Of a DNA stretch of 64,000 bases, positions 1 through 64,000 are shown piece by piece. The translations under genes were made by a program, and so were the position numbers. Source of the DNA: Paraburkholderia sabiae (GTDB lineage: Bacteria > Pseudomonadota > Gammaproteobacteria > Burkholderiales > Burkholderiaceae). Location: NCBI RefSeq assembly GCF_030412785.1, contig NZ_CP125296.1, positions 744,001-808,000 of the forward strand, given 5' to 3'. Position 1 is the stretch's first letter; every line of letters begins with the position of its first letter. The notes under the pieces are model-generated. The model was given only the letters and a program-made list of their open reading frames with translations. It was not told where the DNA came from and did not search any database.

Positions 1-2
1 CG

Positions 3-737
3 CCGTATCCGCTCGACGTGCTCGGTGCGCAGACGGAAGGCATGATCGGTTATCTGATCGAGCAGGAACTGGGGAATCTGCTGCCGTTCGAAGTGCCGTT
101 CGCGACCATCCTGACCCAGGTTGAAGTCGATCTCGCCGATCCAGCGTTCAGTCACCCGACCAAACCGATCGGCCCGGTTTACACGAAAGAGGAAGCGCTG
201 CGGCTGGCGCAGGAAAACGGCTGGAGCATCGCGGAAGACGGTGACAAGTACCGACGGGTGGTCGCCAGTCCTCGGCCGCAGCGGATCTTCGAAATTCGGC
301 CCGTGAAGTGGCTGCTGGAGCGGGGAACCGTGGTCATCTGCGCGGGCGGCGGCGGCATTCCGACGTGTTACGACGAGAACCGCAAGCTGCGCGGCGTCGA
401 AGCCGTGATAGACAAGGATCTGTGCTCCGCGCTGCTGGCGCAGGAACTGGACGCGGATCTGCTCGTCATCGCGACGGATGTGAACGCGGCCTACGTCGAC
501 TGGGGTAAGCCGACGCAGAAAGCCATCGCGAGCGGCCATCCCGACGAGCTGGAAAAACTCGGTTTCGCGGCGGGATCGATGGGGCCGAAGGTGCAGGCCG
601 CCGTCGAGTTCGCCCGGAAGACGGGTAAGGACGCCGTGATCGGCGCGCTGCCCGATATCGAGGCGATCACGCAGGGGACGGCGGGGACGCGGGTCAGCGT
701 GCGCGACCCCGGCGTCGGGTTCTATTCGCTTGCGTAG
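3..737 (+). CDS. arcC: Carbamate kinase, 3' part (5' end outside window)
   Basis: Carbamate kinase makes ATP and carbamate from carbamoyl phosphate and ADP, the last step of the arginine deiminase pathway. The reading frame is open from the first complete codon, so about 70 N-terminal residues of the usual ~310 are missing. Visible family marks are the [16 protein letters not shown] stretch at the window edge, a glycine-rich GGGGIP loop, the [12 protein letters not shown] segment and the C-terminal [13 protein letters not shown] helix. In relatives this gene normally closes an arcDABC cluster; the upstream genes cannot be seen. The stop codon overlaps the longest possible 5' end of the next frame, but that gene probably starts downstream. 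Identification is secure. Confidence 0.93.
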
Positions 738-756
738 GCCGTGCCGTTTCGCTTCG

Positions 757-1908
757 ATGTGCCAGGCGCATGCGCTGCTTGCGGGCCTGAGTTTCGCCGT
801 GACGTCCTTCGTGACGGCGATCTCGCCCGACGCTTGCGCCAGCGATCAAGCGCTCAGTTTCTCGGACCCTGAAGACGGGCAACTGGACATGAGTGATTTC
901 CTGCTCGAACACAAAGGCGCGCTGCCCGTGCCCGTCGTGATCACGGAACCGGCTGTCGGCTACGGACTTGGACTCGGCCTGCTGTTCTTTTCCGGACCTG
1001 CCGGCGATCAGCCGGACGCGGCGGGCGACCATTCGGGCAACCGGGTTCCACCGAACGTGACGGCATTGGGCGGCCTGTACACCACAAACGGCACATGGGC
1101 GGGTGCCGCCGCGCACTTTCACACGTGGGACAACGACCGCTTTCGCTATCTGGGCGCGCTCGCGAAGGTCGATGCGCACCTGGATTACTTCGGCGTCTCC
1201 AGCCAGCCGCGCGCCTATACGCTGCAGGGAGCGGGCCTGCTCCAGCAACTGCTGATGCGGATCGGCGACAGCCGCTGGTATGCCGGTCTGCGCTACGTGT
1301 ACTTCGACTCGACGTCGTCGTTCACGGCGGGCGAGGTGCCGGGCGAATTGCCGGGCTTCCAGAAGGATCAGCGCATCGGCTCGATGAGCGTCGTCGTCGA
1401 CTACGATTCGCGCGACAACATCTTCTTTCCGGGCAAAGGGAGCTTCGCCGAAATGGAAGCACAACTGGCGAGGACAGCCTTCGGCGGCACGCAGGACTAT
1501 GACGTCTTCGCCGCGCGTGGCTATACGTGGCTTCCCCTGACGCACGCGCTGATACTCGGGCTGCGACTCGACGGCAAGTTCTCGAGCGGCGACATTCCGT
1601 TCTACGCACAACCCTACGTCGACTTGCGCGGTGTGGAGAAGGGACGCTACCAGGACCGCAACGCGGTGGCGGCGGAAATCGAATTGCGCTGGGATCTGAC
1701 GCCGCGCTGGTCGGTGCTCGGCTTTACAGGAGCAGGCAAGGCGTACGGCCGATGGCACAGCTTCTCCGATGCACAGAACGTCCAGAGTGTGGGCGCAGGG
1801 TTTCGCTACCTGATCGCGCGCAAGCTGGGCCTCGCCGTCGGGCTGGACGTCGCGCATAGCCGGGATCAGAACGCGTTCTATATTCAGGTCGGCAGCGCAT
1901 GGCGATAG
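757..1908 (+). CDS. BamA/TamA-like outer membrane beta-barrel protein
   Basis: The 383-residue protein starts with a hydrophobic signal-like segment ending near ACASDQ and carries no POTRA repeats. The rest is a run of alternating amphipathic strands with the GYGLGLGLLFF segment, aromatic-rich strands (RYVYFDS, DYDSRDNIFFPGKGSFAEME) and a C-terminal barrel strand ending in W-R, as in surface-antigen D15/Omp85-type barrels. I infer an outer membrane location. I chose the ATG at 757 over an in-frame TTG at 730 that overlaps the carbamate kinase stop; no strong ribosome site decides this. It begins a row of three cell-envelope genes. Function beyond an Omp85-like barrel is unknown. Confidence 0.72.
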   Translation: MCQAHALLAGLSFAVTSFVTAISPDACASDQALSFSDPEDGQLDMSDFLLEHKGALPVPVVITEPAVGYGLGLGLLFFSGPAGDQPDAAGDHSGNRVPPNVTALGGLYTTNGTWAGAAAHFHTWDNDRFRYLGALAKVDAHLDYFGVSSQPRAYTLQGAGLLQQLLMRIGDSRWYAGLRYVYFDSTSSFTAGEVPGELPGFQKDQRIGSMSVVVDYDSRDNIFFPGKGSFAEMEAQLARTAFGGTQDYDVFAARGYTWLPLTHALILGLRLDGKFSSGDIPFYAQPYVDLRGVEKGRYQDRNAVAAEIELRWDLTPRWSVLGFTGAGKAYGRWHSFSDAQNVQSVGAGFRYLIARKLGLAVGLDVAHSRDQNAFYIQVGSAWR

Positions 1909-1974
1909 GGCGCCGTGACGCGCGACGCAACTGCCGGATTGCCGGATAGCGTAGCAATCGACGCGAGGAGTTCA

Positions 1975-2781
1975 ATGGTCAAGCGGTCGAGGCTTATCGC
2001 CGGATTGGGCGCGGCTGCCGTCCTGCACGGCGCCGTTGCGAGTCCCGTCGACCTGTCGAATGCGTTGCCGAACTTCTTTGGCGGCGGAGTCGGCTCGACC
2101 ACGGAGTATGCGGGCGGGAAAGATCGCATCGTTGGAGCGGTTCCGGGCATGCGCTATGTGACGAGCGGCGGCCATCTGTTCGAATGGTATGGCACATACG
2201 CGCAATACAACTTCGGCAGCCTGACGGGCTTCCAGTGGGGGCCCGCGCTCGCGCTGCGGCTTGGAAGGCGCGATGTCGACGACGCCGTGATCGCTCAGGT
2301 ACATACCGTCGATACGACGCTGGAAGGCGGCGGATTCGTAGGCTATGAATATAGCCATGTCGGCGATTTTCCGTTCCGTTTGCGCGGCGAGGTCACGGTC
2401 GTCACGAATGCGGGTGTCGTCTATTCGGGCGCGCGTGTTTCGCTCAACACGAGCGCATGGTTTCCCGTGCACGCGCGCGTGTTCGTCGGCGGCGGACTGG
2501 GGGCGACGTGGGTTAGCGGCGGCTTCAATGAAACGTATTACGGCATAACCGCGCAGGACGCCGCGAAGAGCGGACTTCCCGTCTATACGCCGGGCGGCGG
2601 TCTGAATCAGGTCACGAGCTGGATCGCCGCTATCTACCAGATCAGTCCGAGCTGGTATGCGGGTGCGATGGTCTATTACCAGCGTCTGATGGACGACGCG
2701 GCCAACAGTCCTGTCGTCACGCAGCGGGGCACACGGAATCAGATCACCTATGGCGTGGGTATCGCCTACGCGTTTCGCTGA
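1975..2781 (+). CDS. MipA/OmpV family outer membrane protein
   Basis: A 268-residue protein with a short signal peptide (MVKRSRLIAGLGAAAVLHGAVA) and then the MipA/OmpV pattern: an N-terminal GGGVGSTTEYAGG strand, the YYGITAQDAAKSGLPVYTPGGGL segment that is diagnostic of the family, and the ending SPVVTQRGTRNQ...GVGIAYAF. Members are outer membrane barrels; some act as MltA-interacting scaffolds, others as porin-like or stress-induced proteins. The ATG at 1975 is preceded by GAGGAG at ideal distance. It lies 66 bases after the preceding barrel gene and 31 bases before a surface-antigen gene, so co-transcription is likely. Confidence 0.85.
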   Translation: MVKRSRLIAGLGAAAVLHGAVASPVDLSNALPNFFGGGVGSTTEYAGGKDRIVGAVPGMRYVTSGGHLFEWYGTYAQYNFGSLTGFQWGPALALRLGRRDVDDAVIAQVHTVDTTLEGGGFVGYEYSHVGDFPFRLRGEVTVVTNAGVVYSGARVSLNTSAWFPVHARVFVGGGLGATWVSGGFNETYYGITAQDAAKSGLPVYTPGGGLNQVTSWIAAIYQISPSWYAGAMVYYQRLMDDAANSPVVTQRGTRNQITYGVGIAYAFR

Positions 2782-2812
2782 GCATCTGTCGGGTCATCAG
2801 GAGAAGATTGTC

Positions 2813-3217
2813 ATGTCAAATCGGAAGTCGAAAAATGGTCTGCTGACACGTTGCGTACGCGTGGCGTCGATGATATTGCTGTTAACAGACATGAGCGCCG
2901 CCGAGGCGACCAACCTCAACTTTCTCAACGACACGCCGATGTCCTATATCAAGAAGTCCGATATGGACTCGATCAAGGTTGCACTCACGGACGTGCTCAA
3001 CACGAAGAAAGACGGCGAGACTACGCAATGGACAAACGAAGGGACAGGCAACGGCGTAAAAATCGACGCTGCGATAACGCCCGAGAGCACCAGCCAGCAA
3101 GGCGGCAAGACATGTCGTCTCGTCGCGGTCGTGCTGTCGGCAAAAGGACAGTCGATGAATCTTCACCCGAAATTCTGCGGAACGGGGCGAACCGACTGGG
3201 CCTTGCAAAAGCGTTGA
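2813..3217 (+). CDS. Surface-antigen-like (RT0821/Lpp0805 type) periplasmic protein
   Basis: The 134-residue product has a basic N terminus, a hydrophobic segment and a small domain. The segments FLNDTPMSYIKKSDMDSIK, WTNEGTGNGVKI, and the paired cysteines in GGKTCRLV...PKFCGTG match my memory of the outer-membrane surface antigen domain (COG4520-like), which normally carries this one disulfide. The ATG at 2813 has AGGAGA upstream. A longer frame from 2750 would overlap the MipA gene and lacks a ribosome site. Role unknown; an envelope location is inferred. Confidence 0.62.
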   Translation: MSNRKSKNGLLTRCVRVASMILLLTDMSAAEATNLNFLNDTPMSYIKKSDMDSIKVALTDVLNTKKDGETTQWTNEGTGNGVKIDAAITPESTSQQGGKTCRLVAVVLSAKGQSMNLHPKFCGTGRTDWALQKR

Positions 3218-3321
3218 CGCTCCGCTCGCGCGCCGCCACGGTCTTAAGCTTCCCTGAAGGTGCCGTGACCTACACTCATATTCCCTCGCGATGCGTTGTC
3301 GGAAGTTAATACAGTAACCGC

Positions 3322-3912
3322 ATGGAAAAGAGTGCATTCGATCTCGGTCTGATTGCTGCAGAAAATGGCAGCGACGAAGCGATTAATCCATTTCCTGTCA
3401 GCAGTGCGGAATGGCGAGACTGGTATGACGGCTTCAGGTGTGTCTGCCACGCCGACGTGCAGGCGCGGCGCGATCTGAAGCGCTTTTATCTGACGCCGCC
3501 CGTCGCGGTCTTCACGTGCGCATTGGCGGCATTGATCGATATCGTTTTCATGAATGAACGGCTGGGGCTTGCGGGCCTTTTTCCGCAAGATCTGATGCCG
3601 TGGTGCTGCGCGATCTCGGCGGTGCTGATAGCGTCCACGATCGCGCTCGCGGCGAGGCTTCGCGTGTGGATCGACGTGTTCTATATCGCCGCGATGCTCG
3701 CGCCGATACCCGTGGTGCCGTGGTTCGATGCGTCCGCGATCCGGCATGAATGGTTTAGATATGTCATAGCGTGTGCGTTCATTCTTGCGCCATTGATCGC
3801 CTGTCTCATGCTGGCGGGCGATGTGAAGGGCAGGTATCGCGCATCGGCGACGAAGGCCGCACGCCAGGCGCGCACGTTCAGACATGATTTGCAGCGCCAG
3901 GGATTCGAATGA
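3322..3912 (+). CDS. Membrane protein with an RMF-like N-terminal motif
   Basis: A 196-residue protein of unknown function. The first ~40 residues read A-F-D-x-G-L-I-A-A-x-x-G then N-P-F-P-x-S-x-x-E-W-x-D-W-Y-D-G-F, which resembles the short ribosome modulation factor/CrpP-like fold (small residue turn, NPY, then W..G). After a charged linker there are four hydrophobic segments (about residues 58-76, 92-114, 118-136 and 148-168) and a basic C-terminal tail rich in Arg. Its upstream region is 104 bases with nothing recognisable. The RMF resemblance is by eye and short, so it could be coincidental. Confidence 0.6.
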   Translation: MEKSAFDLGLIAAENGSDEAINPFPVSSAEWRDWYDGFRCVCHADVQARRDLKRFYLTPPVAVFTCALAALIDIVFMNERLGLAGLFPQDLMPWCCAISAVLIASTIALAARLRVWIDVFYIAAMLAPIPVVPWFDASAIRHEWFRYVIACAFILAPLIACLMLAGDVKGRYRASATKAARQARTFRHDLQRQGFE

Positions 3913-3995
3913 TCGAAGCCCGTGAAAGATTACTAACACCTGTACGGCTCAGCGAATAGACTGAGAAAGAGATCGCGACCACGAAGGGGGTTCTC

Positions 3996-4472
3996 ATGAA
4001 CGTACTCAGCAAGCGTCGGATGTCGGTCATCGGTGCTGTTGCACTGCTATGTTGTCAGGCCGTTGCGGAGGCGCAGCCCGTCGCGTATCCGGCTAAAGGA
4101 CAAAGCGCGCAGAAGCAGCAACAGGATCAAAGCGCATGTGCATCGTGGGCCAAGCAGCAAACGGGCGTCGATCCCGCTGCTGTCGCAGCAACGCCGCCTC
4201 CGCCATCGGGCCCCGCTGTGGGCGGCGGCGAACGGGTCGGCGGCGCGGCACGCGGGGCGGCGGGCGGCGCAGTGATCGGTGCGATTGCAGGCGATGCAGG
4301 CAAGGGCGCGGCCATCGGCGCCGCGGCGGGAACGATGGGCGGCGGCATGCGCGCCCGTCAGAACAAGCGCGAACAGCAGGCCAATGCGCAAGCCCAGAAA
4401 CAGAATGCGATGGGCGCATTCGATCAGGCTTACTCAGCCTGTATGAGCGGCCGGGGATATACGTTGCATTGA
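3996..4472 (+). CDS. Glycine-zipper lipid-associated/periplasmic protein
   Basis: A 158-residue exported protein. A signal peptide (to about residue 26, ending AEAQP) is followed by a Gln-rich stretch, a CASWAKQQTG motif, a Pro linker and then a long glycine zipper at about residues 78-118 (repeated GAxxGAxxG). A basic Gln-rich helix follows, with a final AYSACMSGRGY segment. The CAxWA...YxxCMxGRGY pair of cysteines is characteristic of a common proteobacterial glycine-zipper family of unknown function, thought to insert into the outer membrane. GAAGGGGG lies upstream of the ATG. It is a single gene ending in a convergent hairpin. Confidence 0.8.
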   Translation: MNVLSKRRMSVIGAVALLCCQAVAEAQPVAYPAKGQSAQKQQQDQSACASWAKQQTGVDPAAVAATPPPPSGPAVGGGERVGGAARGAAGGAVIGAIAGDAGKGAAIGAAAGTMGGGMRARQNKREQQANAQAQKQNAMGAFDQAYSACMSGRGYTLH

Positions 4473-4482
4473 GTGTCGGCAA

Positions 4483-4528
4483 GCGGATCGCGCGTCGAAT
4501 CAAACCTCATTCGTGGCGCGCGATCCGC
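4483..4528. terminator. Hairpin between convergent genes
   Basis: A perfect 12-base inverted repeat (GCGGATCGCGCG at 4483-4494 and CGCGCGATCCGC at 4517-4528) with a 22-base loop sits between the stop of the glycine-zipper gene and the stop of the amidohydrolase on the other strand. There is no clear T-run, so the terminator role rests on position and stem strength. Confidence 0.5.
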
Positions 4529-4535
4529 ACGCCGT

Positions 4536-5783
4536 TCAACGCGGCAATTCGTCGAACTCGATCGCACCGCCTTTCATCACGAGGGGGATGCGTTCGCCTT
4601 GCCCGAGCAGGCAGGAGATATCGCGCAACGGGTCGCCGTCCACGACGATCATGTCGGCCCATGCGCCCGCCGCAATGCGGCCGAGCTTGTCCAGCAGGCC
4701 AAGCACTTCGGCGGCCGTCGTCGTCGCGCACGCGAGTGTCGCGGCATTGCCGAGTATTTCTGCGCGGATACGGAATTCGTCGCTCTGAAGACGCTGCGAC
4801 GGTCCGAGCAGATCCGAACCGAAACCCATCTTCACGCCCGCGTCGCGATAGATTTCCAGCGAGCGCAACCCGGCTTCGCGCACATCTTCGATCTTCGCCA
4901 CGCTTTCTTCGCCGAGCCCGTATTGCGCGCCTTCCGAGGCCAGCGCTTCGTACGTGACGAGCGTCGGCACGACATAAGCGCCCATCTCCGCCATCAGTTT
5001 TGCTGTGGAGGCATCGACGAGATTGCCGTGCTCGATCGTGCGCACGCCCCAGCGCACGACGCGCGCAATCGCCTCGGCTGTGTACGCGTGCGCCATCACA
5101 TAGGTATGACGTGCGCGCGCTTCTTCGACGATCGCCCGCACTTCGTCTTCCGCATAGCCGAATGCACCGACGGGATCCGTCGGCGAAGCGACGCCGCCCG
5201 ATGCCATGATCTTCAGATGATCGGCGCCCATCTGTAATTCTTCGCGCGCCGCGCGGCGCACTTCATCGACGCCGTCGGCAACACGCGCCAGTGCGCCGAC
5301 GCGCACGCAGCAACCGCAAGGCGCGCTGTCGCCGAGATAATCGGAACGCGCGCGCATGTCGCCATGGCCGCCCGTCTGACTGAGCGCGCGGCCCGCGACG
5401 AAGAGGCGCGGTCCCACGGCGAGCCCGCTTTCCACGGCCTGTTTGTGCGGATAGCCTGCGCCGCCCGCATCGCGCACGGTCGTGAAGCCGCGTCGCAGCA
5501 TCGACCGCATGATGGGCACGGAGCGCAGCGTGACGAGCACGTTCGGCATGTGCACCTGCTGCGACAGGTTCAACTGCACCGCGACGACGTGCACATGCAG
5601 ATCGATCAGGCCCGGCATCAACGTCTTGCCGCGTAGGTCGATCTGGCGCGCAGCCGCGCTTTTCAGCGGCTTGTCGGACACTTCCTTGACGAGGCCGTTT
5701 TCGACGAGCACGTGATGCGCTTCCCGCACTTCACCACGCTCGACATCGAGCACGCCTGCGTTCGTGAACAGAATGCTTTCCAC
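4536..5783 (-). CDS. Metal-dependent amidohydrolase family protein
   Basis: The 415-residue protein has the imidazolonepropionase-like amidohydrolase layout: an N-terminal small beta domain, MPGLIDLHVHV with the HxH metal ligands, a DHLKIMASGG lysine motif, MAHAYTAEA and IEHGN histidines, and the catalytic GSD aspartate, then a closing beta domain with ADMIVVDGDPL. Substrate unknown; relatives cleave cyclic amides, dipeptides or carbamates. I placed the start at a GTG (5783) because GGAGGGG stands six bases upstream. It is the last gene of an operon with an MFS permease and a GAF protein, suggesting it degrades the transported compound. Confidence 0.85.
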   Translation of the reverse strand: MESILFTNAGVLDVERGEVREAHHVLVENGLVKEVSDKPLKSAAARQIDLRGKTLMPGLIDLHVHVVAVQLNLSQQVHMPNVLVTLRSVPIMRSMLRRGFTTVRDAGGAGYPHKQAVESGLAVGPRLFVAGRALSQTGGHGDMRARSDYLGDSAPCGCCVRVGALARVADGVDEVRRAAREELQMGADHLKIMASGGVASPTDPVGAFGYAEDEVRAIVEEARARHTYVMAHAYTAEAIARVVRWGVRTIEHGNLVDASTAKLMAEMGAYVVPTLVTYEALASEGAQYGLGEESVAKIEDVREAGLRSLEIYRDAGVKMGFGSDLLGPSQRLQSDEFRIRAEILGNAATLACATTTAAEVLGLLDKLGRIAAGAWADMIVVDGDPLRDISCLLGQGERIPLVMKGGAIEFDELPR

Positions 5784-5844
5784 TCGTATCCCCTCCGGTT
5801 CGGTCGATGTTTCGATACTGCCGTCTGCCGCCCGTTTACACGTT

Positions 5845-6342
5845 TCAGTCGCAGTCGAGCAAGGCGGGCAACGCAAACTGTGCAAGCGATTGCGCGAGCG
5901 GTACATGATCGTCGCGATACCACGCACGCGTATGCAGCAGATTGAGCGACGCGAGCGTGCGTCCTTTCCAGCGCACGGGCACGTTCAGCACGCTTTCGCA
6001 TCCGAGCGACGCGATCAGTTCATGATCGGCGAACACCGCGCGCAGATCGTCGGGCGTTTTACCGATGAACGCTTCGCCGCGCGTCAGCACCGTCTCGACC
6101 CAATCGCCGCCCGACAGCGGCTTGCTCGTCGAAGTCGGATACGCAGCGGGCATGTTGCTATAGATGCGCGCCGATTCGTGCGTCGTATCGTCGTAACGCA
6201 GAATCGTGAAGAGCGTATGCCCGATCGTATCGGCAAGAACGGTATCGAGCGCGCGATAAAGCGTGGCGGGCTGCGTTTCATGCGCGTGTGCCTGAGCCAG
6301 CTTCAAGAACGGCTGGAGAGAAGGTTCGAAAGTCGCATTCAT
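5845..6342 (-). CDS. Stand-alone GAF domain protein
   Basis: A 165-residue protein made of one GAF-like domain: an N-terminal helix, the FTILRYDDTTHESARIYSN strand, SGGDWVETVLTRGEAFIG, and the closing CESVLNVPVRWKGRTLASLNLLHT segment found in small GAF proteins of catabolic clusters. It has no DNA-binding or output domain. Its ATG overlaps the stop of the upstream permease gene by four bases (ATGA), which implies translational coupling. Between a transporter and an amidohydrolase it may sense or bind the substrate; that is inference. Confidence 0.75.
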   Translation of the reverse strand: MNATFEPSLQPFLKLAQAHAHETQPATLYRALDTVLADTIGHTLFTILRYDDTTHESARIYSNMPAAYPTSTSKPLSGGDWVETVLTRGEAFIGKTPDDLRAVFADHELIASLGCESVLNVPVRWKGRTLASLNLLHTRAWYRDDHVPLAQSLAQFALPALLDCD

Positions 6343-7703
6343 GCCGCTTCTCCCGCCGCAATATCTTCGAGCGAGCGGCCGCGCGTCGGCACGCCCATCA
6401 CAACGACCGCGATTGCGCCGAGCAGCAGCACGACGGTCGTCACGCCGAACACGCCCGCGAAGCCGAAGCGCGGATACAGATAGCCGACGAGAATCGGCGA
6501 TACGATCGCGCCGATGCGGCCGATTGCCGAAGCCGTGCCCGCGCCCGTCGTGCGCACGGCGGTGGGAAACACTTCGGCCGTGTACGCATAGACGCCCGCA
6601 TAGGTGCCGTTCATGAAGAACGACAGGCCGATGCCCGCCGCCATGATCTCGCCGTTGGTGCTCGCGAACGCCATCCCGAGCGCGCATGCGCAGCCGAACA
6701 GCATGTATGTGGCAATCGTCGCCTGTCGTCCGATGCGCTCGTTGAACCACGACGCGCTGAAGTAACCCGGCACCTGCGCGACATACATCGCGACGGAATA
6801 CCCGAAGCTGCGCGTAATGCTCATGCCGTGCTGCACGAGCAGGCCGGGAATCCACGTGAAGAACGCGTAGTAGCTGAACGTGATCGACAGCCACATCAGC
6901 CATGTCATCGTCGTGATGCGTGCCTGGCGGCGCGCCCACAGTGCGCGGAAGTTCGACGTGAGCGTGCCCGTCGGCAGCGCCGGCTCGCCACGCGGGCCGC
7001 CGCTCTCGGGTTCGGGCAGTGTAATGCCGCGCGCCGCGAAGCTCGCCTCGATTCCGTCGAGCACGCGCTTCGCTTCATCCGTACGTCCACGGCTTTCCAG
7101 CCAGCGCGGTGACTCGGGCAACGAACGGCGCCACCACAGCAACATCAGGATCGGCACGGCGGTGATCAGCAACACGACGCGCCAGCCGTAGGGGAACGCG
7201 GGCACGATGAAATAACCGAGCAGCGCGGCCGCCACGAAACCGAACGAGAAGAAGCCGGCCAGTGCGCCCGTGAAGATGCCGCGATAGCGTTTCGCGACGA
7301 ACTCGGCGAGGTAGGGCGCGATGATGGCGCTCTCCGCGCCCGTTCCCATTCCCGCGACGATGCGGGCGGCGAGGAAGGTCGGCCACGAATCCGTCATCGC
7401 GCTGACGACGGACGCGACGCAGTAGATCAGCAGCGCCGACATCATCACCTTGCGACGACCGATCAGATCGCCGAGCGTGCCCGCGAGCAGCGCGCCGAAG
7501 AAGAAGCCGATGAAGTTGCCGCTGCCGAGCACGCCCGTCTGCACACTGGACAAGCCCCAGTCGTTGCGCAGCACGGGCAGAACGAAGGCGACGGCGGCGG
7601 CGTCCATCGCATCGAACGCGTAGCCGAGTCCGCCCATCAGCAGCAGGTGTCCATGGAAGCGTCCAAACGGAAGGCGCTCGATACGTGCAGAAACGTTTGA
7701 CAC
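6339..7703 (-). CDS. MFS transporter (sugar/aromatic acid porter type)
   Basis: A 454-residue, twelve-helix permease. The loop motif GDLIGRRK between helices 2 and 3, PESPRWL after helix 6 and the acidic DAMDAAAV segment in helix 1 are typical of metabolite:H+ symporters of the sugar-porter/aromatic-acid:H+ groups. The start is GTG with AAGGAG seven bases upstream. It leads an operon with the GAF protein and amidohydrolase and is transcribed away from a LysR gene, so it probably imports the substrate of the hydrolase. Confidence 0.88.
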   Translation of the reverse strand: MSNVSARIERLPFGRFHGHLLLMGGLGYAFDAMDAAAVAFVLPVLRNDWGLSSVQTGVLGSGNFIGFFFGALLAGTLGDLIGRRKVMMSALLIYCVASVVSAMTDSWPTFLAARIVAGMGTGAESAIIAPYLAEFVAKRYRGIFTGALAGFFSFGFVAAALLGYFIVPAFPYGWRVVLLITAVPILMLLWWRRSLPESPRWLESRGRTDEAKRVLDGIEASFAARGITLPEPESGGPRGEPALPTGTLTSNFRALWARRQARITTMTWLMWLSITFSYYAFFTWIPGLLVQHGMSITRSFGYSVAMYVAQVPGYFSASWFNERIGRQATIATYMLFGCACALGMAFASTNGEIMAAGIGLSFFMNGTYAGVYAYTAEVFPTAVRTTGAGTASAIGRIGAIVSPILVGYLYPRFGFAGVFGVTTVVLLLGAIAVVVMGVPTRGRSLEDIAAGEAA

Positions 7704-7823
7704 AGTGCGCTCCTTGAGTCCTCACAAACCCGGTATGACGGCGTGGCTTCGCGAGCTTGTCTGCATGCCGCGAGCCTGATCTGAGGCCGATTCGTGAGCC
7801 GATTCTATGGCTTGTCGAACGTC

Positions 7824-7835
7824 ATAAATATTTAT
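7824..7835. promoter_or_regulatory. AT-rich palindrome in divergent MFS/LysR promoter
   Basis: ATAAATATTTAT is a perfect 12-base palindrome inside an AT-rich patch that stands out from the GC-rich surroundings. It lies between the divergent permease operon and the LysR gene. Its T-rich/A-rich dyad suits a LysR operator; binding is not shown. Confidence 0.4.
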
Positions 7836-7874
7836 ATTCTTGATTCAGTACATTGACACCATGAATGATCGCCC

Positions 7875-8795
7875 ATGAGCTTCCGTTCGCTCGATCTGAA
7901 CCTGCTGAAGGTCTTCGAAGCCTTGATGACGGAAGGCGCCGTCACGCGGGCCGCCACCAAGCTGTCGCTGACGCAGCCCGCCGTCAGCAATGCGCTGAGC
8001 CGCCTGCGCGAGGCTTTCGACGATCCGCTGTTCATCCGCAATGGCGCCGGCGTCGCGCCGACGCAGCGGGCGATGGCGCTATGGGGGCCCGTCGGCGATT
8101 CGTTGAGCCGCATTCGCGCGGCGCTCGACGAAGAGACGTTTTCGCCCGGCAATGCCGAGGTGAGTTTCAGCCTGTCGATGTCGGACTACGTGGCGGGCAT
8201 CGTGATGCCGCGCCTGATCGAACGGTTCAGCGCGGACGCACCGCGCCTGCAGTGGCATACGGTGCCGAACATCCTGCTCGATGTGCCGGAGTTGCTCGAA
8301 GGCAATCGTGTCGATTGCGTGATCGGCGTCTATGTGAACGAGACGCTGCCGCCCGCGCACATCCGTTCGCGCTCGCTGTGGACCGTCGATTACGCGTGCC
8401 TGATGCGGCGCGGTCATCCGCTGGCGGCGCCGGGACGCCTGACGACGCGGCGCTTTCTGAATGCGCGTCACGTCGATATCAGTCTTGCCGGGCAGACCGC
8501 GCCGTCATTCGACAGCTTTCTTGCTTCGCGTGGAATGAAGCGCAACCTGGTCGCGACGGTCAATCACTACACGGTCGCGTGCGAGATCGTCCGTGCAAGC
8601 GACCTGATCGCCGTGCTGCCGCGCGACCTGTGCGAACGCGGCGGCATGGACGGCGAACTCGTGAGCGTGCGCGCGCCGCTCGAAGCCCCCGATCGCGTGA
8701 TCAGCCTGTTCTGGCATCAGCGCAACGAGACGGTTCCCGCGCATCGCTGGTTACGCGATCAACTGGTCGATATGTTCGCGTCGCCGAAGTTGTGA
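7875..8795 (+). CDS. LysR-family transcriptional regulator
   Basis: The 306-residue protein begins with the LysR helix-turn-helix (DLNLLKVFEALMTEGAVTRAATKLSLTQPAVSNALSRLREAF) of the NodD/LinR-like branch, followed by a periplasmic-binding-protein-type effector domain. It lacks a clear ribosome site. A five-codon reading frame (7861-7878) ends on the TGA that overlaps its ATG, which may or may not matter. Divergent placement suggests it controls the permease-GAF-amidohydrolase operon. Confidence 0.9.
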   Translation: MSFRSLDLNLLKVFEALMTEGAVTRAATKLSLTQPAVSNALSRLREAFDDPLFIRNGAGVAPTQRAMALWGPVGDSLSRIRAALDEETFSPGNAEVSFSLSMSDYVAGIVMPRLIERFSADAPRLQWHTVPNILLDVPELLEGNRVDCVIGVYVNETLPPAHIRSRSLWTVDYACLMRRGHPLAAPGRLTTRRFLNARHVDISLAGQTAPSFDSFLASRGMKRNLVATVNHYTVACEIVRASDLIAVLPRDLCERGGMDGELVSVRAPLEAPDRVISLFWHQRNETVPAHRWLRDQLVDMFASPKL

Positions 8796-8825
8796 TCAGC
8801 CGCGCGCGTGAACCCACACGACGCG

Positions 8826-9470
8826 TTACTGCTTGCCCGACGCGAGCTGCTGATTGCGGTCGGTCAGAAACTTCAGCAATCCATCGACGCCGCTTTGCTG
8901 GATCGTCTCGCCGAACTGCTGACGATACGTCTGCACCAGCCACGCGCCCATCACGTTGAGGTCGTAGACGCGCCAGCCTTGCGGCGTCTTGCGCAGACGG
9001 TAGTCGATTTCGACGGGCTGGGCATTCGTGAGAGCAATCGTGCGCACGACGGCGTCCGTATCCGATGACGAGACGCGCATCGGCGGATATTCCATTTTCT
9101 GATCGGGCTTGAGCTGCGCGAGCGCGCCCGAATACAGGTGAATCAGCAGCATCTTGAACTGTTGCACGAGTTCCTTCTGCTGCTCCGGCGTGGCCGTGCG
9201 CCAGTAACGCGCCAAGGCAAGCTGCGTCGTGTGCTCGAAGTCGATATACGGGAGGATGTCGCGATTCACGATATCCATGATGCGCGGGATATCCGACGGG
9301 TCGATTGCGCGCGTGTGAACCTCGTCGAGCACCTGCTGCGTCACGGTCTTGACCAGCAGCTGCGGATCGGAACTGTCGACGCTCTGCGCCGATGCCGTAC
9401 CGCCGAACGCAAGCATCGTGAGGAACAGGACGGCGGCGAGAAATCGCGATCTCATGTGGGCGATAGTCAT
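8826..9470 (-). CDS. MlaC/Ttg2D-family periplasmic phospholipid-binding protein
   Basis: A 214-residue protein with a signal peptide (cleavage near ASAQS) and the MlaC fold signature: DILPYIDFEHTTQLALARYWRTATPEQQKELVQQF, then PVEIDYRLRKTPQGWRVYDLNVMGAWLVQTYRQQF. Such proteins shuttle phospholipids between the outer membrane and an Mla ABC transporter. It stands alone here, without mlaFEDB partners, so it may be a paralogue. An alternative ATG lies at 9455. Neither start has a good ribosome site. Confidence 0.86.
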   Translation of the reverse strand: MTIAHMRSRFLAAVLFLTMLAFGGTASAQSVDSSDPQLLVKTVTQQVLDEVHTRAIDPSDIPRIMDIVNRDILPYIDFEHTTQLALARYWRTATPEQQKELVQQFKMLLIHLYSGALAQLKPDQKMEYPPMRVSSSDTDAVVRTIALTNAQPVEIDYRLRKTPQGWRVYDLNVMGAWLVQTYRQQFGETIQQSGVDGLLKFLTDRNQQLASGKQ

Positions 9471-9586
9471 GATTGAATGCGGGATGGAACGATGGCCGCG
9501 AAGGGGTTTCACGGCGGTGACAGCCATTGTAGGGGCGTTGCGCGAAATCGGCAGCGGGGGTGGCAAACGGCCCGATGCGCAAACCG

Positions 9587-10513
9587 CTAAGGCAGCGCGA
9601 CGCGTTGCAGCACGTTCATCGGACCCAGCCGCTCGATCAGTTCGAGATGCGCCGCGTCGCGCACGAACAGCGAACCCGCGAACCCCAGCGCATTCACGGA
9701 CACGCCTTCCACGCGCTCCGTCGAACGCGGGACGAGCAGCATCCAGCGTCGCGTGACGAGCAGGTTGTATGGCGTCGCGTGACACGGCTCGCCTCCGGTT
9801 GCGACTGTGCCGACGCCCGCCGCTTCCAGTAGCGCACGGTAGGACGCAAACGCGATTTGAGCGGCCGCGTCGGGCGCAACATCGTCGAGCGCGACGCGCG
9901 CAAACGCATGACGAAACGGCAAGCCCGGCACGCGAGCCGTCGGACCTTCGGCAACGGCCTGCGCGAGCAGCGGCGCGACGGGCACGGGCGGCTCGCTATC
10001 GCCGAGCGGCAACGGCACGATCTGCAGATGCTTGTGCGGCTGGCTCGCGCCCGCTTCGGGACCGGCGTTGTAGAACCCGATGCCGTCGAATCCCGCCATG
10101 CAGCGCATCAGCGCTTCGAAATCCGCAAGCGTCAGCAGCGCGTCCTGTCGTTGAAAATCGCGCGTGACGATCAGCAGATGATGATCGATGACGTTGAACT
10201 TGTTGAGCAACGCGAGATGCGTAGCCGAGATATCGGCGACGAAGAGGTCGGGTTCGTACGGAAGAAACGGATTGACGGGCACCTGCTTTTCGGCCTGAAG
10301 CTTGCGCGCCTGCAGACGCTGCTGTTCCTTGCGCGTGAGGCTCGACACCTGCCGCACGATGAAACGCACGCCGTCGCTTTCGATGACGTCCTGCACGGTG
10401 TCGATCGGTTGCAGCGCGCCGCACTGTAGAGCGTGCGCCGTTTGCCTTTCGATGGCGGGCCACAGCTCGGCGGGATCGAAGTGTGGGGGTTCCATGAATC
10501 GACGTGGCGGCAT
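9587..10513 (-). CDS. Ap4A phosphorylase (ATP adenylyltransferase, HIT-like)
   Basis: A 308-residue protein of the Apa1/Apa2 type, which splits diadenosine tetraphosphate with phosphate to give ATP and ADP. Evidence: NPFLPYEPDLFVADIS, the HLLIVTRDF strand, and the HIT-like catalytic PHKHLQIVPL with two histidines one residue apart, followed by the family's C-terminal YNLLVTRRWMLLVPR segment. Its ATG overlaps the upstream kinase stop (TGATG), so the two are probably translated together. An in-frame ATG at 10495 is the alternative start. Confidence 0.87.
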   Translation of the reverse strand: MPPRRFMEPPHFDPAELWPAIERQTAHALQCGALQPIDTVQDVIESDGVRFIVRQVSSLTRKEQQRLQARKLQAEKQVPVNPFLPYEPDLFVADISATHLALLNKFNVIDHHLLIVTRDFQRQDALLTLADFEALMRCMAGFDGIGFYNAGPEAGASQPHKHLQIVPLPLGDSEPPVPVAPLLAQAVAEGPTARVPGLPFRHAFARVALDDVAPDAAAQIAFASYRALLEAAGVGTVATGGEPCHATPYNLLVTRRWMLLVPRSTERVEGVSVNALGFAGSLFVRDAAHLELIERLGPMNVLQRVALP

Positions 10514-10998
10514 CAGAGTTTGTAGCCGATCGTGCGCAACAGATCCTTGCGCCATTGCACGTCTTCGGCGCCCTCCACACCGAGCGGCGAAAATCCGTCG
10601 ATCACGCCGACGATGCCGCGTCCCTGATCCGTTTCGGCCACCAGTACTTCGACGGGATTCGCCGTCGCGCAGAAAAGGCGACAGACCTCGGGCACGGCTT
10701 TCAGCACATTCAGCACGTTGACGGGAAAAAAGCCGTCGCCGAGGAACACGAAGAAGCTGTGGCCCGCCGCGACGTTCAGGGCGTTCTGGCTTGCCATGTC
10801 GATCAATGCTTCGTCGGTGCCCGAGCGCCGCACGAGCCGCTTGCCCGACGCCTCGCAGAACGCGAGGCCGAACTTGATGCCGGGCACGGTGCCGACGAGC
10901 GCCTCGTGAATATCCTCGACGGATTTGATGAAGTGAGATTGCCCGAGGATGAAGTTGGTCGTTTCGGGCTTGACGACGGTGACAGCGGACAGTTGCAT
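10513..10998 (-). CDS. Adenosine-specific kinase family protein
   Basis: The 161-residue product matches the small adenosine-specific kinase family (Pfam Adenosine_kin): ETTNFILGQSHFIKSVEDIHEAL, PGIKFGLAFCEASGKRLVR, a GHSFFVFLGDGFFPVNVLN core and the final GVIDGFSPLGVE. This family is best known from archaeal structures that bind adenosine and ATP. Coupling with an Ap4A phosphorylase suggests a role in adenine nucleotide homeostasis. The ATG at 10998 follows a CGAGG-like ribosome site; the longer frame from 11040 lacks one. Confidence 0.85.
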   Translation of the reverse strand: MQLSAVTVVKPETTNFILGQSHFIKSVEDIHEALVGTVPGIKFGLAFCEASGKRLVRRSGTDEALIDMASQNALNVAAGHSFFVFLGDGFFPVNVLNVLKAVPEVCRLFCATANPVEVLVAETDQGRGIVGVIDGFSPLGVEGAEDVQWRKDLLRTIGYKL

Positions 10999-11236
10999 GG
11001 CGGGCCTCGCTCCGTAGCGGCAAAAAACGCCGGTGAACATGCACGAATGCGTACGAATGGCGGGTGTCGTGACTCCCGGAAGATTTAAGAAAAGACCCGT
11101 TCGCCAGCCGCTCGTTCCAATTTTCCTCTAGCGTAGACGCAAGCGTGATCGAGCGAAAGCGCAGGGTGGCAGACGGCCTGCTCAAAGTAGAGGAGTGTGC
11201 GACCATGGGCCGGTTGTGACATGAAGGAGACGACCC

Positions 11237-12226
11237 ATGTCCCGAGTCATCCGTTTTCATCGCATCGGCGGTCCCGAAGTGCTGCAGATCGAGGACATCG
11301 ATGTGCCCGCGCCCGGCGCGCACGAAGTGCAGATCGACGTCAAGGCAATCGGCATCAATCGCGCCGAAGTCATGTATCGAACGGGCGAATACACGATCGT
11401 CCCGAACTTTCCCGCGATACTCGGCTACGAAGCGTCGGGTATCGTCGCGGCAGTGGGCAGCGGCGTGAAGGATGTTGCGGTCGGCGATGCGGTAAGCGTC
11501 GTGCCCGCATTCTCGTTCGCGGATTACGGCATGTATGGCGAACGCGTGAATGCGCCCGCTCATGCTGTGGTGAAGAATCCGCCGTCGTTATCCTTCGAGG
11601 ACGCTGCCGCGACGTGGATGATGTTCACCACGGCTTACGGCGCGCTGATCGAAATCGGCCGCTTGCAGGCGGGCGAAACGGTGCTGATCGGCGCGGCGTC
11701 GAGCAGCGTCGGACTTGCGGCGATCCAGATCGCGAACATGGTCGGGGCCGTTCCCGTCGCGTTGACACGCAGCGACAAAAAGCGCGATGCGCTTCTGGCG
11801 GCAGGCGCCGCGCATGTCATTGCCGGCGACGGTTCGGACCTGCCGCAGCAGGTGACGGCGCTGACGCAAGGGCGGGGCGCGCGAATCGCCTTCGATCCCG
11901 TCGGCGGCCCGGCGGCCGCGTATCAGCTGAAGGCGCTGTGCGCGAACGGCATTTTCTTCCAGTACGGCGCGCTCGATACGCGGGACATTCCTGTGCCCGT
12001 GATGGATCTGCTGTCGAAGGATTTGACGGTGCGCGGCTATCGGCTGTTCGAAATTACCGGCGATGCGCAGAAACTGGCGCATGCGAAACGGTTCATCACG
12101 GATGGCCTGGCGTCGGGCGCGCTGAAGCCTTCCATCGACCGCATTTTCGGCTTCACGGAAATGGCCGACGCGCATCGTTACATGGAAGCGGGCGCGCAGG
12201 TCGGGAAGATCGTCGTGAAGGTATGA
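11237..12226 (+). CDS. Zinc-independent quinone oxidoreductase (MDR family)
   Basis: A 329-residue medium-chain reductase. The GroES-like half lacks the cysteine-rich structural zinc loop and catalytic zinc ligands, which places it with quinone oxidoreductases. The Rossmann half has VLIGAASSSVGLAAIQIA and the downstream FDPVGGPAA segment. It should reduce quinones or enals with NADPH. GAAGGAG stands upstream of the ATG. It is a single gene between divergent and convergent neighbours. Confidence 0.87.
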   Translation: MSRVIRFHRIGGPEVLQIEDIDVPAPGAHEVQIDVKAIGINRAEVMYRTGEYTIVPNFPAILGYEASGIVAAVGSGVKDVAVGDAVSVVPAFSFADYGMYGERVNAPAHAVVKNPPSLSFEDAAATWMMFTTAYGALIEIGRLQAGETVLIGAASSSVGLAAIQIANMVGAVPVALTRSDKKRDALLAAGAAHVIAGDGSDLPQQVTALTQGRGARIAFDPVGGPAAAYQLKALCANGIFFQYGALDTRDIPVPVMDLLSKDLTVRGYRLFEITGDAQKLAHAKRFITDGLASGALKPSIDRIFGFTEMADAHRYMEAGAQVGKIVVKV

Positions 12227-12304
12227 AACATTGCGATACAAAGTCGGCATGATGCTTACCGGTTGACGGCTGTTCGCAGCCGTTCGGTGTGGGAAAATCG
12301 GGGC

Positions 12305-12556
12305 ATGAAAACGTCCAGACTTTCACTCATCGTGGCCGTGCTGGCGCTCGCCAGCCCGCTTGCCCACGCGAGCCTCGCAAGCGGCGCGCATCAGTTCAAG
12401 ACCGACGCCAAGGCGGCGGGCAAAGATACCGGGCACGCCGTTCGCAACGCCGTGCATGCGGTCGGACATGGCGCGAAGTCGGCGGGCCATGCCGTGGCCG
12501 ACGCAACGAAACACGGTTATCACGCGACCAAAAAGTTCGTGACGGGACACGGCTAG
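12305..12556 (+). CDS. Small exported His/Gly/Ala-rich protein
   Basis: An 83-residue protein with a clear signal peptide (MKTSRLSLIVAVLALASPLAHAS), then a repetitive Lys/His/Gly/Ala helix with recurring G-H-A-V and H-G-x-K units. Such low-complexity periplasmic proteins are common in Burkholderia; no function is known. It has no convincing ribosome site. Confidence 0.6.
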   Translation: MKTSRLSLIVAVLALASPLAHASLASGAHQFKTDAKAAGKDTGHAVRNAVHAVGHGAKSAGHAVADATKHGYHATKKFVTGHG

Positions 12557-12692
12557 CGCCTTCTTTGCTGCGTTGCTCCATTGCTGCAATCAGCCGGGAG
12601 CACGCTGCAAGCGCAAGCCGCTGAAGCCGTTCAGGCGTACGATCAAAGGCATCGCCCCGTTGCGGACACCCGCCATCTGACGGAGAGCCGAT

Positions 12693-13202
12693 ATGAGACG
12701 CCTTTATTTCCTCGCCCCCGACACATCCACGGCCAAAGCGATCGTCGACGATCTGCTGCGCGCGCGTATCACATGGCGGCACATCCACGTGCTCGCCAAT
12801 CACAGCGTCACACTCGAAGCCCTGCCGCAAGCCTCTTTGCTGCAAAGCAGCGACGTCGTGCACGCACTGGAACGCGGCGTGGCGCTCGGCGGCGCGACGG
12901 GCGCGCTGCTCGGCCTTGTCGCGCTGGCATTCCCGCCTGCGGAACTGGCGATTGCAGGCGGCGCCGTCGTCATGCTGGCGCTGGCAGGCGCGGGTTTCGG
13001 TGCATGGACGGCAACGATGATCGGCGTCAACGAGCCGAACACGCGGCTCGAACGCTTCCGCGAAGCAATACGCGCGGGCCAGCTGCTGATCATGGCGGAC
13101 GTGCCCGGATCGCGCGAACACGAGATCGAACAACTGATCGCGCAGCATGTGCCACGGGCCGATCTCGAAGGCGCTGAACCGACCACGCCGATCTTCCCCT
13201 GA
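12693..13202 (+). CDS. DUF1269-like membrane protein
   Basis: A 169-residue protein. The first ~45 residues form a small alpha/beta head (RRLYFLAPDTSTAKAIVDDLLRA...IHVLA), followed by one long glycine-rich hydrophobic hairpin (about residues 64-110) and a C-terminal domain with QLLIMADVPGSREHEIEQLI. This matches the DUF1269 pattern of head, glycine-rich hairpin and tail. GGAGA lies upstream of the ATG. Function unknown; inner-membrane placement inferred. Confidence 0.78.
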   Translation: MRRLYFLAPDTSTAKAIVDDLLRARITWRHIHVLANHSVTLEALPQASLLQSSDVVHALERGVALGGATGALLGLVALAFPPAELAIAGGAVVMLALAGAGFGAWTATMIGVNEPNTRLERFREAIRAGQLLIMADVPGSREHEIEQLIAQHVPRADLEGAEPTTPIFP

Positions 13203-13435
13203 GCTTTCGCCAGGCGCCACAGCTTGCCGCTCAGGTCCGCCGTAAGGCATTCGACAACGAAGTCCAAATCGTCGAAAATCGGAAGCCCTGCGCGCGGGTG
13301 ATTCGTTCGCAACGGCACCGCCGTGCCGTCGACGAAGCATTGAAATTCCACCCGCCGCGCAATTTCCACTCATGCGAAAGAGGCCCCGCCAGTCCGGGCG
13401 CGCGCTTTCGCGCAAAGACCTGCTGGCGAATATCG

Positions 13436-14383
13436 ATGAGAAAGACTCTGGACGGCCTGGCCGTGTCAAGCATGGTGTTGCTGTGCCTGATCTGGGGGCT
13501 GCAACAGCCTGCGATGAAATCGATTGCGGCCGACGTCGCGCCGCTGCTTCAGGTATCGCTGCGCTCCGGCGTCGCCGCCGTGCTGGTCTGGGTGTTCGGC
13601 CGGCTGATCGTGCGCGACAAGTGGCTCAAGGGCGTCGCGCTGATGCCGGGAGCGATAGTCGGCGTGCTGTTTGCCGCCGAGTTTCTGTTCGTCGCCGAAG
13701 GGCTGCGCTGGACCACGGCGTCGCATATGGCCGTGTTCCTGTACACGGCGCCGATGTTCGCCGCCGTCGGCCTGCAACTGGCGCTGCCTTCCGAACGCAT
13801 GACGCGGGCGCAATGGGCGGGGATCGCGGTTTCGTTCGTGGGCATCGTGGTCACGTTCACGGGTCCGGGCGCAGGCGCAAGCGCAGGGCCGTCGGCGCCC
13901 AACTGGATGCTGGGCGACCTGCTCGGCATCTGCGCAGGCGCTGCGTGGGGCCTGACGACGGTCGCCGTGCGCGCGACGCGTCTGAGCGAAGCGCCCGCCA
14001 CGCAGACGCTGTTCTATCAGCTGGTGTGGGCCTTCGTCGTATTGCTGCCGTTCGCGCTGTTGTCGGGGCAATACGCGTTTCATGGCACGACGCTCGTATG
14101 GGCGAGCCTGGGGTTTCAGGCGGTCGTCGTGTGCTTCTTCAGCTATGTCGCGTGGTTCTATCTGCTGCGCGTGTATCTCGCGTCGCGGCTCGGCGTGCTG
14201 TCGTTCATGGCGCCGCTGTTCGGTGTCGTGCTGGGCGCGCTGCTGCTGCATGAACGGCTCGATCCGACGTTTCTCGCGGGCGCGGCGCTCGTACTGGCCG
14301 GCATGTTCGTCGTCAATGGGCGCGAGTGGCTGAAATACGTGTTTGCGCGGCAACGGCGCGATGGCAAGGTCGGGTCGGCTTAA
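13436..14383 (+). CDS. EamA/DMT-family transporter
   Basis: A 315-residue protein with ten predicted helices in two EamA repeats: LLCLIWGLQQPAMK at the start of the first, and GDLLGICAGAAWGLTTVAVR at the start of the second. Members export amino acids, nucleosides or other metabolites. The start was set at the ATG before the first helix; an earlier frame from 13298 would add an unlikely basic leader. Its stop overlaps the stop of the metallophosphoesterase gene on the other strand. Confidence 0.87.
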   Translation: MRKTLDGLAVSSMVLLCLIWGLQQPAMKSIAADVAPLLQVSLRSGVAAVLVWVFGRLIVRDKWLKGVALMPGAIVGVLFAAEFLFVAEGLRWTTASHMAVFLYTAPMFAAVGLQLALPSERMTRAQWAGIAVSFVGIVVTFTGPGAGASAGPSAPNWMLGDLLGICAGAAWGLTTVAVRATRLSEAPATQTLFYQLVWAFVVLLPFALLSGQYAFHGTTLVWASLGFQAVVVCFFSYVAWFYLLRVYLASRLGVLSFMAPLFGVVLGALLLHERLDPTFLAGAALVLAGMFVVNGREWLKYVFARQRRDGKVGSA

Positions 14384-15195
14384 CGGCTGGTCGCCAGATC
14401 GAGTTCGTGCTGCGCAACGGGCACGAACGTCTTGCTGGCGTCTTCATAGTCGTAGCGCGCGACGACGGCTTGGCGCGTGCCCGTTTCGGCCGCGTCATAA
14501 CGGATCAGATTGACGGAGTTGGGCACCTGTCCGCGCACGCGCGTCGATAAGGCCGTGCCCGCCTGCACCGCCCACACGGGCCGCGCGATCTCCATGCGTT
14601 CCGCGAGCGGCTGCACATACGGCAGATGGATATGTCCGCCGACGATCAGATCGACGCCCGCCTGCGCCCATCTGCGGACTGCCGGCTCGCGTCGATACAG
14701 CAGGTGACGCGCATCGTCGGCGGTTGCCGACGCCACCGGATGATGCGCGACCACAACGCGCAACTGCAACGGCGTCGCGCGTTCCAGCCGCTGCGCGACG
14801 CGCTCGATCTGCTCCATCGACACTTCGCCTTCCGTATGACGCGACCGCCGCGCGGAGTTCACACCGATCACGAGCAGTTCGCGCGATTCGAACTGCGGTT
14901 CGAGATTCGTCCCAAACACACGTCGATGGTTCGCAAACGGACACAGCACGCGTGTGAACATATTGAAGAGCGGCAGGTCGTGATTGCCCGGTATCACGAG
15001 CGAAGGCATTGCCCCGAGTCGATCGACGAACGCGCGCGCCGCCGCAAACTGGCTGCGCCGCGCGCGCTGCGTGATATCGCCGGACAGCACGGCGAGATCC
15101 GGCTGCGTGCGCGCGGCAAGCTGCAGCAGCGCTTCGACAACCTCGTGCCGCTCGGTGCCGAAGTGCGGATCGGAGATCTGGAGCAGCAGCGTCAT
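14380..15195 (-). CDS. Calcineurin-like metallophosphoesterase
   Basis: The 271-residue protein has the five metal-binding blocks in order: QISDPHFG (D-x-H), LSGDIT (GD), VIPGNHD (GNHD), VVAHHP and GGHIHLP (GHxH). This is close to cyclic-nucleotide/CpdA-like phosphodiesterases. It follows the acylase gene with a 25-base gap on the same strand, so they may share a transcript. Confidence 0.9.
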   Translation of the reverse strand: MTLLLQISDPHFGTERHEVVEALLQLAARTQPDLAVLSGDITQRARRSQFAAARAFVDRLGAMPSLVIPGNHDLPLFNMFTRVLCPFANHRRVFGTNLEPQFESRELLVIGVNSARRSRHTEGEVSMEQIERVAQRLERATPLQLRVVVAHHPVASATADDARHLLYRREPAVRRWAQAGVDLIVGGHIHLPYVQPLAERMEIARPVWAVQAGTALSTRVRGQVPNSVNLIRYDAAETGTRQAVVARYDYEDASKTFVPVAQHELDLATSR

Positions 15196-15220
15196 GAGCG
15201 GATTCGGCGGACCTCGGCGT

Positions 15221-17641
15221 TCATCGCGTCGACGCACCCGGCACGAGATGGATGCGCGTTTCCGTTGCCTGCTCGACGGCGGCGCGCGTGTAGAGCAGCG
15301 GGAAATACTCGCCGTTCAGCCACATCTGCGCGAGATCGCGATAGTGCGGATTGTCGGGATCGCCGGATTCGCCGGGCAGATTGACGGCACGCGAGTTGTC
15401 CCAGTTGCCGACATCGACGATCACGCGAAACGACGGCCCGTTGGTCTCGCGGAAGTCGCTCGCGCGATACGTCGACTGGTTCGGCGTGTACGCGCTGCCG
15501 CCTTTGCCGATGGGACCGACGTCGAGCTTCGCGCGCATGTCGTCGTCGACGAGATCGGCGAACGGATGCGCATTGAGGTTCGTCTGCAGCTTGCCCCATT
15601 GCCATGCGCTTGCCTCCGCGCCTTGCAGACGCACCATCTCGCGATACGCGTCGCCGAGACTCGACAGCAGCACGGTATCGCGCTTCGTCTGCGCGTTGTC
15701 GCCGAAGCGCGCGTCGGGATGTTCGAGCGTGTCGAGCAGCACGGCTGTGTCGGGCGGACCGAACGCATCGGCGGCGGCCTTCGGTAACACTGCCTGCTTG
15801 AACGCGCGGCCTAAATGACGCGACAGCCACACTTCTTCGAGCGCTGCTTGCGCGGAATCGGCCCGCATGTGCGCGTCCCAGCCCTTGAGCAGCGCGAGCG
15901 CGGCGCGCGTGTCGGCGTCGTCGCTCGACAACGGCGCGAGCAACGCGACGAGCCGCCGCGCGGGAATCGATACGTCGTCGTTCTGCAGACGCTCGCTGTC
16001 TTCGATCGACACTTTCTGCAAGCCCTTCAGCACTTCGTCGATGCGTTGATGGCGCGACCCGTTGGTCCATTCGAAACCGAGCTTGCGCTCCTTGTACGGA
16101 TAGCCCGCAGGCAGATTCATTTCGTTCGACGTGGTGAAGTAGCCGTCTTTCGGATTGAACGCGGAGGGCATGTCGTCGCGCGGCCAGAAGCCCGCCCATT
16201 CGTAGCGCCCGTCGCCTGGCACGGGCATCAGGCCGTCCCAGTTCGGACGCTTCGGCGCGAGTCCGCTCGGCACCCAGCCGATGTCGCCATGTGTGTCCGC
16301 GTACACCTGATTGACGGTCGGCGCGCCCCATGTCGACAGATCCTGCTTGAACTGCGCGTAGTTTTTCGCGCGCATGTAGCGCATGGAATCGAAGTACGGC
16401 GACATGCCGGGTTCGAGCCATGCGGTGCGCACGGCAAACGCTCGATGCTTTTCGTTGTCGGTATAGATCACGGGACCATGCCGCGTGAATGCGAGTTCCG
16501 CGGTGACGGGCTGGCCGCCGCGCACGGCGATCTGTTCGCGCACGATACGCATCGGTTCCCAGCGTCCCTTGTAGCGATACTCGTGTGCATTCGCGGGATT
16601 CAGTTCATAGACGTAGAGATCTTCCTGATCGATGTTGAAGATCGTGAGACCGAACGCGATCGCGCCGTTATGTCCGATCGACACGCCCGGCGCAGAAGGT
16701 TCGCCGCCGCCGATCAGATCGAGTGTCGGCGCGCTGACCTGCTGGATGTAGCGCAGGCTCGGCGCAGCATATGCGCGATGCGGATCGTTGGCCATGATCG
16801 CGCGGCCCGTCGCCGATTTGTCCGGAGAGATCACCCAGTTGTTGCTGCCTTCCGTGACCTCTTCGGGATTGTCGGCGGCGGCGATCACGGTGGTCGATGC
16901 ATCGGCGCTCTTGAGCGAATCGCGCGTTACGCGCACGTTCTGCGTGGCGAGCGTGAAGACCTTGAGCACGTCGTCGGGCAGACACGGATCGAGTCCTTCC
17001 GGCATGTGCGTTTGCCACGGCGGCTGCAAGCCGAAGCGCACCGAATCGGCGTCGAGATTGCTCTTGCACGCGACTTTCGCGCGCGCCACTTCGCTCGTCA
17101 GATTGCGCGTGAGTCCGTGACTGCGGATACGCACGACATCTTCAGCGGACCACTTCGCGGGCCAGTAGCCGACCTTGCGAAACTCGTACGGCAAGCGGTC
17201 GGGATGCGCGGCGAGCCAGTCGATATACGCATTCACGCCCGCAGCAAAACGCGTCGCCACCGGCTTCGCGTCGGGCCCGTAACGTTTCCATTCCGCGGCC
17301 ATGTCGCCGCGATACACGAAGAGCCGCGTCGCCTTGTCCTGCTCGACGTACGCGGGACCGAACACTTCCGCGAGTTCGCCGAGACCGCGACGCCGCCACA
17401 AGTCGATCTGGAACATGCGGTCGCGCGCCGCGTTGAAGCCTTGCACGAAGAACGCGTCGTGCTCGTTCTCCGCGAAGATATGCGGCACGCCCCATTTGTC
17501 GATGAGGATATCCGTGGGGCGCGACAGCCCCTCGACGGTGATCGTTTCGTCGGGCGCGCGCTCCGCGCAGGCCGGTTGAACGGACAATGCGCCTAGCGCC
17601 GCACATGCAAATATGACCGCGAGAGAGTGTCTGGGCTGCAC
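15221..17641 (-). CDS. Penicillin acylase family N-terminal nucleophile hydrolase
   Basis: The 806-residue precursor has a signal peptide ending ACAE, an alpha-chain region, and the autocatalytic site EGSNNWVISP, where Ser at about residue 266 becomes the N-terminal nucleophile of the beta chain. The family includes penicillin G acylases and acyl-homoserine-lactone acylases; the substrate cannot be told from sequence alone. The GTG start at 17641 has a near-perfect AAGGAGG site; longer forms lack a ribosome site. Periplasmic maturation is expected. Confidence 0.9.
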   Translation of the reverse strand: MQPRHSLAVIFACAALGALSVQPACAERAPDETITVEGLSRPTDILIDKWGVPHIFAENEHDAFFVQGFNAARDRMFQIDLWRRRGLGELAEVFGPAYVEQDKATRLFVYRGDMAAEWKRYGPDAKPVATRFAAGVNAYIDWLAAHPDRLPYEFRKVGYWPAKWSAEDVVRIRSHGLTRNLTSEVARAKVACKSNLDADSVRFGLQPPWQTHMPEGLDPCLPDDVLKVFTLATQNVRVTRDSLKSADASTTVIAAADNPEEVTEGSNNWVISPDKSATGRAIMANDPHRAYAAPSLRYIQQVSAPTLDLIGGGEPSAPGVSIGHNGAIAFGLTIFNIDQEDLYVYELNPANAHEYRYKGRWEPMRIVREQIAVRGGQPVTAELAFTRHGPVIYTDNEKHRAFAVRTAWLEPGMSPYFDSMRYMRAKNYAQFKQDLSTWGAPTVNQVYADTHGDIGWVPSGLAPKRPNWDGLMPVPGDGRYEWAGFWPRDDMPSAFNPKDGYFTTSNEMNLPAGYPYKERKLGFEWTNGSRHQRIDEVLKGLQKVSIEDSERLQNDDVSIPARRLVALLAPLSSDDADTRAALALLKGWDAHMRADSAQAALEEVWLSRHLGRAFKQAVLPKAAADAFGPPDTAVLLDTLEHPDARFGDNAQTKRDTVLLSSLGDAYREMVRLQGAEASAWQWGKLQTNLNAHPFADLVDDDMRAKLDVGPIGKGGSAYTPNQSTYRASDFRETNGPSFRVIVDVGNWDNSRAVNLPGESGDPDNPHYRDLAQMWLNGEYFPLLYTRAAVEQATETRIHLVPGASTR

Positions 17642-17834
17642 TTGTTTCCTCCTTATGGTTGCAACGCGATGTCTCCGTGAGGTATCGACTGTACCGGACG
17701 ATGTTGCGTTCGCGCTGTGCTGCTTTGCATGTTTGCGTGCGCGATGTGCGTAGCGCATGCAGCGCGCATGGACATTGCCGTGAACGTGTTGGCTTTGCCA
17801 CTATGATTGGCCTTCTGCCTGAAGGGAGACGTTC

Positions 17835-18953
17835 TTGAAGCGACTTTTCGTAGCGATGTCATGCGCGGTCGCGCTGTCGGGCTGTGTCACGGGCGGCGTC
17901 AAAAGCACTGTGCCGAAGGTGATCATCGACAGCGACTACAACACGCTGGGCGACGACGGCCAGCTCGGCGCGATGGCCGCGCAATTGCAGGCGCAAGGCA
18001 AGCTCGACGTGCTCGGCATCACGGTCGTGTCGGGCAATCAGTGGCTGAAGCAGGGCGTCGCCGATGCGTTGAAGTCGATGGAGCGGCTGGGCGTCGGCGA
18101 CCGGATCGGCGTCTATGCCGGCGCGAATTACGCGCTGTCGCATCCGTACGCGGAAATCCAGCGCGAACTCGCGCAGTTTCCCAGTGGCGACGGTTATCTC
18201 GGCGCATGGAGCAAGCCGGAGCCGACTTCGGATGCGCAACTCGTCGCGCCACCCGACGGCTTCGCGACGCACACGAAGTTGCAGAACAAAAGCGCGGTGG
18301 AGTTCATCGTCGATACGGTGAAGGCGAACCCGCACGAGGTCACGATACTCGCGATCGGCCCGCTCACGAATATCGCGCTCGCGGCGCGACAGCATCCCGA
18401 GATCGTGCCGTTGATCGGGCAGATCATCTACATGGGCGGTGCGTTCGATGTGCCGGGCAACACCACGGCCACGGCCGAATTCAACTGGTGGTTCGATCCG
18501 CAGGCGGCGCGCGAAGTGCTGCGTCTGCCGGTCAGACAAACGGTGATTCCTCTCGACGTGACCGACACCGTGAAGATGGACAAGCGCATCTACGACCGCA
18601 TCACGCATGATCCCAACAAACAGACCGTCATCACGCGATTGTTCAAACAGTTGAACGGTTATGGCTTCGACGGCAAGAACGGCTTCGAAACCACTCCGGA
18701 CTACACGACCGATATCTGGGACACGCTGACCATCGCGTATCTGATGGATCCGAGCTTCGCGACGCAAACGGAAGAGCGCTGGGTCGACGTCGATGCGAGC
18801 TTCGGCGCGAACGACGGCAAAGCGACGGCTTACGCGAGTGCGCCGCCTGGAGGTCTGCAAAAGATGACGGTCGTGAAGCGTTTCGACAACGCGCGCTTCT
18901 TCGATTTCTACGTCGATCTGCTGACGCGGCCCGTGCCTGTGAAACTGCCGTGA
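17835..18953 (+). CDS. Lipoprotein nucleoside hydrolase
   Basis: The 372-residue protein opens with a lipoprotein signal (lipobox LSGC near residue 17). The nucleoside hydrolase core follows: DSDYNTLGDDGQLGAM in place of the usual DTDxGxDD calcium motif, ILAIGPLTNIA, IIYMGGAFDVPGN, and EFNWWFDPQAA. These enzymes hydrolyse N-ribosidic bonds, here probably on the periplasmic side. The start is TTG with GAAGGGAG upstream. The altered aspartate cluster (only the DD pair is canonical) is a feature of a subgroup. Confidence 0.85.
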   Translation: MKRLFVAMSCAVALSGCVTGGVKSTVPKVIIDSDYNTLGDDGQLGAMAAQLQAQGKLDVLGITVVSGNQWLKQGVADALKSMERLGVGDRIGVYAGANYALSHPYAEIQRELAQFPSGDGYLGAWSKPEPTSDAQLVAPPDGFATHTKLQNKSAVEFIVDTVKANPHEVTILAIGPLTNIALAARQHPEIVPLIGQIIYMGGAFDVPGNTTATAEFNWWFDPQAAREVLRLPVRQTVIPLDVTDTVKMDKRIYDRITHDPNKQTVITRLFKQLNGYGFDGKNGFETTPDYTTDIWDTLTIAYLMDPSFATQTEERWVDVDASFGANDGKATAYASAPPGGLQKMTVVKRFDNARFFDFYVDLLTRPVPVKLP

Positions 18954-19111
18954 CATCTCTCCGTCACGCGCAGTGCATGGATAAAGCGGGAGCGACCGTT
19001 CAATTGCGCGTGCATCGATCAGCACCTAGTATCCATTTCGGACCAGCGGACAAGGTTATGTCGCGTATCCCGACACGCTGGAAGGACTGTTCTTCGACTG
19101 GAGCAAATTCG

Positions 19112-20125
19112 ATGCGCAAGATGAGAGCGGTACAGGTCGGCGCCGCGGGCGGGGCGCTTGAACTCGTGGAGCGCGAGGTGCCGGCGCCGGGCGCCGGTCA
19201 GGTGCTGATCAAGGTGCAGGCGTGCGGCATCTGTCACAGCGACTCGCTGACGAAAGAGGGCCAGTGGCCGGGTCTGCAATTTCCGCGCGTGCCCGGACAC
19301 GAAGTGGCGGGCGTGATCGACACCGTGGGCGCGGGCGTCGAAGGCTGGAAAGCGGGCGATCGCGTGGGTGTCGGCTGGCATGGCGGACATTGCGGGCATT
19401 GCGCGGCCTGCCGGCGCGGCCATTTCGTCGTCTGCGAAAAGGCGCAGGTGCCGGGCATCAGCTATGACGGCGGCTACGCCGACTACCTCGTCGCGCCCAT
19501 CGAAGCCGTCGCGCGCATGCCCGACGATCTCAAGGATGTCGACGCCGCGCCGCTGCTTTGCGCGGGCATCACGACGTTCAACGCGCTGCGCAACAGCGGC
19601 GCGCGGGCGGGCGATCTGGTCGCCGTGCTCGGTATCGGCGGGCTGGGGCATCTGGGCGTGCAGTTCGCGCGCCGGATGGGCTTCAACACGGTCGCGATCG
19701 CGCGCGGCGAGGACAAGGCGCCGCTCGCGAAACAGCTCGGTGCGCATCATTACATCGACAGCCGCAAGCAGGACGTGGCCGAAGCACTGAAGGCGCTGGG
19801 CGGCGCGAAGGTGATCCTCGCGACGGTGACGAGCGGCGACGCGATGACGGCGACGCTCGGCGGTCTCGGGCTCGACGGCAAGCTGATCATCCTCGGCGTC
19901 GCGGACAAGCCGATCGAGGTGCCGCCCGTCCAGTTCATCATGGGCCGCAACGCGGTGCAGGGCTGGCCGTCGGGTTCGTCGGCGGATTCGGAGGACACGC
20001 TCGCGTTCAGCGCGCTCGCCGACGTCAAGCCGATGATCGAGACCTATCCGCTCGAACGCGCCGCCGAAGCGTACGACCGCATGATGAGCGGCGCCGCGCG
20101 ATTCCGCGTCGTGCTGACGATGTAA
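19112..20125 (+). CDS. Zinc-dependent alcohol dehydrogenase
   Basis: A 337-residue MDR enzyme with both zinc sites: the catalytic Cys in CGICHSDS and the GHE of VPGHEVAG, and four structural cysteines in GHCGHCAACRRGHFVVCE. The NAD(P) fold starts at VLGIGGLGHLGVQFA. It resembles the AdhA/propanol-preferring group acting on short alcohols or aldehydes. The ATG at 19112 has GGAGC upstream. A rho-independent-type hairpin follows. Confidence 0.9.
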   Translation: MRKMRAVQVGAAGGALELVEREVPAPGAGQVLIKVQACGICHSDSLTKEGQWPGLQFPRVPGHEVAGVIDTVGAGVEGWKAGDRVGVGWHGGHCGHCAACRRGHFVVCEKAQVPGISYDGGYADYLVAPIEAVARMPDDLKDVDAAPLLCAGITTFNALRNSGARAGDLVAVLGIGGLGHLGVQFARRMGFNTVAIARGEDKAPLAKQLGAHHYIDSRKQDVAEALKALGGAKVILATVTSGDAMTATLGGLGLDGKLIILGVADKPIEVPPVQFIMGRNAVQGWPSGSSADSEDTLAFSALADVKPMIETYPLERAAEAYDRMMSGAARFRVVLTM

Positions 20126-20135
20126 CGCCTTCGGG

Positions 20136-20184
20136 AAGGCCGCCGTCGCGCGCACGCGGACGGCGGCCAAAAAGGCTTCTTTTC
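20136..20184 (+). terminator. Terminator-like hairpin after alcohol dehydrogenase
   Basis: Perfect 10-base arms GGCCGCCGTC (20138-20147) and GACGGCGGCC (20159-20168) with an 11-base loop, followed by AAAAAGGCTTCTTTT. The stem is strong and T residues follow after a gap, between a gene stop and the next operon. Confidence 0.6.
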
Positions 20185-20305
20185 CCTTGATTTCCGGGCT
20201 TTGCAGCGTCCGCGGCGGGTCCGCTGACGCCCATCGACATCTTCCCCAGGCGGTTCGACGCTCCGCAACGTGTAAACTGCTGCCTTTTTCAAGATTTGTG
20301 GTGGT

Positions 20306-21055
20306 ATGGTTCAAGCCCCTCAGCGCACTGCGGTCAGCGGCCCGACGCTCGTTCGCCTGCTCGCGCGCCTGACGGCCGCCGATGTGCCCGCCTCCAGCCA
20401 GTCGCTGTCCGACCAGTTGAGCCAGTGGCTCGGCTGGACGGACGCCATCGCGCTGTCGACGGCGCTCAACGGCACGCCGCCCGCCGTGGCCGCCAATGCG
20501 CGCGGCGCACGCGGCGCGGGCACGGTCGAGCAGGAGTGCACGAGCGTGCGTGCTTCGCTGGCCGACGCCATCGCGGGCGACAGCATGTTGAGCACGCGCC
20601 GGCGGCGCGGCTCGGCGCACGCGCAGACTGCGTCGGCGGAAACCGAGGCCACTTACGCGGATTTCCGCCAGTGCTACCTCGCGCTTCAGCAGTCGATGGA
20701 AACGCGCATCGGCACGTTGCGCGGCCGTCTGCGTAGCCAGCTGGCGACAAGGACGTCCGAGATGACGCGCCTCGCGGTCGTCGACGCGATCATGGAGCGC
20801 TCGCTGGGCGCGCGCGAGCGCAGTCTGTTCGGCACGGTGCCGGGCCTGCTCGGCGGTCATTTCGAGCGCTTGCGCAAGGCCGATCAGGCGTCCGAGGCCT
20901 CCGCCGATGGCGAGGCTCCGGCGGATTCCGCCGCCGCGCGGCCCGGCGCGTGGCTCGACGCGTTCCGCAAGGACATGCAAAGCGTGTTGCTTGCCGAACT
21001 CGACATTCGTTTTCAACCGGTCGAAGGGCTGCTCGCCGCCCTTCGCATCAGCTAA
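20306..21055 (+). CDS. DUF3348 family protein, first gene of stator-like operon
   Basis: A 249-residue cytoplasmic, mostly helical protein matching DUF3348 as I recall it: PTLVRLLARLTAADV, SLSDQLSQWLGWTDAIALSTAL, the YADFRQCYLALQQSME segment and the ending FQPVEGLLAALR. It has no signal peptide and no transmembrane segment. The middle (residues ~65-110) is low complexity. It begins 130 bases after a terminator-like hairpin and ends 10 bases before the DUF802 gene, so it likely leads the operon. Function unknown; by position it should be a partner of the membrane complex encoded next. Confidence 0.82.
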   Translation: MVQAPQRTAVSGPTLVRLLARLTAADVPASSQSLSDQLSQWLGWTDAIALSTALNGTPPAVAANARGARGAGTVEQECTSVRASLADAIAGDSMLSTRRRRGSAHAQTASAETEATYADFRQCYLALQQSMETRIGTLRGRLRSQLATRTSEMTRLAVVDAIMERSLGARERSLFGTVPGLLGGHFERLRKADQASEASADGEAPADSAAARPGAWLDAFRKDMQSVLLAELDIRFQPVEGLLAALRIS

Positions 21056-21065
21056 CTGGGACGAC

Positions 21066-23501
21066 ATGTCCAGATATCGCATTGATTTTGTTGTTGTTTT
21101 TCTCGTAGGTCTGGTTGCTGTCGGTTGGGTCGGCGCAGGCTATCTTCTGTCGAACCCGCTGGCGCTCGTCGTCACGCTGCTGGTCGGCGCCTGCTACGTG
21201 GCGGGCGCGCTGGAGTTGCAGCGCTATCAGCAGGCCACGGCGACGCTGACGCAGGCGGTCGCGGAGCTTACCGAAGCGCCGGCGCGGCTCGGCGCGTGGC
21301 TCGAACGGGTGGATGCCGGTTTGCGCACGCCGGTGCGCTTGCGCATCGAAGGCGAGCGCGTCGCGCTGCCGGGGCCGGCGCTCACGCCGTATCTGGTCGG
21401 TCTGCTGGTGCTGCTCGGCATGCTCGGCACGCTGCTCGGCATGGTGACGACGCTGCGCGGCACGGGCCTCGCGCTCGACAGCGCGACCGATCTCCAGGCG
21501 ATCCGCGCGTCGCTCGCTGCGCCCGTCAAGGGGCTGGGCTTCGCGTTCGGCACCTCGATTGCGGGCGTGGCGACGTCGGCGATGCTCGGACTGCTGTCCG
21601 CGCTGTGCCGCCGCGAGCGCGCGCTGGCCGCGCATCTGCTCGACACGAAGATCGCGACCACGCTGCGTGCGTTCTCGCAGAGCCAGAAGCGCGACGAGAC
21701 GTTCAAGCTGCTGCAGCGCCAGGCCGACATGATGCCCGCGCTGGTCGACCGTCTTCAGTTGATGATGACGGCCATCGAGCAGCAGAGCGTCGCATTGAAC
21801 GAACGCCTGATCTCGAATCAGCACGCGTTCCACGGCAGGACGGAAGCGGCGTATGCGCGGCTGGTGTCGTCGGTGACGCAGTCGTTGAAGGAGAGCGCGG
21901 CGGAAAGCGCGCGCGCGGCGAGCGCGGCGTTGCAGCCGGTGATGGAAGCGTCGATGTCCGGCCACGCGCAAGAAATGGCGTCGCTGCGCGCGACCGTCGA
22001 ACAGGCGGTGCAACGTCAACTCGATGGACTGTCGACGGGCTTCGAAGCGAGCACGACGACCGTCGCCGATCTTTGGAACAAGGCGCTGCAAGGCCAGCAG
22101 AACGCGAGCGAGTCGATGGTCGCGGATCTGCGCGCGTCGCTGGAAGGTTTTAGCCAGAGTTTCGAACAGCGTTCGACGACATTGCTGGACGGCGTGTCCG
22201 CGCGACTCGATGCGACGGCGGGCCAGGTATCGAGCGCAGCCGAAAGCGCGCGCGCGGCGGGCGCAGCCCTGCAACCGGCGATGGAAGCGACGATGGCGGG
22301 CCACGCGCGCGAAATGGCCGCGTTGCGCGAGACCGTCGAACAGGCGGTTCAGCGTCAACTCGACGGTTTGTCGACGGGCTTCGAGGCGACCACGACGACC
22401 GTCGCGGAACTGTGGAACAAGGCGCTTCAAGGACATCAGAGCGCGAGCGAATCGCTGGTTCGGGATTTGCGCGCGTCGCTGGAGGGTTTCAGTCAGACGT
22501 TCGAACAACGTTCGGGCACTTTGCTGGATGGCGTCTCGTCCCGTCTCGACGCGACGGCGGGCCAGGTGTCGCAAGCATGGACGGACGCGCTGTCGCAGCA
22601 GGAGCGCGCCGGCGAAAAGCTCGCGGATCAGAACCGCGTGGCGCTCACGACGGCAGCCGCCGCATTCGAACAGCATTCGGCAGCGCTGTTGCAAGCCGTC
22701 GGTCAGTCGCATGCGGGCTTGCAGGCGGAGCTTGCATCGCGCGATGAAGCGCGCCTCGCCGCATGGCGCGCATCGCTCGAAGCACTCGCTGCGACCTTGA
22801 GCCAGCAGTGGGAAGAAACGGGCGCGCGCAGCGCGAGCCGCCAGCAGGAAATCTGCGACACGCTCGCGCAAACGGCCCGCGATATTTCGGAGCAAACCCA
22901 GGCGCACGCGAGCGGCACGATCGCCGAAATCTCGCGGCTCGTCGAGGCCGCGTCGGAAGCGCCGCGCGTGGCGGCCGAAGTGGTCGCCGAACTGCGCCAG
23001 AAGCTCTCCGACAGCATGGTCCGCGACAACGCGATGCTCGACGAGCGCAGCCGTTTGCTGGCCACGCTCGAAACGCTGCTCGACGCGGTAAACCATGCAT
23101 CGACGGAACAGCGCACGGCTGTCGATGCGCTCGTGTCGACGTCGGCGGGCTTGCTGGAACGTGTCGGCACGCAGTTCACCGACAAGGTCGAGTCCGAAAC
23201 GCGCAAGCTCGGCGACGTCGCCGCGCAGGTGACGGGCAGCGCGGTCGAAGTGGCGAGCCTCGGCGAAGCGTTCGGCGTGGCCGTGCGTCTGTTCGGCGAA
23301 TCGAACGACAAGCTGACGGCGCATCTGCAACGCATCGAAGCCGCACTCGACAAGTCGCTGATGCGTAGCGACGAACAACTCGCGTACTACGTCGCGCAGG
23401 CGCGCGAAGTGATCGACCTGAGCATGCTGTCGCAGAAGCAGATCGTCGAAGATCTGCAGCAACTGGCGGGCCGACGCGCAGCAGGAGCCGACGCGGCATG
23501 A
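21066..23501 (+). CDS. DUF802 protein: MotA/ExbB-like membrane head with long coiled-coil tail
   Basis: An 811-residue protein with four hydrophobic segments (about residues 8-28, 31-49, 108-130, 153-180) in the spacing of MotA/TolQ/ExbB proton-channel subunits. The third contains LLGMLGTLLGMVTTLRGTG and the fourth APVKGLGFAFGTSIAGVATS, which match the two conserved helices of that superfamily. The remaining ~620 residues are Ala/Gln/Glu/Ser-rich and predicted to form a long cytoplasmic coiled coil. They include a 113-residue tandem duplication. The next gene encodes a MotB-like partner (4-base overlap). The architecture parallels ZorA of Zorya defence systems. DUF802 naming is from memory; stator function is inferred. 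Confidence 0.85.
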   Translation: MSRYRIDFVVVFLVGLVAVGWVGAGYLLSNPLALVVTLLVGACYVAGALELQRYQQATATLTQAVAELTEAPARLGAWLERVDAGLRTPVRLRIEGERVALPGPALTPYLVGLLVLLGMLGTLLGMVTTLRGTGLALDSATDLQAIRASLAAPVKGLGFAFGTSIAGVATSAMLGLLSALCRRERALAAHLLDTKIATTLRAFSQSQKRDETFKLLQRQADMMPALVDRLQLMMTAIEQQSVALNERLISNQHAFHGRTEAAYARLVSSVTQSLKESAAESARAASAALQPVMEASMSGHAQEMASLRATVEQAVQRQLDGLSTGFEASTTTVADLWNKALQGQQNASESMVADLRASLEGFSQSFEQRSTTLLDGVSARLDATAGQVSSAAESARAAGAALQPAMEATMAGHAREMAALRETVEQAVQRQLDGLSTGFEATTTTVAELWNKALQGHQSASESLVRDLRASLEGFSQTFEQRSGTLLDGVSSRLDATAGQVSQAWTDALSQQERAGEKLADQNRVALTTAAAAFEQHSAALLQAVGQSHAGLQAELASRDEARLAAWRASLEALAATLSQQWEETGARSASRQQEICDTLAQTARDISEQTQAHASGTIAEISRLVEAASEAPRVAAEVVAELRQKLSDSMVRDNAMLDERSRLLATLETLLDAVNHASTEQRTAVDALVSTSAGLLERVGTQFTDKVESETRKLGDVAAQVTGSAVEVASLGEAFGVAVRLFGESNDKLTAHLQRIEAALDKSLMRSDEQLAYYVAQAREVIDLSMLSQKQIVEDLQQLAGRRAAGADAA
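21894..22571 (+). repeat. Tandem 339-base (113-codon) duplication inside DUF802 gene
   Basis: Copy 1 (about 21894-22232) and copy 2 (about 22233-22571) keep an exact 339-base register. Both encode SAAESARAA.AALQP, the central QLDGLSTGFEA and a final RLDATAGQVS. The copies differ at scattered codons, so the duplication is not brand new. It lengthens the coiled-coil tail. Confidence 0.9.
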
Positions 23502-24145
23502 ACGAGGACATCGACGGCGGCGTCGAGCCGACGACACCCATCTGGGCCGCGTTCAGCGATCTGATGTCGGTGTTGCTGGGCGCGTTCGTGCTGCTGCTGG
23601 TCGCCGTGATCGGCGTGCAGCTGGAACTGTCCGCGCGACTCGACGACGCCGTGAAGCAGCGGCAAATGGAAGCGCAGCGCCGCAAGACACTCGAACAGGC
23701 GCTCGCGGGACCGCTCGCGGCGGGGCGTGTGACGCTCGTCAACGGACGCATCGGCATCAGCGGCAACGTGCTGTTTGCGTTGAACTCGGATCAGTTGCAG
23801 CCGGAGGGGCGTGAACTGTTGAGGAGTCTTGCAGCGCCGTTGTCCGCGTATCTGCGCTCGCATGATGAAATCCTGATGGTCAGCGGTTTCGCCGACGATC
23901 AGCAGGTGCGTGCAGGCAACCGGCGTTTCGCCGATAACTGGGAACTGTCGGCGCAGCGCGCGTTGACCGTGACACGTGCGTTTATCGATTCGGGCATCCC
24001 CGCGTCGTCGGTGTTCGCGGCGGCGTTTGGCTCGCAACAGCCCGTCAGTTCGAACGCCGACAGCGAAGGGCGCGCGAAGAACCGTCGCGTGGAGATTGCG
24101 GCCGTGCCGAGGCCGGCGTCGGCGGGCAACGCGAATCATGAGTAA
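23498..24145 (+). CDS. MotB/ZorB-like OmpA-domain protein
   Basis: The 215-residue protein has a short cytoplasmic N terminus, then one transmembrane helix (about residues 23-43) that starts FSDLMSVLLG. The Asp just inside the membrane (about residue 20) is in the position of the proton-binding Asp of MotB, TolR and ZorB. A short linker leads to an OmpA-like peptidoglycan-binding domain (FALNSDQLQPEGRELL, the NWELSAQRA helix, and the closing NRRVEI). It overlaps the DUF802 gene by ATGA and the DUF2894 gene by 8 bases, so it is tightly co-expressed with them. Confidence 0.88.
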   Translation: MNEDIDGGVEPTTPIWAAFSDLMSVLLGAFVLLLVAVIGVQLELSARLDDAVKQRQMEAQRRKTLEQALAGPLAAGRVTLVNGRIGISGNVLFALNSDQLQPEGRELLRSLAAPLSAYLRSHDEILMVSGFADDQQVRAGNRRFADNWELSAQRALTVTRAFIDSGIPASSVFAAAFGSQQPVSSNADSEGRAKNRRVEIAAVPRPASAGNANHE

Positions 24146-24764
24146 CGAAGTGAACGCCGCGCAAGCGACGCTCGACGCCTGGCGCGAGCAGGGCGCGGAC
24201 GCGCACGATCCGCTGCGCTTTCATTTCATCGATGCATTGGCGCGGCGTGCTGCCGGGCATGATGGCGAGGCACGTCGCGTGCTCGACGCGCGGCTGTCGT
24301 CGTTGCTCGATGCGTATGCGGCGGATCTTTCAGGCGAAGCGCAAGCGCCTGAGGCAACGCCTTGCAAGCCGTCGCACGGCCCGCTTGCCGGGCTGGTCGA
24401 CTACATCGCGAATCAGGCGACGGAACTTGGCGTGCGCGCGCCGTCCGGTTCCGCTGTTCACGCCGAATTGCAGGCGCTCGATTACTTCCGCGAAACCTGG
24501 TCGAAGGTCAGCGCGGAGAAGCAGTTGCGTCAGTCGTTCGAACAGGTGCCGGGCAATGCCGGTCCGCTCAATTCGAGCAGCCTCGTGCATCGGTCGCTGT
24601 CGCTGATGCGCGAACTGTCGCCGGGTTATCTGCAGCAGTTCTTGTCGTACGTCGATGCGTTGTCGTGGATGGAGCAGCTCACCACGGGCGGTGGCGTGCA
24701 GCCCGTCAAGGAAGCGCCGCGCGCTGCGAGCGCGAAGAAGGGCGCACGCGGCAAGTCGCGATAG
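24138..24764 (+). CDS. DUF2894 family protein, last gene of stator-like operon
   Basis: A 208-residue soluble helical protein matching DUF2894 as I recall it: AAQATLDAWREQGADAHDPLRFHFIDALARRAAGHDGEARRVLD at the start, then LVDYIANQATE, and a C-terminal PLNSSSLVHRSLSLMRELSPGYLQQFLSYVDALSWMEQL. The last 25 residues are Lys/Ala-rich and disordered. No membrane segment. Its gene overlaps the OmpA gene by 8 bases and it ends three bases before the convergent EF-G gene. Function unknown; probable cytoplasmic partner of the stator tail. Confidence 0.82.
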   Translation: MSNEVNAAQATLDAWREQGADAHDPLRFHFIDALARRAAGHDGEARRVLDARLSSLLDAYAADLSGEAQAPEATPCKPSHGPLAGLVDYIANQATELGVRAPSGSAVHAELQALDYFRETWSKVSAEKQLRQSFEQVPGNAGPLNSSSLVHRSLSLMRELSPGYLQQFLSYVDALSWMEQLTTGGGVQPVKEAPRAASAKKGARGKSR

Positions 24765-24767
24765 AGG

Positions 24768-26813
24768 TCAGTCCGCATCGGCCTGCTTCTTGTACTGCGA
24801 CGCAAGCTTGTCTTGCTGGTTCGGCGGCACGGGATCGTAATGGCTCAGTTCGATGTTGTAATTGCCGTGCCCGCCCGCGATCGCGTTGAGCCGCGATTGA
24901 TAGTCGGCGAGTTCCGATAGCGGCACTTTCCCCGCGACGACAACAGCATGGCCCGCCAGATTGCGCGTGCCCTGCACCTGCGCGCGCCGCGACGACAGAT
25001 CGCCGATGATGTCGCCCATCGTCGTCTCAGGCGTCATCACCTCGATGTTGACGATGGGTTCGAGCAGAATCGGCTGCGCCTTCAGCACGGCATCGATGAA
25101 GGCCTTGCGGCCCGCCGTGACGAAGGCCACTTCCTTCGAATCGACGGGATGGCTCTTGCCGTCGAACACGGTAATGCGCACGTCCTGCATCGGAAAGCCC
25201 GCAAGCGGCCCGTTTTCGATCACCTGCAAAATCCCTTTCTCGACGGCGGGCATGAACTGGCCGGGAATTGCGCCGCCTTTCACGGCATCGACGAATTCGT
25301 AGCCCGCGCCGCGCGGCAACGGTTCGACACGCAGCATCACTTCGCCGAACTGTCCCGCGCCACCCGTCTGCTTCTTGTGCCGATGATGTCCTTCCGCCTT
25401 GCCGCCGATGGTCTCGCGATACGCGATCTTCGGCGGTCTTGTGATAACGCCGAGCTTGTACTGATCGGTGAGCCGCTCCAGCATGTGCCGCAAATGAAGC
25501 TCGCCGAGACCGCGCACAACAGTCTCATTCGTGCCGACGGGATGCTCGATCTTCAGGCATGGATCTTCCGCCGCGAGCTTCTGCAGGATTTCCCATAGAC
25601 GCTGTTCGTTGCCGCGCCGTTCGGGTTCGATGGCAAGGCCGTAGATCGGCGTCGGAAACGCAAGCGGCGCGAGATGAATGTTGCCGTCTTCGGGCGCGTC
25701 GTGCAGCACGGCATCGAATGAGATCTCGTCGACCTTGGCCGTCGCGCAGATATCGCCGGGACCGGCCTGGAGGACCTCTTCGTGATCCTTGCCCTGCAAC
25801 AGCATCAGATGCGCGACGCGAAAGGGCTGGCGCGCATCGCCGATATACAGCTGACTGTCGCGCCGCACCGTGCCTTGATGAATGCGGAACACGGCCATCT
25901 TGCCGATGTACGGATCGATCACGATCTTGAACACATGCGCGAGCACATGCTTGTCGGGATCGGGCTCGGCCTGCACGGTCTCGCGCCGTCCATCGACATC
26001 GCGATAGAACAGAGGCGGATTGCCTTCGAGCGGGTTGGGCAGCAGCTTCACGAACACATCGAGCAGTTCCTGAATGCCCGCGCCCGTCGCCGCCGACGCA
26101 AAGCACACAGGCACGAGATGACCTTCGCGCAACGCTTTTTCGAAGGGTTCGTGCAACTGTTCCGGCTTGATCGCTTCGCCCTGTTCGAGATACAGCTCCA
26201 TCAGCTTTGCATCGAGTTCGATCACCTGATCGACGAGCGCGTCATGCGCGGACTCGACCGACATCAGATCCGATTCGCCGGACGGATTGAAGAAGCAGTC
26301 GACCACGGCATGCGCGTCCTGCGCGGGCAGATTGATAGGCAGACAGTTCTTGCCGAACGTCTCCTGAATGTCTTCGAGCAGTCGCGACAGATCGACCTTC
26401 TCGCCGTCGATATCGTTCACGACGATGATGCGGCACAGCTTGCGCGCCTCGGCCCACGCCATCATGCGGCGCGTCGTCATTTCGATGCCGGTGCGCGCGT
26501 TGACCACGATGGCGGCCGTTTCGACGGCGGGCAGTGCGCTGATGGAGAGGCCGGAGAAGTCGGGGTAGCCGGGTGTGTCGGCGAGATAGATGCGGGTGTT
26601 CTGGTAGTGCAGGTGGGCGATCGCGGAAGTGAGCGAGTGGTGGTATTTGCGCTCCAGCGGATCGAAGTCGCAGACGGTCGAGCCTCGATCGACGCTGCCT
26701 GCCGCGTGGATCGCGCCACCTTCTTTCAGCAGCGCTTCGATGAGCGAGGTCTTGCCGCATCCTGCATGGCCGACCAGCGCGATGGTACGGATGGCTTCGG
26801 GTGGATAATCCAT
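24768..26813 (-). CDS. Elongation factor G paralogue
   Basis: A 681-residue translational GTPase with EF-G domains I-V. G1 is GHAGCGKT (residues 15-22) and G3 is DTPGYPDF (from 79). The usual RGIT switch-I motif is absent, and the G4 motif reads NDID (123-126) instead of NKxD. It is therefore a divergent EF-G-like protein, not the housekeeping fusA in the str operon. The start at 26813 has GAGGA five bases upstream; the ATG at 26825 does not. Probable role in stress or specialised translation is inference. Confidence 0.88.
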   Translation of the reverse strand: MDYPPEAIRTIALVGHAGCGKTSLIEALLKEGGAIHAAGSVDRGSTVCDFDPLERKYHHSLTSAIAHLHYQNTRIYLADTPGYPDFSGLSISALPAVETAAIVVNARTGIEMTTRRMMAWAEARKLCRIIVVNDIDGEKVDLSRLLEDIQETFGKNCLPINLPAQDAHAVVDCFFNPSGESDLMSVESAHDALVDQVIELDAKLMELYLEQGEAIKPEQLHEPFEKALREGHLVPVCFASAATGAGIQELLDVFVKLLPNPLEGNPPLFYRDVDGRRETVQAEPDPDKHVLAHVFKIVIDPYIGKMAVFRIHQGTVRRDSQLYIGDARQPFRVAHLMLLQGKDHEEVLQAGPGDICATAKVDEISFDAVLHDAPEDGNIHLAPLAFPTPIYGLAIEPERRGNEQRLWEILQKLAAEDPCLKIEHPVGTNETVVRGLGELHLRHMLERLTDQYKLGVITRPPKIAYRETIGGKAEGHHRHKKQTGGAGQFGEVMLRVEPLPRGAGYEFVDAVKGGAIPGQFMPAVEKGILQVIENGPLAGFPMQDVRITVFDGKSHPVDSKEVAFVTAGRKAFIDAVLKAQPILLEPIVNIEVMTPETTMGDIIGDLSSRRAQVQGTRNLAGHAVVVAGKVPLSELADYQSRLNAIAGGHGNYNIELSHYDPVPPNQQDKLASQYKKQADAD

Positions 26814-26999
26814 GACCGTCCTCATTCTGCGGCAGTGATTGGGCCATTATTGGTGAAAATGGCGCGTCCTGCCAGCCGGCGCGCAGCAAATTGCGAACTC
26901 CGGTATGCTGCGGCGCGGTAGAAACGGCCCGCGCACGCATCCGCGCAGGTTCTGATAACGTGGGCCGATCTTCGCGAACATTCATTGGATCGACACACC

Positions 27000-27653
27000 A
27001 TGACCCAGCCGCTCAGAATCGATTTTGTCTCCGATATTGCTTGCCCTTGGTGCGCGATCGGTCTTTCGTCGCTACGTCTTGCACTGTCGCGTCTCGGCGA
27101 TGCAGTCGATGCGCAGATCGTCATGCATCCGTTCGAACTGAATCCGCAGATGGGGCCGGAAGGCGAGAAGATCGTCGATTATCTCGGCAAGAAATATGGC
27201 CGCACGCCGGCGCAGATCGAAGAGACGCAAGCGATGATTCGCGAGCGCGGTGCGAGCGTCGGCTTTACGTTCGGTCCGCGCAACTACGTGTACAACACGT
27301 TCGATGCGCACAGGCTGCTGCATTGGGCAGGTATCGAAGGCAAGCAGCTGCCGTTGAAGATCGCGTTGCTGCAGGCGTATCACGGCGACGGCAAGGACCC
27401 GAGCAATCACGACGTGCTCGTCGACGCTGCGCAATCGGTGGGCCTCGACGCCGTTAAAGCGCGCGCCGTGTTGGACAGCACGGACTATGCCGATGATGTT
27501 CGCGCACAAGAGCAGGAGTACCAGTCAATGGGCATCCAGTCGGTGCCGTCGATCGTCTTCAATCAGCGCTATCTGGTGACGGGCGGCCAACCCGCCGAAG
27601 CATTCGAGCAAGCCATCCGGCAGATTCTCGATGAGGACAAAGCGAGCGCATAA
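27000..27653 (+). CDS. DsbA-family oxidoreductase (FrnE-like)
   Basis: A 217-residue cytoplasmic thioredoxin-fold protein with CPWC at about residues 15-18 and the cis-proline GIQSVPSIVF segment near residue 180. It has the large helical insertion of the FrnE/2-hydroxychromene-isomerase-like group and no signal peptide. It likely acts as a disulfide isomerase or in thiol stress. Single gene. Confidence 0.9.
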   Translation: MTQPLRIDFVSDIACPWCAIGLSSLRLALSRLGDAVDAQIVMHPFELNPQMGPEGEKIVDYLGKKYGRTPAQIEETQAMIRERGASVGFTFGPRNYVYNTFDAHRLLHWAGIEGKQLPLKIALLQAYHGDGKDPSNHDVLVDAAQSVGLDAVKARAVLDSTDYADDVRAQEQEYQSMGIQSVPSIVFNQRYLVTGGQPAEAFEQAIRQILDEDKASA

Positions 27654-27805
27654 CGGTCTCGTGATCGAAAGTGAACTGCAAGAAAAAAATCTTTTGAGGT
27701 GATGGAATAACCGCTAATTGATTGCGTTAGCCCTTGAGTCGCACTGTCGGGTGCGCGAGCCTCGCTCGCGCAGCGCTCAAACAAACGTCATCAAACGGAG
27801 CGGTC

Positions 27806-28399
27806 TTGGGTCACAACACGGTTCAACCGGGGTGGGTGCGCATCACGCACTGGATCAATGCATTCGCAGTCGTACTCATGGTGATGAGCGGCTGGCAGAT
27901 TTACGATGCATCGCCCATCTTTCCGGTCATTCAGTTTTCTCCTTCGATCACGCTAGGCGGCTGGCTAGGCGGCGCGCTGCAATGGCACTTCGCCGTGATG
28001 TGGCTGCTGGTCGCGAACTTCATCGTCTATCTGGCGTGCAACTTTGCGTCGGGTCGCTTTAGGCGCAAGCTGCTGCCACTCAAACCAGAACAGGTTGCAG
28101 AGGATCTGTTCGCCGCGTTGCGCGGACGCCTGAAACACGACGATCTCACGCACTACAACGCGCTGCAAAAGCTCGCGTATCTCGTCGTGATCGCCGATAT
28201 CGTGTTGATCGTGCTGTCGGGACTCGCCGTGTGGAAATCGGTGCAGTTTCCGTTGCTGCGCACGCTGATGGGCGGTTACGACAATGCGCGTATCGTGCAC
28301 TTCGTTTGCATGAGCGTGCTGGTCGCGTTCTTCGTCGTGCATGTCGTGATGGTGGCGCTGGTGCCGCGTTCGTTGCTGCTGATGATCCGGGGGCGCTGA
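27806..28399 (+). CDS. Cytochrome b561-type membrane subunit
   Basis: A four-helix integral membrane protein with heme-ligand histidines in VRITHWINAF, LQWHFAVMWLL, and two in the last helix pair (IVHFVCMS, FFVVHVVMV). It should bind two hemes and pass electrons between quinol and a partner enzyme. I prefer a TTG start at 27806 because GGAG lies a few bases upstream; another in-frame TTG is at 27734. It ends three bases before a molybdopterin oxidoreductase gene, its probable redox partner. Confidence 0.82.
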   Translation: MGHNTVQPGWVRITHWINAFAVVLMVMSGWQIYDASPIFPVIQFSPSITLGGWLGGALQWHFAVMWLLVANFIVYLACNFASGRFRRKLLPLKPEQVAEDLFAALRGRLKHDDLTHYNALQKLAYLVVIADIVLIVLSGLAVWKSVQFPLLRTLMGGYDNARIVHFVCMSVLVAFFVVHVVMVALVPRSLLLMIRGR

Positions 28400-28402
28400 A
28401 TC

Positions 28403-29194
28403 ATGACGATCCGCAAGCGCACGCCGCAGCCCGGCTCATTTCTCGCCACGCATGGCGACTCGATCATTCAGGACGCGCAGCGCGAACTCAAGTCGCCCGC
28501 GCGGCGTCTGTTCGGTCAACGTTTGCTGACGCTTGGCGGGATTGCATTGCTGTCGGGCTGCGATCTCACCAACGACAAATCCGTGAACACGGCATTGCGC
28601 CGCATTTCGTTTTTCAACGACGACGTGCAGGCGCTGCTATTCGATCCGAACAAACTCGCGCCGACGTATCCCGAGTCGATGATCACGCGGCCTTTTCCAT
28701 TCAACGCGTTCTATGACATCGACGATGTGCCCGAAGTCGACGCCGCTTCTTATCGTTTGCAACTGAGCGGCCTCGCGCATGGCAAGCGCACATGGACGCT
28801 GGACGAATTGCGCGCGTTGCCGCAGGAAAACCAGATTACGCGGCATATCTGCATCGAAGGCTGGAGCGCAATCGGTCATTGGGGCGGCGTTCGCTTCTCT
28901 GATTTCCTGCGGCGTGCAGGTGCGGATACGAGCGCGAAATATGTATCGCTGCGTTGCGCGGACAACTACTGGACCAGCATCGACATGCCGACTGCGCTGC
29001 ACGCGCAGACATTGCTGACGCTCACGTATGACGGCGACGTGCTGCCACCCAAATACGGCTTTCCGATGAAGCTGCGCATGCCGACCAAGCTCGGCTACAA
29101 GAATCCGAAGCACATCGTTTCCATCGAAATCACGAACCAGTACCCGGGCGGCTATTGGGAGAACCAGGGCTACAACTGGTTCGGCGGTTCGTGA
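28403..29194 (+). CDS. Sulfite-oxidase-family molybdopterin oxidoreductase
   Basis: A 263-residue protein with an N-terminal ARRLFGQRLLTLGGIALLSGC segment, which can be read as a Tat-type signal merging into a lipobox. The Moco domain has RHICIEGWSA with the molybdenum-ligating cysteine, HWGGVRFSDFLR, and the closing KNPKHIVSIEI. With the cytochrome b gene three bases upstream it forms a membrane-anchored redox pair of the YedYZ-like type. Substrate unknown. Confidence 0.85.
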   Translation: MTIRKRTPQPGSFLATHGDSIIQDAQRELKSPARRLFGQRLLTLGGIALLSGCDLTNDKSVNTALRRISFFNDDVQALLFDPNKLAPTYPESMITRPFPFNAFYDIDDVPEVDAASYRLQLSGLAHGKRTWTLDELRALPQENQITRHICIEGWSAIGHWGGVRFSDFLRRAGADTSAKYVSLRCADNYWTSIDMPTALHAQTLLTLTYDGDVLPPKYGFPMKLRMPTKLGYKNPKHIVSIEITNQYPGGYWENQGYNWFGGS

Positions 29195-29248
29195 CGGCAT
29201 TGCGTTGTTGAGTCTTCTTAAAACCAAACCAACCAGTTGGGAGCTTCT

Positions 29249-29866
29249 ATGTCTTTCCGCATAAAATTCGGCACGGCTCTGTTGACGGCCACGCTCGCGA
29301 CAGCCGCATTCGCGCAAACGCCCGCGACGAAGCCGTCGCGCATTCGTGGAGAAATCGTCTCGCTCGACGGCGATACGCTCAAGGTGCATCGCCGCAGCGG
29401 CGACACGGTATCGATCGAGGTGAAGCCGGCTGTCACCGTTTCATCCGTGAAGCCGATGCAGTTGTCCGATATCAAGCCGGGCTCGTTCATCGGCACGGCG
29501 GCGACCACGGGCACGGACGGCAAGCTGACGGCAACGGAAGTGGTGGTGTTCCCCGAATCGGCGCGTGGCACGGGTGAAGGCCACTATGCGTGGGACCTCG
29601 GCCCGAACAGTTCGATGACCAACGCGAATGTGGATACCGTGGTGCAGAGCACGAGCGGTCGCGATCTGAAGCTGTCGTACAAGGGCGGCAGCAACGTCGT
29701 GACGGTCCCGCCGAACGTGCCCATCGTGACGATTGCGCCCGCCGCGCATAGCGATCTCACGCCGGGCAAGAAGGTGTTCGTCGTGGCGACGCCTGCCGCA
29801 TCGCAAGGCGCATTTGTCGCACAGCGCGTGGTCGTCGAAAAGGATGGCGTCGCGCCGCCGATGTAA
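29249..29866 (+). CDS. Exported DUF5666-like protein
   Basis: A 205-residue periplasmic protein with a signal peptide (to AFAQT). Two or three small beta modules follow, of the RIRGEIVSLDGDTLKVHRRSGDTVSIEV type with KPGSFIGTAAT, as in DUF5666-like OB-type domains. It sits 54 bases after the molybdopterin gene and may be co-transcribed. Function unknown. TGGGAG lies upstream of the ATG. Confidence 0.7.
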   Translation: MSFRIKFGTALLTATLATAAFAQTPATKPSRIRGEIVSLDGDTLKVHRRSGDTVSIEVKPAVTVSSVKPMQLSDIKPGSFIGTAATTGTDGKLTATEVVVFPESARGTGEGHYAWDLGPNSSMTNANVDTVVQSTSGRDLKLSYKGGSNVVTVPPNVPIVTIAPAAHSDLTPGKKVFVVATPAASQGAFVAQRVVVEKDGVAPPM

Positions 29867-29933
29867 TGCATTGCAGCAAACCGGTTCAAAACCGCTTTAA
29901 ATAATTTCGCCAATTTTTTTCGATTTTTGTTAG

Positions 29934-29962
29934 CGGCTGCGGCGATAAGATCGTCGCAGCCG
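29934..29962. promoter_or_regulatory. Inverted repeat before acyltransferase gene
   Basis: Twelve-base arms with one mismatch (29934-29945, 29951-29962; CGGCTGCGGCGA against TCGTCGCAGCCG), loop TAAGA. A T-rich tract precedes it and an A-rich tract follows, so neither strand has a T-run after the stem. An operator or 5'-UTR structure is more likely than a terminator. Confidence 0.45.
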
Positions 29963-29981
29963 TAATAAAAGGGAAGAAAAA

Positions 29982-31130
29982 ATGGCGATCACTCTGAATG
30001 TGCCGGCGTCGTCCGGTTCGGGCAAGTCTCTGAAGATAGACGCCATCCGTTTTCTTGCGGCGTTCTGGGTGTTGATGTACCACTTCAAGCCGCCCCTTTT
30101 CAAACAACTCCTGCCGCATCAGCTTTCGTTCTTGGGCGGCGCGCTATGGTCCGGCGCGACGGCGCTATTCGCGGGGCCCGCAGCCGTGATCGTGTTCTTC
30201 GTCATTTCCGGCTATTGCATTCACGCCGCATATCACAAGGACGTCGCGCTAAAGCCGGTCAACTACTACGCATCCAGATTTATCCGTATTGGATTGCCGC
30301 TGGTTGTGCTGCTATGCGTCGTTCAGCCTTTGCCGACGGGCCAGAATTATCTGGAATCGGTATTGTGGTCGCTTTACTGCGAAATGATCTATTACGCGGT
30401 TTATCCGCTTTTGCGGCCGCGCTTTCGGTATATCGGCGAAATGATCGTCGGCTGTGCGTTGCTGGCGGTGGCGATGGTCGCATGTGTGCGGCTCTTCGGA
30501 CATCCCGTTTGTCATGGCTGCGTTTACGAAACCTATCGTGTTCCGGGCACGGCGTTGCTGTACGCGGCGGGATGGATCTCCGGCTGCCTGATCGCGGAGA
30601 CGCAGCGTAATACCGCGCAATTCCAGATTCGTGGCGCATACTCGCCGCTCACCGTAGCGCTCAAGCGTGCGCTGAATGCGAGTACGCGGGTGCTCGCGAA
30701 ACATCTGATCGTGTTGAGAGTGGTCGTCGTTGCTGCGGGCGCTGCCGTGATGATTCTGCTATCCGATTCCAGTCTCAAGCCGGCCATGCTGCCGCTGATC
30801 ACGCCCGATATCACGTTGCCCGTCTTCCAGATCCTCGCCGTGGTGTGGATCGCGACGGAAACGGCGACGCCTTCCCGATCCCGCGTGTGGTCGACGCTCG
30901 CTGCGTGCGGCGCATGGTCGTATAGCCTCTATCTGTGTCACAAGACGGCGCTCGCGCTGCTCGAAGTCACATCGTTCGATGAAAGCTGGCGCTTTGCGTG
31001 GTTCGTCGAAGTCGCATTGGCATTCGCGATCAGCTATGCGTTTTATCGCGTGATCGAAAAGCCGTCGCATGTGATCTCGCAGCGGCTGCGCAAGTACGCG
31101 CCCGATGTGCCGGGCGCGCCCGCCGCGTGA
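29982..31130 (+). CDS. Acyltransferase 3 (OafA/YrhL-like) membrane protein
   Basis: A 382-residue protein with about ten transmembrane helices. The first reads KIDAIRFLAAFWVLMYHF, carrying the Arg and His typical of the acyltransferase-3 family. FFVISGYCIH and NYYASRFIRI follow, then LWSLYCEMIYY, all family hallmarks. These enzymes O-acylate sugars of surface glycans. It is a single gene with an unusually AT-rich upstream region. It meets the next gene stop to stop with no gap. Confidence 0.9.
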   Translation: MAITLNVPASSGSGKSLKIDAIRFLAAFWVLMYHFKPPLFKQLLPHQLSFLGGALWSGATALFAGPAAVIVFFVISGYCIHAAYHKDVALKPVNYYASRFIRIGLPLVVLLCVVQPLPTGQNYLESVLWSLYCEMIYYAVYPLLRPRFRYIGEMIVGCALLAVAMVACVRLFGHPVCHGCVYETYRVPGTALLYAAGWISGCLIAETQRNTAQFQIRGAYSPLTVALKRALNASTRVLAKHLIVLRVVVVAAGAAVMILLSDSSLKPAMLPLITPDITLPVFQILAVVWIATETATPSRSRVWSTLAACGAWSYSLYLCHKTALALLEVTSFDESWRFAWFVEVALAFAISYAFYRVIEKPSHVISQRLRKYAPDVPGAPAA

Positions 31131-33053
31131 TCACGGCGTCCAGCGATACACGATCACGCTCGATCCGTTGTAGTTGTCTTTGGTGACGACGTATTCGCCC
31201 GTCGATCGCAGGAACGCTCTGAGTCCATACATCGAGTCGACGTCATTGCCGACGTCCACGTTGCCGGGATTCGAATTGGTGAATGTGGTGTCGAGTCGAC
31301 CTGTAGTGAGATTGAACGCGTCGATGTTCGGCACCGTATGCACGTAACCGACGAACAGATAATTGCCCGCCGCCGTCATCGACTTCGGATTCGCGCTGGT
31401 GAGTGTGATGACAGGATCAGGCCGCGTCATGTTGCCCGCGCTCCAGCCGTGATACACCTCGATCCGCGTGTTCATCGCCGTCCAGTCCGCACTGCCCGCG
31501 ATGCCTTGCGCAAGGATCATCGTGTCGCTTTCGGCGAGATAGACGATGCGCGTCAATGGCCTGATGCTCATCGGGATCGGCAACGCGATGCCCGGTCCCC
31601 ACATCGGCTTGCCGTATCCGTCGAAGCCCGTTAATGGATAGTGATAGATATGATTCGTGCGATCGAGTCCGGCCCACACATCGCCCTTGCTGTCGATACT
31701 GAAGCCGCCTGTGATCGGGCGCGTCGTATTGAATGCCGTACCGGGAATCGATCCATCCGGCACGGCGATATAGCCTTTCGACGGTTCGAAGTGGAAGAAA
31801 TAAAAGATCGCAGGGTTCTGTCCCGACGCGACGAGAATCCGGTTTCCGCCGACGCTGACCAGCTGGCCGAAGTGTTCGTTGCGCTGCGTGTCGTTGACGT
31901 TCAGGCGCGGATCGTCGGGATACGAAAAGGGATCGACAGTGTTCGCGACGAAGGTGCCGCCCGCAGTGCCCGAATAGATGTTCGTGCCGCTATAGAACAA
32001 TGCGCCATTCGTGACGGGGTCGGGTGCTGCGACGGCTTCGAAGTTTAGCGATTGCAGCTTCCATAGCAGGGTTCCGGCGTTGCTGTATGCGTGAATGTCG
32101 GTGCCACCGTTGCGGCCGAGATCCCAGCCGCCGCCCCACGGATTGTTGAGCACGTACAGATTGCCCGCCGCGTCCTTGCCAATACCCTCGACGCGTGTAA
32201 AGCGCTTGTCGCCCACCTGGCCTTTGATGCCCGTCGTCGTGTCGAGATAGCCGCCCTCAACACCAAACGTGCCGACCAGTTGCGGCGCGCCTGTCACGCT
32301 ATAGAGCTTGATGTTCATATCGGGCCCTTCATCGCCGACCATCAGCAATCCGCTCGATGCATCGAAATACAACGCGGAAGGGCGCGACGTAGCGGACATC
32401 TGGATCATGTTCAGCAACGCGCCCGCAGGACCGTATTCGACGATCACGCCCGCGCTCTTGCGCGCGACCCACACATTGCCCGCGTTATCCAGCGCAAGCG
32501 CGCCGGGGTTCGCGACGGCGATGTCCTGCTGCCATGCGCCGTCCGTCGTGAACACGCGCACGCGATTGCCGAAGAAGTCGCTGGCATAGAGCAGCGAGCC
32601 TGCCGTCGCGAGACCTGCAATCGGATCGGCGCGGCTCATCGTCGTCCACGTGCTGACGTTGATGACGAGATCGCGCGCACCCGTTGCACGGTTGTAGCGG
32701 CCGACGCCGCCCGTGCCGTATTGCGTGCCCGCCTGCATCGCCGCGAAGATCGACGTTGCATTGCCCGTGATCGCGCCGCCCTGGAACTCGCTATGAATGC
32801 CGATCGAGCCGATGCTTCGACCGTTCTGATAGATCGCGACGCCGCCTTCGTTTTCGTCCCAGAGCGACGCCGTATAAACGACGCCTTCTGGCGAGACCCA
32901 CATCGAGCGCGCGGCATTGCCGACATGCGCGGCAAGTGTGCCGTAGGTATTCGCGAGCCAGTCGGTCGTGTATTGCGCATGACAGACGGAAGCGATCATG
33001 GTGACGATTGCGCCGAACAGCAGTGCGCGCAGTCGCATTCGTATGTTGAGCAT
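31131..33053 (-). CDS. Secreted beta-propeller (NHL/SMP-30-like) protein
   Basis: A 640-residue exported protein: signal peptide ending VCHAQ, then repeated propeller-like strands such as NPGALALDNAGNVWVARKS, IGKDAAGNLYVLNN and GGFSIDSKGDVWAG. No catalytic motif is visible. The ATG at 33053 has CAGGAGAAC upstream. Single gene. Function unknown; periplasmic or secreted binding protein inferred. Confidence 0.72.
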   Translation of the reverse strand: MLNIRMRLRALLFGAIVTMIASVCHAQYTTDWLANTYGTLAAHVGNAARSMWVSPEGVVYTASLWDENEGGVAIYQNGRSIGSIGIHSEFQGGAITGNATSIFAAMQAGTQYGTGGVGRYNRATGARDLVINVSTWTTMSRADPIAGLATAGSLLYASDFFGNRVRVFTTDGAWQQDIAVANPGALALDNAGNVWVARKSAGVIVEYGPAGALLNMIQMSATSRPSALYFDASSGLLMVGDEGPDMNIKLYSVTGAPQLVGTFGVEGGYLDTTTGIKGQVGDKRFTRVEGIGKDAAGNLYVLNNPWGGGWDLGRNGGTDIHAYSNAGTLLWKLQSLNFEAVAAPDPVTNGALFYSGTNIYSGTAGGTFVANTVDPFSYPDDPRLNVNDTQRNEHFGQLVSVGGNRILVASGQNPAIFYFFHFEPSKGYIAVPDGSIPGTAFNTTRPITGGFSIDSKGDVWAGLDRTNHIYHYPLTGFDGYGKPMWGPGIALPIPMSIRPLTRIVYLAESDTMILAQGIAGSADWTAMNTRIEVYHGWSAGNMTRPDPVITLTSANPKSMTAAGNYLFVGYVHTVPNIDAFNLTTGRLDTTFTNSNPGNVDVGNDVDSMYGLRAFLRSTGEYVVTKDNYNGSSVIVYRWTP

Positions 33054-33343
33054 GCCGATGTTCTCCTGACGTCGAGAAAGATGGAGTGCTTTGGATGGAC
33101 AGCCCCAGAGACGCAGGGATTTTAAGTGCCCATTTATACGAACGGGTGCGGATATACGAACGTGAGTGCAGAAAATGCTGTTTGACGCAGCGCGATGTGA
33201 GACAACCATGTGCATTGAATGAACGCGCATGCCGCTCGCATCGTTGTCACGCAATCGACACCATGAAAAAGGCCTTCAATCGATGCATGCCGCACTAGAA
33301 TGAGTTACTGCTGCATTCAATTCGTCTGCATCGGAGAACCAGC

Positions 33344-33508
33344 ATGCCGACCTATCAGTATCGTTGCGAAAGCTGTGGTGAAAAGTTCGAACACGCGGAG
33401 CACGTCGCAGAGCATGCAACGGTGCAACTGAAATGCCCCAAGTGCGGCAGCGAGAAGGTGCAGCACGCACCGGCGCCATTCGTCGCGAAGACGTCGCGCA
33501 AGAGTTGA
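33344..33508 (+). CDS. FmdB-family zinc ribbon protein
   Basis: A 54-residue protein beginning MPTYQYRCESCGEKFE and containing a second CPKCGS pair, the four cysteines of the FmdB regulatory zinc ribbon. CGGAGAA lies upstream of the ATG. It is shorter than many members and lacks the extended tail. Role unknown. Confidence 0.88.
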   Translation: MPTYQYRCESCGEKFEHAEHVAEHATVQLKCPKCGSEKVQHAPAPFVAKTSRKS

Positions 33509-33597
33509 CGCGGGACGATGCGCGGTAACTAAACGCTTAGAAATACGCAGGGCGGCGATCCGGCTCGCGTCTGGTCATCCATGCAAAAGAGGTTCCG

Positions 33598-33852
33598 ATG
33601 ACATGGCTTGTGATTCTGCACGGCGCTTATTGGCGCGACGTATCTCCCGAGGTATTCAGGGAGCACGCGAAGCGTGACGACTGGAGCCAGCTGACATGCG
33701 ATACCTTCGATGCCAGCGAAGACATGTGCGAAGCGGAACACGACGGCGTGAAAATCCTGATTCCGCGTAGCACGGTGATTACGGCCGTGAATATGCAGGA
33801 TCGCGAGCGGGCGTTGGGTTTTGCATTGCCCGCTCACGATAGTCACAACTAA
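33598..33852 (+). CDS. Small hypothetical protein
   Basis: An 84-residue acidic soluble protein (MTWLVILHGAYWRDVS...) with two cysteines (LTCDTFDASEDMCEAEHD) and a C-terminal ITAVNMQDRERAL stretch. AAGAGG lies upstream of its ATG. No family recognised. Its stop overlaps the convergent MFS stop by three bases. Confidence 0.55.
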   Translation: MTWLVILHGAYWRDVSPEVFREHAKRDDWSQLTCDTFDASEDMCEAEHDGVKILIPRSTVITAVNMQDRERALGFALPAHDSHN

Positions 33853-35192
33853 CGCTTGTCGGCTAAAGGCAGCGACGCATCGAGCGCATCGCGATCCGCG
33901 CGCGCGTGACCGGCGCGCCGGCTGTTGAGGAACGGCACTTCGGGCTTCATCGCGAAGCTCAACACGATTCCGCAGATCATCACACCAATCGACAGCATGA
34001 ACGTCACGTTCCAGTTGCCGAGCCGATCGACCACGAAACCTGCCACAACAGGACTCACGATGGCCGCGATAAACCCGTTGCCGCTCATGATGCCGCTGGC
34101 GGTGCCCGAGCGATCGTAGGCGATGTCCATCGGAATTGCCCACATCGGACCGATGTTCATTTCGTTGAAGAACATCGCGGCGGCGAGAAAGATCAGCGAG
34201 TACATGGGGTCGTGCAGCAGTACGACGGGAATCAGCGAAAGACCCGTCAGCGCCATGCAGCACGCAACCAGATAGCTGCGCGCGAGCCTGACATTGCCCG
34301 ACTTGCGCATCAGTTTGTCGCTGACGAGGCCGCCTGCCAGATCGCCCACCACGCCCGCGATGAACACGCCCGATGTGAACACGACAGCCTTCTTGATGTT
34401 CAGATGGAAGCTGTGCATGAAGTACAGCGGCATCCAGTCGAGCATCAGCCAGAGAATCCAGTTGTAGCAGAAGTAGACGGCCGATACGGGCGCCATGCGC
34501 TTGTAGAGGCGCATCCATGTGCCGGGTTCATCGGCGGGACGCACTTTCGGCGGGGGCAATACGGCGAGTTCCGCTTGCGTGATGCGCGCGTGATCGGCGG
34601 GCTTTTCGGTGTACGTGAAGTACCACAGCACGAGCCATCCGGCGCTCAGCGCGCCGAGCAGATAGAACGAGAAGCGCCAGTTGAACGCCGTCATCAACGC
34701 GAGCACGAGCATCGGCGCAATCGCATTGCCGAGACGCGCGCACGAATGCGTGATGCCTTGCGCCATGCCGCGCTTGTCTTTCGTCACCCACGCGGCCATC
34801 GCGCTTGTCGAAGCAGGGAAGGTCGCGCCTTCGCCGAGTCCGAGCAGCAGCCGCGCGGCGATCAGCGAGAAGAAGCCGCCCGCGAAGCCCGTGAGCGCCG
34901 TCGCGACGGCCCAGACGGCCGCGCACGCGATCAGCGTGCGGCGCGCGCCGAAGCGGTCGCTGACCCAGCCGCCGATGAACTGAAAGATCACATACGGATA
35001 CGCGAATGCCGAAAAGATCAGGCCAAGCTGCGTATTCGTGAGTCCGAGTTCGCTCTTGAACTGACCGGCCGCCGTGCTGATGTTGACACGATCGACGTAC
35101 GTGATGAAGTACATCAGGCACAGCGTCGCGAGCACCATCGTCGTGGCTTTAGGCAGCAATCTGGGCAGCAATCTGGGCAGCAATCGTTTCAT
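33849..35192 (-). CDS. MFS transporter (anion:cation symporter/phthalate permease type)
   Basis: A 447-residue twelve-helix permease with YFITYVDRVNISTA in helix 1, GGWVSDRFGARR in loop 2-3 and RLLLGLGEGATFPA in helix 4. These mark the anion:cation symporter family that imports organic acids such as phthalate, glucarate or tartrate. AAGGAGGAG precedes the ATG. The N terminus contains a triple LLPR/K repeat. It is the third gene of an operon with a CoA-transferase and a hydratase, suggesting uptake of an acid that is then CoA-activated. Confidence 0.88.
   Translation of the reverse strand: MKRLLPRLLPRLLPKATTMVLATLCLMYFITYVDRVNISTAAGQFKSELGLTNTQLGLIFSAFAYPYVIFQFIGGWVSDRFGARRTLIACAAVWAVATALTGFAGGFFSLIAARLLLGLGEGATFPASTSAMAAWVTKDKRGMAQGITHSCARLGNAIAPMLVLALMTAFNWRFSFYLLGALSAGWLVLWYFTYTEKPADHARITQAELAVLPPPKVRPADEPGTWMRLYKRMAPVSAVYFCYNWILWLMLDWMPLYFMHSFHLNIKKAVVFTSGVFIAGVVGDLAGGLVSDKLMRKSGNVRLARSYLVACCMALTGLSLIPVVLLHDPMYSLIFLAAAMFFNEMNIGPMWAIPMDIAYDRSGTASGIMSGNGFIAAIVSPVVAGFVVDRLGNWNVTFMLSIGVMICGIVLSFAMKPEVPFLNSRRAGHARADRDALDASLPLADKR
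35152..35187 (-). repeat. Three 12-base tandem repeats at MFS N terminus
   Basis: Three copies of a 12-base unit (coding-strand TTGCTGCCCAGA, last copy with two changes) encode LLPR-LLPR-LLPK right after the start. The copy number could vary by slippage without breaking the frame. Confidence 0.85.
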
Positions 35193-35225
35193 GTCTCCTC
35201 CTTATGTTGTCGGCTGTGTTCGCCG

Positions 35226-36002
35226 TTAGCGCTTTGCTGAGCCGGACGCCGAACCCGACGTGAATGCGGCCACCCCCTCGTGGAATGCGCTGCTGCCGTA
35301 GACGGACTCGATCAGATCTTCGTCGTCGAGACGCTGTTCGACCACGAGCCGACGCAGGCTTTCCTTTACCGCGTGCTGCGTGACTTGCGACAGTGAACCG
35401 AGCCGTTGCGCGAGCTTGAGAGCCGCATCGTGCAGTGCATCTTTCGCGCAGATCTCGTAGACGTAGTCGCACGCCAGCGCTTCATCGGCGGAGAGGAAAT
35501 CCGCGAGCAGCAGCATCTTCTTTACGCGCGGTACGCCGAACGCCGCATGAAGCCGCGCGAGATTGCGCGACGACAGCGTGTTCGACAGCGTCTTCGCAAT
35601 CGGCGCGCCGAATTTCGATGCATCGCTGCAAACACGGAAGTCGCATGCGGTCGCAATCGCGAGCCCGCCGCCGACAGCCCAGCCGTCGATTACGGCGACA
35701 GTCGGCACGGCAATACGCTCGACAGCATCGATCACGCGTTCGACCAGCGCCTCATACTCGACGCCCTGGCGTCCGTTGCGGAAGTCGCTGAAATAGCCGA
35801 TGTCGGTGCCCGACACGAACGACTTGCCGCCCGCGCCGCGCAGCAGAATGCAGCGCACGTTCGCATCGCGCTGACATTCGTCGATCAGCGCGAGCAGCGC
35901 TTCGTACATCGGTATCGTCATCGCGTTGTGACGCTCGGGACGGTCGATCAGAATCTCCGCCGTGCCCGCGTCGACCTTCTTCAATGTGACGTGTTCGCTC
36001 AT
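35226..36002 (-). CDS. Enoyl-CoA hydratase/isomerase family protein
   Basis: The 258-residue crotonase-fold protein has RPERHNAMTIPMYEAL, the oxyanion-hole GKSFVSGTDI and GWAVGGGLAIATACDFRV segments, and a C-terminal helical part. It lacks the paired Glu of true hydratases in the usual spots as far as I can judge, so hydrolase or isomerase activity is also possible. ATGA overlap with the CoA-transferase stop shows coupling. Confidence 0.87.
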   Translation of the reverse strand: MSEHVTLKKVDAGTAEILIDRPERHNAMTIPMYEALLALIDECQRDANVRCILLRGAGGKSFVSGTDIGYFSDFRNGRQGVEYEALVERVIDAVERIAVPTVAVIDGWAVGGGLAIATACDFRVCSDASKFGAPIAKTLSNTLSSRNLARLHAAFGVPRVKKMLLLADFLSADEALACDYVYEICAKDALHDAALKLAQRLGSLSQVTQHAVKESLRRLVVEQRLDDEDLIESVYGSSAFHEGVAAFTSGSASGSAKR

Positions 36003-37201
36003 GGCTTTGTCCCGTTGATCTCGGCAAGAAGTTCGTCGTTGTGCTCGCCGAGCAGCGGCGGATGGCGCCGCACCTGTTGCGGCGTGCCGAGCAGCTTGAC
36101 GGGAAAACCGATGTTCTTCACCTTGCCTTCGATGGGGTGATCGATCTCCATGCACATGCCGCGCTGCTGCGCGTGCTCGCTGCCGAATGCCTCGGGATAC
36201 GAGAGGATCGGTCCGGCGGGAATGCCTGCCGCGAGCATCGTGTCGATCCAGTCCTCGCAATCGCGTTTCGCAAACGACTGCTCCAGCGTTTCGATCAGCG
36301 CCTCACGGTTTTTCAGGCGCAGCGAGACGGTTTCATAATCGGCGTGCTTCAGCAGATCGGGACGCTCGATGAGTTCGCACAGCTTCGTCCACAGCTTCTG
36401 GTTGGTCGCGCCCATCACGAAGTAGCCGTCGCGCGCTTTCACGGCCTGATAGGGCGCGCTCATCTTGTTGCTGGTGCCGAGCGGCGTCGGCGGCACGCCC
36501 GTGCCCCAGTAATCGGACATGTCCCAGATCGAGAACGCCATCGCCGAATCGAACAGCGACGCGTCGATGTGCTGTCCTTGCCCCGTCGTCTGCGCGCCGA
36601 TATACGCGGACAGCAGCCCGTAGACGGCAAACAGCGCGCAGCCGATATCGGCGACGGGTACACCGGCCTTCACCGGCTTGCCGCCTTTGTAGCCCGTCAC
36701 ACTCATCACGCCCGACATCGCTTGCGCCATCAGGTCGAAGCCGGGACGCGACGCCCACGGCCCGCTCTGTCCGAAGCCGGAAATGCTCGCGTACACGATC
36801 TTCGGATTGATCTTGCGGATGGTCTCGTAGTCGATGCGCAAACGTTGCACAACACCGGGCCGGTAGTTTTCGACGATCACGTCGGCCGTTTTCGCGAGCT
36901 TGTAGAAGAACTCGCGGCCTTCGTCGGTCTTCAGATCGAGCGAAACGGAACGCTTGTTGCGGTTCATGTTCAGGAAGCCCATGCTGTCCGGCCCCTTCAT
37001 CTTGAAGCCCATCGCGCCGCGCGTCTGGTCGCCTTCGAGCGGCTCGACCTTGATCACGTCGGCGCCGAGATCGGCGAGCAGCATGCAGGCGAACGGTCCG
37101 GCCATCACCTGGCTGACATCGAGGACGCGAATGCCTTGCAGCGGCAAGGGGCGCGACTGGGTGTTGCCTGTGTTTTCTGCGGTTTCGTCGGCTTGCGACA
37201 T
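35999..37201 (-). CDS. CaiB/BaiF family CoA-transferase
   Basis: A 400-residue class III CoA-transferase: GIRVLDVSQVMAGPFACMLLADLGADVIKVE at the start with the expected Gly/Ala pattern, NRNKRSVSLDLK, and GFGQSGPWASRPGFDLMAQAMSG with the conserved active-site Asp of the family. It should move CoA onto an imported acid. GGGAG lies upstream of the ATG. First structural gene of the operon with the hydratase and MFS permease; 262 bases separate it from the LysR gene upstream. Confidence 0.92.
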   Translation of the reverse strand: MSQADETAENTGNTQSRPLPLQGIRVLDVSQVMAGPFACMLLADLGADVIKVEPLEGDQTRGAMGFKMKGPDSMGFLNMNRNKRSVSLDLKTDEGREFFYKLAKTADVIVENYRPGVVQRLRIDYETIRKINPKIVYASISGFGQSGPWASRPGFDLMAQAMSGVMSVTGYKGGKPVKAGVPVADIGCALFAVYGLLSAYIGAQTTGQGQHIDASLFDSAMAFSIWDMSDYWGTGVPPTPLGTSNKMSAPYQAVKARDGYFVMGATNQKLWTKLCELIERPDLLKHADYETVSLRLKNREALIETLEQSFAKRDCEDWIDTMLAAGIPAGPILSYPEAFGSEHAQQRGMCMEIDHPIEGKVKNIGFPVKLLGTPQQVRRHPPLLGEHNDELLAEINGTKP

Positions 37202-37463
37202 AGCGGTGTCTCCCGAAAGGTAAGGGCGTGCGATCGCAACGGCGACCGGCCGGTTATATGAATGGCGAGAGGAGAAGGCGGACGCAGCGCGAACGCTGCG
37301 CGGGCTCAATGCGAGTGCATTAGCCGCGCGTCGAAAGAAGGATGGTTGTCATGCCGTCTCCATGTCGTTGTTGTATGCACAACTCTCACCTACCCGGGAG
37401 ACCGCGGCAAGGACGTAACAGTCATGGCTGGATTCGCAATTCGCGAAAGGGCACGTCAGCGGC

Positions 37464-38354
37464 TCACTGCGGCGCGTTCGTCAGCGCCGTCACGACGTTT
37501 TGCAGTGTCTGCGCCTGCGCATGCCCTTCGGCGCACGACAGCACATAGCTGCGCTCGTGCCAGTCGCCTTGCAGTTCGGCGCAGGCGAGTCTGTCATCGG
37601 GGCCGAAGCTGCTCAGCACGTCGGGCGGCATCAGACCGACGCCGAGCCCATGCCGCACGAAGGCGAGCATCGTGTCGAAGCCGTTGACGGAGAAGTCGTT
37701 GGTGAACTGCCGGCCGCGGCTGCGATACGCGCGCTGCACGGCAGAGAGGATCGCCGAGCCCTTGCCGAGACTGACTAGCGGCATGTCGAGCAGATCGTCG
37801 ATCGAGACGGGCGCGCCGGCAAAACTGAAGTGCGCCGGGCTGTAGACCAGCACGAGACGGTCCTGCCGATACGGCAACTGCGCGAGGTCGAGAAAGCCGC
37901 TCTTTTTCTCGTAGATGCCGATATCGATCACCTTGTCGCGCAGCATCTGCTGGATGATCTTGCTGTTCTCTTCGACGATCTTCAGCGAAATGCCCGGATA
38001 CTGCCGCTGGATGCCCGCGATATCGCGCGCGAGAAACTCGATCACGACAGCCTTCGGCGCGCCGATGATGATGCGGCCTTCGAGTCCCTGAACGAGCGCC
38101 TGCGCGTCGCCTGCCAGCCGGTCGACGAGCGTGTCGATCTGGCGGATATAGCGCAGCAGCTTGTCGCCCGATTCGGTGACTTCGACGCCATGCGGCACGC
38201 GCCGGAACAGCTTCGCGCCGAGTTGCTCCTCGAGGTCCGACACGCGGCGCGAGGCGGCGGCCACGGCGAGCCCGAGCTTGTCGGCGGCGCGGGAAATACT
38301 GCCTTCATCGACGATGGCGAGCACCAGCCGGACAGTGGTCGTATCGAGTCTCAC
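37464..38354 (-). CDS. LysR-family transcriptional regulator
   Basis: A ~296-residue LysR protein: winged helix (LVLAIVDEGSISRAADKLGLAVAAASRRVSDLEEQLGAKLF) and a type-2 periplasmic-binding effector domain. The start is unsure: a GTG at 38354 has GGAG about eleven bases upstream; a TTG at 38372 would add six residues. It lies directly upstream of the CoA-transferase operon on the same strand and probably controls it. Confidence 0.88.
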   Translation of the reverse strand: MRLDTTTVRLVLAIVDEGSISRAADKLGLAVAAASRRVSDLEEQLGAKLFRRVPHGVEVTESGDKLLRYIRQIDTLVDRLAGDAQALVQGLEGRIIIGAPKAVVIEFLARDIAGIQRQYPGISLKIVEENSKIIQQMLRDKVIDIGIYEKKSGFLDLAQLPYRQDRLVLVYSPAHFSFAGAPVSIDDLLDMPLVSLGKGSAILSAVQRAYRSRGRQFTNDFSVNGFDTMLAFVRHGLGVGLMPPDVLSSFGPDDRLACAELQGDWHERSYVLSCAEGHAQAQTLQNVVTALTNAPQ

Positions 38355-38613
38355 AGTTGTTTCAGTCTCCAAAGTTCTGCGATGCCGGCGTGTTCGGCAG
38401 ATTTTGCATGCGCAACGATCCGCTCGTCAGCACGAACGGACAAAATTGCGGCATTATGCGTGGCTTGGCGGGGAGTCCTCTTCAGTTCGCGCGCAGTTCA
38501 CCTGTAGTTCGCGTTTCACCTGACTCAATCCCTCCATTTTCAGGCCGTTAAACCAAAGAAAAAAGGTTGCCTTCCAATGAGCCGGAAACCAGCGTCCCGA
38601 CTACGGCCGAGCC

Positions 38614-40131
38614 ATGTCTGAGAAAGCCTCTCTTTACGATTCGCTGCTGGCGACGCCTACGCCGGAAAAGGGCGTGATCAGCCCGTCGGTGCGCGCCGCG
38701 CTGATGTCCGCGCTGTTCGACAACGCATGGCCGCTGTTTCTGTCGGGCATGTCGAGCGTGTTCGTGGCGATCGTCGCGTGCTTCCGGCTGCATCAGTCAT
38801 GGACGGCGCTCTGGCTGATCGCCGATATCGCCGTGCTCGCCGCGCGGCTCGGCATCGTCCGCATTTACGTTGCGCGCAGCCGCGTCTGCGCGGTGCATCC
38901 GGCGCCGTGGGCGACGCGTTATGCGCCCGTGAGCCTCGTGGCGTGTCTGCTGCTCGGGCTCGGCACGGCGGCCTGTTTTCTGTCGCCGGACAAGGAACTC
39001 GCGACGCTCGCGATCATGGTCGCGGCGGGCATACTCGGCGGCATCGCGTCGCGCAACGCGGCGCTGCCGCGGCTCGCGATCGCACAGATTTTCCTCGGCA
39101 CGGTGCCCATCGGCATCGGCGCGCTGATCGCGCCGCAAAGCGGCGCATGGATTCTCGTGCCGCCGCTCATCGCGTACAACGCCGCGATGGTCTCGGTCGT
39201 GCAACGCCACTACAAAGGGCTCGTCGCGCTGATGACGGCCGAGCAGCGCCACGCCGAACTCGCCGCGCGCTTCGACGCGGCGCTCGCCTACATGCCGCAC
39301 GGTTTGTGCACGGTCGACGGAACGGGCAACGTCGTGATCGCGAATCGCCGCACGGCGGAACTGTTCGGCGCGACCGTCGAGATGCTGAAACTGAATGTGC
39401 CGCTGCCGGAATTCATCGGCCATGTGGGTATCGCGCAGTTCGGCGAGACGCTGCATAAACGGCTCGTCGAACAGTGCAACGCGTGGCTCCACGACGAGCG
39501 CACGCCGATGGATCTCGAACTGCAGGACGGCCGCCAGCTCGAACTGACGCGTAATCCCGTGCCCGACGGCAGCGCCGTCATCATCATCGAGGACGTCACG
39601 CAGCGTCGGCAGACGGAGGCGAAGATCCTGCATCTCGCGAGTCACGATTCGCTGACGGGCCTGCCGAACCGCCGCGAACTGCGCGACCGCCTCGAACAGA
39701 TTCTGAGGGTGAGTGCGCGCGATCAGGGCGGAGCGTGCGCGATGATGTATCTGGATCTCGACGGCTTCAAGCAGGTCAACGACCGGCTCGGCCATTGCGC
39801 GGGCGACGAGGTGCTGGAGACGGTCGCCGCGCGGCTCTCGCGCGTGCTGCGTCCGGGCGAACTGGTCGCGCGGCTGGGCGGCGACGAGTTCGCGATCATC
39901 GCCGATCACACCACGTTGCCGTCCGTCGTCGCGCTCGCGCAGCGCGTGATTCGCGACATCGCGCTGCCGTATCACCTGTCGACGGGCGAGGCGGTGAGCA
40001 TCGGCACGAGCGTCGGCATTGCGCTCGCAGCGAACGACGATTCCGTCGACGGCCTGATCCGGCGCGCGGATCAGGCGTTGTACAGCGCGAAGCAGGCGGG
40101 AAGGGGCACGTATCGCGTGTCGAACGCGTAG
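38614..40131 (+). CDS. Membrane-bound diguanylate cyclase (PAS-GGDEF)
   Basis: The 505-residue protein has six hydrophobic segments in residues ~35-195, a PAS-like domain (FDAALAYMPHGLCTVDGTGNVVIANRRTAELFG), and a C-terminal GGDEF domain with DSLTGLPNRR and an intact GGDEF signature near residue 425. It should make cyclic di-GMP. No clear RxxD inhibitory site was noticed. Single gene. Confidence 0.92.
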   Translation: MSEKASLYDSLLATPTPEKGVISPSVRAALMSALFDNAWPLFLSGMSSVFVAIVACFRLHQSWTALWLIADIAVLAARLGIVRIYVARSRVCAVHPAPWATRYAPVSLVACLLLGLGTAACFLSPDKELATLAIMVAAGILGGIASRNAALPRLAIAQIFLGTVPIGIGALIAPQSGAWILVPPLIAYNAAMVSVVQRHYKGLVALMTAEQRHAELAARFDAALAYMPHGLCTVDGTGNVVIANRRTAELFGATVEMLKLNVPLPEFIGHVGIAQFGETLHKRLVEQCNAWLHDERTPMDLELQDGRQLELTRNPVPDGSAVIIIEDVTQRRQTEAKILHLASHDSLTGLPNRRELRDRLEQILRVSARDQGGACAMMYLDLDGFKQVNDRLGHCAGDEVLETVAARLSRVLRPGELVARLGGDEFAIIADHTTLPSVVALAQRVIRDIALPYHLSTGEAVSIGTSVGIALAANDDSVDGLIRRADQALYSAKQAGRGTYRVSNA

Positions 40132-40169
40132 CCGATTTCAGGCGGCTATCGCCTGTTTCGACGCAGCCG

Positions 40170-40523
40170 TTACGCGAGCGCGACGACGGCGATCTCGACC
40201 AGCAGTTCCGGCGCGGCGAGCTTCGCCTCGACCGTTGCGCGGGTCGGCGCGCAGCCGGGCGCAACCCATGCGTCCCACACGCTGTTCATGCCCGCGAAAT
40301 CGCGCTCGATATTCGCGAGCCACACTTGCGCCGACACGAGGCGCGTCCTGTCGATACCCGCCTTCTCCAGAAAGCCGTCGATCTTCGCGAGCACGCTCGC
40401 CGTCTGCGTTTTCACATCGGGCGCGTGATCGTTCGAAGTCTGCCCGCCGATGAACACGAGTCCCGCTGCCTTGACGACACGGCTCATGCGCTGGTTCGTT
40501 TCGATTCTGACGATATCGGACAT
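40170..40523 (-). CDS. RidA-family protein, end of amine-oxidation operon
   Basis: A 117-residue Rid protein: AAGLVFIGGQTSNDHAPDVKTQTASVLAKIDGFLEKAGIDRTRLV and the closing CAPTRATVEAKLAAPELLVEIAVVA, with the conserved Arg of the imine-binding site in PTRATVEA. RidA enzymes hydrolyse reactive enamines/imines released by flavin oxidases and PLP enzymes. It is the last gene of the transporter-oxidase operon, fitting removal of the imine product. Confidence 0.9.
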   Translation of the reverse strand: MSDIVRIETNQRMSRVVKAAGLVFIGGQTSNDHAPDVKTQTASVLAKIDGFLEKAGIDRTRLVSAQVWLANIERDFAGMNSVWDAWVAPGCAPTRATVEAKLAAPELLVEIAVVALA

Positions 40524-40556
40524 ACGCTGGTTTGCTCCTGTGGGTGAGTGAAGAAA

Positions 40557-41741
40557 TCAATGAGCGACGGCGCTGGCCGCTCGGATCGAGGCAGCTTGCG
40601 GCTCGTCGAAACGGTCGATTGCAAACGCGTCGAGCGGCAATGAAGGCTTGCCGTCGAGCACGAGTTCGGAGACGAGCTTTCCGCATCCCGGTCCGAGCTG
40701 GAAGCCGCTGCCGCAATAGCCGAACGAGTAGACGAGATTCGATGCGCGGCGGCTCGCGGAGATGACGGGCAGCGAGTCGTCGGTGAAGGCTTCGACGCCT
40801 GCCCATGCGCGGTTCACGCCGAGATGCCGCAAATGCGGAAACAGATCGACGACGGTATTGGCGCTGCGCACGAGGCGCGCGAAATCGACTTCGCCATGAC
40901 GCGCCTCCAGATCGGCGATACCGATCAGCTTGCCGCCGATCACCACCGTGCCGTTGTCGAACTGCTTGAACGACAGCGGACGCCCCGTTGCGCCGAGCGT
41001 CGCGCGGCAGAACGGTGCGACGCGATGCGTGACCATCAGCATCAGGCCTTCGGGATGAACGGGCACGCGTTCGCCGACCTGATCCGCGAGTTGGCCCGCC
41101 CACGCGCCCGCCGTGATCACGAGTTTTTCCGCGCTGAAGAGGCCGCGCGGCGTTTGCGCGAACCAGCGCGTCCCGCGCTGTTCGATGCGGCCAACGGGCG
41201 TGCCTTCGAAGAAGCGCGCGCCGTGCCGTTGCGCGGCGAGGCGGAAAGATGTCGTGGTCCTGAACGGCAACGCGTAGCCATCGCGCTCGACCCAGATGCC
41301 GCCCGTCACATGCGGCGCGAGCGCAGGTTCGAGTTCGAGCACGCTCGCACGGTCGATCAGTTTTTCATGCGTGAAACCATGCGATTCGAGCAGCGCGACG
41401 CGCGCGCGGCACTCGTCGAGTTCGGCGTCCGTTTCGGCGATCTTCAACTGGCCGGACGGCACGAAGCCGCCGTCGTCGCCGATCGTGTCGTGCAACGTGT
41501 GCCAGATTTCGCGCGACATCAGCGCGAGCGGGATTTCGGGCACCGGCCGGCCGAGCGTTCGCACACCGCCCGCGTTGACGCCCGACGAGTGCCGCCCGAC
41601 ATAATCGGCTTCGAGCACGATCACGTTCGCGCCGCGCCGCGCCATGTGGAACGCGCTGCTCGAACCGTGCAGGCCGCCGCCGATCACGAGCACATCGGCC
41701 TCGCGCACGTCGCCGGAATGGGACAGGGCGGCGTCATTCAC
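40557..41741 (-). CDS. FAD-dependent oxidase (DAO/DadA family), second copy
   Basis: A 394-residue flavoprotein with ADVLVIGGGLHGSSSAFHMARRGANVIVLEAD (FAD dinucleotide fold), RHSSGVNAGGVRTLGR and the closing NLVYSFGYCGSGFQLGPGCGKLVSEL, as in D-amino-acid dehydrogenase/glycine oxidase relatives. Its GTG start overlaps the stop of the FAD/BFD subunit by eight bases. It is one of two such subunits in the operon, which suggests either two substrates or alternative beta subunits. Confidence 0.87.
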   Translation of the reverse strand: MNDAALSHSGDVREADVLVIGGGLHGSSSAFHMARRGANVIVLEADYVGRHSSGVNAGGVRTLGRPVPEIPLALMSREIWHTLHDTIGDDGGFVPSGQLKIAETDAELDECRARVALLESHGFTHEKLIDRASVLELEPALAPHVTGGIWVERDGYALPFRTTTSFRLAAQRHGARFFEGTPVGRIEQRGTRWFAQTPRGLFSAEKLVITAGAWAGQLADQVGERVPVHPEGLMLMVTHRVAPFCRATLGATGRPLSFKQFDNGTVVIGGKLIGIADLEARHGEVDFARLVRSANTVVDLFPHLRHLGVNRAWAGVEAFTDDSLPVISASRRASNLVYSFGYCGSGFQLGPGCGKLVSELVLDGKPSLPLDAFAIDRFDEPQAASIRAASAVAH

Positions 41742-43173
41742 CGGCGAGTTCTCCGAGCGTGAGCGGCTTGATAGGCGGACGAATGCGGTAATAGCCGACT
41801 TCGCCCGGCGACACCTTGCGGGCATCCGCGATGATTTCGGTGACGGTCAGGCCGCACATGCGTCCCTGGCACGGGCCCATGCCGCAGCGTCCAAACGACT
41901 TCGCCTGGTTCGGTCCCATGCAGCCCAGTTCGACGAAGCCGCGCACGTCGCCCGCCGTCACTTCTTCGCAACGGCACACGACCACGTCGTTGGACGGAAT
42001 GCGGTTCGCGTCGCGCGGACGGTACAGGCTGTCGAGAAACGGACGGATGCGCAGCACGTCGGCGAGCGCGCGGCGATGCGGCGCGGCTTCGCGTTCGAGC
42101 GCCGCCGCATCGATCGCGCCGAGCTGACATGCGACCTGCAGCGCGCTCAGCGCGCCCTGTTCGGCCGCCGCCTGCGCGCCGCCGATGCCGCCGCCGTCGC
42201 CCGCCACGAAAATGCCCGGCACGTCGAGTTCGCCCCAGGCGTCCGTGGTCGGCGCGAAGCACAACTGCGCTGCGTCCCAGTGGTGCTGCGCGCGCAGCGA
42301 CAGCGTGAACTGCGTGTTCGGCACGACGCCCTGATGCAGCAGGATCACGTTCGCTTCGACCCGATGCGCGCGGCCTTGCGTCGTGAAGCGCAGCGCGGCG
42401 GCGCGCTCGGTGCCGTCGGTGCCCTCACTGTCGCGCTTCGACTCGATCTGCAGATCGTCGGCGGCTTCGTAGATGGGCACGCCAGCGGCGCGCAGCGTGC
42501 GGATCAGCTGCAGGCCTTTGCTCAGGAACGGCCACGCGCGCAGTGCGGACAGCAGATGCTTCTTCGCGCGCCAGCGGTCCTCGTGGCGCGTCGTATCGAC
42601 GAGCGCGCGGATCGGCACGCCTGCGCGCACGTATTGCCAGCCGAGCAGATACAGCAGCGGGCCGCAGCCCGCCAGCACGGGCGCTTCGGCGGGTACTTCG
42701 CCTGCGCTTTTCAGCAGGATTTGCGCGGCGCCCGCCGTCAGCACGCCGGGCAGCGTCCAGCCGGGAATCGGGAACGGCCGTTCGAGCGCACCCGTCGCGA
42801 GAATCACGCGCCGTGCGTCGAAGCTGCCGACCTTGCCGTCTTTCAGGTAATGCACGGAACGCTCGCGCGTGACCTGCCACACGGACGCATGCGCGACGTG
42901 GCGCGCGCCGGAACGGGCGAACGCCTCCGCGATGGCCGAACCCGCCGCGTAGTCGGGACCGAGAATCTCCTTGCGGCGCGCATCGGCATGACCGATTGCG
43001 CGATAGATCTGCCCGCCGACGGCATCCTGTTCGTCGAGCAGCACGACGGACAGGCCCGCACGCGCTGCGAGCGTCGCCGCGCTCATGCCGGCGGGACCGG
43101 CGCCTACGACGACGACATCGACGGCTTCGGCGGCAAATACGGCTGCGAGCGTTGCATCGTGTTCAGCGGCCAT
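41734..43173 (-). CDS. FAD/NAD(P) oxidoreductase with BFD-like [2Fe-2S] tail
   Basis: The 479-residue protein has a GxGxxG FAD site (VVVVGAGPAGMSAATLAARAG), a second nucleotide-binding site, VAGDGGGIGGAQAAAEQG, and a C-terminal BFD-like cluster domain with CRCEEVTAGDVRGF, then CGMGPCQGRMC. It matches the alpha subunits of heterotrimeric opine, nopaline or hydroxyproline dehydrogenases and HcnB. The start at 43173 has GGAGG six bases upstream; the ATG at 43179 is too close to it. Confidence 0.88.
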   Translation of the reverse strand: MAAEHDATLAAVFAAEAVDVVVVGAGPAGMSAATLAARAGLSVVLLDEQDAVGGQIYRAIGHADARRKEILGPDYAAGSAIAEAFARSGARHVAHASVWQVTRERSVHYLKDGKVGSFDARRVILATGALERPFPIPGWTLPGVLTAGAAQILLKSAGEVPAEAPVLAGCGPLLYLLGWQYVRAGVPIRALVDTTRHEDRWRAKKHLLSALRAWPFLSKGLQLIRTLRAAGVPIYEAADDLQIESKRDSEGTDGTERAAALRFTTQGRAHRVEANVILLHQGVVPNTQFTLSLRAQHHWDAAQLCFAPTTDAWGELDVPGIFVAGDGGGIGGAQAAAEQGALSALQVACQLGAIDAAALEREAAPHRRALADVLRIRPFLDSLYRPRDANRIPSNDVVVCRCEEVTAGDVRGFVELGCMGPNQAKSFGRCGMGPCQGRMCGLTVTEIIADARKVSPGEVGYYRIRPPIKPLTLGELAGE

Positions 43174-43504
43174 GAGCATCCTCCAGCGAGACTTCGGACG
43201 GCGGCAGATCGCGCGCGCCTTCCTGCGAACGGATACGCATGCCGTTGCGTACGGTCACCATGCAGCTTTGCCGGCTCGGCACGCCGTCGATCTCGACGAG
43301 GCACTCGAAGCACGCGCCCATCATGCAGAACGGCGCGCGCGGCGCGCCCGAAACGGGCGTCGCGCGAAACCGCGCAATGCCCGCGACCAGCAGCGCCGCG
43401 GCTACCGAGCGTCCGCCCGGCACACGCAGCGGCTGATCGTTGAACCAGATGTCGACGGGCGCATCGGCGCCGGGCAGGGCCTTGAATAGCGGTGTGGAAG
43501 TCAT
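43163..43504 (-). CDS. Small (2Fe-2S)-binding subunit
   Basis: A 113-residue ferredoxin-like protein with the plant-type cluster motif FCMMGACFECLV...SC (four cysteines). It corresponds to the gamma subunit (HcnA/OoxX-like) of heterotrimeric FAD dehydrogenases. It overlaps the alpha-subunit start by 11 bases and follows the DAO-family subunit by seven bases. Electron transfer is inferred from family. Confidence 0.88.
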   Translation of the reverse strand: MTSTPLFKALPGADAPVDIWFNDQPLRVPGGRSVAAALLVAGIARFRATPVSGAPRAPFCMMGACFECLVEIDGVPSRQSCMVTVRNGMRIRSQEGARDLPPSEVSLEDAHGR

Positions 43505-43511
43505 GGCGGAA

Positions 43512-44648
43512 TCAGTGAGCGGGAATGAGAGCGGGGGATTCGAGGAAGCGGTTGCCCGAAAACGCGGGAATCTCGTCGGGCATCGCGCCGCCGGCGATCC
43601 ACGGCGCGACGCGCAGCGCATGCGCCGCGGCGAGCGTCACGCCGCTGTGGCAGGTGACGACGAACGCGCCCGGATGACGCGCGGATTCGTCGTAGACGGG
43701 AAAGCCGTCCGGGCTATAGACGCGCAGCGCGGCCCACGTGCGCACCAGCCGCACGTTCTTCAGCAGCGGGAATGCACGCACGCCGCGTCGCGCGATATCG
43801 GACAGCACGGGCGTGGTCGTGAAGTCGTTGAAGCCGACTTCTTCCATCGAATCGCCGAATTGCACGGTGCCTTCGTCGGTTTGCCGGACGTTCAGCGTCG
43901 GGTAGTGCAGGAACGGCGCAACGCGCTCGCTGATCAGCACCTGGCCGCGATTCGGCGCGACGGGCGCATGCAGTCCGACCTGCGGTGCGAGCACGCGATT
44001 GCCGAGTCCCGCCGCGAGCACCACGCGCGCCGCGCGATACGTGCCGCGCTTGCCCTGCACCGCGAAGCCGCCGCTTTCGGGCGTGATGTGCAGCGCTTCT
44101 TCGCCGCCGATCAGCTTCACGCCGCGTCCCTGCATGCCTGCATGCAGCGCGCGCAGCAGCTTGAGCGGATTGACGTGGCCGTCCATCGGCGTGTAGCTCG
44201 CGCCGATCACGTCCGGCCCGATCGCGGGCAGGCGTTCGCGCACTTCGCGTGCGTCGAGCAACTGGTACGGGTAGTCGCCGAGTTCGCGTTGCAGCGTGCC
44301 GAGCCGCTTCGCGCGTTCGGCGAGGTCGTCGTCGGAAAAGCAGAAGTGAAAGCCGCCCGGCTGACGCAGCGCGACGTCGATGCCCGTTTCGGCGAGCAGC
44401 GCATCGGCCAGCGACGGCCAGCGCGCGGCCGAGCTGCGCGACCAGCGTGCATACGGCGAGAGTCCGTAGCCTTTGCCCTGAATCCACACGAGCCCGAAAT
44501 TGCCGCGCGACGCGCGCAGCGCGCCGTCGTCCTGATCGAGCACGGTCACGCGCGCGCCTTCGCGCGCGAGGCCCCAGGCGACGGCGGAACCGACCAGCCC
44601 GCCGCCCAGCACGAGCACGTCGGGGTTCGCGGATGAGTTGCGGGTCAT
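43512..44648 (-). CDS. FAD-dependent oxidase (DAO family), first copy
   Basis: A 378-residue flavoprotein with DVLVLGGGLVGSAVAWGLAREGARVTVLDQ and a C-terminal TCHSGVTLAAAHALRVAPWI. It corresponds to the beta (substrate-oxidising) subunit of the heterotrimeric dehydrogenase, next to the 2Fe-2S and FAD-BFD subunits. ATGA overlap with the preceding permease gene. The substrate is unknown; an opine, D-amino acid or proline derivative is likely. Confidence 0.87.
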   Translation of the reverse strand: MTRNSSANPDVLVLGGGLVGSAVAWGLAREGARVTVLDQDDGALRASRGNFGLVWIQGKGYGLSPYARWSRSSAARWPSLADALLAETGIDVALRQPGGFHFCFSDDDLAERAKRLGTLQRELGDYPYQLLDAREVRERLPAIGPDVIGASYTPMDGHVNPLKLLRALHAGMQGRGVKLIGGEEALHITPESGGFAVQGKRGTYRAARVVLAAGLGNRVLAPQVGLHAPVAPNRGQVLISERVAPFLHYPTLNVRQTDEGTVQFGDSMEEVGFNDFTTTPVLSDIARRGVRAFPLLKNVRLVRTWAALRVYSPDGFPVYDESARHPGAFVVTCHSGVTLAAAHALRVAPWIAGGAMPDEIPAFSGNRFLESPALIPAH

Positions 44649-45442
44649 CGAGCTTCTCCGATCAGGATACGGTCCAGTCCGACCATGCGGTCGAGCAGCA
44701 CCATCAGCAGAACCGTGCCGACGATCAGCACCGCCGACACGGAAGCGACGAGGGGATCGATGGTCTGCGCGATCTGGTTGTACATCGCGACGGGCAGCGT
44801 GGTCGTGCCGGGCGTCGCGACGAAAATGGTCATCGTGAGCTCGTCGAAGCTCTGGATGAACGACAGCACCCAGCCGCCCGCGACGCCCGTGCGGATCATC
44901 GGCAGGACGACGCGGCGGAAGGCCGTGAAGCGGCTCGCGCCACAAGAGAGTGCGGCGCGCTCGGCGTCGCGGTCGAGCCCGACAGCCGACGACAGCGCAA
45001 GCCGCAGCGCGTACGGCAACACGACGATCACGTGCGTTGCGACGAGCGCCCAGAACGAGCCGCTCAGATGCAGCAGCGACAGGAAGCGCAGGAACGCGAT
45101 GCCGAGCACGACGGCGGGAATCATCATCGGCGAGAGGAAGAAGCTCATCAGCGCGGCGCGGCCCGTGAAGCGATAACGCGCAATGGCGAGCGCGGCGGGC
45201 ACCGCGAGCACGACGCCGATCGTCGCGGCGGCGAACGCGAGCCGCACCGACAGCCAGAACGCCGAGACGATGTCGTCGTTGTCGAGAATCGCGCGAAACC
45301 AGCGCAGCGACGCGCCGTCGAAGGGCATCGAAATGAAACCCTTGTCGGTGAACGCGACCAGCAGCACGACGACGAGCGGCGCGAGGATGAAGGTGAGGAA
45401 CAGCGCGTTGAACAGCAGGCCCCAGAATCCGTTCTGTTTCAT
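44645..45442 (-). CDS. ABC transporter permease (PotC-like)
   Basis: A 265-residue inner-membrane permease with six helices and the EAA loop DAERAALSCGASRFTAFRRVVLPMI near residue 160. It belongs to the spermidine/putrescine (Fe3+) permease subfamily and pairs with the upstream permease. Confidence 0.9.
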   Translation of the reverse strand: MKQNGFWGLLFNALFLTFILAPLVVVLLVAFTDKGFISMPFDGASLRWFRAILDNDDIVSAFWLSVRLAFAAATIGVVLAVPAALAIARYRFTGRAALMSFFLSPMMIPAVVLGIAFLRFLSLLHLSGSFWALVATHVIVVLPYALRLALSSAVGLDRDAERAALSCGASRFTAFRRVVLPMIRTGVAGGWVLSFIQSFDELTMTIFVATPGTTTLPVAMYNQIAQTIDPLVASVSAVLIVGTVLLMVLLDRMVGLDRILIGEAR

Positions 45443-45449
45443 GACGGCC

Positions 45450-46322
45450 TCACTCGAAGATGTGCTTGAAGCGGCGTTCGGCGAGACGGCTGCAGCCCAT
45501 CACGATCGCGACATTCGCGATCAGCAGCAGCACCGCGATGCTTGCGCCGAGTGGCCAGTTCAGCGTGCCGAGGAATTCGTCGTAGGCGGCCGTCGCGACC
45601 ACTTTCAGACGGCGGCCGCCGATCAGCGCCGGCGTCGCGAAAGCCGAAGCCGACAGCGCGAACACGATGATCGAGCCGGACAGCACGCCGGGCATGATCT
45701 GCGGCAGCACCACGCGGCGAAATACGCGCAGCGGCGAGCCGCCCATCGACAGCCCCGCCCATTCGACCTGCGGATCGAGCTTCTGCAGCGTCGCCCACAC
45801 CGACATCACCATGAACGGCACCAGCACGTGCGTGAGCGCGATGATCATGCCCGTCATCGTGAAGACGAGACGGATCGGCTCGGACGTGATGTGCAGCGCT
45901 TGCAGCACGTTGTTCAGCACACCATTGTTGCCGAGCAGGATCTGCCAGCCGAGCGTGCGCACCACGACGGAAATCAGCAGCGGCCCGAGCACGATCAGCA
46001 GACACAGCGATTGCCACGGACGCTTCATGCGCGCGAGCACGATCGTCTCCGGCACGCCGAGCAGCACGCTCAGCAGCGTGACCGCGAGCGCGAGGCCTGC
46101 CGTGCGCAGGAAGATTTCGCCGTAGTACGGATCGCTCAATACTTCGGCGTAGTTCTTGAGTGTGTAGAGCGTCTGCACGCCCGCTACGTCGCTGAAGACG
46201 CGAAACGACAGTAGCAATGTCAGCACGAGCGGCACGAGCAGCAGCGCGCCGAACAGCAGCAGCGCGGGTGCGGACAGCAGCCACGGCGCCGCGCCCGCGC
46301 GGGTATCGTCAAGCGTTGCCAT
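45450..46322 (-). CDS. ABC transporter permease (PotB-like)
   Basis: A 290-residue permease with about six helices and an EAA-like loop (EWAGLSMGGSPLRVFRRVVLPQI). It overlaps the ATPase gene by 14 bases and precedes the second permease by seven. Together they form the membrane channel of the uptake system. Confidence 0.9.
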   Translation of the reverse strand: MATLDDTRAGAAPWLLSAPALLLFGALLLVPLVLTLLLSFRVFSDVAGVQTLYTLKNYAEVLSDPYYGEIFLRTAGLALAVTLLSVLLGVPETIVLARMKRPWQSLCLLIVLGPLLISVVVRTLGWQILLGNNGVLNNVLQALHITSEPIRLVFTMTGMIIALTHVLVPFMVMSVWATLQKLDPQVEWAGLSMGGSPLRVFRRVVLPQIMPGVLSGSIIVFALSASAFATPALIGGRRLKVVATAAYDEFLGTLNWPLGASIAVLLLIANVAIVMGCSRLAERRFKHIFE

Positions 46323-47379
46323 GAGCGCTCTCCCGGGTCAGCACACGCAGGTCGTCGTCGGTGAAGGCGAGGCCGACTTCATGGCCTTCCTCGGGCGGCG
46401 GCGCGCCGAAATTCGGCTGCGCGACGTGCAGCTTGCCGAGTTCCGTGTCGATTTCGAGCAGCCATTGATTGCCGATGAACACACGGTTCGCGACGCGTCC
46501 CAGCATGCGCGCATCGCCGTTCGCGAGCCGCACTTTCTCCGGACGGATATACACGTGAACCGCGCCTTCCACCTCGCGGCCTTCGTGCGGCACATGCAGG
46601 GTCGTGCCCGCGACATCGACTTCCGCACAGCGCGGATTGAGCCTGAGCACTTCGCCCGGCAGCGTGTTCGTGCGGCCCAGAAACGTCGATGCGAACGGCG
46701 TGGCGGGGCGCTCGTAGGCGTCGAACGGCGTGCTCAGTTGCGCGATGCGGCCGCGATGCAGCACGGCGATGCGGTCGCTCATCGTCATCGCTTCGACCTG
46801 ATCGTGCGTGACGAGGATCGTCGTGATGCCGAGGCGCTTCTGGATCGCGCGCAGTTCGATGTGCATTTCCTCGCGCAGCTTGGCGTCGAGGTTCGACATC
46901 GGTTCGTCGAGCAGCAGCAGGTCGGGGCGCATCGCCAGCGCACGCGCAATCGCGACGCGCTGGCGCTGGCCGCCCGACAGTTCCTTCGGATAGCGCGCGT
47001 CGAGCCCTTTGAGGCGCACCAGATCGAGCGCTTCGGCGACGCGCACCGCGCGCTCGGCGCGCTTCATGTTGCGCATTTCCAGACCGAAGCCGACGTTGCC
47101 CGCCACCGTCATATGCGGAAACAGCGCGTAGCTCTGGAACACCACGCCCATGCCGCGCTTCTCGGGGCGCTGGTTCGTGATGTCGCGGCCATCGAGCGTG
47201 ATGCGGCCCGCGCTCGGCGTGACGAAGCCGGCGATCATCTGCAGCGTGGTCGTCTTGCCGCAGCCGGACGGGCCGAGCAGCGACAGGAACTCGCCGCGCT
47301 CGACGGACAGATCGAGTTGCTCGACGGCCGTGAAGTCGCCGTAGCGCTTCGAGATGCCTTGCAAGGTGAGGAAGGTCAT
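46309..47379 (-). CDS. ABC transporter ATP-binding protein (PotA-like)
   Basis: The 356-residue ATPase has Walker A GPSGCGKTT, signature LSGGQRQRVAIARAL, Walker B LLLLDEP and the switch His (VTHDQ). A C-terminal TOBE domain follows, as in PotA. It energises uptake by the adjacent permeases. Confidence 0.93.
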   Translation of the reverse strand: MTFLTLQGISKRYGDFTAVEQLDLSVERGEFLSLLGPSGCGKTTTLQMIAGFVTPSAGRITLDGRDITNQRPEKRGMGVVFQSYALFPHMTVAGNVGFGLEMRNMKRAERAVRVAEALDLVRLKGLDARYPKELSGGQRQRVAIARALAMRPDLLLLDEPMSNLDAKLREEMHIELRAIQKRLGITTILVTHDQVEAMTMSDRIAVLHRGRIAQLSTPFDAYERPATPFASTFLGRTNTLPGEVLRLNPRCAEVDVAGTTLHVPHEGREVEGAVHVYIRPEKVRLANGDARMLGRVANRVFIGNQWLLEIDTELGKLHVAQPNFGAPPPEEGHEVGLAFTDDDLRVLTRESAHGNA

Positions 47380-47432
47380 ATGCGTCGGTCCTGTTCAGAT
47401 GCGGACGGTCTGACTGATGTGCGGCACGCGGC

Positions 47433-48497
47433 CTAGCGTTCGACCGAGCGGTTCCAGCGCTCCGTCCATTCCGTGCGATGCTGGTTGATCGTGCTCCAGT
47501 CCATCGCTGTCAGCTTGCCGACCTGCTCGGGACCGTACGGCACGCGCGCGGCCACTTCGGGCGTCAATTTGACCGTCTTGTTCACGGGGCCCAGACCGAT
47601 GCCTTGTGCCTGCATCGCCTGCACTTCGGGGCTCAGCAGGTACTGGATGAATTCCTGCGACAGCTTCGGCTGCGCGTTTTCCGCGACTGCGCAGGCGGCC
47701 ACCTGCAGCGCGACGCCGCCTTCCTTCGGATAGACGAACTTGAGCGGGAAGCCCGTGTTCTGCAGCGCGACCGCGCGGCCGCTTCCGTACGGCGCGAGGA
47801 TCACGTCGCCGGCCTGCATCAGGCCGTCCATTTCGCCGGGCGTCGGCGCCCACGAGAGCACGTCGGGCGCGACCTGCTTCGTCATCGCGTTGAAGCCGGG
47901 GTCGATGTTCTTCTCGCCGCCGCCGTTCATCCGCGCGAGCATCACGAGCGTATGCAGTCCGTACGTGTTGGTGATGGGCGGCACGCCGAGCTTGCCTTTC
48001 AGGCGCTTGTCGGTGAGCACCTGCCACGAGTCGGGCGCGGGCAGGCCGAGCTTTTTGAACGCCTCTTCGTTGTAGCCGATGCCCGTCGCCACCATGCCGA
48101 CGCCGACGGCCGTCGGGCCGAGCCGCGCGAGCGGATAGACGTCCTTCATCACGGGCGCGTCGTCGACCTTTGCGCACAGGCCGAGCTGCATCGCCTGGTA
48201 CATCGGGCCGTCGTCCATCACGGCGACGTTGATCTGCTGATGACCCTTCTGCGCCTGAAGCTTCGCGAGCGTGTCGCTCGAATTGCCCGCGACGTAGACG
48301 ATCTTCACGTCATGCGCTTTTTCGAACGGCGGAATGATCTTCTGACGATAGAGCTGCTCGTTCGAACCGCCGACGTTCGCGACATAGAGCGTAGTGTCGG
48401 CATGTGCATAGAGGGAAGCGGTCAGGCAGGCGAGAGACAGCGTGGTGGAGAGGACATGGCTCGTAAAACGGCAACGGCGGCGCAGCGTTTCTTGCAT
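47433..48497 (-). CDS. ABC transporter substrate-binding protein (PotD-like)
   Basis: A 354-residue periplasmic binding protein with a signal peptide (to YAHAD) and a type-2 fold: TLYVANVGGSNEQLYRQKIIPPFEKAHDVKIVYV, then VGMVATGIGYNEEAFKKLGLPAP. GGAGA lies upstream of the ATG. First gene of the nine-gene operon; it defines the substrate. Relatives bind polyamines, opines and iron; the ligand cannot be told here. Confidence 0.88.
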   Translation of the reverse strand: MQETLRRRCRFTSHVLSTTLSLACLTASLYAHADTTLYVANVGGSNEQLYRQKIIPPFEKAHDVKIVYVAGNSSDTLAKLQAQKGHQQINVAVMDDGPMYQAMQLGLCAKVDDAPVMKDVYPLARLGPTAVGVGMVATGIGYNEEAFKKLGLPAPDSWQVLTDKRLKGKLGVPPITNTYGLHTLVMLARMNGGGEKNIDPGFNAMTKQVAPDVLSWAPTPGEMDGLMQAGDVILAPYGSGRAVALQNTGFPLKFVYPKEGGVALQVAACAVAENAQPKLSQEFIQYLLSPEVQAMQAQGIGLGPVNKTVKLTPEVAARVPYGPEQVGKLTAMDWSTINQHRTEWTERWNRSVER

Positions 48498-48625
48498 GAC
48501 GGTGATCTCCTTGGAGTGTGGGATGGACGCTCTGGCGGCGTATCCATGCGACACAGTCTGGTCCGCTATGGTTATATCGTCCAATACGAATAAAATAGCT
48601 ATCCATACATCGCTGATATGGGTTG
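48498..48625. promoter_or_regulatory. Divergent promoter region of the oxidase operon and its LysR gene
   Basis: A 128-base gap between the binding-protein gene and the divergent LysR gene. Its right half is AT-rich and contains the 8-base palindrome ATAGCTAT (48595-48602) and a TATGG...CCATA dyad around it. This is where a LysR operator would be expected; no exact box can be fixed by eye. Confidence 0.45.
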
Positions 48626-49594
48626 ATGACGATGAACCTGAAACACGTCGAGGCGTTTCGCGCCGTCATGGTGGCCGGGTCGATGACGGCGGCGGCGAAA
48701 GCGCTGTTCACGTCGCAGCCGAATGTGAGCCGTCTGATCTCACAGCTCGAACGCGAAACGGGCCTGCTGCTGTTTCAGCGCAGCGGCGTGCGGCTGATTC
48801 CGACCAGCGAGGGCACAGCGTTCTTTCGTGAAGTGGAGCGCGCGTATGTCGGTCTGCAAGGACTCGCGAATGCCGCTGCGCAGATTCGCAACCTGGGCAG
48901 CGGACGTCTGCGCATCGCGGCAATGCCGTCAGCGGGACTCACGCTCGTGCCGCACGCGATCAAGCGTTTTCAGGCGCTGCATCCGGGCGTGACGGTGTCG
49001 CTGCATGTGAATACGTCGGGGACGGTGAATCACTGGACCGCGTCGCAGTTCTGCGATCTCGGCGTGGCGGTGTACATCAGCGAGGCTTCGAATTGCGATG
49101 TCGAGATGCTGTCGAAGGTGGCGGCCGTCTGCGTGATGCCGGCGACGCACCGGCTCGCGGCGAAGGCGTCGATCAAGCCGTCCGATCTCGAAGGCGAGTC
49201 GTTCATCTCGCTGTGTCACGGCGACGGCACGCGCGTGCAGATGGACGAGGTGTTCGCGCGCGCAGGCGTGCAACGCGTGCTTGCAATCGAGGCGCAATAC
49301 ACGGCGATCTGCTGCGAACTGGTGCGCTGCGGAATGGGCGTGACGCTCGCGCATCCTGTCGTCGCGCGCGATTTCGCCGGGCCGGATATCGCGATCAGGC
49401 CGTTCTCGCCGGCGGTGCTATTTCCGACCTATCTGCTGTTTCCGCCGCATCGGCCGCGCGAGCGGCTGGCGTCGGCGTTCGTCGACGTGCTGCGCGAGGA
49501 GCATGACGAACTGATCGGGAAAATGAAAGACATCGTGCCGGATTCGACGCCGAAGCGTACGCGCAGGCCAGGCGCCAAACGGGCTGGGCGGTGA
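48626..49594 (+). CDS. LysR-family regulator (OccR/NocR-like placement)
   Basis: A ~322-residue LysR protein with the helix-turn-helix KHVEAFRAVMVAGSMTAAAKALFTSQPNVSRLISQLERETGLLLFQR, an effector domain, and a basic C-terminal tail. The N-terminal sequence resembles opine/lysine-type regulators (OccR, NocR, LysR). Two ATGs (48626, 48632) are possible starts. It is divergent from the transporter-oxidase operon and is its probable activator. Confidence 0.9.
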   Translation: MTMNLKHVEAFRAVMVAGSMTAAAKALFTSQPNVSRLISQLERETGLLLFQRSGVRLIPTSEGTAFFREVERAYVGLQGLANAAAQIRNLGSGRLRIAAMPSAGLTLVPHAIKRFQALHPGVTVSLHVNTSGTVNHWTASQFCDLGVAVYISEASNCDVEMLSKVAAVCVMPATHRLAAKASIKPSDLEGESFISLCHGDGTRVQMDEVFARAGVQRVLAIEAQYTAICCELVRCGMGVTLAHPVVARDFAGPDIAIRPFSPAVLFPTYLLFPPHRPRERLASAFVDVLREEHDELIGKMKDIVPDSTPKRTRRPGAKRAGR

Positions 49595-49656
49595 TGCGGA
49601 AGGTTGCCGCGACGACGGCGCTGGCTGCGTCGCGGCAATTGCGTGGAGGTGCGTCG

Positions 49657-49977
49657 TTACAGATAACTGCACACGTAGTCGAGCGTTTCGACCACGTCGA
49701 TGTCGAAGCGGCTCTTGCCGGGCACCGAGAACGAGTCGCCCGCGGCGTACGTCTTCCACTCGTCGCTGCCGTCGAGACGGATGCGGCACTTGCCGGCCTG
49801 CACTTCCATCAGTTCGGGCGCGTCGGTGCCGAAGTTGAGCGTGCCGGGCAGGATCACGCCGAGCGTCTTGCGCGTGCCGTCCGCGAACAGAACGGTGTGC
49901 GACACGCACTTGCCGTCGAAGTAGACGTTGGCTTTCTTGACTACGGAAACCTGATCGAATTGCGTTGCGGCCGTCAT
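49657..49977 (-). CDS. ppnP: Pyrimidine/purine nucleoside phosphorylase PpnP
   Basis: A 106-residue cupin-fold protein (formerly DUF1255): [53 protein letters not shown] and the end [16 protein letters not shown]. It splits nucleosides with phosphate to free base and ribose-1-phosphate. The longer frame from 50052 has no ribosome site. Single gene, divergent from the MHS permease. Confidence 0.93.
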
Positions 49978-50130
49978 GGCGATGATCCTCTGGGTCGTTG
50001 TGAATGGATGCGGCGGCGCCCGATGCATGCGATGGCGCGAGCCCGCCATCATACCAATGCCGCGGACGCTCGCTGCCGATCATCCGGGCGTCGGCGGACC
50101 CATGCCCCGAACCCGGAGAAACCCTCAGAG

Positions 50131-50168
50131 CGTTCGATCATCGCGCAGTTGTGCGCGATGATCGAACG
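50131..50168. promoter_or_regulatory. Perfect 38-base palindrome in 353-base intergenic region
   Basis: The gap 49978-50330 between ppnP and the MHS permease gene contains no gene I can support. It holds CGTTCGATCATCGCGCA (50131-50147), a GTTG loop, and the exact complement (50152-50168): 17-base perfect arms. No T-run follows on either strand, so an operator or cruciform site is more likely than a terminator. Confidence 0.6.
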
Positions 50169-50258
50169 AAAAGGTGTATCGTTCGCTTGTGTATAAGGGC
50201 CCAGAAACGCTACTCTGCGGTCCATCTGGTGACATCTGACAGTCGCCAGCCTACAAGC

Positions 50259-50275
50259 GCAACATGCAATGTTGC
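50259..50275. promoter_or_regulatory. Inverted repeat upstream of MHS permease gene
   Basis: GCAACAT-GCA-ATGTTGC, perfect 7-base arms, 55 bases before the permease start. A further GCGCT/AGCGC dyad lies at 50292-50303. Likely regulator site or leader hairpin. Confidence 0.4.
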
Positions 50276-50330
50276 ATGGGACTGGAGGTAAGCGCTAAAG
50301 CGCCAACTTCAGTCGACATAGGAGACAACC

Positions 50331-51716
50331 ATGACTGCAGTCCCCACCACTGAGCCGCACGGTAAGCATCAGTCGAAGAAGGCCGCCGCGAGCGGCTGGA
50401 TCGGCTCGGCGCTCGAGTACTACGACTTCTTCATCTACGCGACGGCTTCGGCACTGATCTTTCCGCAGATTTTCTTCGCGAAGGGCAACGCGACAACCGC
50501 GATTGTCGCGTCGCTGGCGACGTACGGCGTGGGCTACGTGGCGCGGCCGATCGGCGCGTTCGTGCTCGGCCACCTGGGTGATACGCACGGTCGCAAGAAC
50601 GTGCTGCTGTGGTGCATGTTCATGATGGGCTTCTCGACGATCGGCGTCGGTCTCCTGCCCACGTACGCTCAGGTCGGCGTGCTGGCTCCCGTGCTGCTCG
50701 TGGTCCTGCGTCTGGTCCAGGGCTTTGCGGTGGCGGGCGAAATCTCCGGCGCAAGCTCGATGATTCTCGAGCACGCGCCGTTCGGCCGACGCGGCTTCTA
50801 CTCCAGCTTCACGCTGCAAGGCGTGCAGGCGGGACAGATTCTCGCCGCAGCCGTGTTCCTGCCGCTCGCGCACTACATGCCCACCGACCAGTTCAACACC
50901 TGGGGTTGGCGCATTCCGTTCCTGCTGAGCTTTGTGGTGATCATCGCGGGCTGGATTATCCGCCGCAAGGTCGACGAAACGCCTGCTTTCAAGGATGAAG
51001 GCCAACGTCAGACGCGTGCCCGCTCGCCCGTGGTCGACGCCTTCAAGTACAGCTCGCCGAACATGCTGCGCGTGGTGTGCATGTCGCTGATGAACGTGAT
51101 CCCCGTCGTCGCCACGATCTTCGGTGCGGCCTACGCAGTGCAGCCGGCCTACGGCATCGGTTTTGCGAAAGACGTGTACCTGTGGATTCCCGTCGTCGGC
51201 AACATCGTCGCCGTGCTGGTGATTCCGTATGTCGGCAATCTGTCGGACAAGATCGGCCGCAAGCCGCCGATGATCGTCGGTTCGCTGGTCGCAGGTCTGC
51301 TGGCGTTCGCCTATCTGTACGCAATCAGCATCCACAACGTGCCGCTCGCGTTCCTGATGTCGCTGCTGATGTGGGGCGTGGTCTATCAGGGCTACAACGC
51401 CGTGTTCCCGAGCTTCTACCCCGAACTGTTCCCGACGCGCACCCGCGTTTCGGCAATGGCGATTGCACAGAACGTCGGCACGGCGATTACCGCGATGCTG
51501 CCCGCACTCTTCACGGCCGTCGCGCCTCCGGGATCGACGAACATCTGGTTGACCGTCGGCGGCCTCGCGTTCGCCGTCACCGTGATCGCGTCGCTCGCTG
51601 CACTCAGCGCCCGCGAAACCTATCGCGTTCATATGAACGACCTGGGCCAACCCGACGCGAAGCCGGTCGACAAGACGGAGTACGACCGCCTGCGCTCCGA
51701 TGCGTTTGCCCACTGA
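50331..51716 (+). CDS. MHS-family MFS permease (shikimate/alpha-ketoglutarate type)
   Basis: A 461-residue twelve-helix permease with SALEYYDFFIYATASALIFPQIFF in helix 1, GHLGDTHGRKNVLL in loop 2-3 and QGFAVAGEISGAS in helix 4, typical of the metabolite:H+ symporter (MHS) family (ShiA, KgtP, ProP). AGGAGA precedes the ATG. The following gene for a shikimate-dehydrogenase-like enzyme (35-base gap) points to shikimate or quinate uptake. Confidence 0.9.
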   Translation: MTAVPTTEPHGKHQSKKAAASGWIGSALEYYDFFIYATASALIFPQIFFAKGNATTAIVASLATYGVGYVARPIGAFVLGHLGDTHGRKNVLLWCMFMMGFSTIGVGLLPTYAQVGVLAPVLLVVLRLVQGFAVAGEISGASSMILEHAPFGRRGFYSSFTLQGVQAGQILAAAVFLPLAHYMPTDQFNTWGWRIPFLLSFVVIIAGWIIRRKVDETPAFKDEGQRQTRARSPVVDAFKYSSPNMLRVVCMSLMNVIPVVATIFGAAYAVQPAYGIGFAKDVYLWIPVVGNIVAVLVIPYVGNLSDKIGRKPPMIVGSLVAGLLAFAYLYAISIHNVPLAFLMSLLMWGVVYQGYNAVFPSFYPELFPTRTRVSAMAIAQNVGTAITAMLPALFTAVAPPGSTNIWLTVGGLAFAVTVIASLAALSARETYRVHMNDLGQPDAKPVDKTEYDRLRSDAFAH

Positions 51717-51751
51717 ACCAAGAACCGTCGTTTGAGAGAGCACCCCCGACC

Positions 51752-52585
51752 ATGATTTCCGGAAAAACCACCCTCGTCGCGCACATCGGTTTTCCGACCG
51801 AAAGCTTCAAGTCGCCGATGATCTACAACCCGTGGTTCGAGCAGAAGGGTATCGATGCCGTCGTCGTGCCGATGGGCGTCAAGCCGGAAGATTACGAGCA
51901 GAGCTTCACGTCGATCTTCCGCTTCACCAATCTGCGTGGGGCGCTCATCACGATGCCGCACAAGGTGACGACGGTCGGGCTGGTCGATGAAGTCACGCCC
52001 GCCGTGCGCATCGCGGGCGCCTGCAATGCGGTGCTCAAACGCGCCGACGGCACGCTGCTCGGCGATCAGTTCGACGGCGCCGGTTTCGTACGCGGCGTGC
52101 TGCGCAAGGGCCGGCAACTGAAGGGCGCGCGCGTGCTGGTGTCCGGTTCGGGCGGTGTGGGTTCGGCGATCGCGGCCTCGCTCGCGGCCGCCGACGTCGG
52201 CGAACTGTCGCTGTTCGACACGCGCGCCGATTCGGCGGAAGGGCTCGCGCAGCGGCTGCGCGAGAACTATCCGGATCTGAAAGTCAGCACGGGTTCGAAC
52301 GATCCGGACGGCTACGACGTCGTCGTGAACGCGACGCCGCTCGGCATGAAGGAGGGCGATCCGCTGCCGTTCGACGTCGCGCGCCTGTCGCCTGACACCT
52401 TCGTCGGCGAAGTCGTGATGAAGTCGGAGTACACGCCGTTCCTGCGCGCCGCCCACGAAAAGGGCTGCGAAGTGCAGGTCGGCACTGACATGCTGTTCGA
52501 AATGATTCCCGCGTATCTGGAGTTTTTCGGCTTCGGCACCGCGACGCCGGAAGAACTCCGGCAAGCTTCGACGATCGCGTACTGA
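51752..52585 (+). CDS. Shikimate/quinate dehydrogenase-like protein
   Basis: The 277-residue protein follows AroE layout: an N-terminal substrate domain with MPHK (catalytic Lys, residue 71) and DQFDGAGF (Asp 108), then a Rossmann domain with VSGSGGVGSAIAASLAAADV. The substrate loop reads ESFKSP rather than HSxSP, so the first Ser of the S-x-S clamp is Phe. Together with the MHS permease this suggests a catabolic quinate/shikimate or related substrate rather than the biosynthetic enzyme. Confidence 0.85.
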   Translation: MISGKTTLVAHIGFPTESFKSPMIYNPWFEQKGIDAVVVPMGVKPEDYEQSFTSIFRFTNLRGALITMPHKVTTVGLVDEVTPAVRIAGACNAVLKRADGTLLGDQFDGAGFVRGVLRKGRQLKGARVLVSGSGGVGSAIAASLAAADVGELSLFDTRADSAEGLAQRLRENYPDLKVSTGSNDPDGYDVVVNATPLGMKEGDPLPFDVARLSPDTFVGEVVMKSEYTPFLRAAHEKGCEVQVGTDMLFEMIPAYLEFFGFGTATPEELRQASTIAY

Positions 52586-52595
52586 AGCACGCTCA

Positions 52596-52629
52596 CACGT
52601 CGGCGCGCGAAAGCGAAAGCGCCGACGTG
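52596..52629. terminator. Shared hairpin between convergent aroE-like and ohr genes
   Basis: Perfect 11-base arms CACGTCGGCGC (52596-52606) and GCGCCGACGTG (52619-52629), loop 12 bases, in the 49-base gap between two stop codons. No T-run, but the position favours a bidirectional terminator. Confidence 0.55.
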
Positions 52630-52634
52630 CTCCC

Positions 52635-53135
52635 TCAATCGACGACAGCGACGATATTCACCGTTCCCTGCCGCGCCATCTTCGCGTACGGACACAGACG
52701 CTCGGCATTGCGCACGAGTTCTTCCGCGACAGCCCGCTCGACACCCGGAATCCGCACCCGCACATCGATCACGAGCGCGTAGCCGCCGTCCATCGGATCG
52801 CGGCCGAACGACACCTGCACGTCGACGGCGATATCGTCCAGTTCTCTGTCGATACGCTTGCCGAGCAGGTTCAACGCGCCATGAAAGCAGCCCGCAAAGC
52901 CCGCGGCGAACAGTTGCTCGGGATTGGTGCCGTCGCCGGAACCGCCGAGTGCAGTGGGCAAACGCAGTTCGACATCGAGATTGCCGTCGTCCGAACGCGC
53001 CACGCCTGACGCGCGGCCATGTCCCGTCTCGCCGCCTGAAACCGTAACCGTCGTCGTGTACAACGGTTCGAAATCGCGGCCGCGATATCGGTCGAGTAGA
53101 GAAAGCGGGGGCGCTTCCAGCTTCTTTTTGTTCAT
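52635..53135 (-). CDS. ohr: Organic hydroperoxide resistance protein (Ohr/OsmC family)
   Basis: A 166-residue thiol peroxidase with the two family cysteines in FAAGFAGCFHGAL and RLCPYAKMARQGTVNI, plus LYTTTVTVSGGETGHGRA near the N terminus. It carries ~20 extra N-terminal residues rich in Lys/Leu compared with typical Ohr (~140). It reduces organic peroxides using lipoylated proteins. A LysR gene, not the usual MarR-type ohrR, is divergent from it. Confidence 0.88.
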   Translation of the reverse strand: MNKKKLEAPPLSLLDRYRGRDFEPLYTTTVTVSGGETGHGRASGVARSDDGNLDVELRLPTALGGSGDGTNPEQLFAAGFAGCFHGALNLLGKRIDRELDDIAVDVQVSFGRDPMDGGYALVIDVRVRIPGVERAVAEELVRNAERLCPYAKMARQGTVNIVAVVD

Positions 53136-53412
53136 AAAGCACTCTCGAACTTGACGACGAACATTACTTCCTCCCGGGTTCCCTGCAGAGCGACAGTGAA
53201 CCCGTCTCGATGCTAAGCGATCGGAAACGCGCGCGCTAGATTCATTCAGGGACTCACGGTGTTTCCTGAATGGCGTCAATCGCGCGATTTGTGTTCTACA
53301 CTGGGAAAGCCCGCCGAAAGCCGCACACTCCAGATATGCCGCGATTGTGCAGTGCGAGTATCTGTTTCTGGCGGGCCGAGCCAAGACTCCTGCGTCGAAA
53401 GTGGAGCCGTCA

Positions 53413-54441
53413 ATGGATCAACTGGATGCATCGCAGCATGCCTTTCGCGTTGGCTTGCCGAATCCCGCCGACGCGCTGTCCACCTGCTTTTCGACCAGCT
53501 ACGCGGGCATCATCGCCTTCATGGCGGTCGCCACGGAAGGCAGCTTCGCGAAAGCGGGGGAACGTCTGGGGATAGGCCGCTCGGCGGTCAGCCGGAATGT
53601 CCAGAAGCTCGAATCGCAGCTCAGCACACGGCTTTTTCTTCGCACGACGCGTTCGACGCATCTGACACGCGAAGGCGAACGCTTCTTCGAAAACTGCAAT
53701 CAGGGCGTGACGCATATCGTCGATGCAATGAACGACATGCTCGATCTGCGTGCGGGTCCGCCGCGCGGCCTGCTGCGCGTCAGCTCGACCGTGGGTTTCG
53801 GACGCAAGGTCGTGGCGCCGTTGCTGTCGCGCTTCTGCGAAGCGTATCCCGACATCGCCGTCGATCTGATGCTGGACGACAAGACGGCCGATTTCGCCGC
53901 CGAGCAGATCGACGTGTCGTTTCGCGACGGTTGCATCGAAGATTCGAGCATCATCGCGAAGCAGCTGGTGCCGATGCAGATGGCGCTGTGCGCGTCGCCG
54001 CTCTACGCGCAAAAACACGGCCTGCCCACGACGTTCGACGAACTGGCGCAGCACGAATGCATCAACCTGCGTTCATCGGGCGGTCGCGTGTTCGAATGGG
54101 AGTTCAAGATCGACGGCCATCTGCGCAAGTATCTGCCCACCGCGCGATTGACTTTCAACGATGCCGAACTGGTGCTGCGCGCGGTGCTGGAAGGACGCGG
54201 AATCGCGCAGTTGCCGGGCTATGAGATCGGCGACCACCTCGCGCGCAACGAACTCGTCATGGCGTTGCGGCGGCATGTGCCCGACGACCGGGGGCATTAC
54301 ATCTGCTATCTGTGCCGCCAGCATTTGCCGTCGCGCATTCGCGTGTTCGTCGATTTCATGACCGAGCAGATTCGCGCGCTCAATCTGCTTTGTCTCGACG
54401 ATTTCTACATGGACTTTCCGCAAGACGCGCATCAGGCGTGA
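53413..54441 (+). CDS. LysR-family transcriptional regulator
   Basis: A 342-residue LysR protein with an N-terminal extension of ~30 residues before the helix-turn-helix (IIAFMAVATEGSFAKAGERLGIGRSAVSRNVQKLESQLSTRLFLR). The effector domain and C-terminal extension follow. It is divergent from ohr with a 277-base gap in which I found no other gene. Target unknown; ohr is the nearest candidate. Confidence 0.88.
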   Translation: MDQLDASQHAFRVGLPNPADALSTCFSTSYAGIIAFMAVATEGSFAKAGERLGIGRSAVSRNVQKLESQLSTRLFLRTTRSTHLTREGERFFENCNQGVTHIVDAMNDMLDLRAGPPRGLLRVSSTVGFGRKVVAPLLSRFCEAYPDIAVDLMLDDKTADFAAEQIDVSFRDGCIEDSSIIAKQLVPMQMALCASPLYAQKHGLPTTFDELAQHECINLRSSGGRVFEWEFKIDGHLRKYLPTARLTFNDAELVLRAVLEGRGIAQLPGYEIGDHLARNELVMALRRHVPDDRGHYICYLCRQHLPSRIRVFVDFMTEQIRALNLLCLDDFYMDFPQDAHQA

Positions 54442-54578
54442 TGCAGTCGTGCGTTTTTGCGCGGGCCGCATTGGTGCTCGCGCGGAAACGCTGAGTGTTC
54501 ACGCGTGAATCTAGCGGGGTTGCGGCCCGGCTCCTACCATTCAGGTATGTCGACGTCGAGACCTGTATGGAGGGCACC

Positions 54579-54680
54579 ATGGTGCGTGTCGATCCTCTGT
54601 GGATGCTGGCCGGCTGGATTGCGCTGGTCGCGATCAACATCGGACTGGCCATCGCCGTTTCGTTCAGCGGCGCGCTTTGA
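54579..54680 (+). CDS. Small single-helix membrane protein
   Basis: A 33-residue peptide: a short head (MVRVDPLWM) and one hydrophobic helix (LAGWIALVAINIGLAIAVSFSGAL). GGAGGG lies upstream of the ATG; an in-frame ATG at 54567 would add four residues. It sits in a 307-base gap between LysR and TetR genes that otherwise holds nothing clear. Real but minimal, or a chance frame. Confidence 0.42.
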   Translation: MVRVDPLWMLAGWIALVAINIGLAIAVSFSGAL

Positions 54681-54748
54681 TCTGCGTGTGACCCGTAGAA
54701 TAGTCCGTCGCCCGATTGGTGCGGCGCACGACTCTACAGGGAAACACA

Positions 54749-55360
54749 ATGAACGAGCGGTCATCGCCGAAGCGCTTGCGGCCCCGTAAAACACCGACCC
54801 AGTCGCGCTCGGAAGAGACGGTTGCAACGATCGTCGAGGCCGCGGCGCAGATTCTCGAAACGGAAGGTTTCGACGGATTCAACACGAACGCAGTGGCGGC
54901 GCGAGCGGGCGTGAGCATCGGTTCGCTCTATCAGTACTTTCCAGGCAAGGACGCATTGACGGTCGCGCTGATTCGCCGCGAAACGCAGCGCTTTCATGAA
55001 GACGTCTCCGTTGCGCTGACCTTGCGAAGCGCGAAGGCCGCGCTCGAATATCTGATCGGCGCGGCCGTGCGCCAGCAATTGCAGCGGCCGAGGCTGGCGC
55101 GGCTGCTCGATATCGAAGAAGGCCGCCCCGCAGTGCGCGGCGAAGTGGCCAAGCCGGAACTGGAACGCATGGCTACCGATATCATCCGGCGCGCAATCCC
55201 CCGACACGCGTATCCCGAAGTCGCGGCGGGCGATCTCTTCGCGATGGTCAAAGGCATGGTCGATGCCGCCGGCGAACGAGGCGAGACGGATATCGAATAC
55301 CTCGAATATCGCGTGCGCGCCGCGGTTTTCGGCTATCTGTCGAAGACGCGCGCACGCTGA
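54749..55360 (+). CDS. TetR/AcrR-family transcriptional regulator
   Basis: A 203-residue repressor: basic N terminus, helix-turn-helix (VEAAAQILETEGFDGFNTNAVAARAGVSIGSLYQYFPGKDALTVALIRRE) and an all-helical ligand domain. CAGGGA lies upstream of the ATG. Target gene not evident; the neighbouring VOC protein is 180 bases downstream. Confidence 0.9.
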   Translation: MNERSSPKRLRPRKTPTQSRSEETVATIVEAAAQILETEGFDGFNTNAVAARAGVSIGSLYQYFPGKDALTVALIRRETQRFHEDVSVALTLRSAKAALEYLIGAAVRQQLQRPRLARLLDIEEGRPAVRGEVAKPELERMATDIIRRAIPRHAYPEVAAGDLFAMVKGMVDAAGERGETDIEYLEYRVRAAVFGYLSKTRAR

Positions 55361-55540
55361 ATGTGAGCAAACGGATGTGCTGTAACGGGCAATGGTCGGT
55401 CAAACCGCTATACGTATGCGGGTTTTACGTGCCCCGAGATGCGTGCGCAATGCGAGTTGGCGAATGTGAGCATCTGCTTATATTCTGAAGTCCTCGGCGA
55501 GTGTGGCAAAGGGCCACCGCCAACGACAGAGAGACCGACG

Positions 55541-55948
55541 ATGACCGACATTACTCAAAGCATGAAGCTCAATCACCTGAGCTTCCCTTCCGCCGATACG
55601 GCCGCGACGGCCCGTTTCTTCGAACAGTATCTGGGCTTCACGATTGCAGGAACGTGGGAGCAGTCGTACATATTGAAGCGCCCCGGTTATGACGTGGTGA
55701 TCGATCACACCAGCAACGAAGTCCCCGTGTGGCCCGCGAATTTTCATATCGGCTTCGAACTGCCGAGCCTCGATGACGTTCACGCGCTGTACGAGCGTTT
55801 CAAGGCTGACGGTGTGCACATGGAGACGGAAGTCTTCAACAATGGACGCGGCTCGCGCTTCTTCTGCCGCGCGCCGGGCGGCGTGATGTTCGAGATGAAC
55901 ACGCGTCGCGATGCTGCGCCGGAATATCGCGGTACGTTCGATAACTGA
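55541..55948 (+). CDS. VOC-superfamily (glyoxalase-fold) protein
   Basis: A 135-residue protein: LNHLSFPSADTAATARFFEQYLGF with the first metal-ligand His, a central IGFELPSLDDVHALYERFKADGV and a closing GGVMFEMNTRRD with the last Glu ligand. Members are dioxygenases, glyoxalases or antibiotic-binding proteins. The start is the ATG at 55541 after AGAGAGA. Function not assignable. Confidence 0.82.
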   Translation: MTDITQSMKLNHLSFPSADTAATARFFEQYLGFTIAGTWEQSYILKRPGYDVVIDHTSNEVPVWPANFHIGFELPSLDDVHALYERFKADGVHMETEVFNNGRGSRFFCRAPGGVMFEMNTRRDAAPEYRGTFDN

Positions 55949-56028
55949 GTTTGCTTCGTCGTGTGCAGACGAAAAAGCAATTCAGATGATCAGGTATCCG
56001 ATGTGTTTAACCGTTAAATGGAATTCAC

Positions 56029-56304
56029 ATGACAAGCACACTGACCAGTATTCCGCTTGCGCCGCTGCTGGATCGTCTGTTCGACGAGGCGGCTTCCCTG
56101 TCACCGTCGACGAACCCGGCGGTCGCCGCGATTTCGCCCGAAGTGCTGAAGCTGATTGAAAGCCGTTTGAGGCCGGGTTCGCTGATCGTCGCGGACAACG
56201 CCGATTTCAGCCCCGACTATCTGGCGCGCGTGCGTTCGCCTGCAAACGGCTATCTGTCGACGGCAGTCAGCGACGACGTCGAGGTGTCGATGAGGCTTGG
56301 CTGA
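56029..56304 (+). pseudogene. O-methyltransferase remnant with internal deletion
   Basis: A 91-residue frame whose first half (TSTLTSIPLAPLLDRLFDEAASLSPSTNP) looks like the N terminus of a class I (catechol-type) O-methyltransferase. The second half (EVLKLIESRLRPGSLIVADNADFSPDYLARVRSPANGYLSTAV) matches the C-terminal third, with the family's LxPGGLIVADN strand. The ~110-130 middle residues that hold the SAM site are absent, while the frame remains open. Therefore it is very likely non-functional. Confidence 0.68.
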
Positions 56305-56350
56305 AGCGTGAGAGATGAAGCGTGAGAGATGAGGCGTGAGAGATGAAGCG
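56303..56350 (+). repeat. 14-base tandem repeat
   Basis: GAAGCGTGAGAGAT is repeated three times (third copy with one change) plus a partial fourth, starting at the stop codon of the O-methyltransferase remnant. It has no coding role and looks like slippage-prone junk. Confidence 0.85.
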
Positions 56351-56518
56351 GGCTGGCCGCTGCAGTACAAAACCGTGCACTTACGGACGCCAGGCTGGCA
56401 TTGATCGTGAGCTTGCATGCTCGTAGTTTTATGCAGGTACGCACAGAGATCACGTTACCGTTGCGCGCGTCAGGCCCGGCCTATGCGCTGCATCGGTATC
56501 GACGTAGCCAGGAGCAAC

Positions 56519-56695
56519 ATGATGATGACCGTACCCACGCTGATGTTTCTCATCGCGCTTTTCGCGCTAATCGTGGCCATGCACCGCGGCGTGGCCCGCA
56601 AGGCGGATGCGCGGCTTCGCGAACAGTTCGAGGCGCAAGGCCCACGCGGTGACGTCTCGCGCCTGATGATGCGCGAGTCGGGATATAGCGTCTGA
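56519..56695 (+). CDS. Small single-helix membrane protein
   Basis: A 58-residue protein: an N-terminal transmembrane helix (TVPTLMFLIALFALIVAMHRG) and a basic soluble tail ending MMRESGYSV. AGGAG stands five bases upstream of the ATG at 56519. Membrane-anchored with the tail in the cytoplasm by the positive-inside rule. No family recognised. Confidence 0.6.
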   Translation: MMMTVPTLMFLIALFALIVAMHRGVARKADARLREQFEAQGPRGDVSRLMMRESGYSV

Positions 56696-56829
56696 GTTTC
56701 TGCACAGCGCCCGGTATATCCTCTTTGTCCGCCAAAACACAGGTTCCAGCTGGCGGAGTTCCGTTAGGCCTCCTTGTGGCGTCTATGCTTGATCGGTGCA
56801 TTTGCACGATCCGAGCAAGGAGGTGTGTG

Positions 56830-57882
56830 ATGAGACCCGCGCTATGTGTCGCTGTCGTCGGCATGCTTTTCGCAGTCCCGCTGGCGCATGCCGAGTGCTC
56901 GCACGATACCGTCTTTCTCACGCTCGGCGATCAGATTCGCGGTTATTCAGCGCGCGCCAACGGCGCGACCGAACCGTGTCAGTTGCTGCAAGGGCCGCTC
57001 ACGACGCTGATGTCGGCAGGGGGGACGGCAATCGACAAAAAGGATGCCTTCCACGTTGCGCAGTTCGGCAACGATGCAGTCGACATCTTTCCGCGCAACG
57101 CCGAGGGCAATCAGCCACCCGGTCGCTCGTTCACGTTGCCGATGACAAATGATCTGCCCGGTATAGCGGTGGATTCACGCCTCAACGACTTCGTTCTGAG
57201 CGTACGTCCGTCGACGGCGGGCGTGATGGTCATTCCCGTTCACAGTTCCGGGCCGATACCGAATCCCGCCCGCATCAACGATCCGAACATCACTCACTAT
57301 CAGAGCGTCGCGATCGACGGCGACGACAATCTGCTGATTGCGGGTTATGACATACAGGGAACAGTGGTTATCGACACGTTCGGCACGAGCCGAAGCGTGA
57401 CCGCGCCACCGCTGCTGCGCAGCATCACAGGTCCCAAAACTGGCCTGTTTCCGGGCCGCAACGTCTTTTTCTCACAGATCGCTACGTCGATCGCTGTCGA
57501 TCCTCATACGGACGAATTGTTCGTCTACAACACGACGGCCGATGCAAGCCAGGTCCAGGTAAGCATTTTCGCTGCCAAGGCGAATGGCAACGTGAGCCCG
57601 CTACGGACAATCAGCGGTCCGGCAACGGAAATTGTCGGCCAAAGCTTGCCGCCGCCGGGCAACAGGATCGCCGTGTCCGCAGACGGACGTCTCTTCGTCG
57701 CCGTGCCGAACCGGCGCATTCTCGCGTTCGCGCCGGGAGCGAAGGGCAATGTGGCGCCGTCGCAGATTATCGAGGACTCCACCTCCGGTCCCGACTCTGC
57801 GGGATCGATCGCCGTCCGGTCGGGTCGACGCGAGCGACAGGATGACGACGGCTGCTGGAGGAACCCCGGATCTCCGCACTAG
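56830..57882 (+). CDS. Exported beta-propeller-like protein
   Basis: A 350-residue protein with a signal peptide (MRPALCVAVVGMLFAVPLAHAE) and strands of the ALDGDDNLLI/IAVDPHTDELFVYN/IAVSADGRLFVAV kind, typical of NHL or lactonase-like propellers. AAGGAGG precedes the ATG. The last ~20 residues (SGRRERQDDDGCWRNPGSPH) are basic and unlike the rest, as if a frameshift had changed the C terminus. No catalytic site recognised. Confidence 0.68.
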   Translation: MRPALCVAVVGMLFAVPLAHAECSHDTVFLTLGDQIRGYSARANGATEPCQLLQGPLTTLMSAGGTAIDKKDAFHVAQFGNDAVDIFPRNAEGNQPPGRSFTLPMTNDLPGIAVDSRLNDFVLSVRPSTAGVMVIPVHSSGPIPNPARINDPNITHYQSVAIDGDDNLLIAGYDIQGTVVIDTFGTSRSVTAPPLLRSITGPKTGLFPGRNVFFSQIATSIAVDPHTDELFVYNTTADASQVQVSIFAAKANGNVSPLRTISGPATEIVGQSLPPPGNRIAVSADGRLFVAVPNRRILAFAPGAKGNVAPSQIIEDSTSGPDSAGSIAVRSGRRERQDDDGCWRNPGSPH

Positions 57883-57896
57883 TCGCGGAATGTCCG

Positions 57897-58022
57897 CTAC
57901 TGAATCAGGCGCAGTTCGCTCAATCCACCGGCAATCTGATTGAAGATTTTTTGAAGCGCGGCGTTGTCGGGCGCGTGGAAGTAGTGCGCGGAATTATCGT
58001 CATTTGTTGCGCAAGCAATTAT
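57897..58022 (-). pseudogene. C-terminal fragment of a TadG-like pilus-assembly protein
   Basis: In the 187-base gap between the propeller gene and the SnoaL-like gene, the minus strand reads IIACATNDDNSAHYF, then DNAALQKIFNQIAGGLSELRLIQ and a stop. This is the characteristic last segment of TadG-like vWA proteins of Flp/Tad pilus loci (cysteine, Tyr-Phe, then a FxQIxxxLxxLRLxQ end). Nothing before it on that strand continues the gene; it is cut off about 47 bases before the SnoaL-like stop. Confidence 0.6.
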
Positions 58023-58069
58023 CAGAAAGAATCGGTCAAAAGTGCCATCGACTGGGAAGCAACAGAGGA

Positions 58070-58507
58070 TCAACTTAGGTCGAGTTGTTTTGGCAATTCG
58101 CCGAGTTGCCGGAACACCGAAAGCCAGTCTTCCAGATGCCATGTCTTTTCGATCAGATCGCCGCGCAACTGATGAAACGAATGAATGGCGAAACGCACTT
58201 CCTTCGATGTCGCCGCAATGCCCAACAGCTTGCCCGTTTGCGTGCCCGTCACCTCTGCCCGCACGCCGACGCGGTCGCCGTGTATCAGCAGATCGAGGAT
58301 GTGGATTTTCATGTCGGGCATCGCCGAAGCAATGTTCTCGAACATTTTGGTCATCTGTTCCGGACCGGGCGCTGCGCCAGCGGGCTCGGGCAGATATTGC
58401 CAGTCGGGCGTGACGACCTGGCGCAGCAGCGCCGTGTCCTTCGCCGAAAACGCGGCATAAAAGCGCTCGATCGTGTCACGTATCGTTTGTTCGCTGGCGA
58501 GGGACAT
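58070..58507 (-). CDS. SnoaL-like ester cyclase/NTF2-fold protein
   Basis: A 145-residue protein with the polyketide-cyclase SnoaL layout: IRDTIERFYAAFSAKDTALLRQVVTPDW, a PDMKIHILDLLIHGDRVGVRAEVTGTQTGKLLGI core and a C-terminal EDWLSVFRQLG. Such stand-alone proteins are widespread; activity unknown. The ATG at 58507 is preferred over 58549. Confidence 0.82.
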   Translation of the reverse strand: MSLASEQTIRDTIERFYAAFSAKDTALLRQVVTPDWQYLPEPAGAAPGPEQMTKMFENIASAMPDMKIHILDLLIHGDRVGVRAEVTGTQTGKLLGIAATSKEVRFAIHSFHQLRGDLIEKTWHLEDWLSVFRQLGELPKQLDLS

Positions 58508-58545
58508 GTGTGCGCTCCATAGATGGAAGGTGTGACACGTGCGTG

Positions 58546-58737
58546 TCATTCCCGGGTCGTCTTGCGCTCCTGGGGCAGCGGCTGCCGCTCGGCGCCGCGT
58601 TGCGTCGGCGCGCGCGTGCAGGCGTCGGGCGGTGTCGGATCGGCGACGTCGTTACAGCAGCATGCGTACACGGGAAACCCGTATGCGTTGGTGCGCACGA
58701 CAGTGGTGGGCCCGTGCAGCGGACAGATGGCGTTCAT
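58546..58737 (-). CDS. Small cysteine-containing hypothetical protein
   Basis: A 63-residue protein starting MNAICPLHGPTTVV with a CPLHG and a CCC motif near residue 27, suggesting metal binding, then a Pro/Arg-rich tail. GCAGGAGG stands just upstream of the ATG, a strong ribosome site. No family recognised. Confidence 0.58.
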   Translation of the reverse strand: MNAICPLHGPTTVVRTNAYGFPVYACCCNDVADPTPPDACTRAPTQRGAERQPLPQERKTTRE

Positions 58738-58813
58738 GGCGCCTCCTGCAAATCATCGGTCGATGCGGTCTATCGTACACGCGACGCGCGAGTTCAGCAG
58801 TCGAGCGGCGGGC

Positions 58814-59224
58814 TCACGGCATCCTGAACCGTGCGCGCGGAATCTCCGCGACGGCGGTGATCTCGATCATCAGATCCGGGTGATAGAGCCGTTCGATCTG
58901 CACGGTGGTCGTAACGGGATAAAGCGCGCTAAAAAACTCGGCACGGATATCGCCTGTCGCCATGAACGCTTCGATATCGGTTGCATAGTGGACAAGGGAG
59001 ATCACGTCTGTCATGTTGCCGCCCATCGCCGCGAGCACGTCGCGGATATTCTCGAGCACTTTGCGCACTTGCGCGCGCATGTCGCCGGGTCCCGTCACGC
59101 GACCGTCGATGTCGAGCGAAACCTGGCCCTTCAGATGAACGATCTGTCCGTCGCCTTGCACGACGGCCATGGAGAACGCACCGAACGGCTGCCACACGCC
59201 AGCAGGATTTATCGCATTGACCAT
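58814..59224 (-). CDS. RidA-family protein
   Basis: A 136-residue Rid-like protein: HLKGQVSLDIDGRVTGPGDMRAQVRKVLENIRDVLAAMGGNMTDVISLVHYATDI and the ending VQIERLYHPDLMIEITAVAEIPR. The strict PTRxxxEV motif of deaminase-active RidA is replaced by TTTVQIERL, with no Arg in the usual place, so imine deaminase activity is doubtful. It is divergent from a PhzF-like gene, starts 112 bases apart. Confidence 0.82.
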   Translation of the reverse strand: MVNAINPAGVWQPFGAFSMAVVQGDGQIVHLKGQVSLDIDGRVTGPGDMRAQVRKVLENIRDVLAAMGGNMTDVISLVHYATDIEAFMATGDIRAEFFSALYPVTTTVQIERLYHPDLMIEITAVAEIPRARFRMP

Positions 59225-59335
59225 GGTTCGTGCCGTTGGATGAAGGGGCGGCATATCGGCTGCCTTCAGGATAGAGTACGGGATATTTCGCGCTCCCCGC
59301 AATCCGACCGCAATCCAACAGCAATCCAATCGACC

Positions 59336-60136
59336 ATGAAAACCCATCGCATGCTGTGCTTCGGCCGTCACGACGAAAGCGGCAACGCGGCGCTCGTTGT
59401 CGAAGCATCGACACTCGCCGAACAGGAACGGCTGATGTTCGCTCGACAGCAGGACGCCAGCGCGACCGTGTTCATCGATGCGAACACGGCGGGCGATATG
59501 CAACTCGATTTCTACTACCCGCACGCGCGCAGCCCGCTATGCCTCCATGCGACCCTCGCGGCAAGCGCGGTGTTCTTTGAGCGCAACCCGCAGACGTCAA
59601 AGGTCCGGTTCGTGACGGGCATGCATCGGCAGACGCTCGACGTCGAGCGAATCGACGGGCTTATTTTCGTCGGCGTCAAAGCGCAGCGTTGCCCGGATCT
59701 GGCCGTCGATATCGCCGAAGTGGCTCAACTGCTTCGAATCGAAACGCGTGAGCTGAAGAGCGTGCCGCGACTCGCATCGGTTGGCAGCGCGAAGCTGCTG
59801 GTCGAGGTCGACGAGCCGTCCGTGCTCGCTGCACTGAACCCCGATCTGCACGGTATTTCGAACTGGAGCCGCGAGCACGGCGTGTCGGGCATGTACGCGT
59901 ATTGCCGCGTCGATGACGACGTCTATGCGGGCCGCAATTTCAATCACCTGGAGCCGCGTTTCGAAGATGCCGCGACGGGTGTGGCGGCGGGCGCGCTTGC
60001 GTTGTCGCTGGAGAGAAGCATCACGCTGCTGCAAGGCGACGCGCTCGGCCAGCCGTGCACGCTGCTGGCGCGCTATATGGACGGCGCTGTGCAAATCGGC
60101 GGCAGGGCAGTCAGACGCGAGACCAGCCCGGTTTAA
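59336..60136 (+). CDS. PhzF-family protein lacking the catalytic glutamate
   Basis: A 266-residue protein with the PhzF diaminopimelate-epimerase fold: GNAALVV near the N terminus, LHATLA (conserved His) and EDAATGVAAGALA in the second half. The family's usual S-E-T-x-F motif reads S-A-T-V-F, so the catalytic Glu of PhzF (E45) is Ala. It may be an isomerase of another mechanism or a binding protein. The start ATG overlaps no other gene. Confidence 0.8.
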   Translation: MKTHRMLCFGRHDESGNAALVVEASTLAEQERLMFARQQDASATVFIDANTAGDMQLDFYYPHARSPLCLHATLAASAVFFERNPQTSKVRFVTGMHRQTLDVERIDGLIFVGVKAQRCPDLAVDIAEVAQLLRIETRELKSVPRLASVGSAKLLVEVDEPSVLAALNPDLHGISNWSREHGVSGMYAYCRVDDDVYAGRNFNHLEPRFEDAATGVAAGALALSLERSITLLQGDALGQPCTLLARYMDGAVQIGGRAVRRETSPV

Positions 60137-61404
60137 TCTCGGCCATTAGCCGACGACAACGCCAGCCGCTTGCGCTGCAAAAACCGTCGCACAGCCGGAT
60201 CGCGTTCGAGGCCGATCGCGAGATCGTAGGCGCCAAGCGCTTCCGCCGTCGCGCCCGCTCGCGCGAGCAGATCGGCGCGCGCCGCCCAGTACGGCTGATA
60301 GTCGGCGAGACGCGGATCGTCCGCATACGGCGCAAGCGCATCGAGCGCCGCTTGCGGACCGTCACGCTCCGCCAGCGCGAGCGCGCGGTTCACGGCAACC
60401 ACAGGCGATGCCGCAATCGCGAGCAATGCATCGTAGAGTTGCACGACCTCGTCCCAGTTCGGACGACGCGTGCGGCAGCGATACACATGCGCCGACTGCA
60501 ACGCCGCTTCAAGCTGAAACCGCCCAATCGCATTGAACGCGTTTGCGCGCCTCAGCAACGCATCGGCGGCGTCGATCATCGGCGCGTTCCACGTCGACGG
60601 ATCCTGCGCCGACAGCGGCACATAGTCACCCGCTGCATCGCGACGTGCGTCGCAACGCGCTTGCGCATACAGCATCAACGCGAGCAGACCGAGCGTCTCG
60701 GGTTCATCGGGCAGCAGTTCGACGAGCAGATGCGCGAGAAACAACGCTTCGCCCGTCAGATCGCGCCGCTCCGTATCGCCGCCGACAGGATCGGTCCAGC
60801 CTTCCGCGTACGCTGCATAGACGGCTTCGAGCACGGCGGCCAGCCGGTCGGGCCATTCTTCGCGCTCGGGCACGCTGAACGGAATGCCCGCTTCGCGAAT
60901 CTTGTTCTTGGCCCGCACGAGGCGCTTGCCCATTGCGGCCGGCGAGGTCAGGAACGCGGACGCAATCGTCTTCGCTTCGAGTCCGAGCACGACCTGCAGC
61001 ATCAGTGGCGTGCGGATCGCGGCGTCGAGTGCAGGGTGCGTGCACGCGAACAGCAGTGCGAGCCGCCGGTCGGGCAACGCGCCGGCGTCGTGTTCGTCGA
61101 TCTCGTCGGTGAGAATCGCCAGCTGGTTCGCGACGTCGTCGCCGATGCGTCGATGACGCGCGCCGTCGATCGCCCGGCGGCGCGCGACCGTCATCAGCCA
61201 CGCTTCGGGATTCGCGGGACAGCCGCGCGCGGGCCAGTCGGCGAGCGCGGCTGCGAAGGCGTCGGCGAGTGCGTCTTCGGCGGCGGCGATGTCGCGCGTG
61301 CGCATCGCCAGCAGCGCGACGAGCTTGCCGTAACTGCGGCGCGCGACGGCCTCGGCGATCGCCTGCGCGGCGCCGTCAGCGTCGCGGCCGCCGGACGGGT
61401 TCAT
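60133..61404 (-). CDS. ECF sigma factor with TPR-like C-terminal extension (ECF42 type)
   Basis: The 423-residue protein has sigma region 2 (AVARRSYGKLVALLAMRTRDIAAAEDALADAFAAALADWPARGCPANPEAWLMTVARRRAID) and region 4 (LMLQVVLGLEAKTIASAFLTSPAAMGKRLVRAKNKIREAGI). A long helical C-terminal region (about 200 residues) follows. This layout and the DGPF/YCII partner define the ECF42 group, which has no anti-sigma factor. ATGA overlap with the partner gene. Its stop overlaps the PhzF-like stop by four bases. Confidence 0.88.
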   Translation of the reverse strand: MNPSGGRDADGAAQAIAEAVARRSYGKLVALLAMRTRDIAAAEDALADAFAAALADWPARGCPANPEAWLMTVARRRAIDGARHRRIGDDVANQLAILTDEIDEHDAGALPDRRLALLFACTHPALDAAIRTPLMLQVVLGLEAKTIASAFLTSPAAMGKRLVRAKNKIREAGIPFSVPEREEWPDRLAAVLEAVYAAYAEGWTDPVGGDTERRDLTGEALFLAHLLVELLPDEPETLGLLALMLYAQARCDARRDAAGDYVPLSAQDPSTWNAPMIDAADALLRRANAFNAIGRFQLEAALQSAHVYRCRTRRPNWDEVVQLYDALLAIAASPVVAVNRALALAERDGPQAALDALAPYADDPRLADYQPYWAARADLLARAGATAEALGAYDLAIGLERDPAVRRFLQRKRLALSSANGRD

Positions 61405-61772
61405 GCACCGGAAGGCGCGTCGTAAGGAGCCGTCCACACCGGGCGCACTTCCATCGCGCCGTGCGCCGCGCCGGGACAGCGCGACGCCCACGCGATCGCC
61501 GCGTCCAGGTTCGGCACGTCGATCAGGTAGTAGCCGGCAAGCTGTTCCTTCGAATCGGAGAACGGACCGTCGAGCACTTGCGGCTTGGTATCGACGAGGC
61601 GCACCGTGGTAGCCGAGTTCGACTGTTGCAGCCGGTTCGCGCCGACCAGCGCGCCCGCTTTTTTCAGCGATTCGGTGTACGCCTGATACGCCGCGACGCC
61701 TTGCTGCCGCTCGCTGTCCGTCATCTGGCTCCAGCGCGTTTCCTCGGAATAGATCATCAACAGATATTGCAT
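61401..61772 (-). CDS. YCII/DGPF-domain protein, partner of the ECF sigma factor
   Basis: A 123-residue YCII-related protein: MQYLLMIYSEETRW, AYTESLKKAGALVGANRLQ and the DGPFSDSKEQLAGYYLIDV motif that names the DGPF family, with a later AIAWASRCPGAAHGAMEVRPV. The start at 61772 follows GGAGG; an earlier ATG at 61787 lacks a site. DGPF proteins are thought to be part of ECF42 signalling or detoxification. Confidence 0.87.
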   Translation of the reverse strand: MQYLLMIYSEETRWSQMTDSERQQGVAAYQAYTESLKKAGALVGANRLQQSNSATTVRLVDTKPQVLDGPFSDSKEQLAGYYLIDVPNLDAAIAWASRCPGAAHGAMEVRPVWTAPYDAPSGA

Positions 61773-61894
61773 ATGAGCCTCCGTCATGGGGTTGAGGCGG
61801 GCGTTTGAATCGATCGAATCGGCCCGTCATCACATTGACGCTCGGGCCGCATGCTGACGGACAGGCGGCGTCGAAAAAAGTGCGCGCCGCGCGC

Positions 61895-62464
61895 TCAGGC
61901 CTTGCGCACGAGCACCACAGCGTACTTGCAGGTCCGCGCGCTTTCGTTCTTGAAAACGCAATCGCCCGGCGGGCCGAGTTCGAGGCAATCGCCCGCGCCC
62001 AGTTCATGCCGTTCGCCGCCTTCGATGAACACCAGTTCGCCGTCCAGCACCCAGATTAGCTGTTGCGAGTGCAGATACGCCGACGCGGGCATCGGAATTT
62101 CCGTCGACGGCGGCAAGTCGATCTCGACCAGATTCAGTGGCGACGCCGATTTCGGCGACACATGACGCCGCACGTAGCCGCTTTGCGGATCGACCCATAG
62201 CGGCTGATCGGCGAGCCGCAGCAGGCGTCCGTCTTCGAGTTCCGCGAGCGCCATCAGCGCCGACATGCTCATGCCGAACGCGCCCGCGAGCTTCGCCAGC
62301 AGGGACGCGGTCGGGCTGCTTTCGCCGCGCTCGACCTTGTGCACCATCGCCCGCGATACGCCGGATTTTTCTGCGAGACTGGTCAGCGACCAGCCGCGGC
62401 TTTCCCGCTCGGCACGAATACGGGCGCCGATACGCAGATCCACATTGTCTATTATATTGTCCAT
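61895..62464 (-). CDS. XRE-cupin transcriptional regulator
   Basis: A 189-residue regulator: XRE helix-turn-helix (IGARIRAERESRGWSLTSLAEKSGVSRAMVHKVERGESSPTASLLAKLAGAFGMSMSAL) followed by a C-terminal cupin (HSQQLIWVLDGELVFIEGGERHELGAGDCLELGPPGDCVF). It has no clear ribosome site and starts 47 bases from the divergent GNAT gene, so it likely represses that gene and itself. Confidence 0.9.
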   Translation of the reverse strand: MDNIIDNVDLRIGARIRAERESRGWSLTSLAEKSGVSRAMVHKVERGESSPTASLLAKLAGAFGMSMSALMALAELEDGRLLRLADQPLWVDPQSGYVRRHVSPKSASPLNLVEIDLPPSTEIPMPASAYLHSQQLIWVLDGELVFIEGGERHELGAGDCLELGPPGDCVFKNESARTCKYAVVLVRKA

Positions 62465-62483
62465 TGGTTATACTATAGTGGAC
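62459..62483. promoter_or_regulatory. Operator-like dyad between XRE and GNAT genes
   Basis: GTCCA (62459-62463) and TGGAC (62479-62483) form an inverted repeat across an AT-rich TTGGTTATACTATAG centre in the 47-base divergent gap. Two direct ATTGTC copies (62444-62449, 62456-62461) lie 12 bases apart and run into the XRE start. A good candidate for the regulator's own binding site. Confidence 0.45.
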
Positions 62484-62511
62484 GAATCAGGCGCTATCAA
62501 GGAGTCATCAA

Positions 62512-63036
62512 ATGCACATTCGCGATGCAGGTCCGGAGCACATCGAAGGTATCACGGCCATCTACAACGACGCCGTCGCGCACACCACCGCGATCTGGAA
62601 CGACCAGACCGTCGATCACGCGAACCGCACCGCCTGGCTGGCCGACCGGCACAAGGCCGGCTATCCCGTGCTGGTTGCCGTCGACGAGCAGGACGCCGTG
62701 CTCGGCTATGCGTCGTTCGGCGACTGGCGCGCGTTCGATGGCTACCGGCACACTGTCGAGCATTCGGTGTATGTGCGCGGCGACCAGCGCGGCAAGGGAC
62801 TCGGGCGTTTGCTGATGCAGGCGCTGATCGTCCGGGCGCAGTCGATCGGCAAACACGTGATGGTGGCGGGCATCGAAGCCAATAACGCGGATTCGATCCG
62901 GCTGCACGAGAAGCTCGGTTTCGAGCAGGTCGGGCTTCTGAAGGAAGTGGGCATGAAGTTCGGCACGTGGCTCGACCTGGCCTTCATGCAGCTGAAGCTC
63001 GATAACCGTTCGTCGCCTGACGCGGCGAAGGCGTGA
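62512..63036 (+). CDS. GNAT acetyltransferase (phosphinothricin/methionine sulfoximine type)
   Basis: A 174-residue GNAT enzyme: MHIRDAGPEHIEGITAIYNDAVAHTTAIWND, GDWRAFDGYRHTVEHSVYVRGDQRGKGLGRLLM with the acetyl-CoA loop RGDQRGKG, and AGIEANNADSIRLHEKLGFEQVGLLKEVG. This is the pattern of phosphinothricin or methionine-sulfoximine acetyltransferases. AAGGAG lies upstream. It is controlled, by position, by the divergent XRE-cupin protein. Confidence 0.88.
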   Translation: MHIRDAGPEHIEGITAIYNDAVAHTTAIWNDQTVDHANRTAWLADRHKAGYPVLVAVDEQDAVLGYASFGDWRAFDGYRHTVEHSVYVRGDQRGKGLGRLLMQALIVRAQSIGKHVMVAGIEANNADSIRLHEKLGFEQVGLLKEVGMKFGTWLDLAFMQLKLDNRSSPDAAKA

Positions 63037-63073
63037 CGGAAGCGTGACGATGGTGCCGCGCAGGATCGGCGGC

Positions 63074-63102
63074 CTGACGCTCGCGTCTTACGCGAGCGTC
63101 AG
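63074..63102. terminator. Strong hairpin between convergent genes
   Basis: Perfect 13-base arms CTGACGCTCGCGT (63074-63086) and ACGCGAGCGTCAG (63090-63102), CTT loop, overlapping the stop codon of the minus-strand gene. No long T-run. Bidirectional terminator by position. Confidence 0.6.
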
Positions 63103-63384
63103 CGTCTCGACATGGAAGCGCTCATGCGTGACTGGCGCGCTTTCCGCCGCGATGTCCTCGACCATGCGGGTGAGGCGCACCTTGTCGTCCTGGTACAGAT
63201 CGGAATTCATGCGGCCCGCGAGCAGCATCCACAGGAACAGCGCCTCGTTCGCGGCTGCCGTGAAAAACAGCCGCTCCTTCTCCTCCAGCCGCGAACGCTT
63301 TTTACTCGCGGCTTTCACATGGCCGGCAATGCGCTTTTCCATCACCAGCGTCAGCGATTCATAGTCGATGCAATCTGCGTTCAT
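63088..63384 (-). CDS. Hypothetical protein
   Basis: A 98-residue soluble protein: MNADCIDYESLTLVMEKRIAGHVKAASKKRSRLEEKERLFFTAAANEALFLWMLLAGRM then LYQDDKVRLTRMVEDIA. Mostly helical with a basic centre. No family recognised. An alternative start at 63441 would add a hydrophobic leader of 19 residues; neither has a strong ribosome site. The stop lies inside a strong hairpin. Confidence 0.55.
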   Translation of the reverse strand: MNADCIDYESLTLVMEKRIAGHVKAASKKRSRLEEKERLFFTAAANEALFLWMLLAGRMNSDLYQDDKVRLTRMVEDIAAESAPVTHERFHVETLTLA

Positions 63385-63508
63385 AGCCGTTTTCGTCCCC
63401 AATCTTGCAGTCGCCGCAATGATAGGGGCGAAAACCGTCATGGCTTGACAGTGCGTCTCACTTTGTTTCGCATGACGAGCAGAGCGAAGCGGATCGCGTG
63501 GCGCGCCC

Positions 63509-64000
63509 TCAGTGCCCGCGAAACAGGTCCTTGTTTTCCGCTGAGCGCAGCGAGACAGGGGTTTCGGCTTGCGGGCGAGGCTGTGCCGCCGCGGACGCCA
63601 TGACCATCGCTGACGTGTCCGACAGCGCTGCCACGTTCTCTCGCGGCACTGCAGCCGCTGCTACCGTTCTTGCGGGTGGCCGCGCGGTCGGCGGTGGCTC
63701 GTGAACCACACGGTCTTCCTGCCGCACGTTCGAACCTTGCGACGAACCCAGCGAAGCCAACGAAACGCCCGCCGGTGCCGGGCCAGTGCGACGCGTCTTT
63801 GGCGCAGGCGCAGACATTGGCGAGGTCACAGCCACTGACGGCGCCGCGCGTGCGCGGGTTGGCGTCGTGCTCGCGACTTCCTGAGTGATTTTCGGCGCCT
63901 GTCGCGCCAGAACAGGAGTGGCAACCGCATCGCCACGCTTGATCGGGGGCTTTGCGGCGGCGGTCGGCGGCGCGTCGATGGAGGCTCGGGCTGGCTCGGG
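63509..64000 (-). CDS. C-terminal part of a Pro/Ala/Thr-rich protein (5' end outside window)
   Basis: The minus-strand frame is open from the window edge to a stop at 63509, at least 163 residues. It is made almost only of Pro, Ala, Thr, Ser and Arg (for example APPTAAAKPPIKRGDAVATP, SAPAPKTRRTGPAP) with a final SAENKDLFRGH. This looks like a disordered C-terminal tail of a larger protein. Its function lies outside the window. Confidence 0.6.
   Translation of the reverse strand, partial: PEPARASIDAPPTAAAKPPIKRGDAVATPVLARQAPKITQEVASTTPTRARAAPSVAVTSPMSAPAPKTRRTGPAPAGVSLASLGSSQGSNVRQEDRVVHEPPPTARPPARTVAAAAVPRENVAALSDTSAMVMASAAAQPRPQAETPVSLRSAENKDLFRGH

Follow-up and report, generated by a model that had tools for sequence, protein, structure and literature searches.

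The 64,000-nucleotide stretch of Paraburkholderia sabiae DNA analysed here, referred to as the window, covers positions 744001-808000 of a 2.3-Mb contig in a genome of 9.9 Mb assembled in four contigs. Four genes lie on the plus strand in a single run, with spacings of +10, -4, and -8 bases, just as the original prediction had described from the open reading frames (Table 1). The ORF listing gives longer upstream starts for the second gene (20907) and the fourth (23976); the starts at 21066 and 24138 are in-frame ATGs inside those frames. Pfam finds DUF802 (E = 6e-51) in the second product, besides the DUF3348, OmpA, and DUF2894 families of the other three, and among named proteins the closest come from Paraburkholderia, for instance P. 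azotifigens (88%). Convergent with the cassette, and 3 bases from the DUF2894 stop codon, a minus-strand gene at 24768-26825 encodes a 685-residue paralogue of EF-G; P. largidicola has a gene annotated fusA_3 at the same place.

Table 1. Genes and features of the four-gene operon, in window positions.
Feature	Position	Strand	Basis or remarks
DUF3348 protein, 249 aa	20306..21055	+	Pfam 5e-100; PADLOC ZorG3 2.8e-103; AlphaFold2 pLDDT 69.7, predicted all-helical
zorA type III, 811 aa: stator core, predicted coiled-coil rod, C-terminal tip	21066..23501	+	PADLOC ZorA3 E = 0, 1401 bits
MotA/TolQ/ExbB-type core of ZorA, residues 110-185	21393..21620	+	8vvn_C residues 146-219, E = 3e-4
Rod of ZorA, variable in length and rich in hendecads, about residues 226-616	21741..22913	+	period 3.655; boundaries approximate
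Tandem duplication in rod, 339-nt unit (113 aa), 2.0 copies	21893..22571	+	TRF score 978, 84% matches
Conserved C-terminal tip of ZorA, residues 617-811, best kept at 767-781 (RSDEQLAYYVAQARE)	22914..23498	+	alignment of 155 ZorA
zorB type III, 215 aa: N-terminal hydrophobic helix and OmpA/MotB-type domain	23498..24145	+	PADLOC ZorB3 4.5e-117; Pfam OmpA 8e-18
Codon of ZorB Asp21, ion-carrying aspartate position by homology	23558..23560	+	invariant in relatives
OmpA-type peptidoglycan-binding domain of ZorB, residues 92-196	23771..24085	+	Pfam; profile against solved chains
DUF2894 protein, 208 aa, predicted helical	24138..24764	+	Pfam 1e-64; PADLOC ZorF3 6.4e-86; AlphaFold2 low confidence, pLDDT 53.7

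This four-gene operon is almost certainly a Zorya type III system. The PADLOC-DB models ZorA3, ZorB3, ZorF3, and ZorG3 match all four proteins (6e-86 to E = 0), models for Zorya I and II score far lower on the same proteins than the type III models, and NCBIfam model ZorA_2 reaches 3e-4 against ZorA, below its cut-off. ZorA has a MotA/ExbB/TolQ core followed by a long cytoplasmic tail of about 585 residues, ZorB has a hydrophobic helix with an aspartate plus an OmpA peptidoglycan domain, and genes for DUF3348 and DUF2894 flank zorAB in one operon-like run. Zorya type III was named and defined from 6,401 gene pairs by Payne et al. 2021 (PMC8565338), and all four proteins resemble that description with no difference in composition. 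The family matches support the original prediction of a ZorAB-like stator with a peptidoglycan-type anchor and two extra soluble partners, and bear out its remark that the set contains no nuclease or helicase, none being recognisable in Pfam, NCBIfam, or PADLOC family searches. Its proposal of a new, third kind of machine has to be given up, since the type III models match all four proteins and the type already has a name. The partners, rightly said to have no known role, have been called ZorF and ZorG. These labels need care because they are swapped between sources: the 2021 paper uses ZorF for DUF3348 and ZorG for DUF2894, and PADLOC-DB does the reverse. Literature searches on DUF3348 and DUF2894 found PMC8565338 and PMC11890865, with PMC12584637 also mentioning a predicted Zorya III; the sole match for DUF802 was a 2005 paper on protein domains. 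PMC11890865 describes three Zorya types and lists Paraburkholderia among frequent hosts. The kind of operon is thus already known; relative to the published passages, what is new is the length range of the rod, its turn-fitting repeats, the near-core distribution, and the scarcity of defence neighbours.

A match to MotA, TolQ, or ExbB at ZorA residues 100-185 had been set beforehand as a test of the stator assignment, and residues 110-185 do match a solved chain, 8vvn_C, the only one under E = 1 for ZorA. Judging by its chain length (696 residues) and PMC11890865, 8vvn_C is presumably ZorA from a Shewanella Zorya I system. The core is strongly conserved in 154 rows, 149 of them distinct since the fetched and named locus sets share five cassettes. 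DUF802, which the original prediction had made part of the stator, is instead a unit within the tail, found in three stretches and best at residues 435-487. Almost the full length of ZorB is covered by profile matches to 8vvn_B and 8qyd_F, presumably ZorB chains, and its anchor domain matches solved chains of MotB, PomB, Pal-type proteins, and TssL (3khn_A, 6e-20). All 31 aligned relatives share Asp21 of ZorB, which is kept in at least 98.5% of 154 rows; PMC11890865 gives a D21 in ZorB II. By homology, the operon shares with Zorya I and II the 5:2 stator core, the ZorB aspartate and peptidoglycan domain, and the long ZorA rod, and it differs from them in having no ZorC, ZorD, or ZorE. A 5:2 ZorA:ZorB assembly with a pentameric rod would be expected on the same grounds. 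Ion flux, peptidoglycan binding, and a structured tail are each reported to be important in types I and II (PMC11890865).

Related core sequences might suggest that the operon is just a variant of the flagellar MotAB or Tol/Exb stators, a highly improbable explanation given that the type III PADLOC models score highest by far. Flagellar MotA/MotB and PomA/PomB share the MotB/PomB-type peptidoglycan anchor and, by homology, the stator core and aspartate, but Zorya III adds a long rod with a conserved tip and two constant soluble partners, DUF3348 and DUF2894. TolQ/TolR and ExbB/ExbD share the MotA/TolQ/ExbB-type core, whereas Zorya III has an OmpA-type anchor and the rod. By Pfam, the ten neighbours scanned in the window include no flagellar, chemotaxis, or Ton/Tol genes, and the operon itself includes no TolA/TonB-like gene. 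The type III model scores, together with the fixed four-gene cassette, contradict this candidate.

In 79 of 81 loci (80 fetched loci and the window) and in 75 of 80 named loci, the cassette comprises the same four genes, arranged identically and all on one strand. Contig ends cut one exception in the first set (L126) and five in the second (L145, L162, L164, L190, and L201). In the remaining exception, L069, nothing matches zorA, a gene that seems to have been lost naturally there. This locus (genome G236, at 5.2 Mb among the smaller of the genus) keeps the genes for DUF3348, ZorB, and DUF2894, and at about 9821-10992 its DUF3348 reading frame overruns the domain and stops 574 bases before zorB. 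The first start of zorB lies 4 bases inside zorA in 59 of the 72 loci measured. Flanking families are rarely shared: even the most frequent is present at just 12 of 81 loci, and among the best 40 of 45 flank clusters with at least four loci, a single one includes a neighbour from the window, a DsbA-like gene (4 loci, the window among them). P. largidicola keeps the site: on a 2.3-Mb replicon, the cassette has the same neighbours by annotated name, namely an acylase, an alcohol dehydrogenase, EF-G, and DsbA.

In the tree of 79 cassettes, genera g3 and g24 need one change each, and g1, g10, g11, g12, g14, and g25 need two to four; g1 is the genus of the window, taken as Paraburkholderia, and its own family is taken as Burkholderiaceae. 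A single clade of all 73 same-order rows, against 6 others, is rejected (p-AU 0.001), the genus of the window as one clade is weakly rejected (p-AU 0.036), and its family as one clade is not rejected (p-AU 0.56). Transfer of Zorya III between orders is therefore supported. In the tree of named loci, Dyella and Achromobacter fall inside the Burkholderiaceae rows (midpoint root; the NCBI genus labels are partly outdated), and the window groups with Burkholderia sp. Ac-20365 and P. franconis. These tree clusters, along with the site kept in P. largidicola, can be read as vertical descent at shallow depth.

A profile search finds DUF3348 in 174 of 249 genomes of the family, representing 11 of 25 genera, with one match in 168 genomes and two in six (four of the six as raw matches). 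Within the genus, 130 of 140 genomes have it, one gene each, eight second matches being split pieces of one gene or below the cut-off; of the ten genomes without it, four are of 7.0-7.6 Mb in 3-20 contigs. More widely, DUF3348 occurs in 25 of 349 genomes drawn from the order and 8 of 323 drawn from the class, counts that both include the window's own genome and, for the order, five more of the family. The ZorC model PDLC00625 hits 14 of the same 249 family genomes, although it is one of several ZorC models and Zorya I may be undercounted. A plasmid collection gave 26 matching records, all at least 0.59 Mb in size, no match was found in 50,697 phage records, and a scan of viral contigs with ZorB returned partial matches only.

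The original prediction had suggested a survey for defence islands, and that survey found the neighbourhoods of Zorya III to be defence-poor next to those of Zorya I. Neighbours of Zorya III matched three PADLOC families at 1e-20, one gene each (134 genes from 18 of 59 in-family loci), against 135 families for neighbours of Zorya I (78 genes from 13 of 14 loci), where the best 25 families listed have at most three genes per family; these are counts of families, several models may match one gene, and Zorya I genes were excluded by position rather than by homology. The ten neighbours in the window itself have two weak PADLOC matches, at 6e-8 and 5e-4. PMC8565338 describes a patchy genus-level distribution for its systems, and the distribution of Zorya III in the genus of the window is the opposite. 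Three traits that lie outside the definition of Zorya III, but mark accessory defence systems, are patchy presence in close relatives, defence-rich neighbourhoods, and horizontal transfer; only the last is seen here, in the rejected same-order clade. The operon is unlike an ordinary accessory defence system, being near-core, single-copy, and poor in defence neighbours, which is odd for a system of phage defence and raises the question of whether defence is its main task in this genus.

Direct evidence of defence comes from a natural operon of Stenotrophomonas nitritireducens, which in E. coli BL21-AI significantly reduced plaques of at least one phage and protected liquid culture from phage PVP-SE1 at an MOI below 0.1 (PMC8565338); it is the only plaque assay of Zorya III in the published passages found. 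For Burkholderia cenocepacia K56-2, PMC12584637 reports that infection changed transcription of only the first one or two genes of a predicted Zorya III, and that CRISPRi knock-down of predicted defence genes brought no change in fitness with phage Bcep176; its authors give four possible reasons, among them a low copy number and systems that do not act on the phage used. The distribution and this negative CRISPRi result, with its one phage, are the strongest evidence against a plain defence role. The operon might then be mainly a resident machine of envelope surveillance or maintenance, a housekeeping motor like TolQR whose protection of E. coli from phage is a by-product of over-expression. 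Presence in most genomes of the genus, with one gene each, and in most of the family, where PDLC00625 is scarce, the few defence families nearby, the neighbourhood kept in P. largidicola, and the CRISPRi experiment would all fit such a machine; we nevertheless think it rather unlikely, in view of the published plaque reduction, the ten genomes of the genus that lack the operon's DUF3348, and the transfer between orders, which, with flanks differing from genus to genus, fits a defence-type lifestyle. The envelope-maintenance and mechanosensing alternatives offered in the original prediction gain some weight from the near-core distribution.

PMC11890865 describes three Zorya types, and only the third has no evident effector enzyme, which raises the question of how it stops phage. 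Searches of Pfam, NCBIfam, and PADLOC give no enzyme or nuclease family for DUF3348 or DUF2894, profile searches give no solved structure convincingly related to them (lowest E 0.097 and 0.92), and fold comparison of the partner models gives no match beyond the chance level for helical bundles. AlphaFold2 models DUF3348 as all-helical (34 sequences; five models with pLDDT 55.8-69.7) and DUF2894 as helical, fairly confidently at residues 4-67 and mostly under 50 in the rest (35 sequences). Over 79 rows the partners diverge more (mean distances 0.50 and 0.55) than the ZorA core (0.32) or ZorB (0.26), and the divergence of the four proteins is correlated (r 0.78-0.92), which fits partners evolving with the motor, though host relatedness alone would also correlate. 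Weak partial matches to DUF3348 (profile positions 25-156) occur in reading frames of about 455 residues at L050 and L051 (family f9), possible distant or fused relatives. Residues 3-54 of DUF2894 (24144-24299 in the window) weakly match the type III secretion chaperone SctY, at 0.006, below the cut-off.

One of the partners could be an effector that the rod recruits, in the manner of ZorD and ZorE, either a divergent nuclease or a protein that binds nucleic acid. PMC11890865 expects nuclease recruitment in all Zorya subtypes, which counts against non-enzymatic partners, DUF3348 has conserved Arg, Trp, and Asp positions, and models as weak as these (pLDDT 69.7 and 53.7) leave room for a divergent enzyme. 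Such an effector seems unlikely, however, when neither protein falls in an enzyme family or has a convincing solved relative, both are predicted to be helical, and the positions of DUF2894 kept in at least 93% of 154 rows include one acidic residue and no His. Alternatively, ion leak through ZorAB might itself kill or halt the infected cell, a depolarising abortive system with no nuclease in which DUF3348 and DUF2894 are gate-keepers. This we regard as possible, if doubtful: PMC8565338 proposes that the partners regulate ZorAB, none of the four proteins belongs to a nuclease family by Pfam, NCBIfam, or PADLOC, and the partners are modelled as helical, but PMC11890865 describes a nickase as the partner in type II and a ZorD able to target DNA in type I.

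The long coiled-coil tail foreseen for the second product is present, at about 585 residues (226-811) rather than the 620 first estimated. Measured from the profile start, ZorA ranges from 551 to 1224 residues (155 proteins with 65 distinct lengths; 805 of 811 residues in the window), whereas component sizes of Zorya I and II are well conserved (PMC11890865). The variation sits between the conserved stator and the conserved tip. The last 200 or so residues are conserved in 155 ZorA, with sliding-window means of 0.67-0.96 that peak at residues 767-781, and the tip motif RSDEQ..YY occurs in 131 of 150 distinct ZorA against 0 of 77 ORFs of at least 450 residues from Zorya I regions. Over 155 tails the hydrophobic period is 3.655 residues, with lags such as 18, 22, 11, 7, 40, 33, and 29, as in a predicted coiled coil rich in hendecads.

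Tandem arrays (TRF, score 80, unit of at least 60 nt) occur in 93 of 157 zorA genes and in 90 of 152 distinct ones, 62 of which have units of at least 50 aa at 80% match. Once multiples are set aside, the best units with a length of 50 aa or more measure 51, 62, 69, 73, 80, 87, 94, 98, 113, 131, and 149 residues. Divided by 3.64, all 11 fall within 0.18 of a whole number (R 0.92; 0 of 100,000 random sets equal; p < 1e-4), where 3.64 was chosen after a scan (optimum 3.63-3.635) and the same data served both to find the repeat set and to test it; at the independently measured 3.655 residues per turn, R is 0.88, again with 0 of 100,000 random sets as high. Each unit length was counted once, and shared ancestry ties some units together. 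Of the 93 array-bearing zorA, 92 have a best unit that departs from whole turns by no more than 0.2 turn. Agreement weakens as further periods are admitted, to R 0.82 for every in-frame period of at least 50 aa (4 of 100,000 random sets as high) and 0.72 for every one from 20 aa (17 of 100,000). Two points count against a rod built of whole turns: the secondary in-frame periods at L173 (24 aa, 65% match) and L195 (103 aa) fall out of phase, and total ZorA lengths have no clear helical phase. Unequal exchange between similar heptads or hendecads could also favour whole-turn units without selection. In a Zorya I control of 14 loci, with a ZorA candidate found by profile in 9 (five of them weak, E 0.04-0.87), tails peak at 3.63 and one of the nine putative zorA has a tandem array, compared with the 90 of 152 in type III. 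That one, at L265 (genome G019, E 0.04), has a 186-nt (62-aa) unit in 2.7 copies, and the same unit length is found in type III rods. A literature search pairing Zorya with hendecad gave no match, and one on repeats or tail length in Zorya or ZorA gave none by title among the matches listed, subscription papers being mostly outside the search. In Achromobacter pulmonis (L195), zorA contains near-identical repeats (99-100%) with periods of 145, 309, and 400 nt; the first and last are not multiples of 3 and indicate either recent duplication or an assembly fault.

Taken together, these observations make it probable that the operon encodes a peptidoglycan-anchored, ion-driven ZorAB motor whose long cytoplasmic rod would pass the signal of phage entry on to two partners, by prediction helical and non-enzymatic. 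The sequences themselves show the four families in their order, the invariant ZorB aspartate with the OmpA domain, and a ZorA in which a rod of repeats, differing in length between relatives, joins a conserved stator to a tip that is conserved too. Ion-driven signalling by the rod is likely by homology, and we infer the step from rod to outcome, in which partners with no catalysis of their own would be bound at the tip. When the wall is disturbed at DNA entry, ZorB would grip the peptidoglycan, ions would flow past Asp21 and turn the ZorA ring, and the rod would carry the twist to the tip. DUF3348 and DUF2894 would bind there and, on movement of the tip, act as regulators or adaptors rather than nucleases, either by gating the leak of ions or by bringing in a host factor. 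Whole-turn insertions would leave coiled-coil packing intact, which may be why the rod can lengthen freely.

A bolder reading, which we hold only tentatively, makes the operon a resident, near-core envelope-sensing machine of Paraburkholderia, with the defence Zoryas as its nearest kin and with a shaft free in length and fixed in register that grows by tandem whole-turn insertions between the conserved motor and the conserved tip. Rotation or twist would then be handed over distances that can triple while the interface is unchanged. Two points here deserve a test: the near-core place of a defence-type machine in its genus, and rod repeats that keep helical register. The turn-fitting repeats offer a handle on how the ZorA rod transmits its signal, since lengthening the rod by a set amount, with register kept or broken, should tell transmission of twist apart from simple tethering. 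If the whole tail is one helix, the rods would span about 49 to 149 nm.
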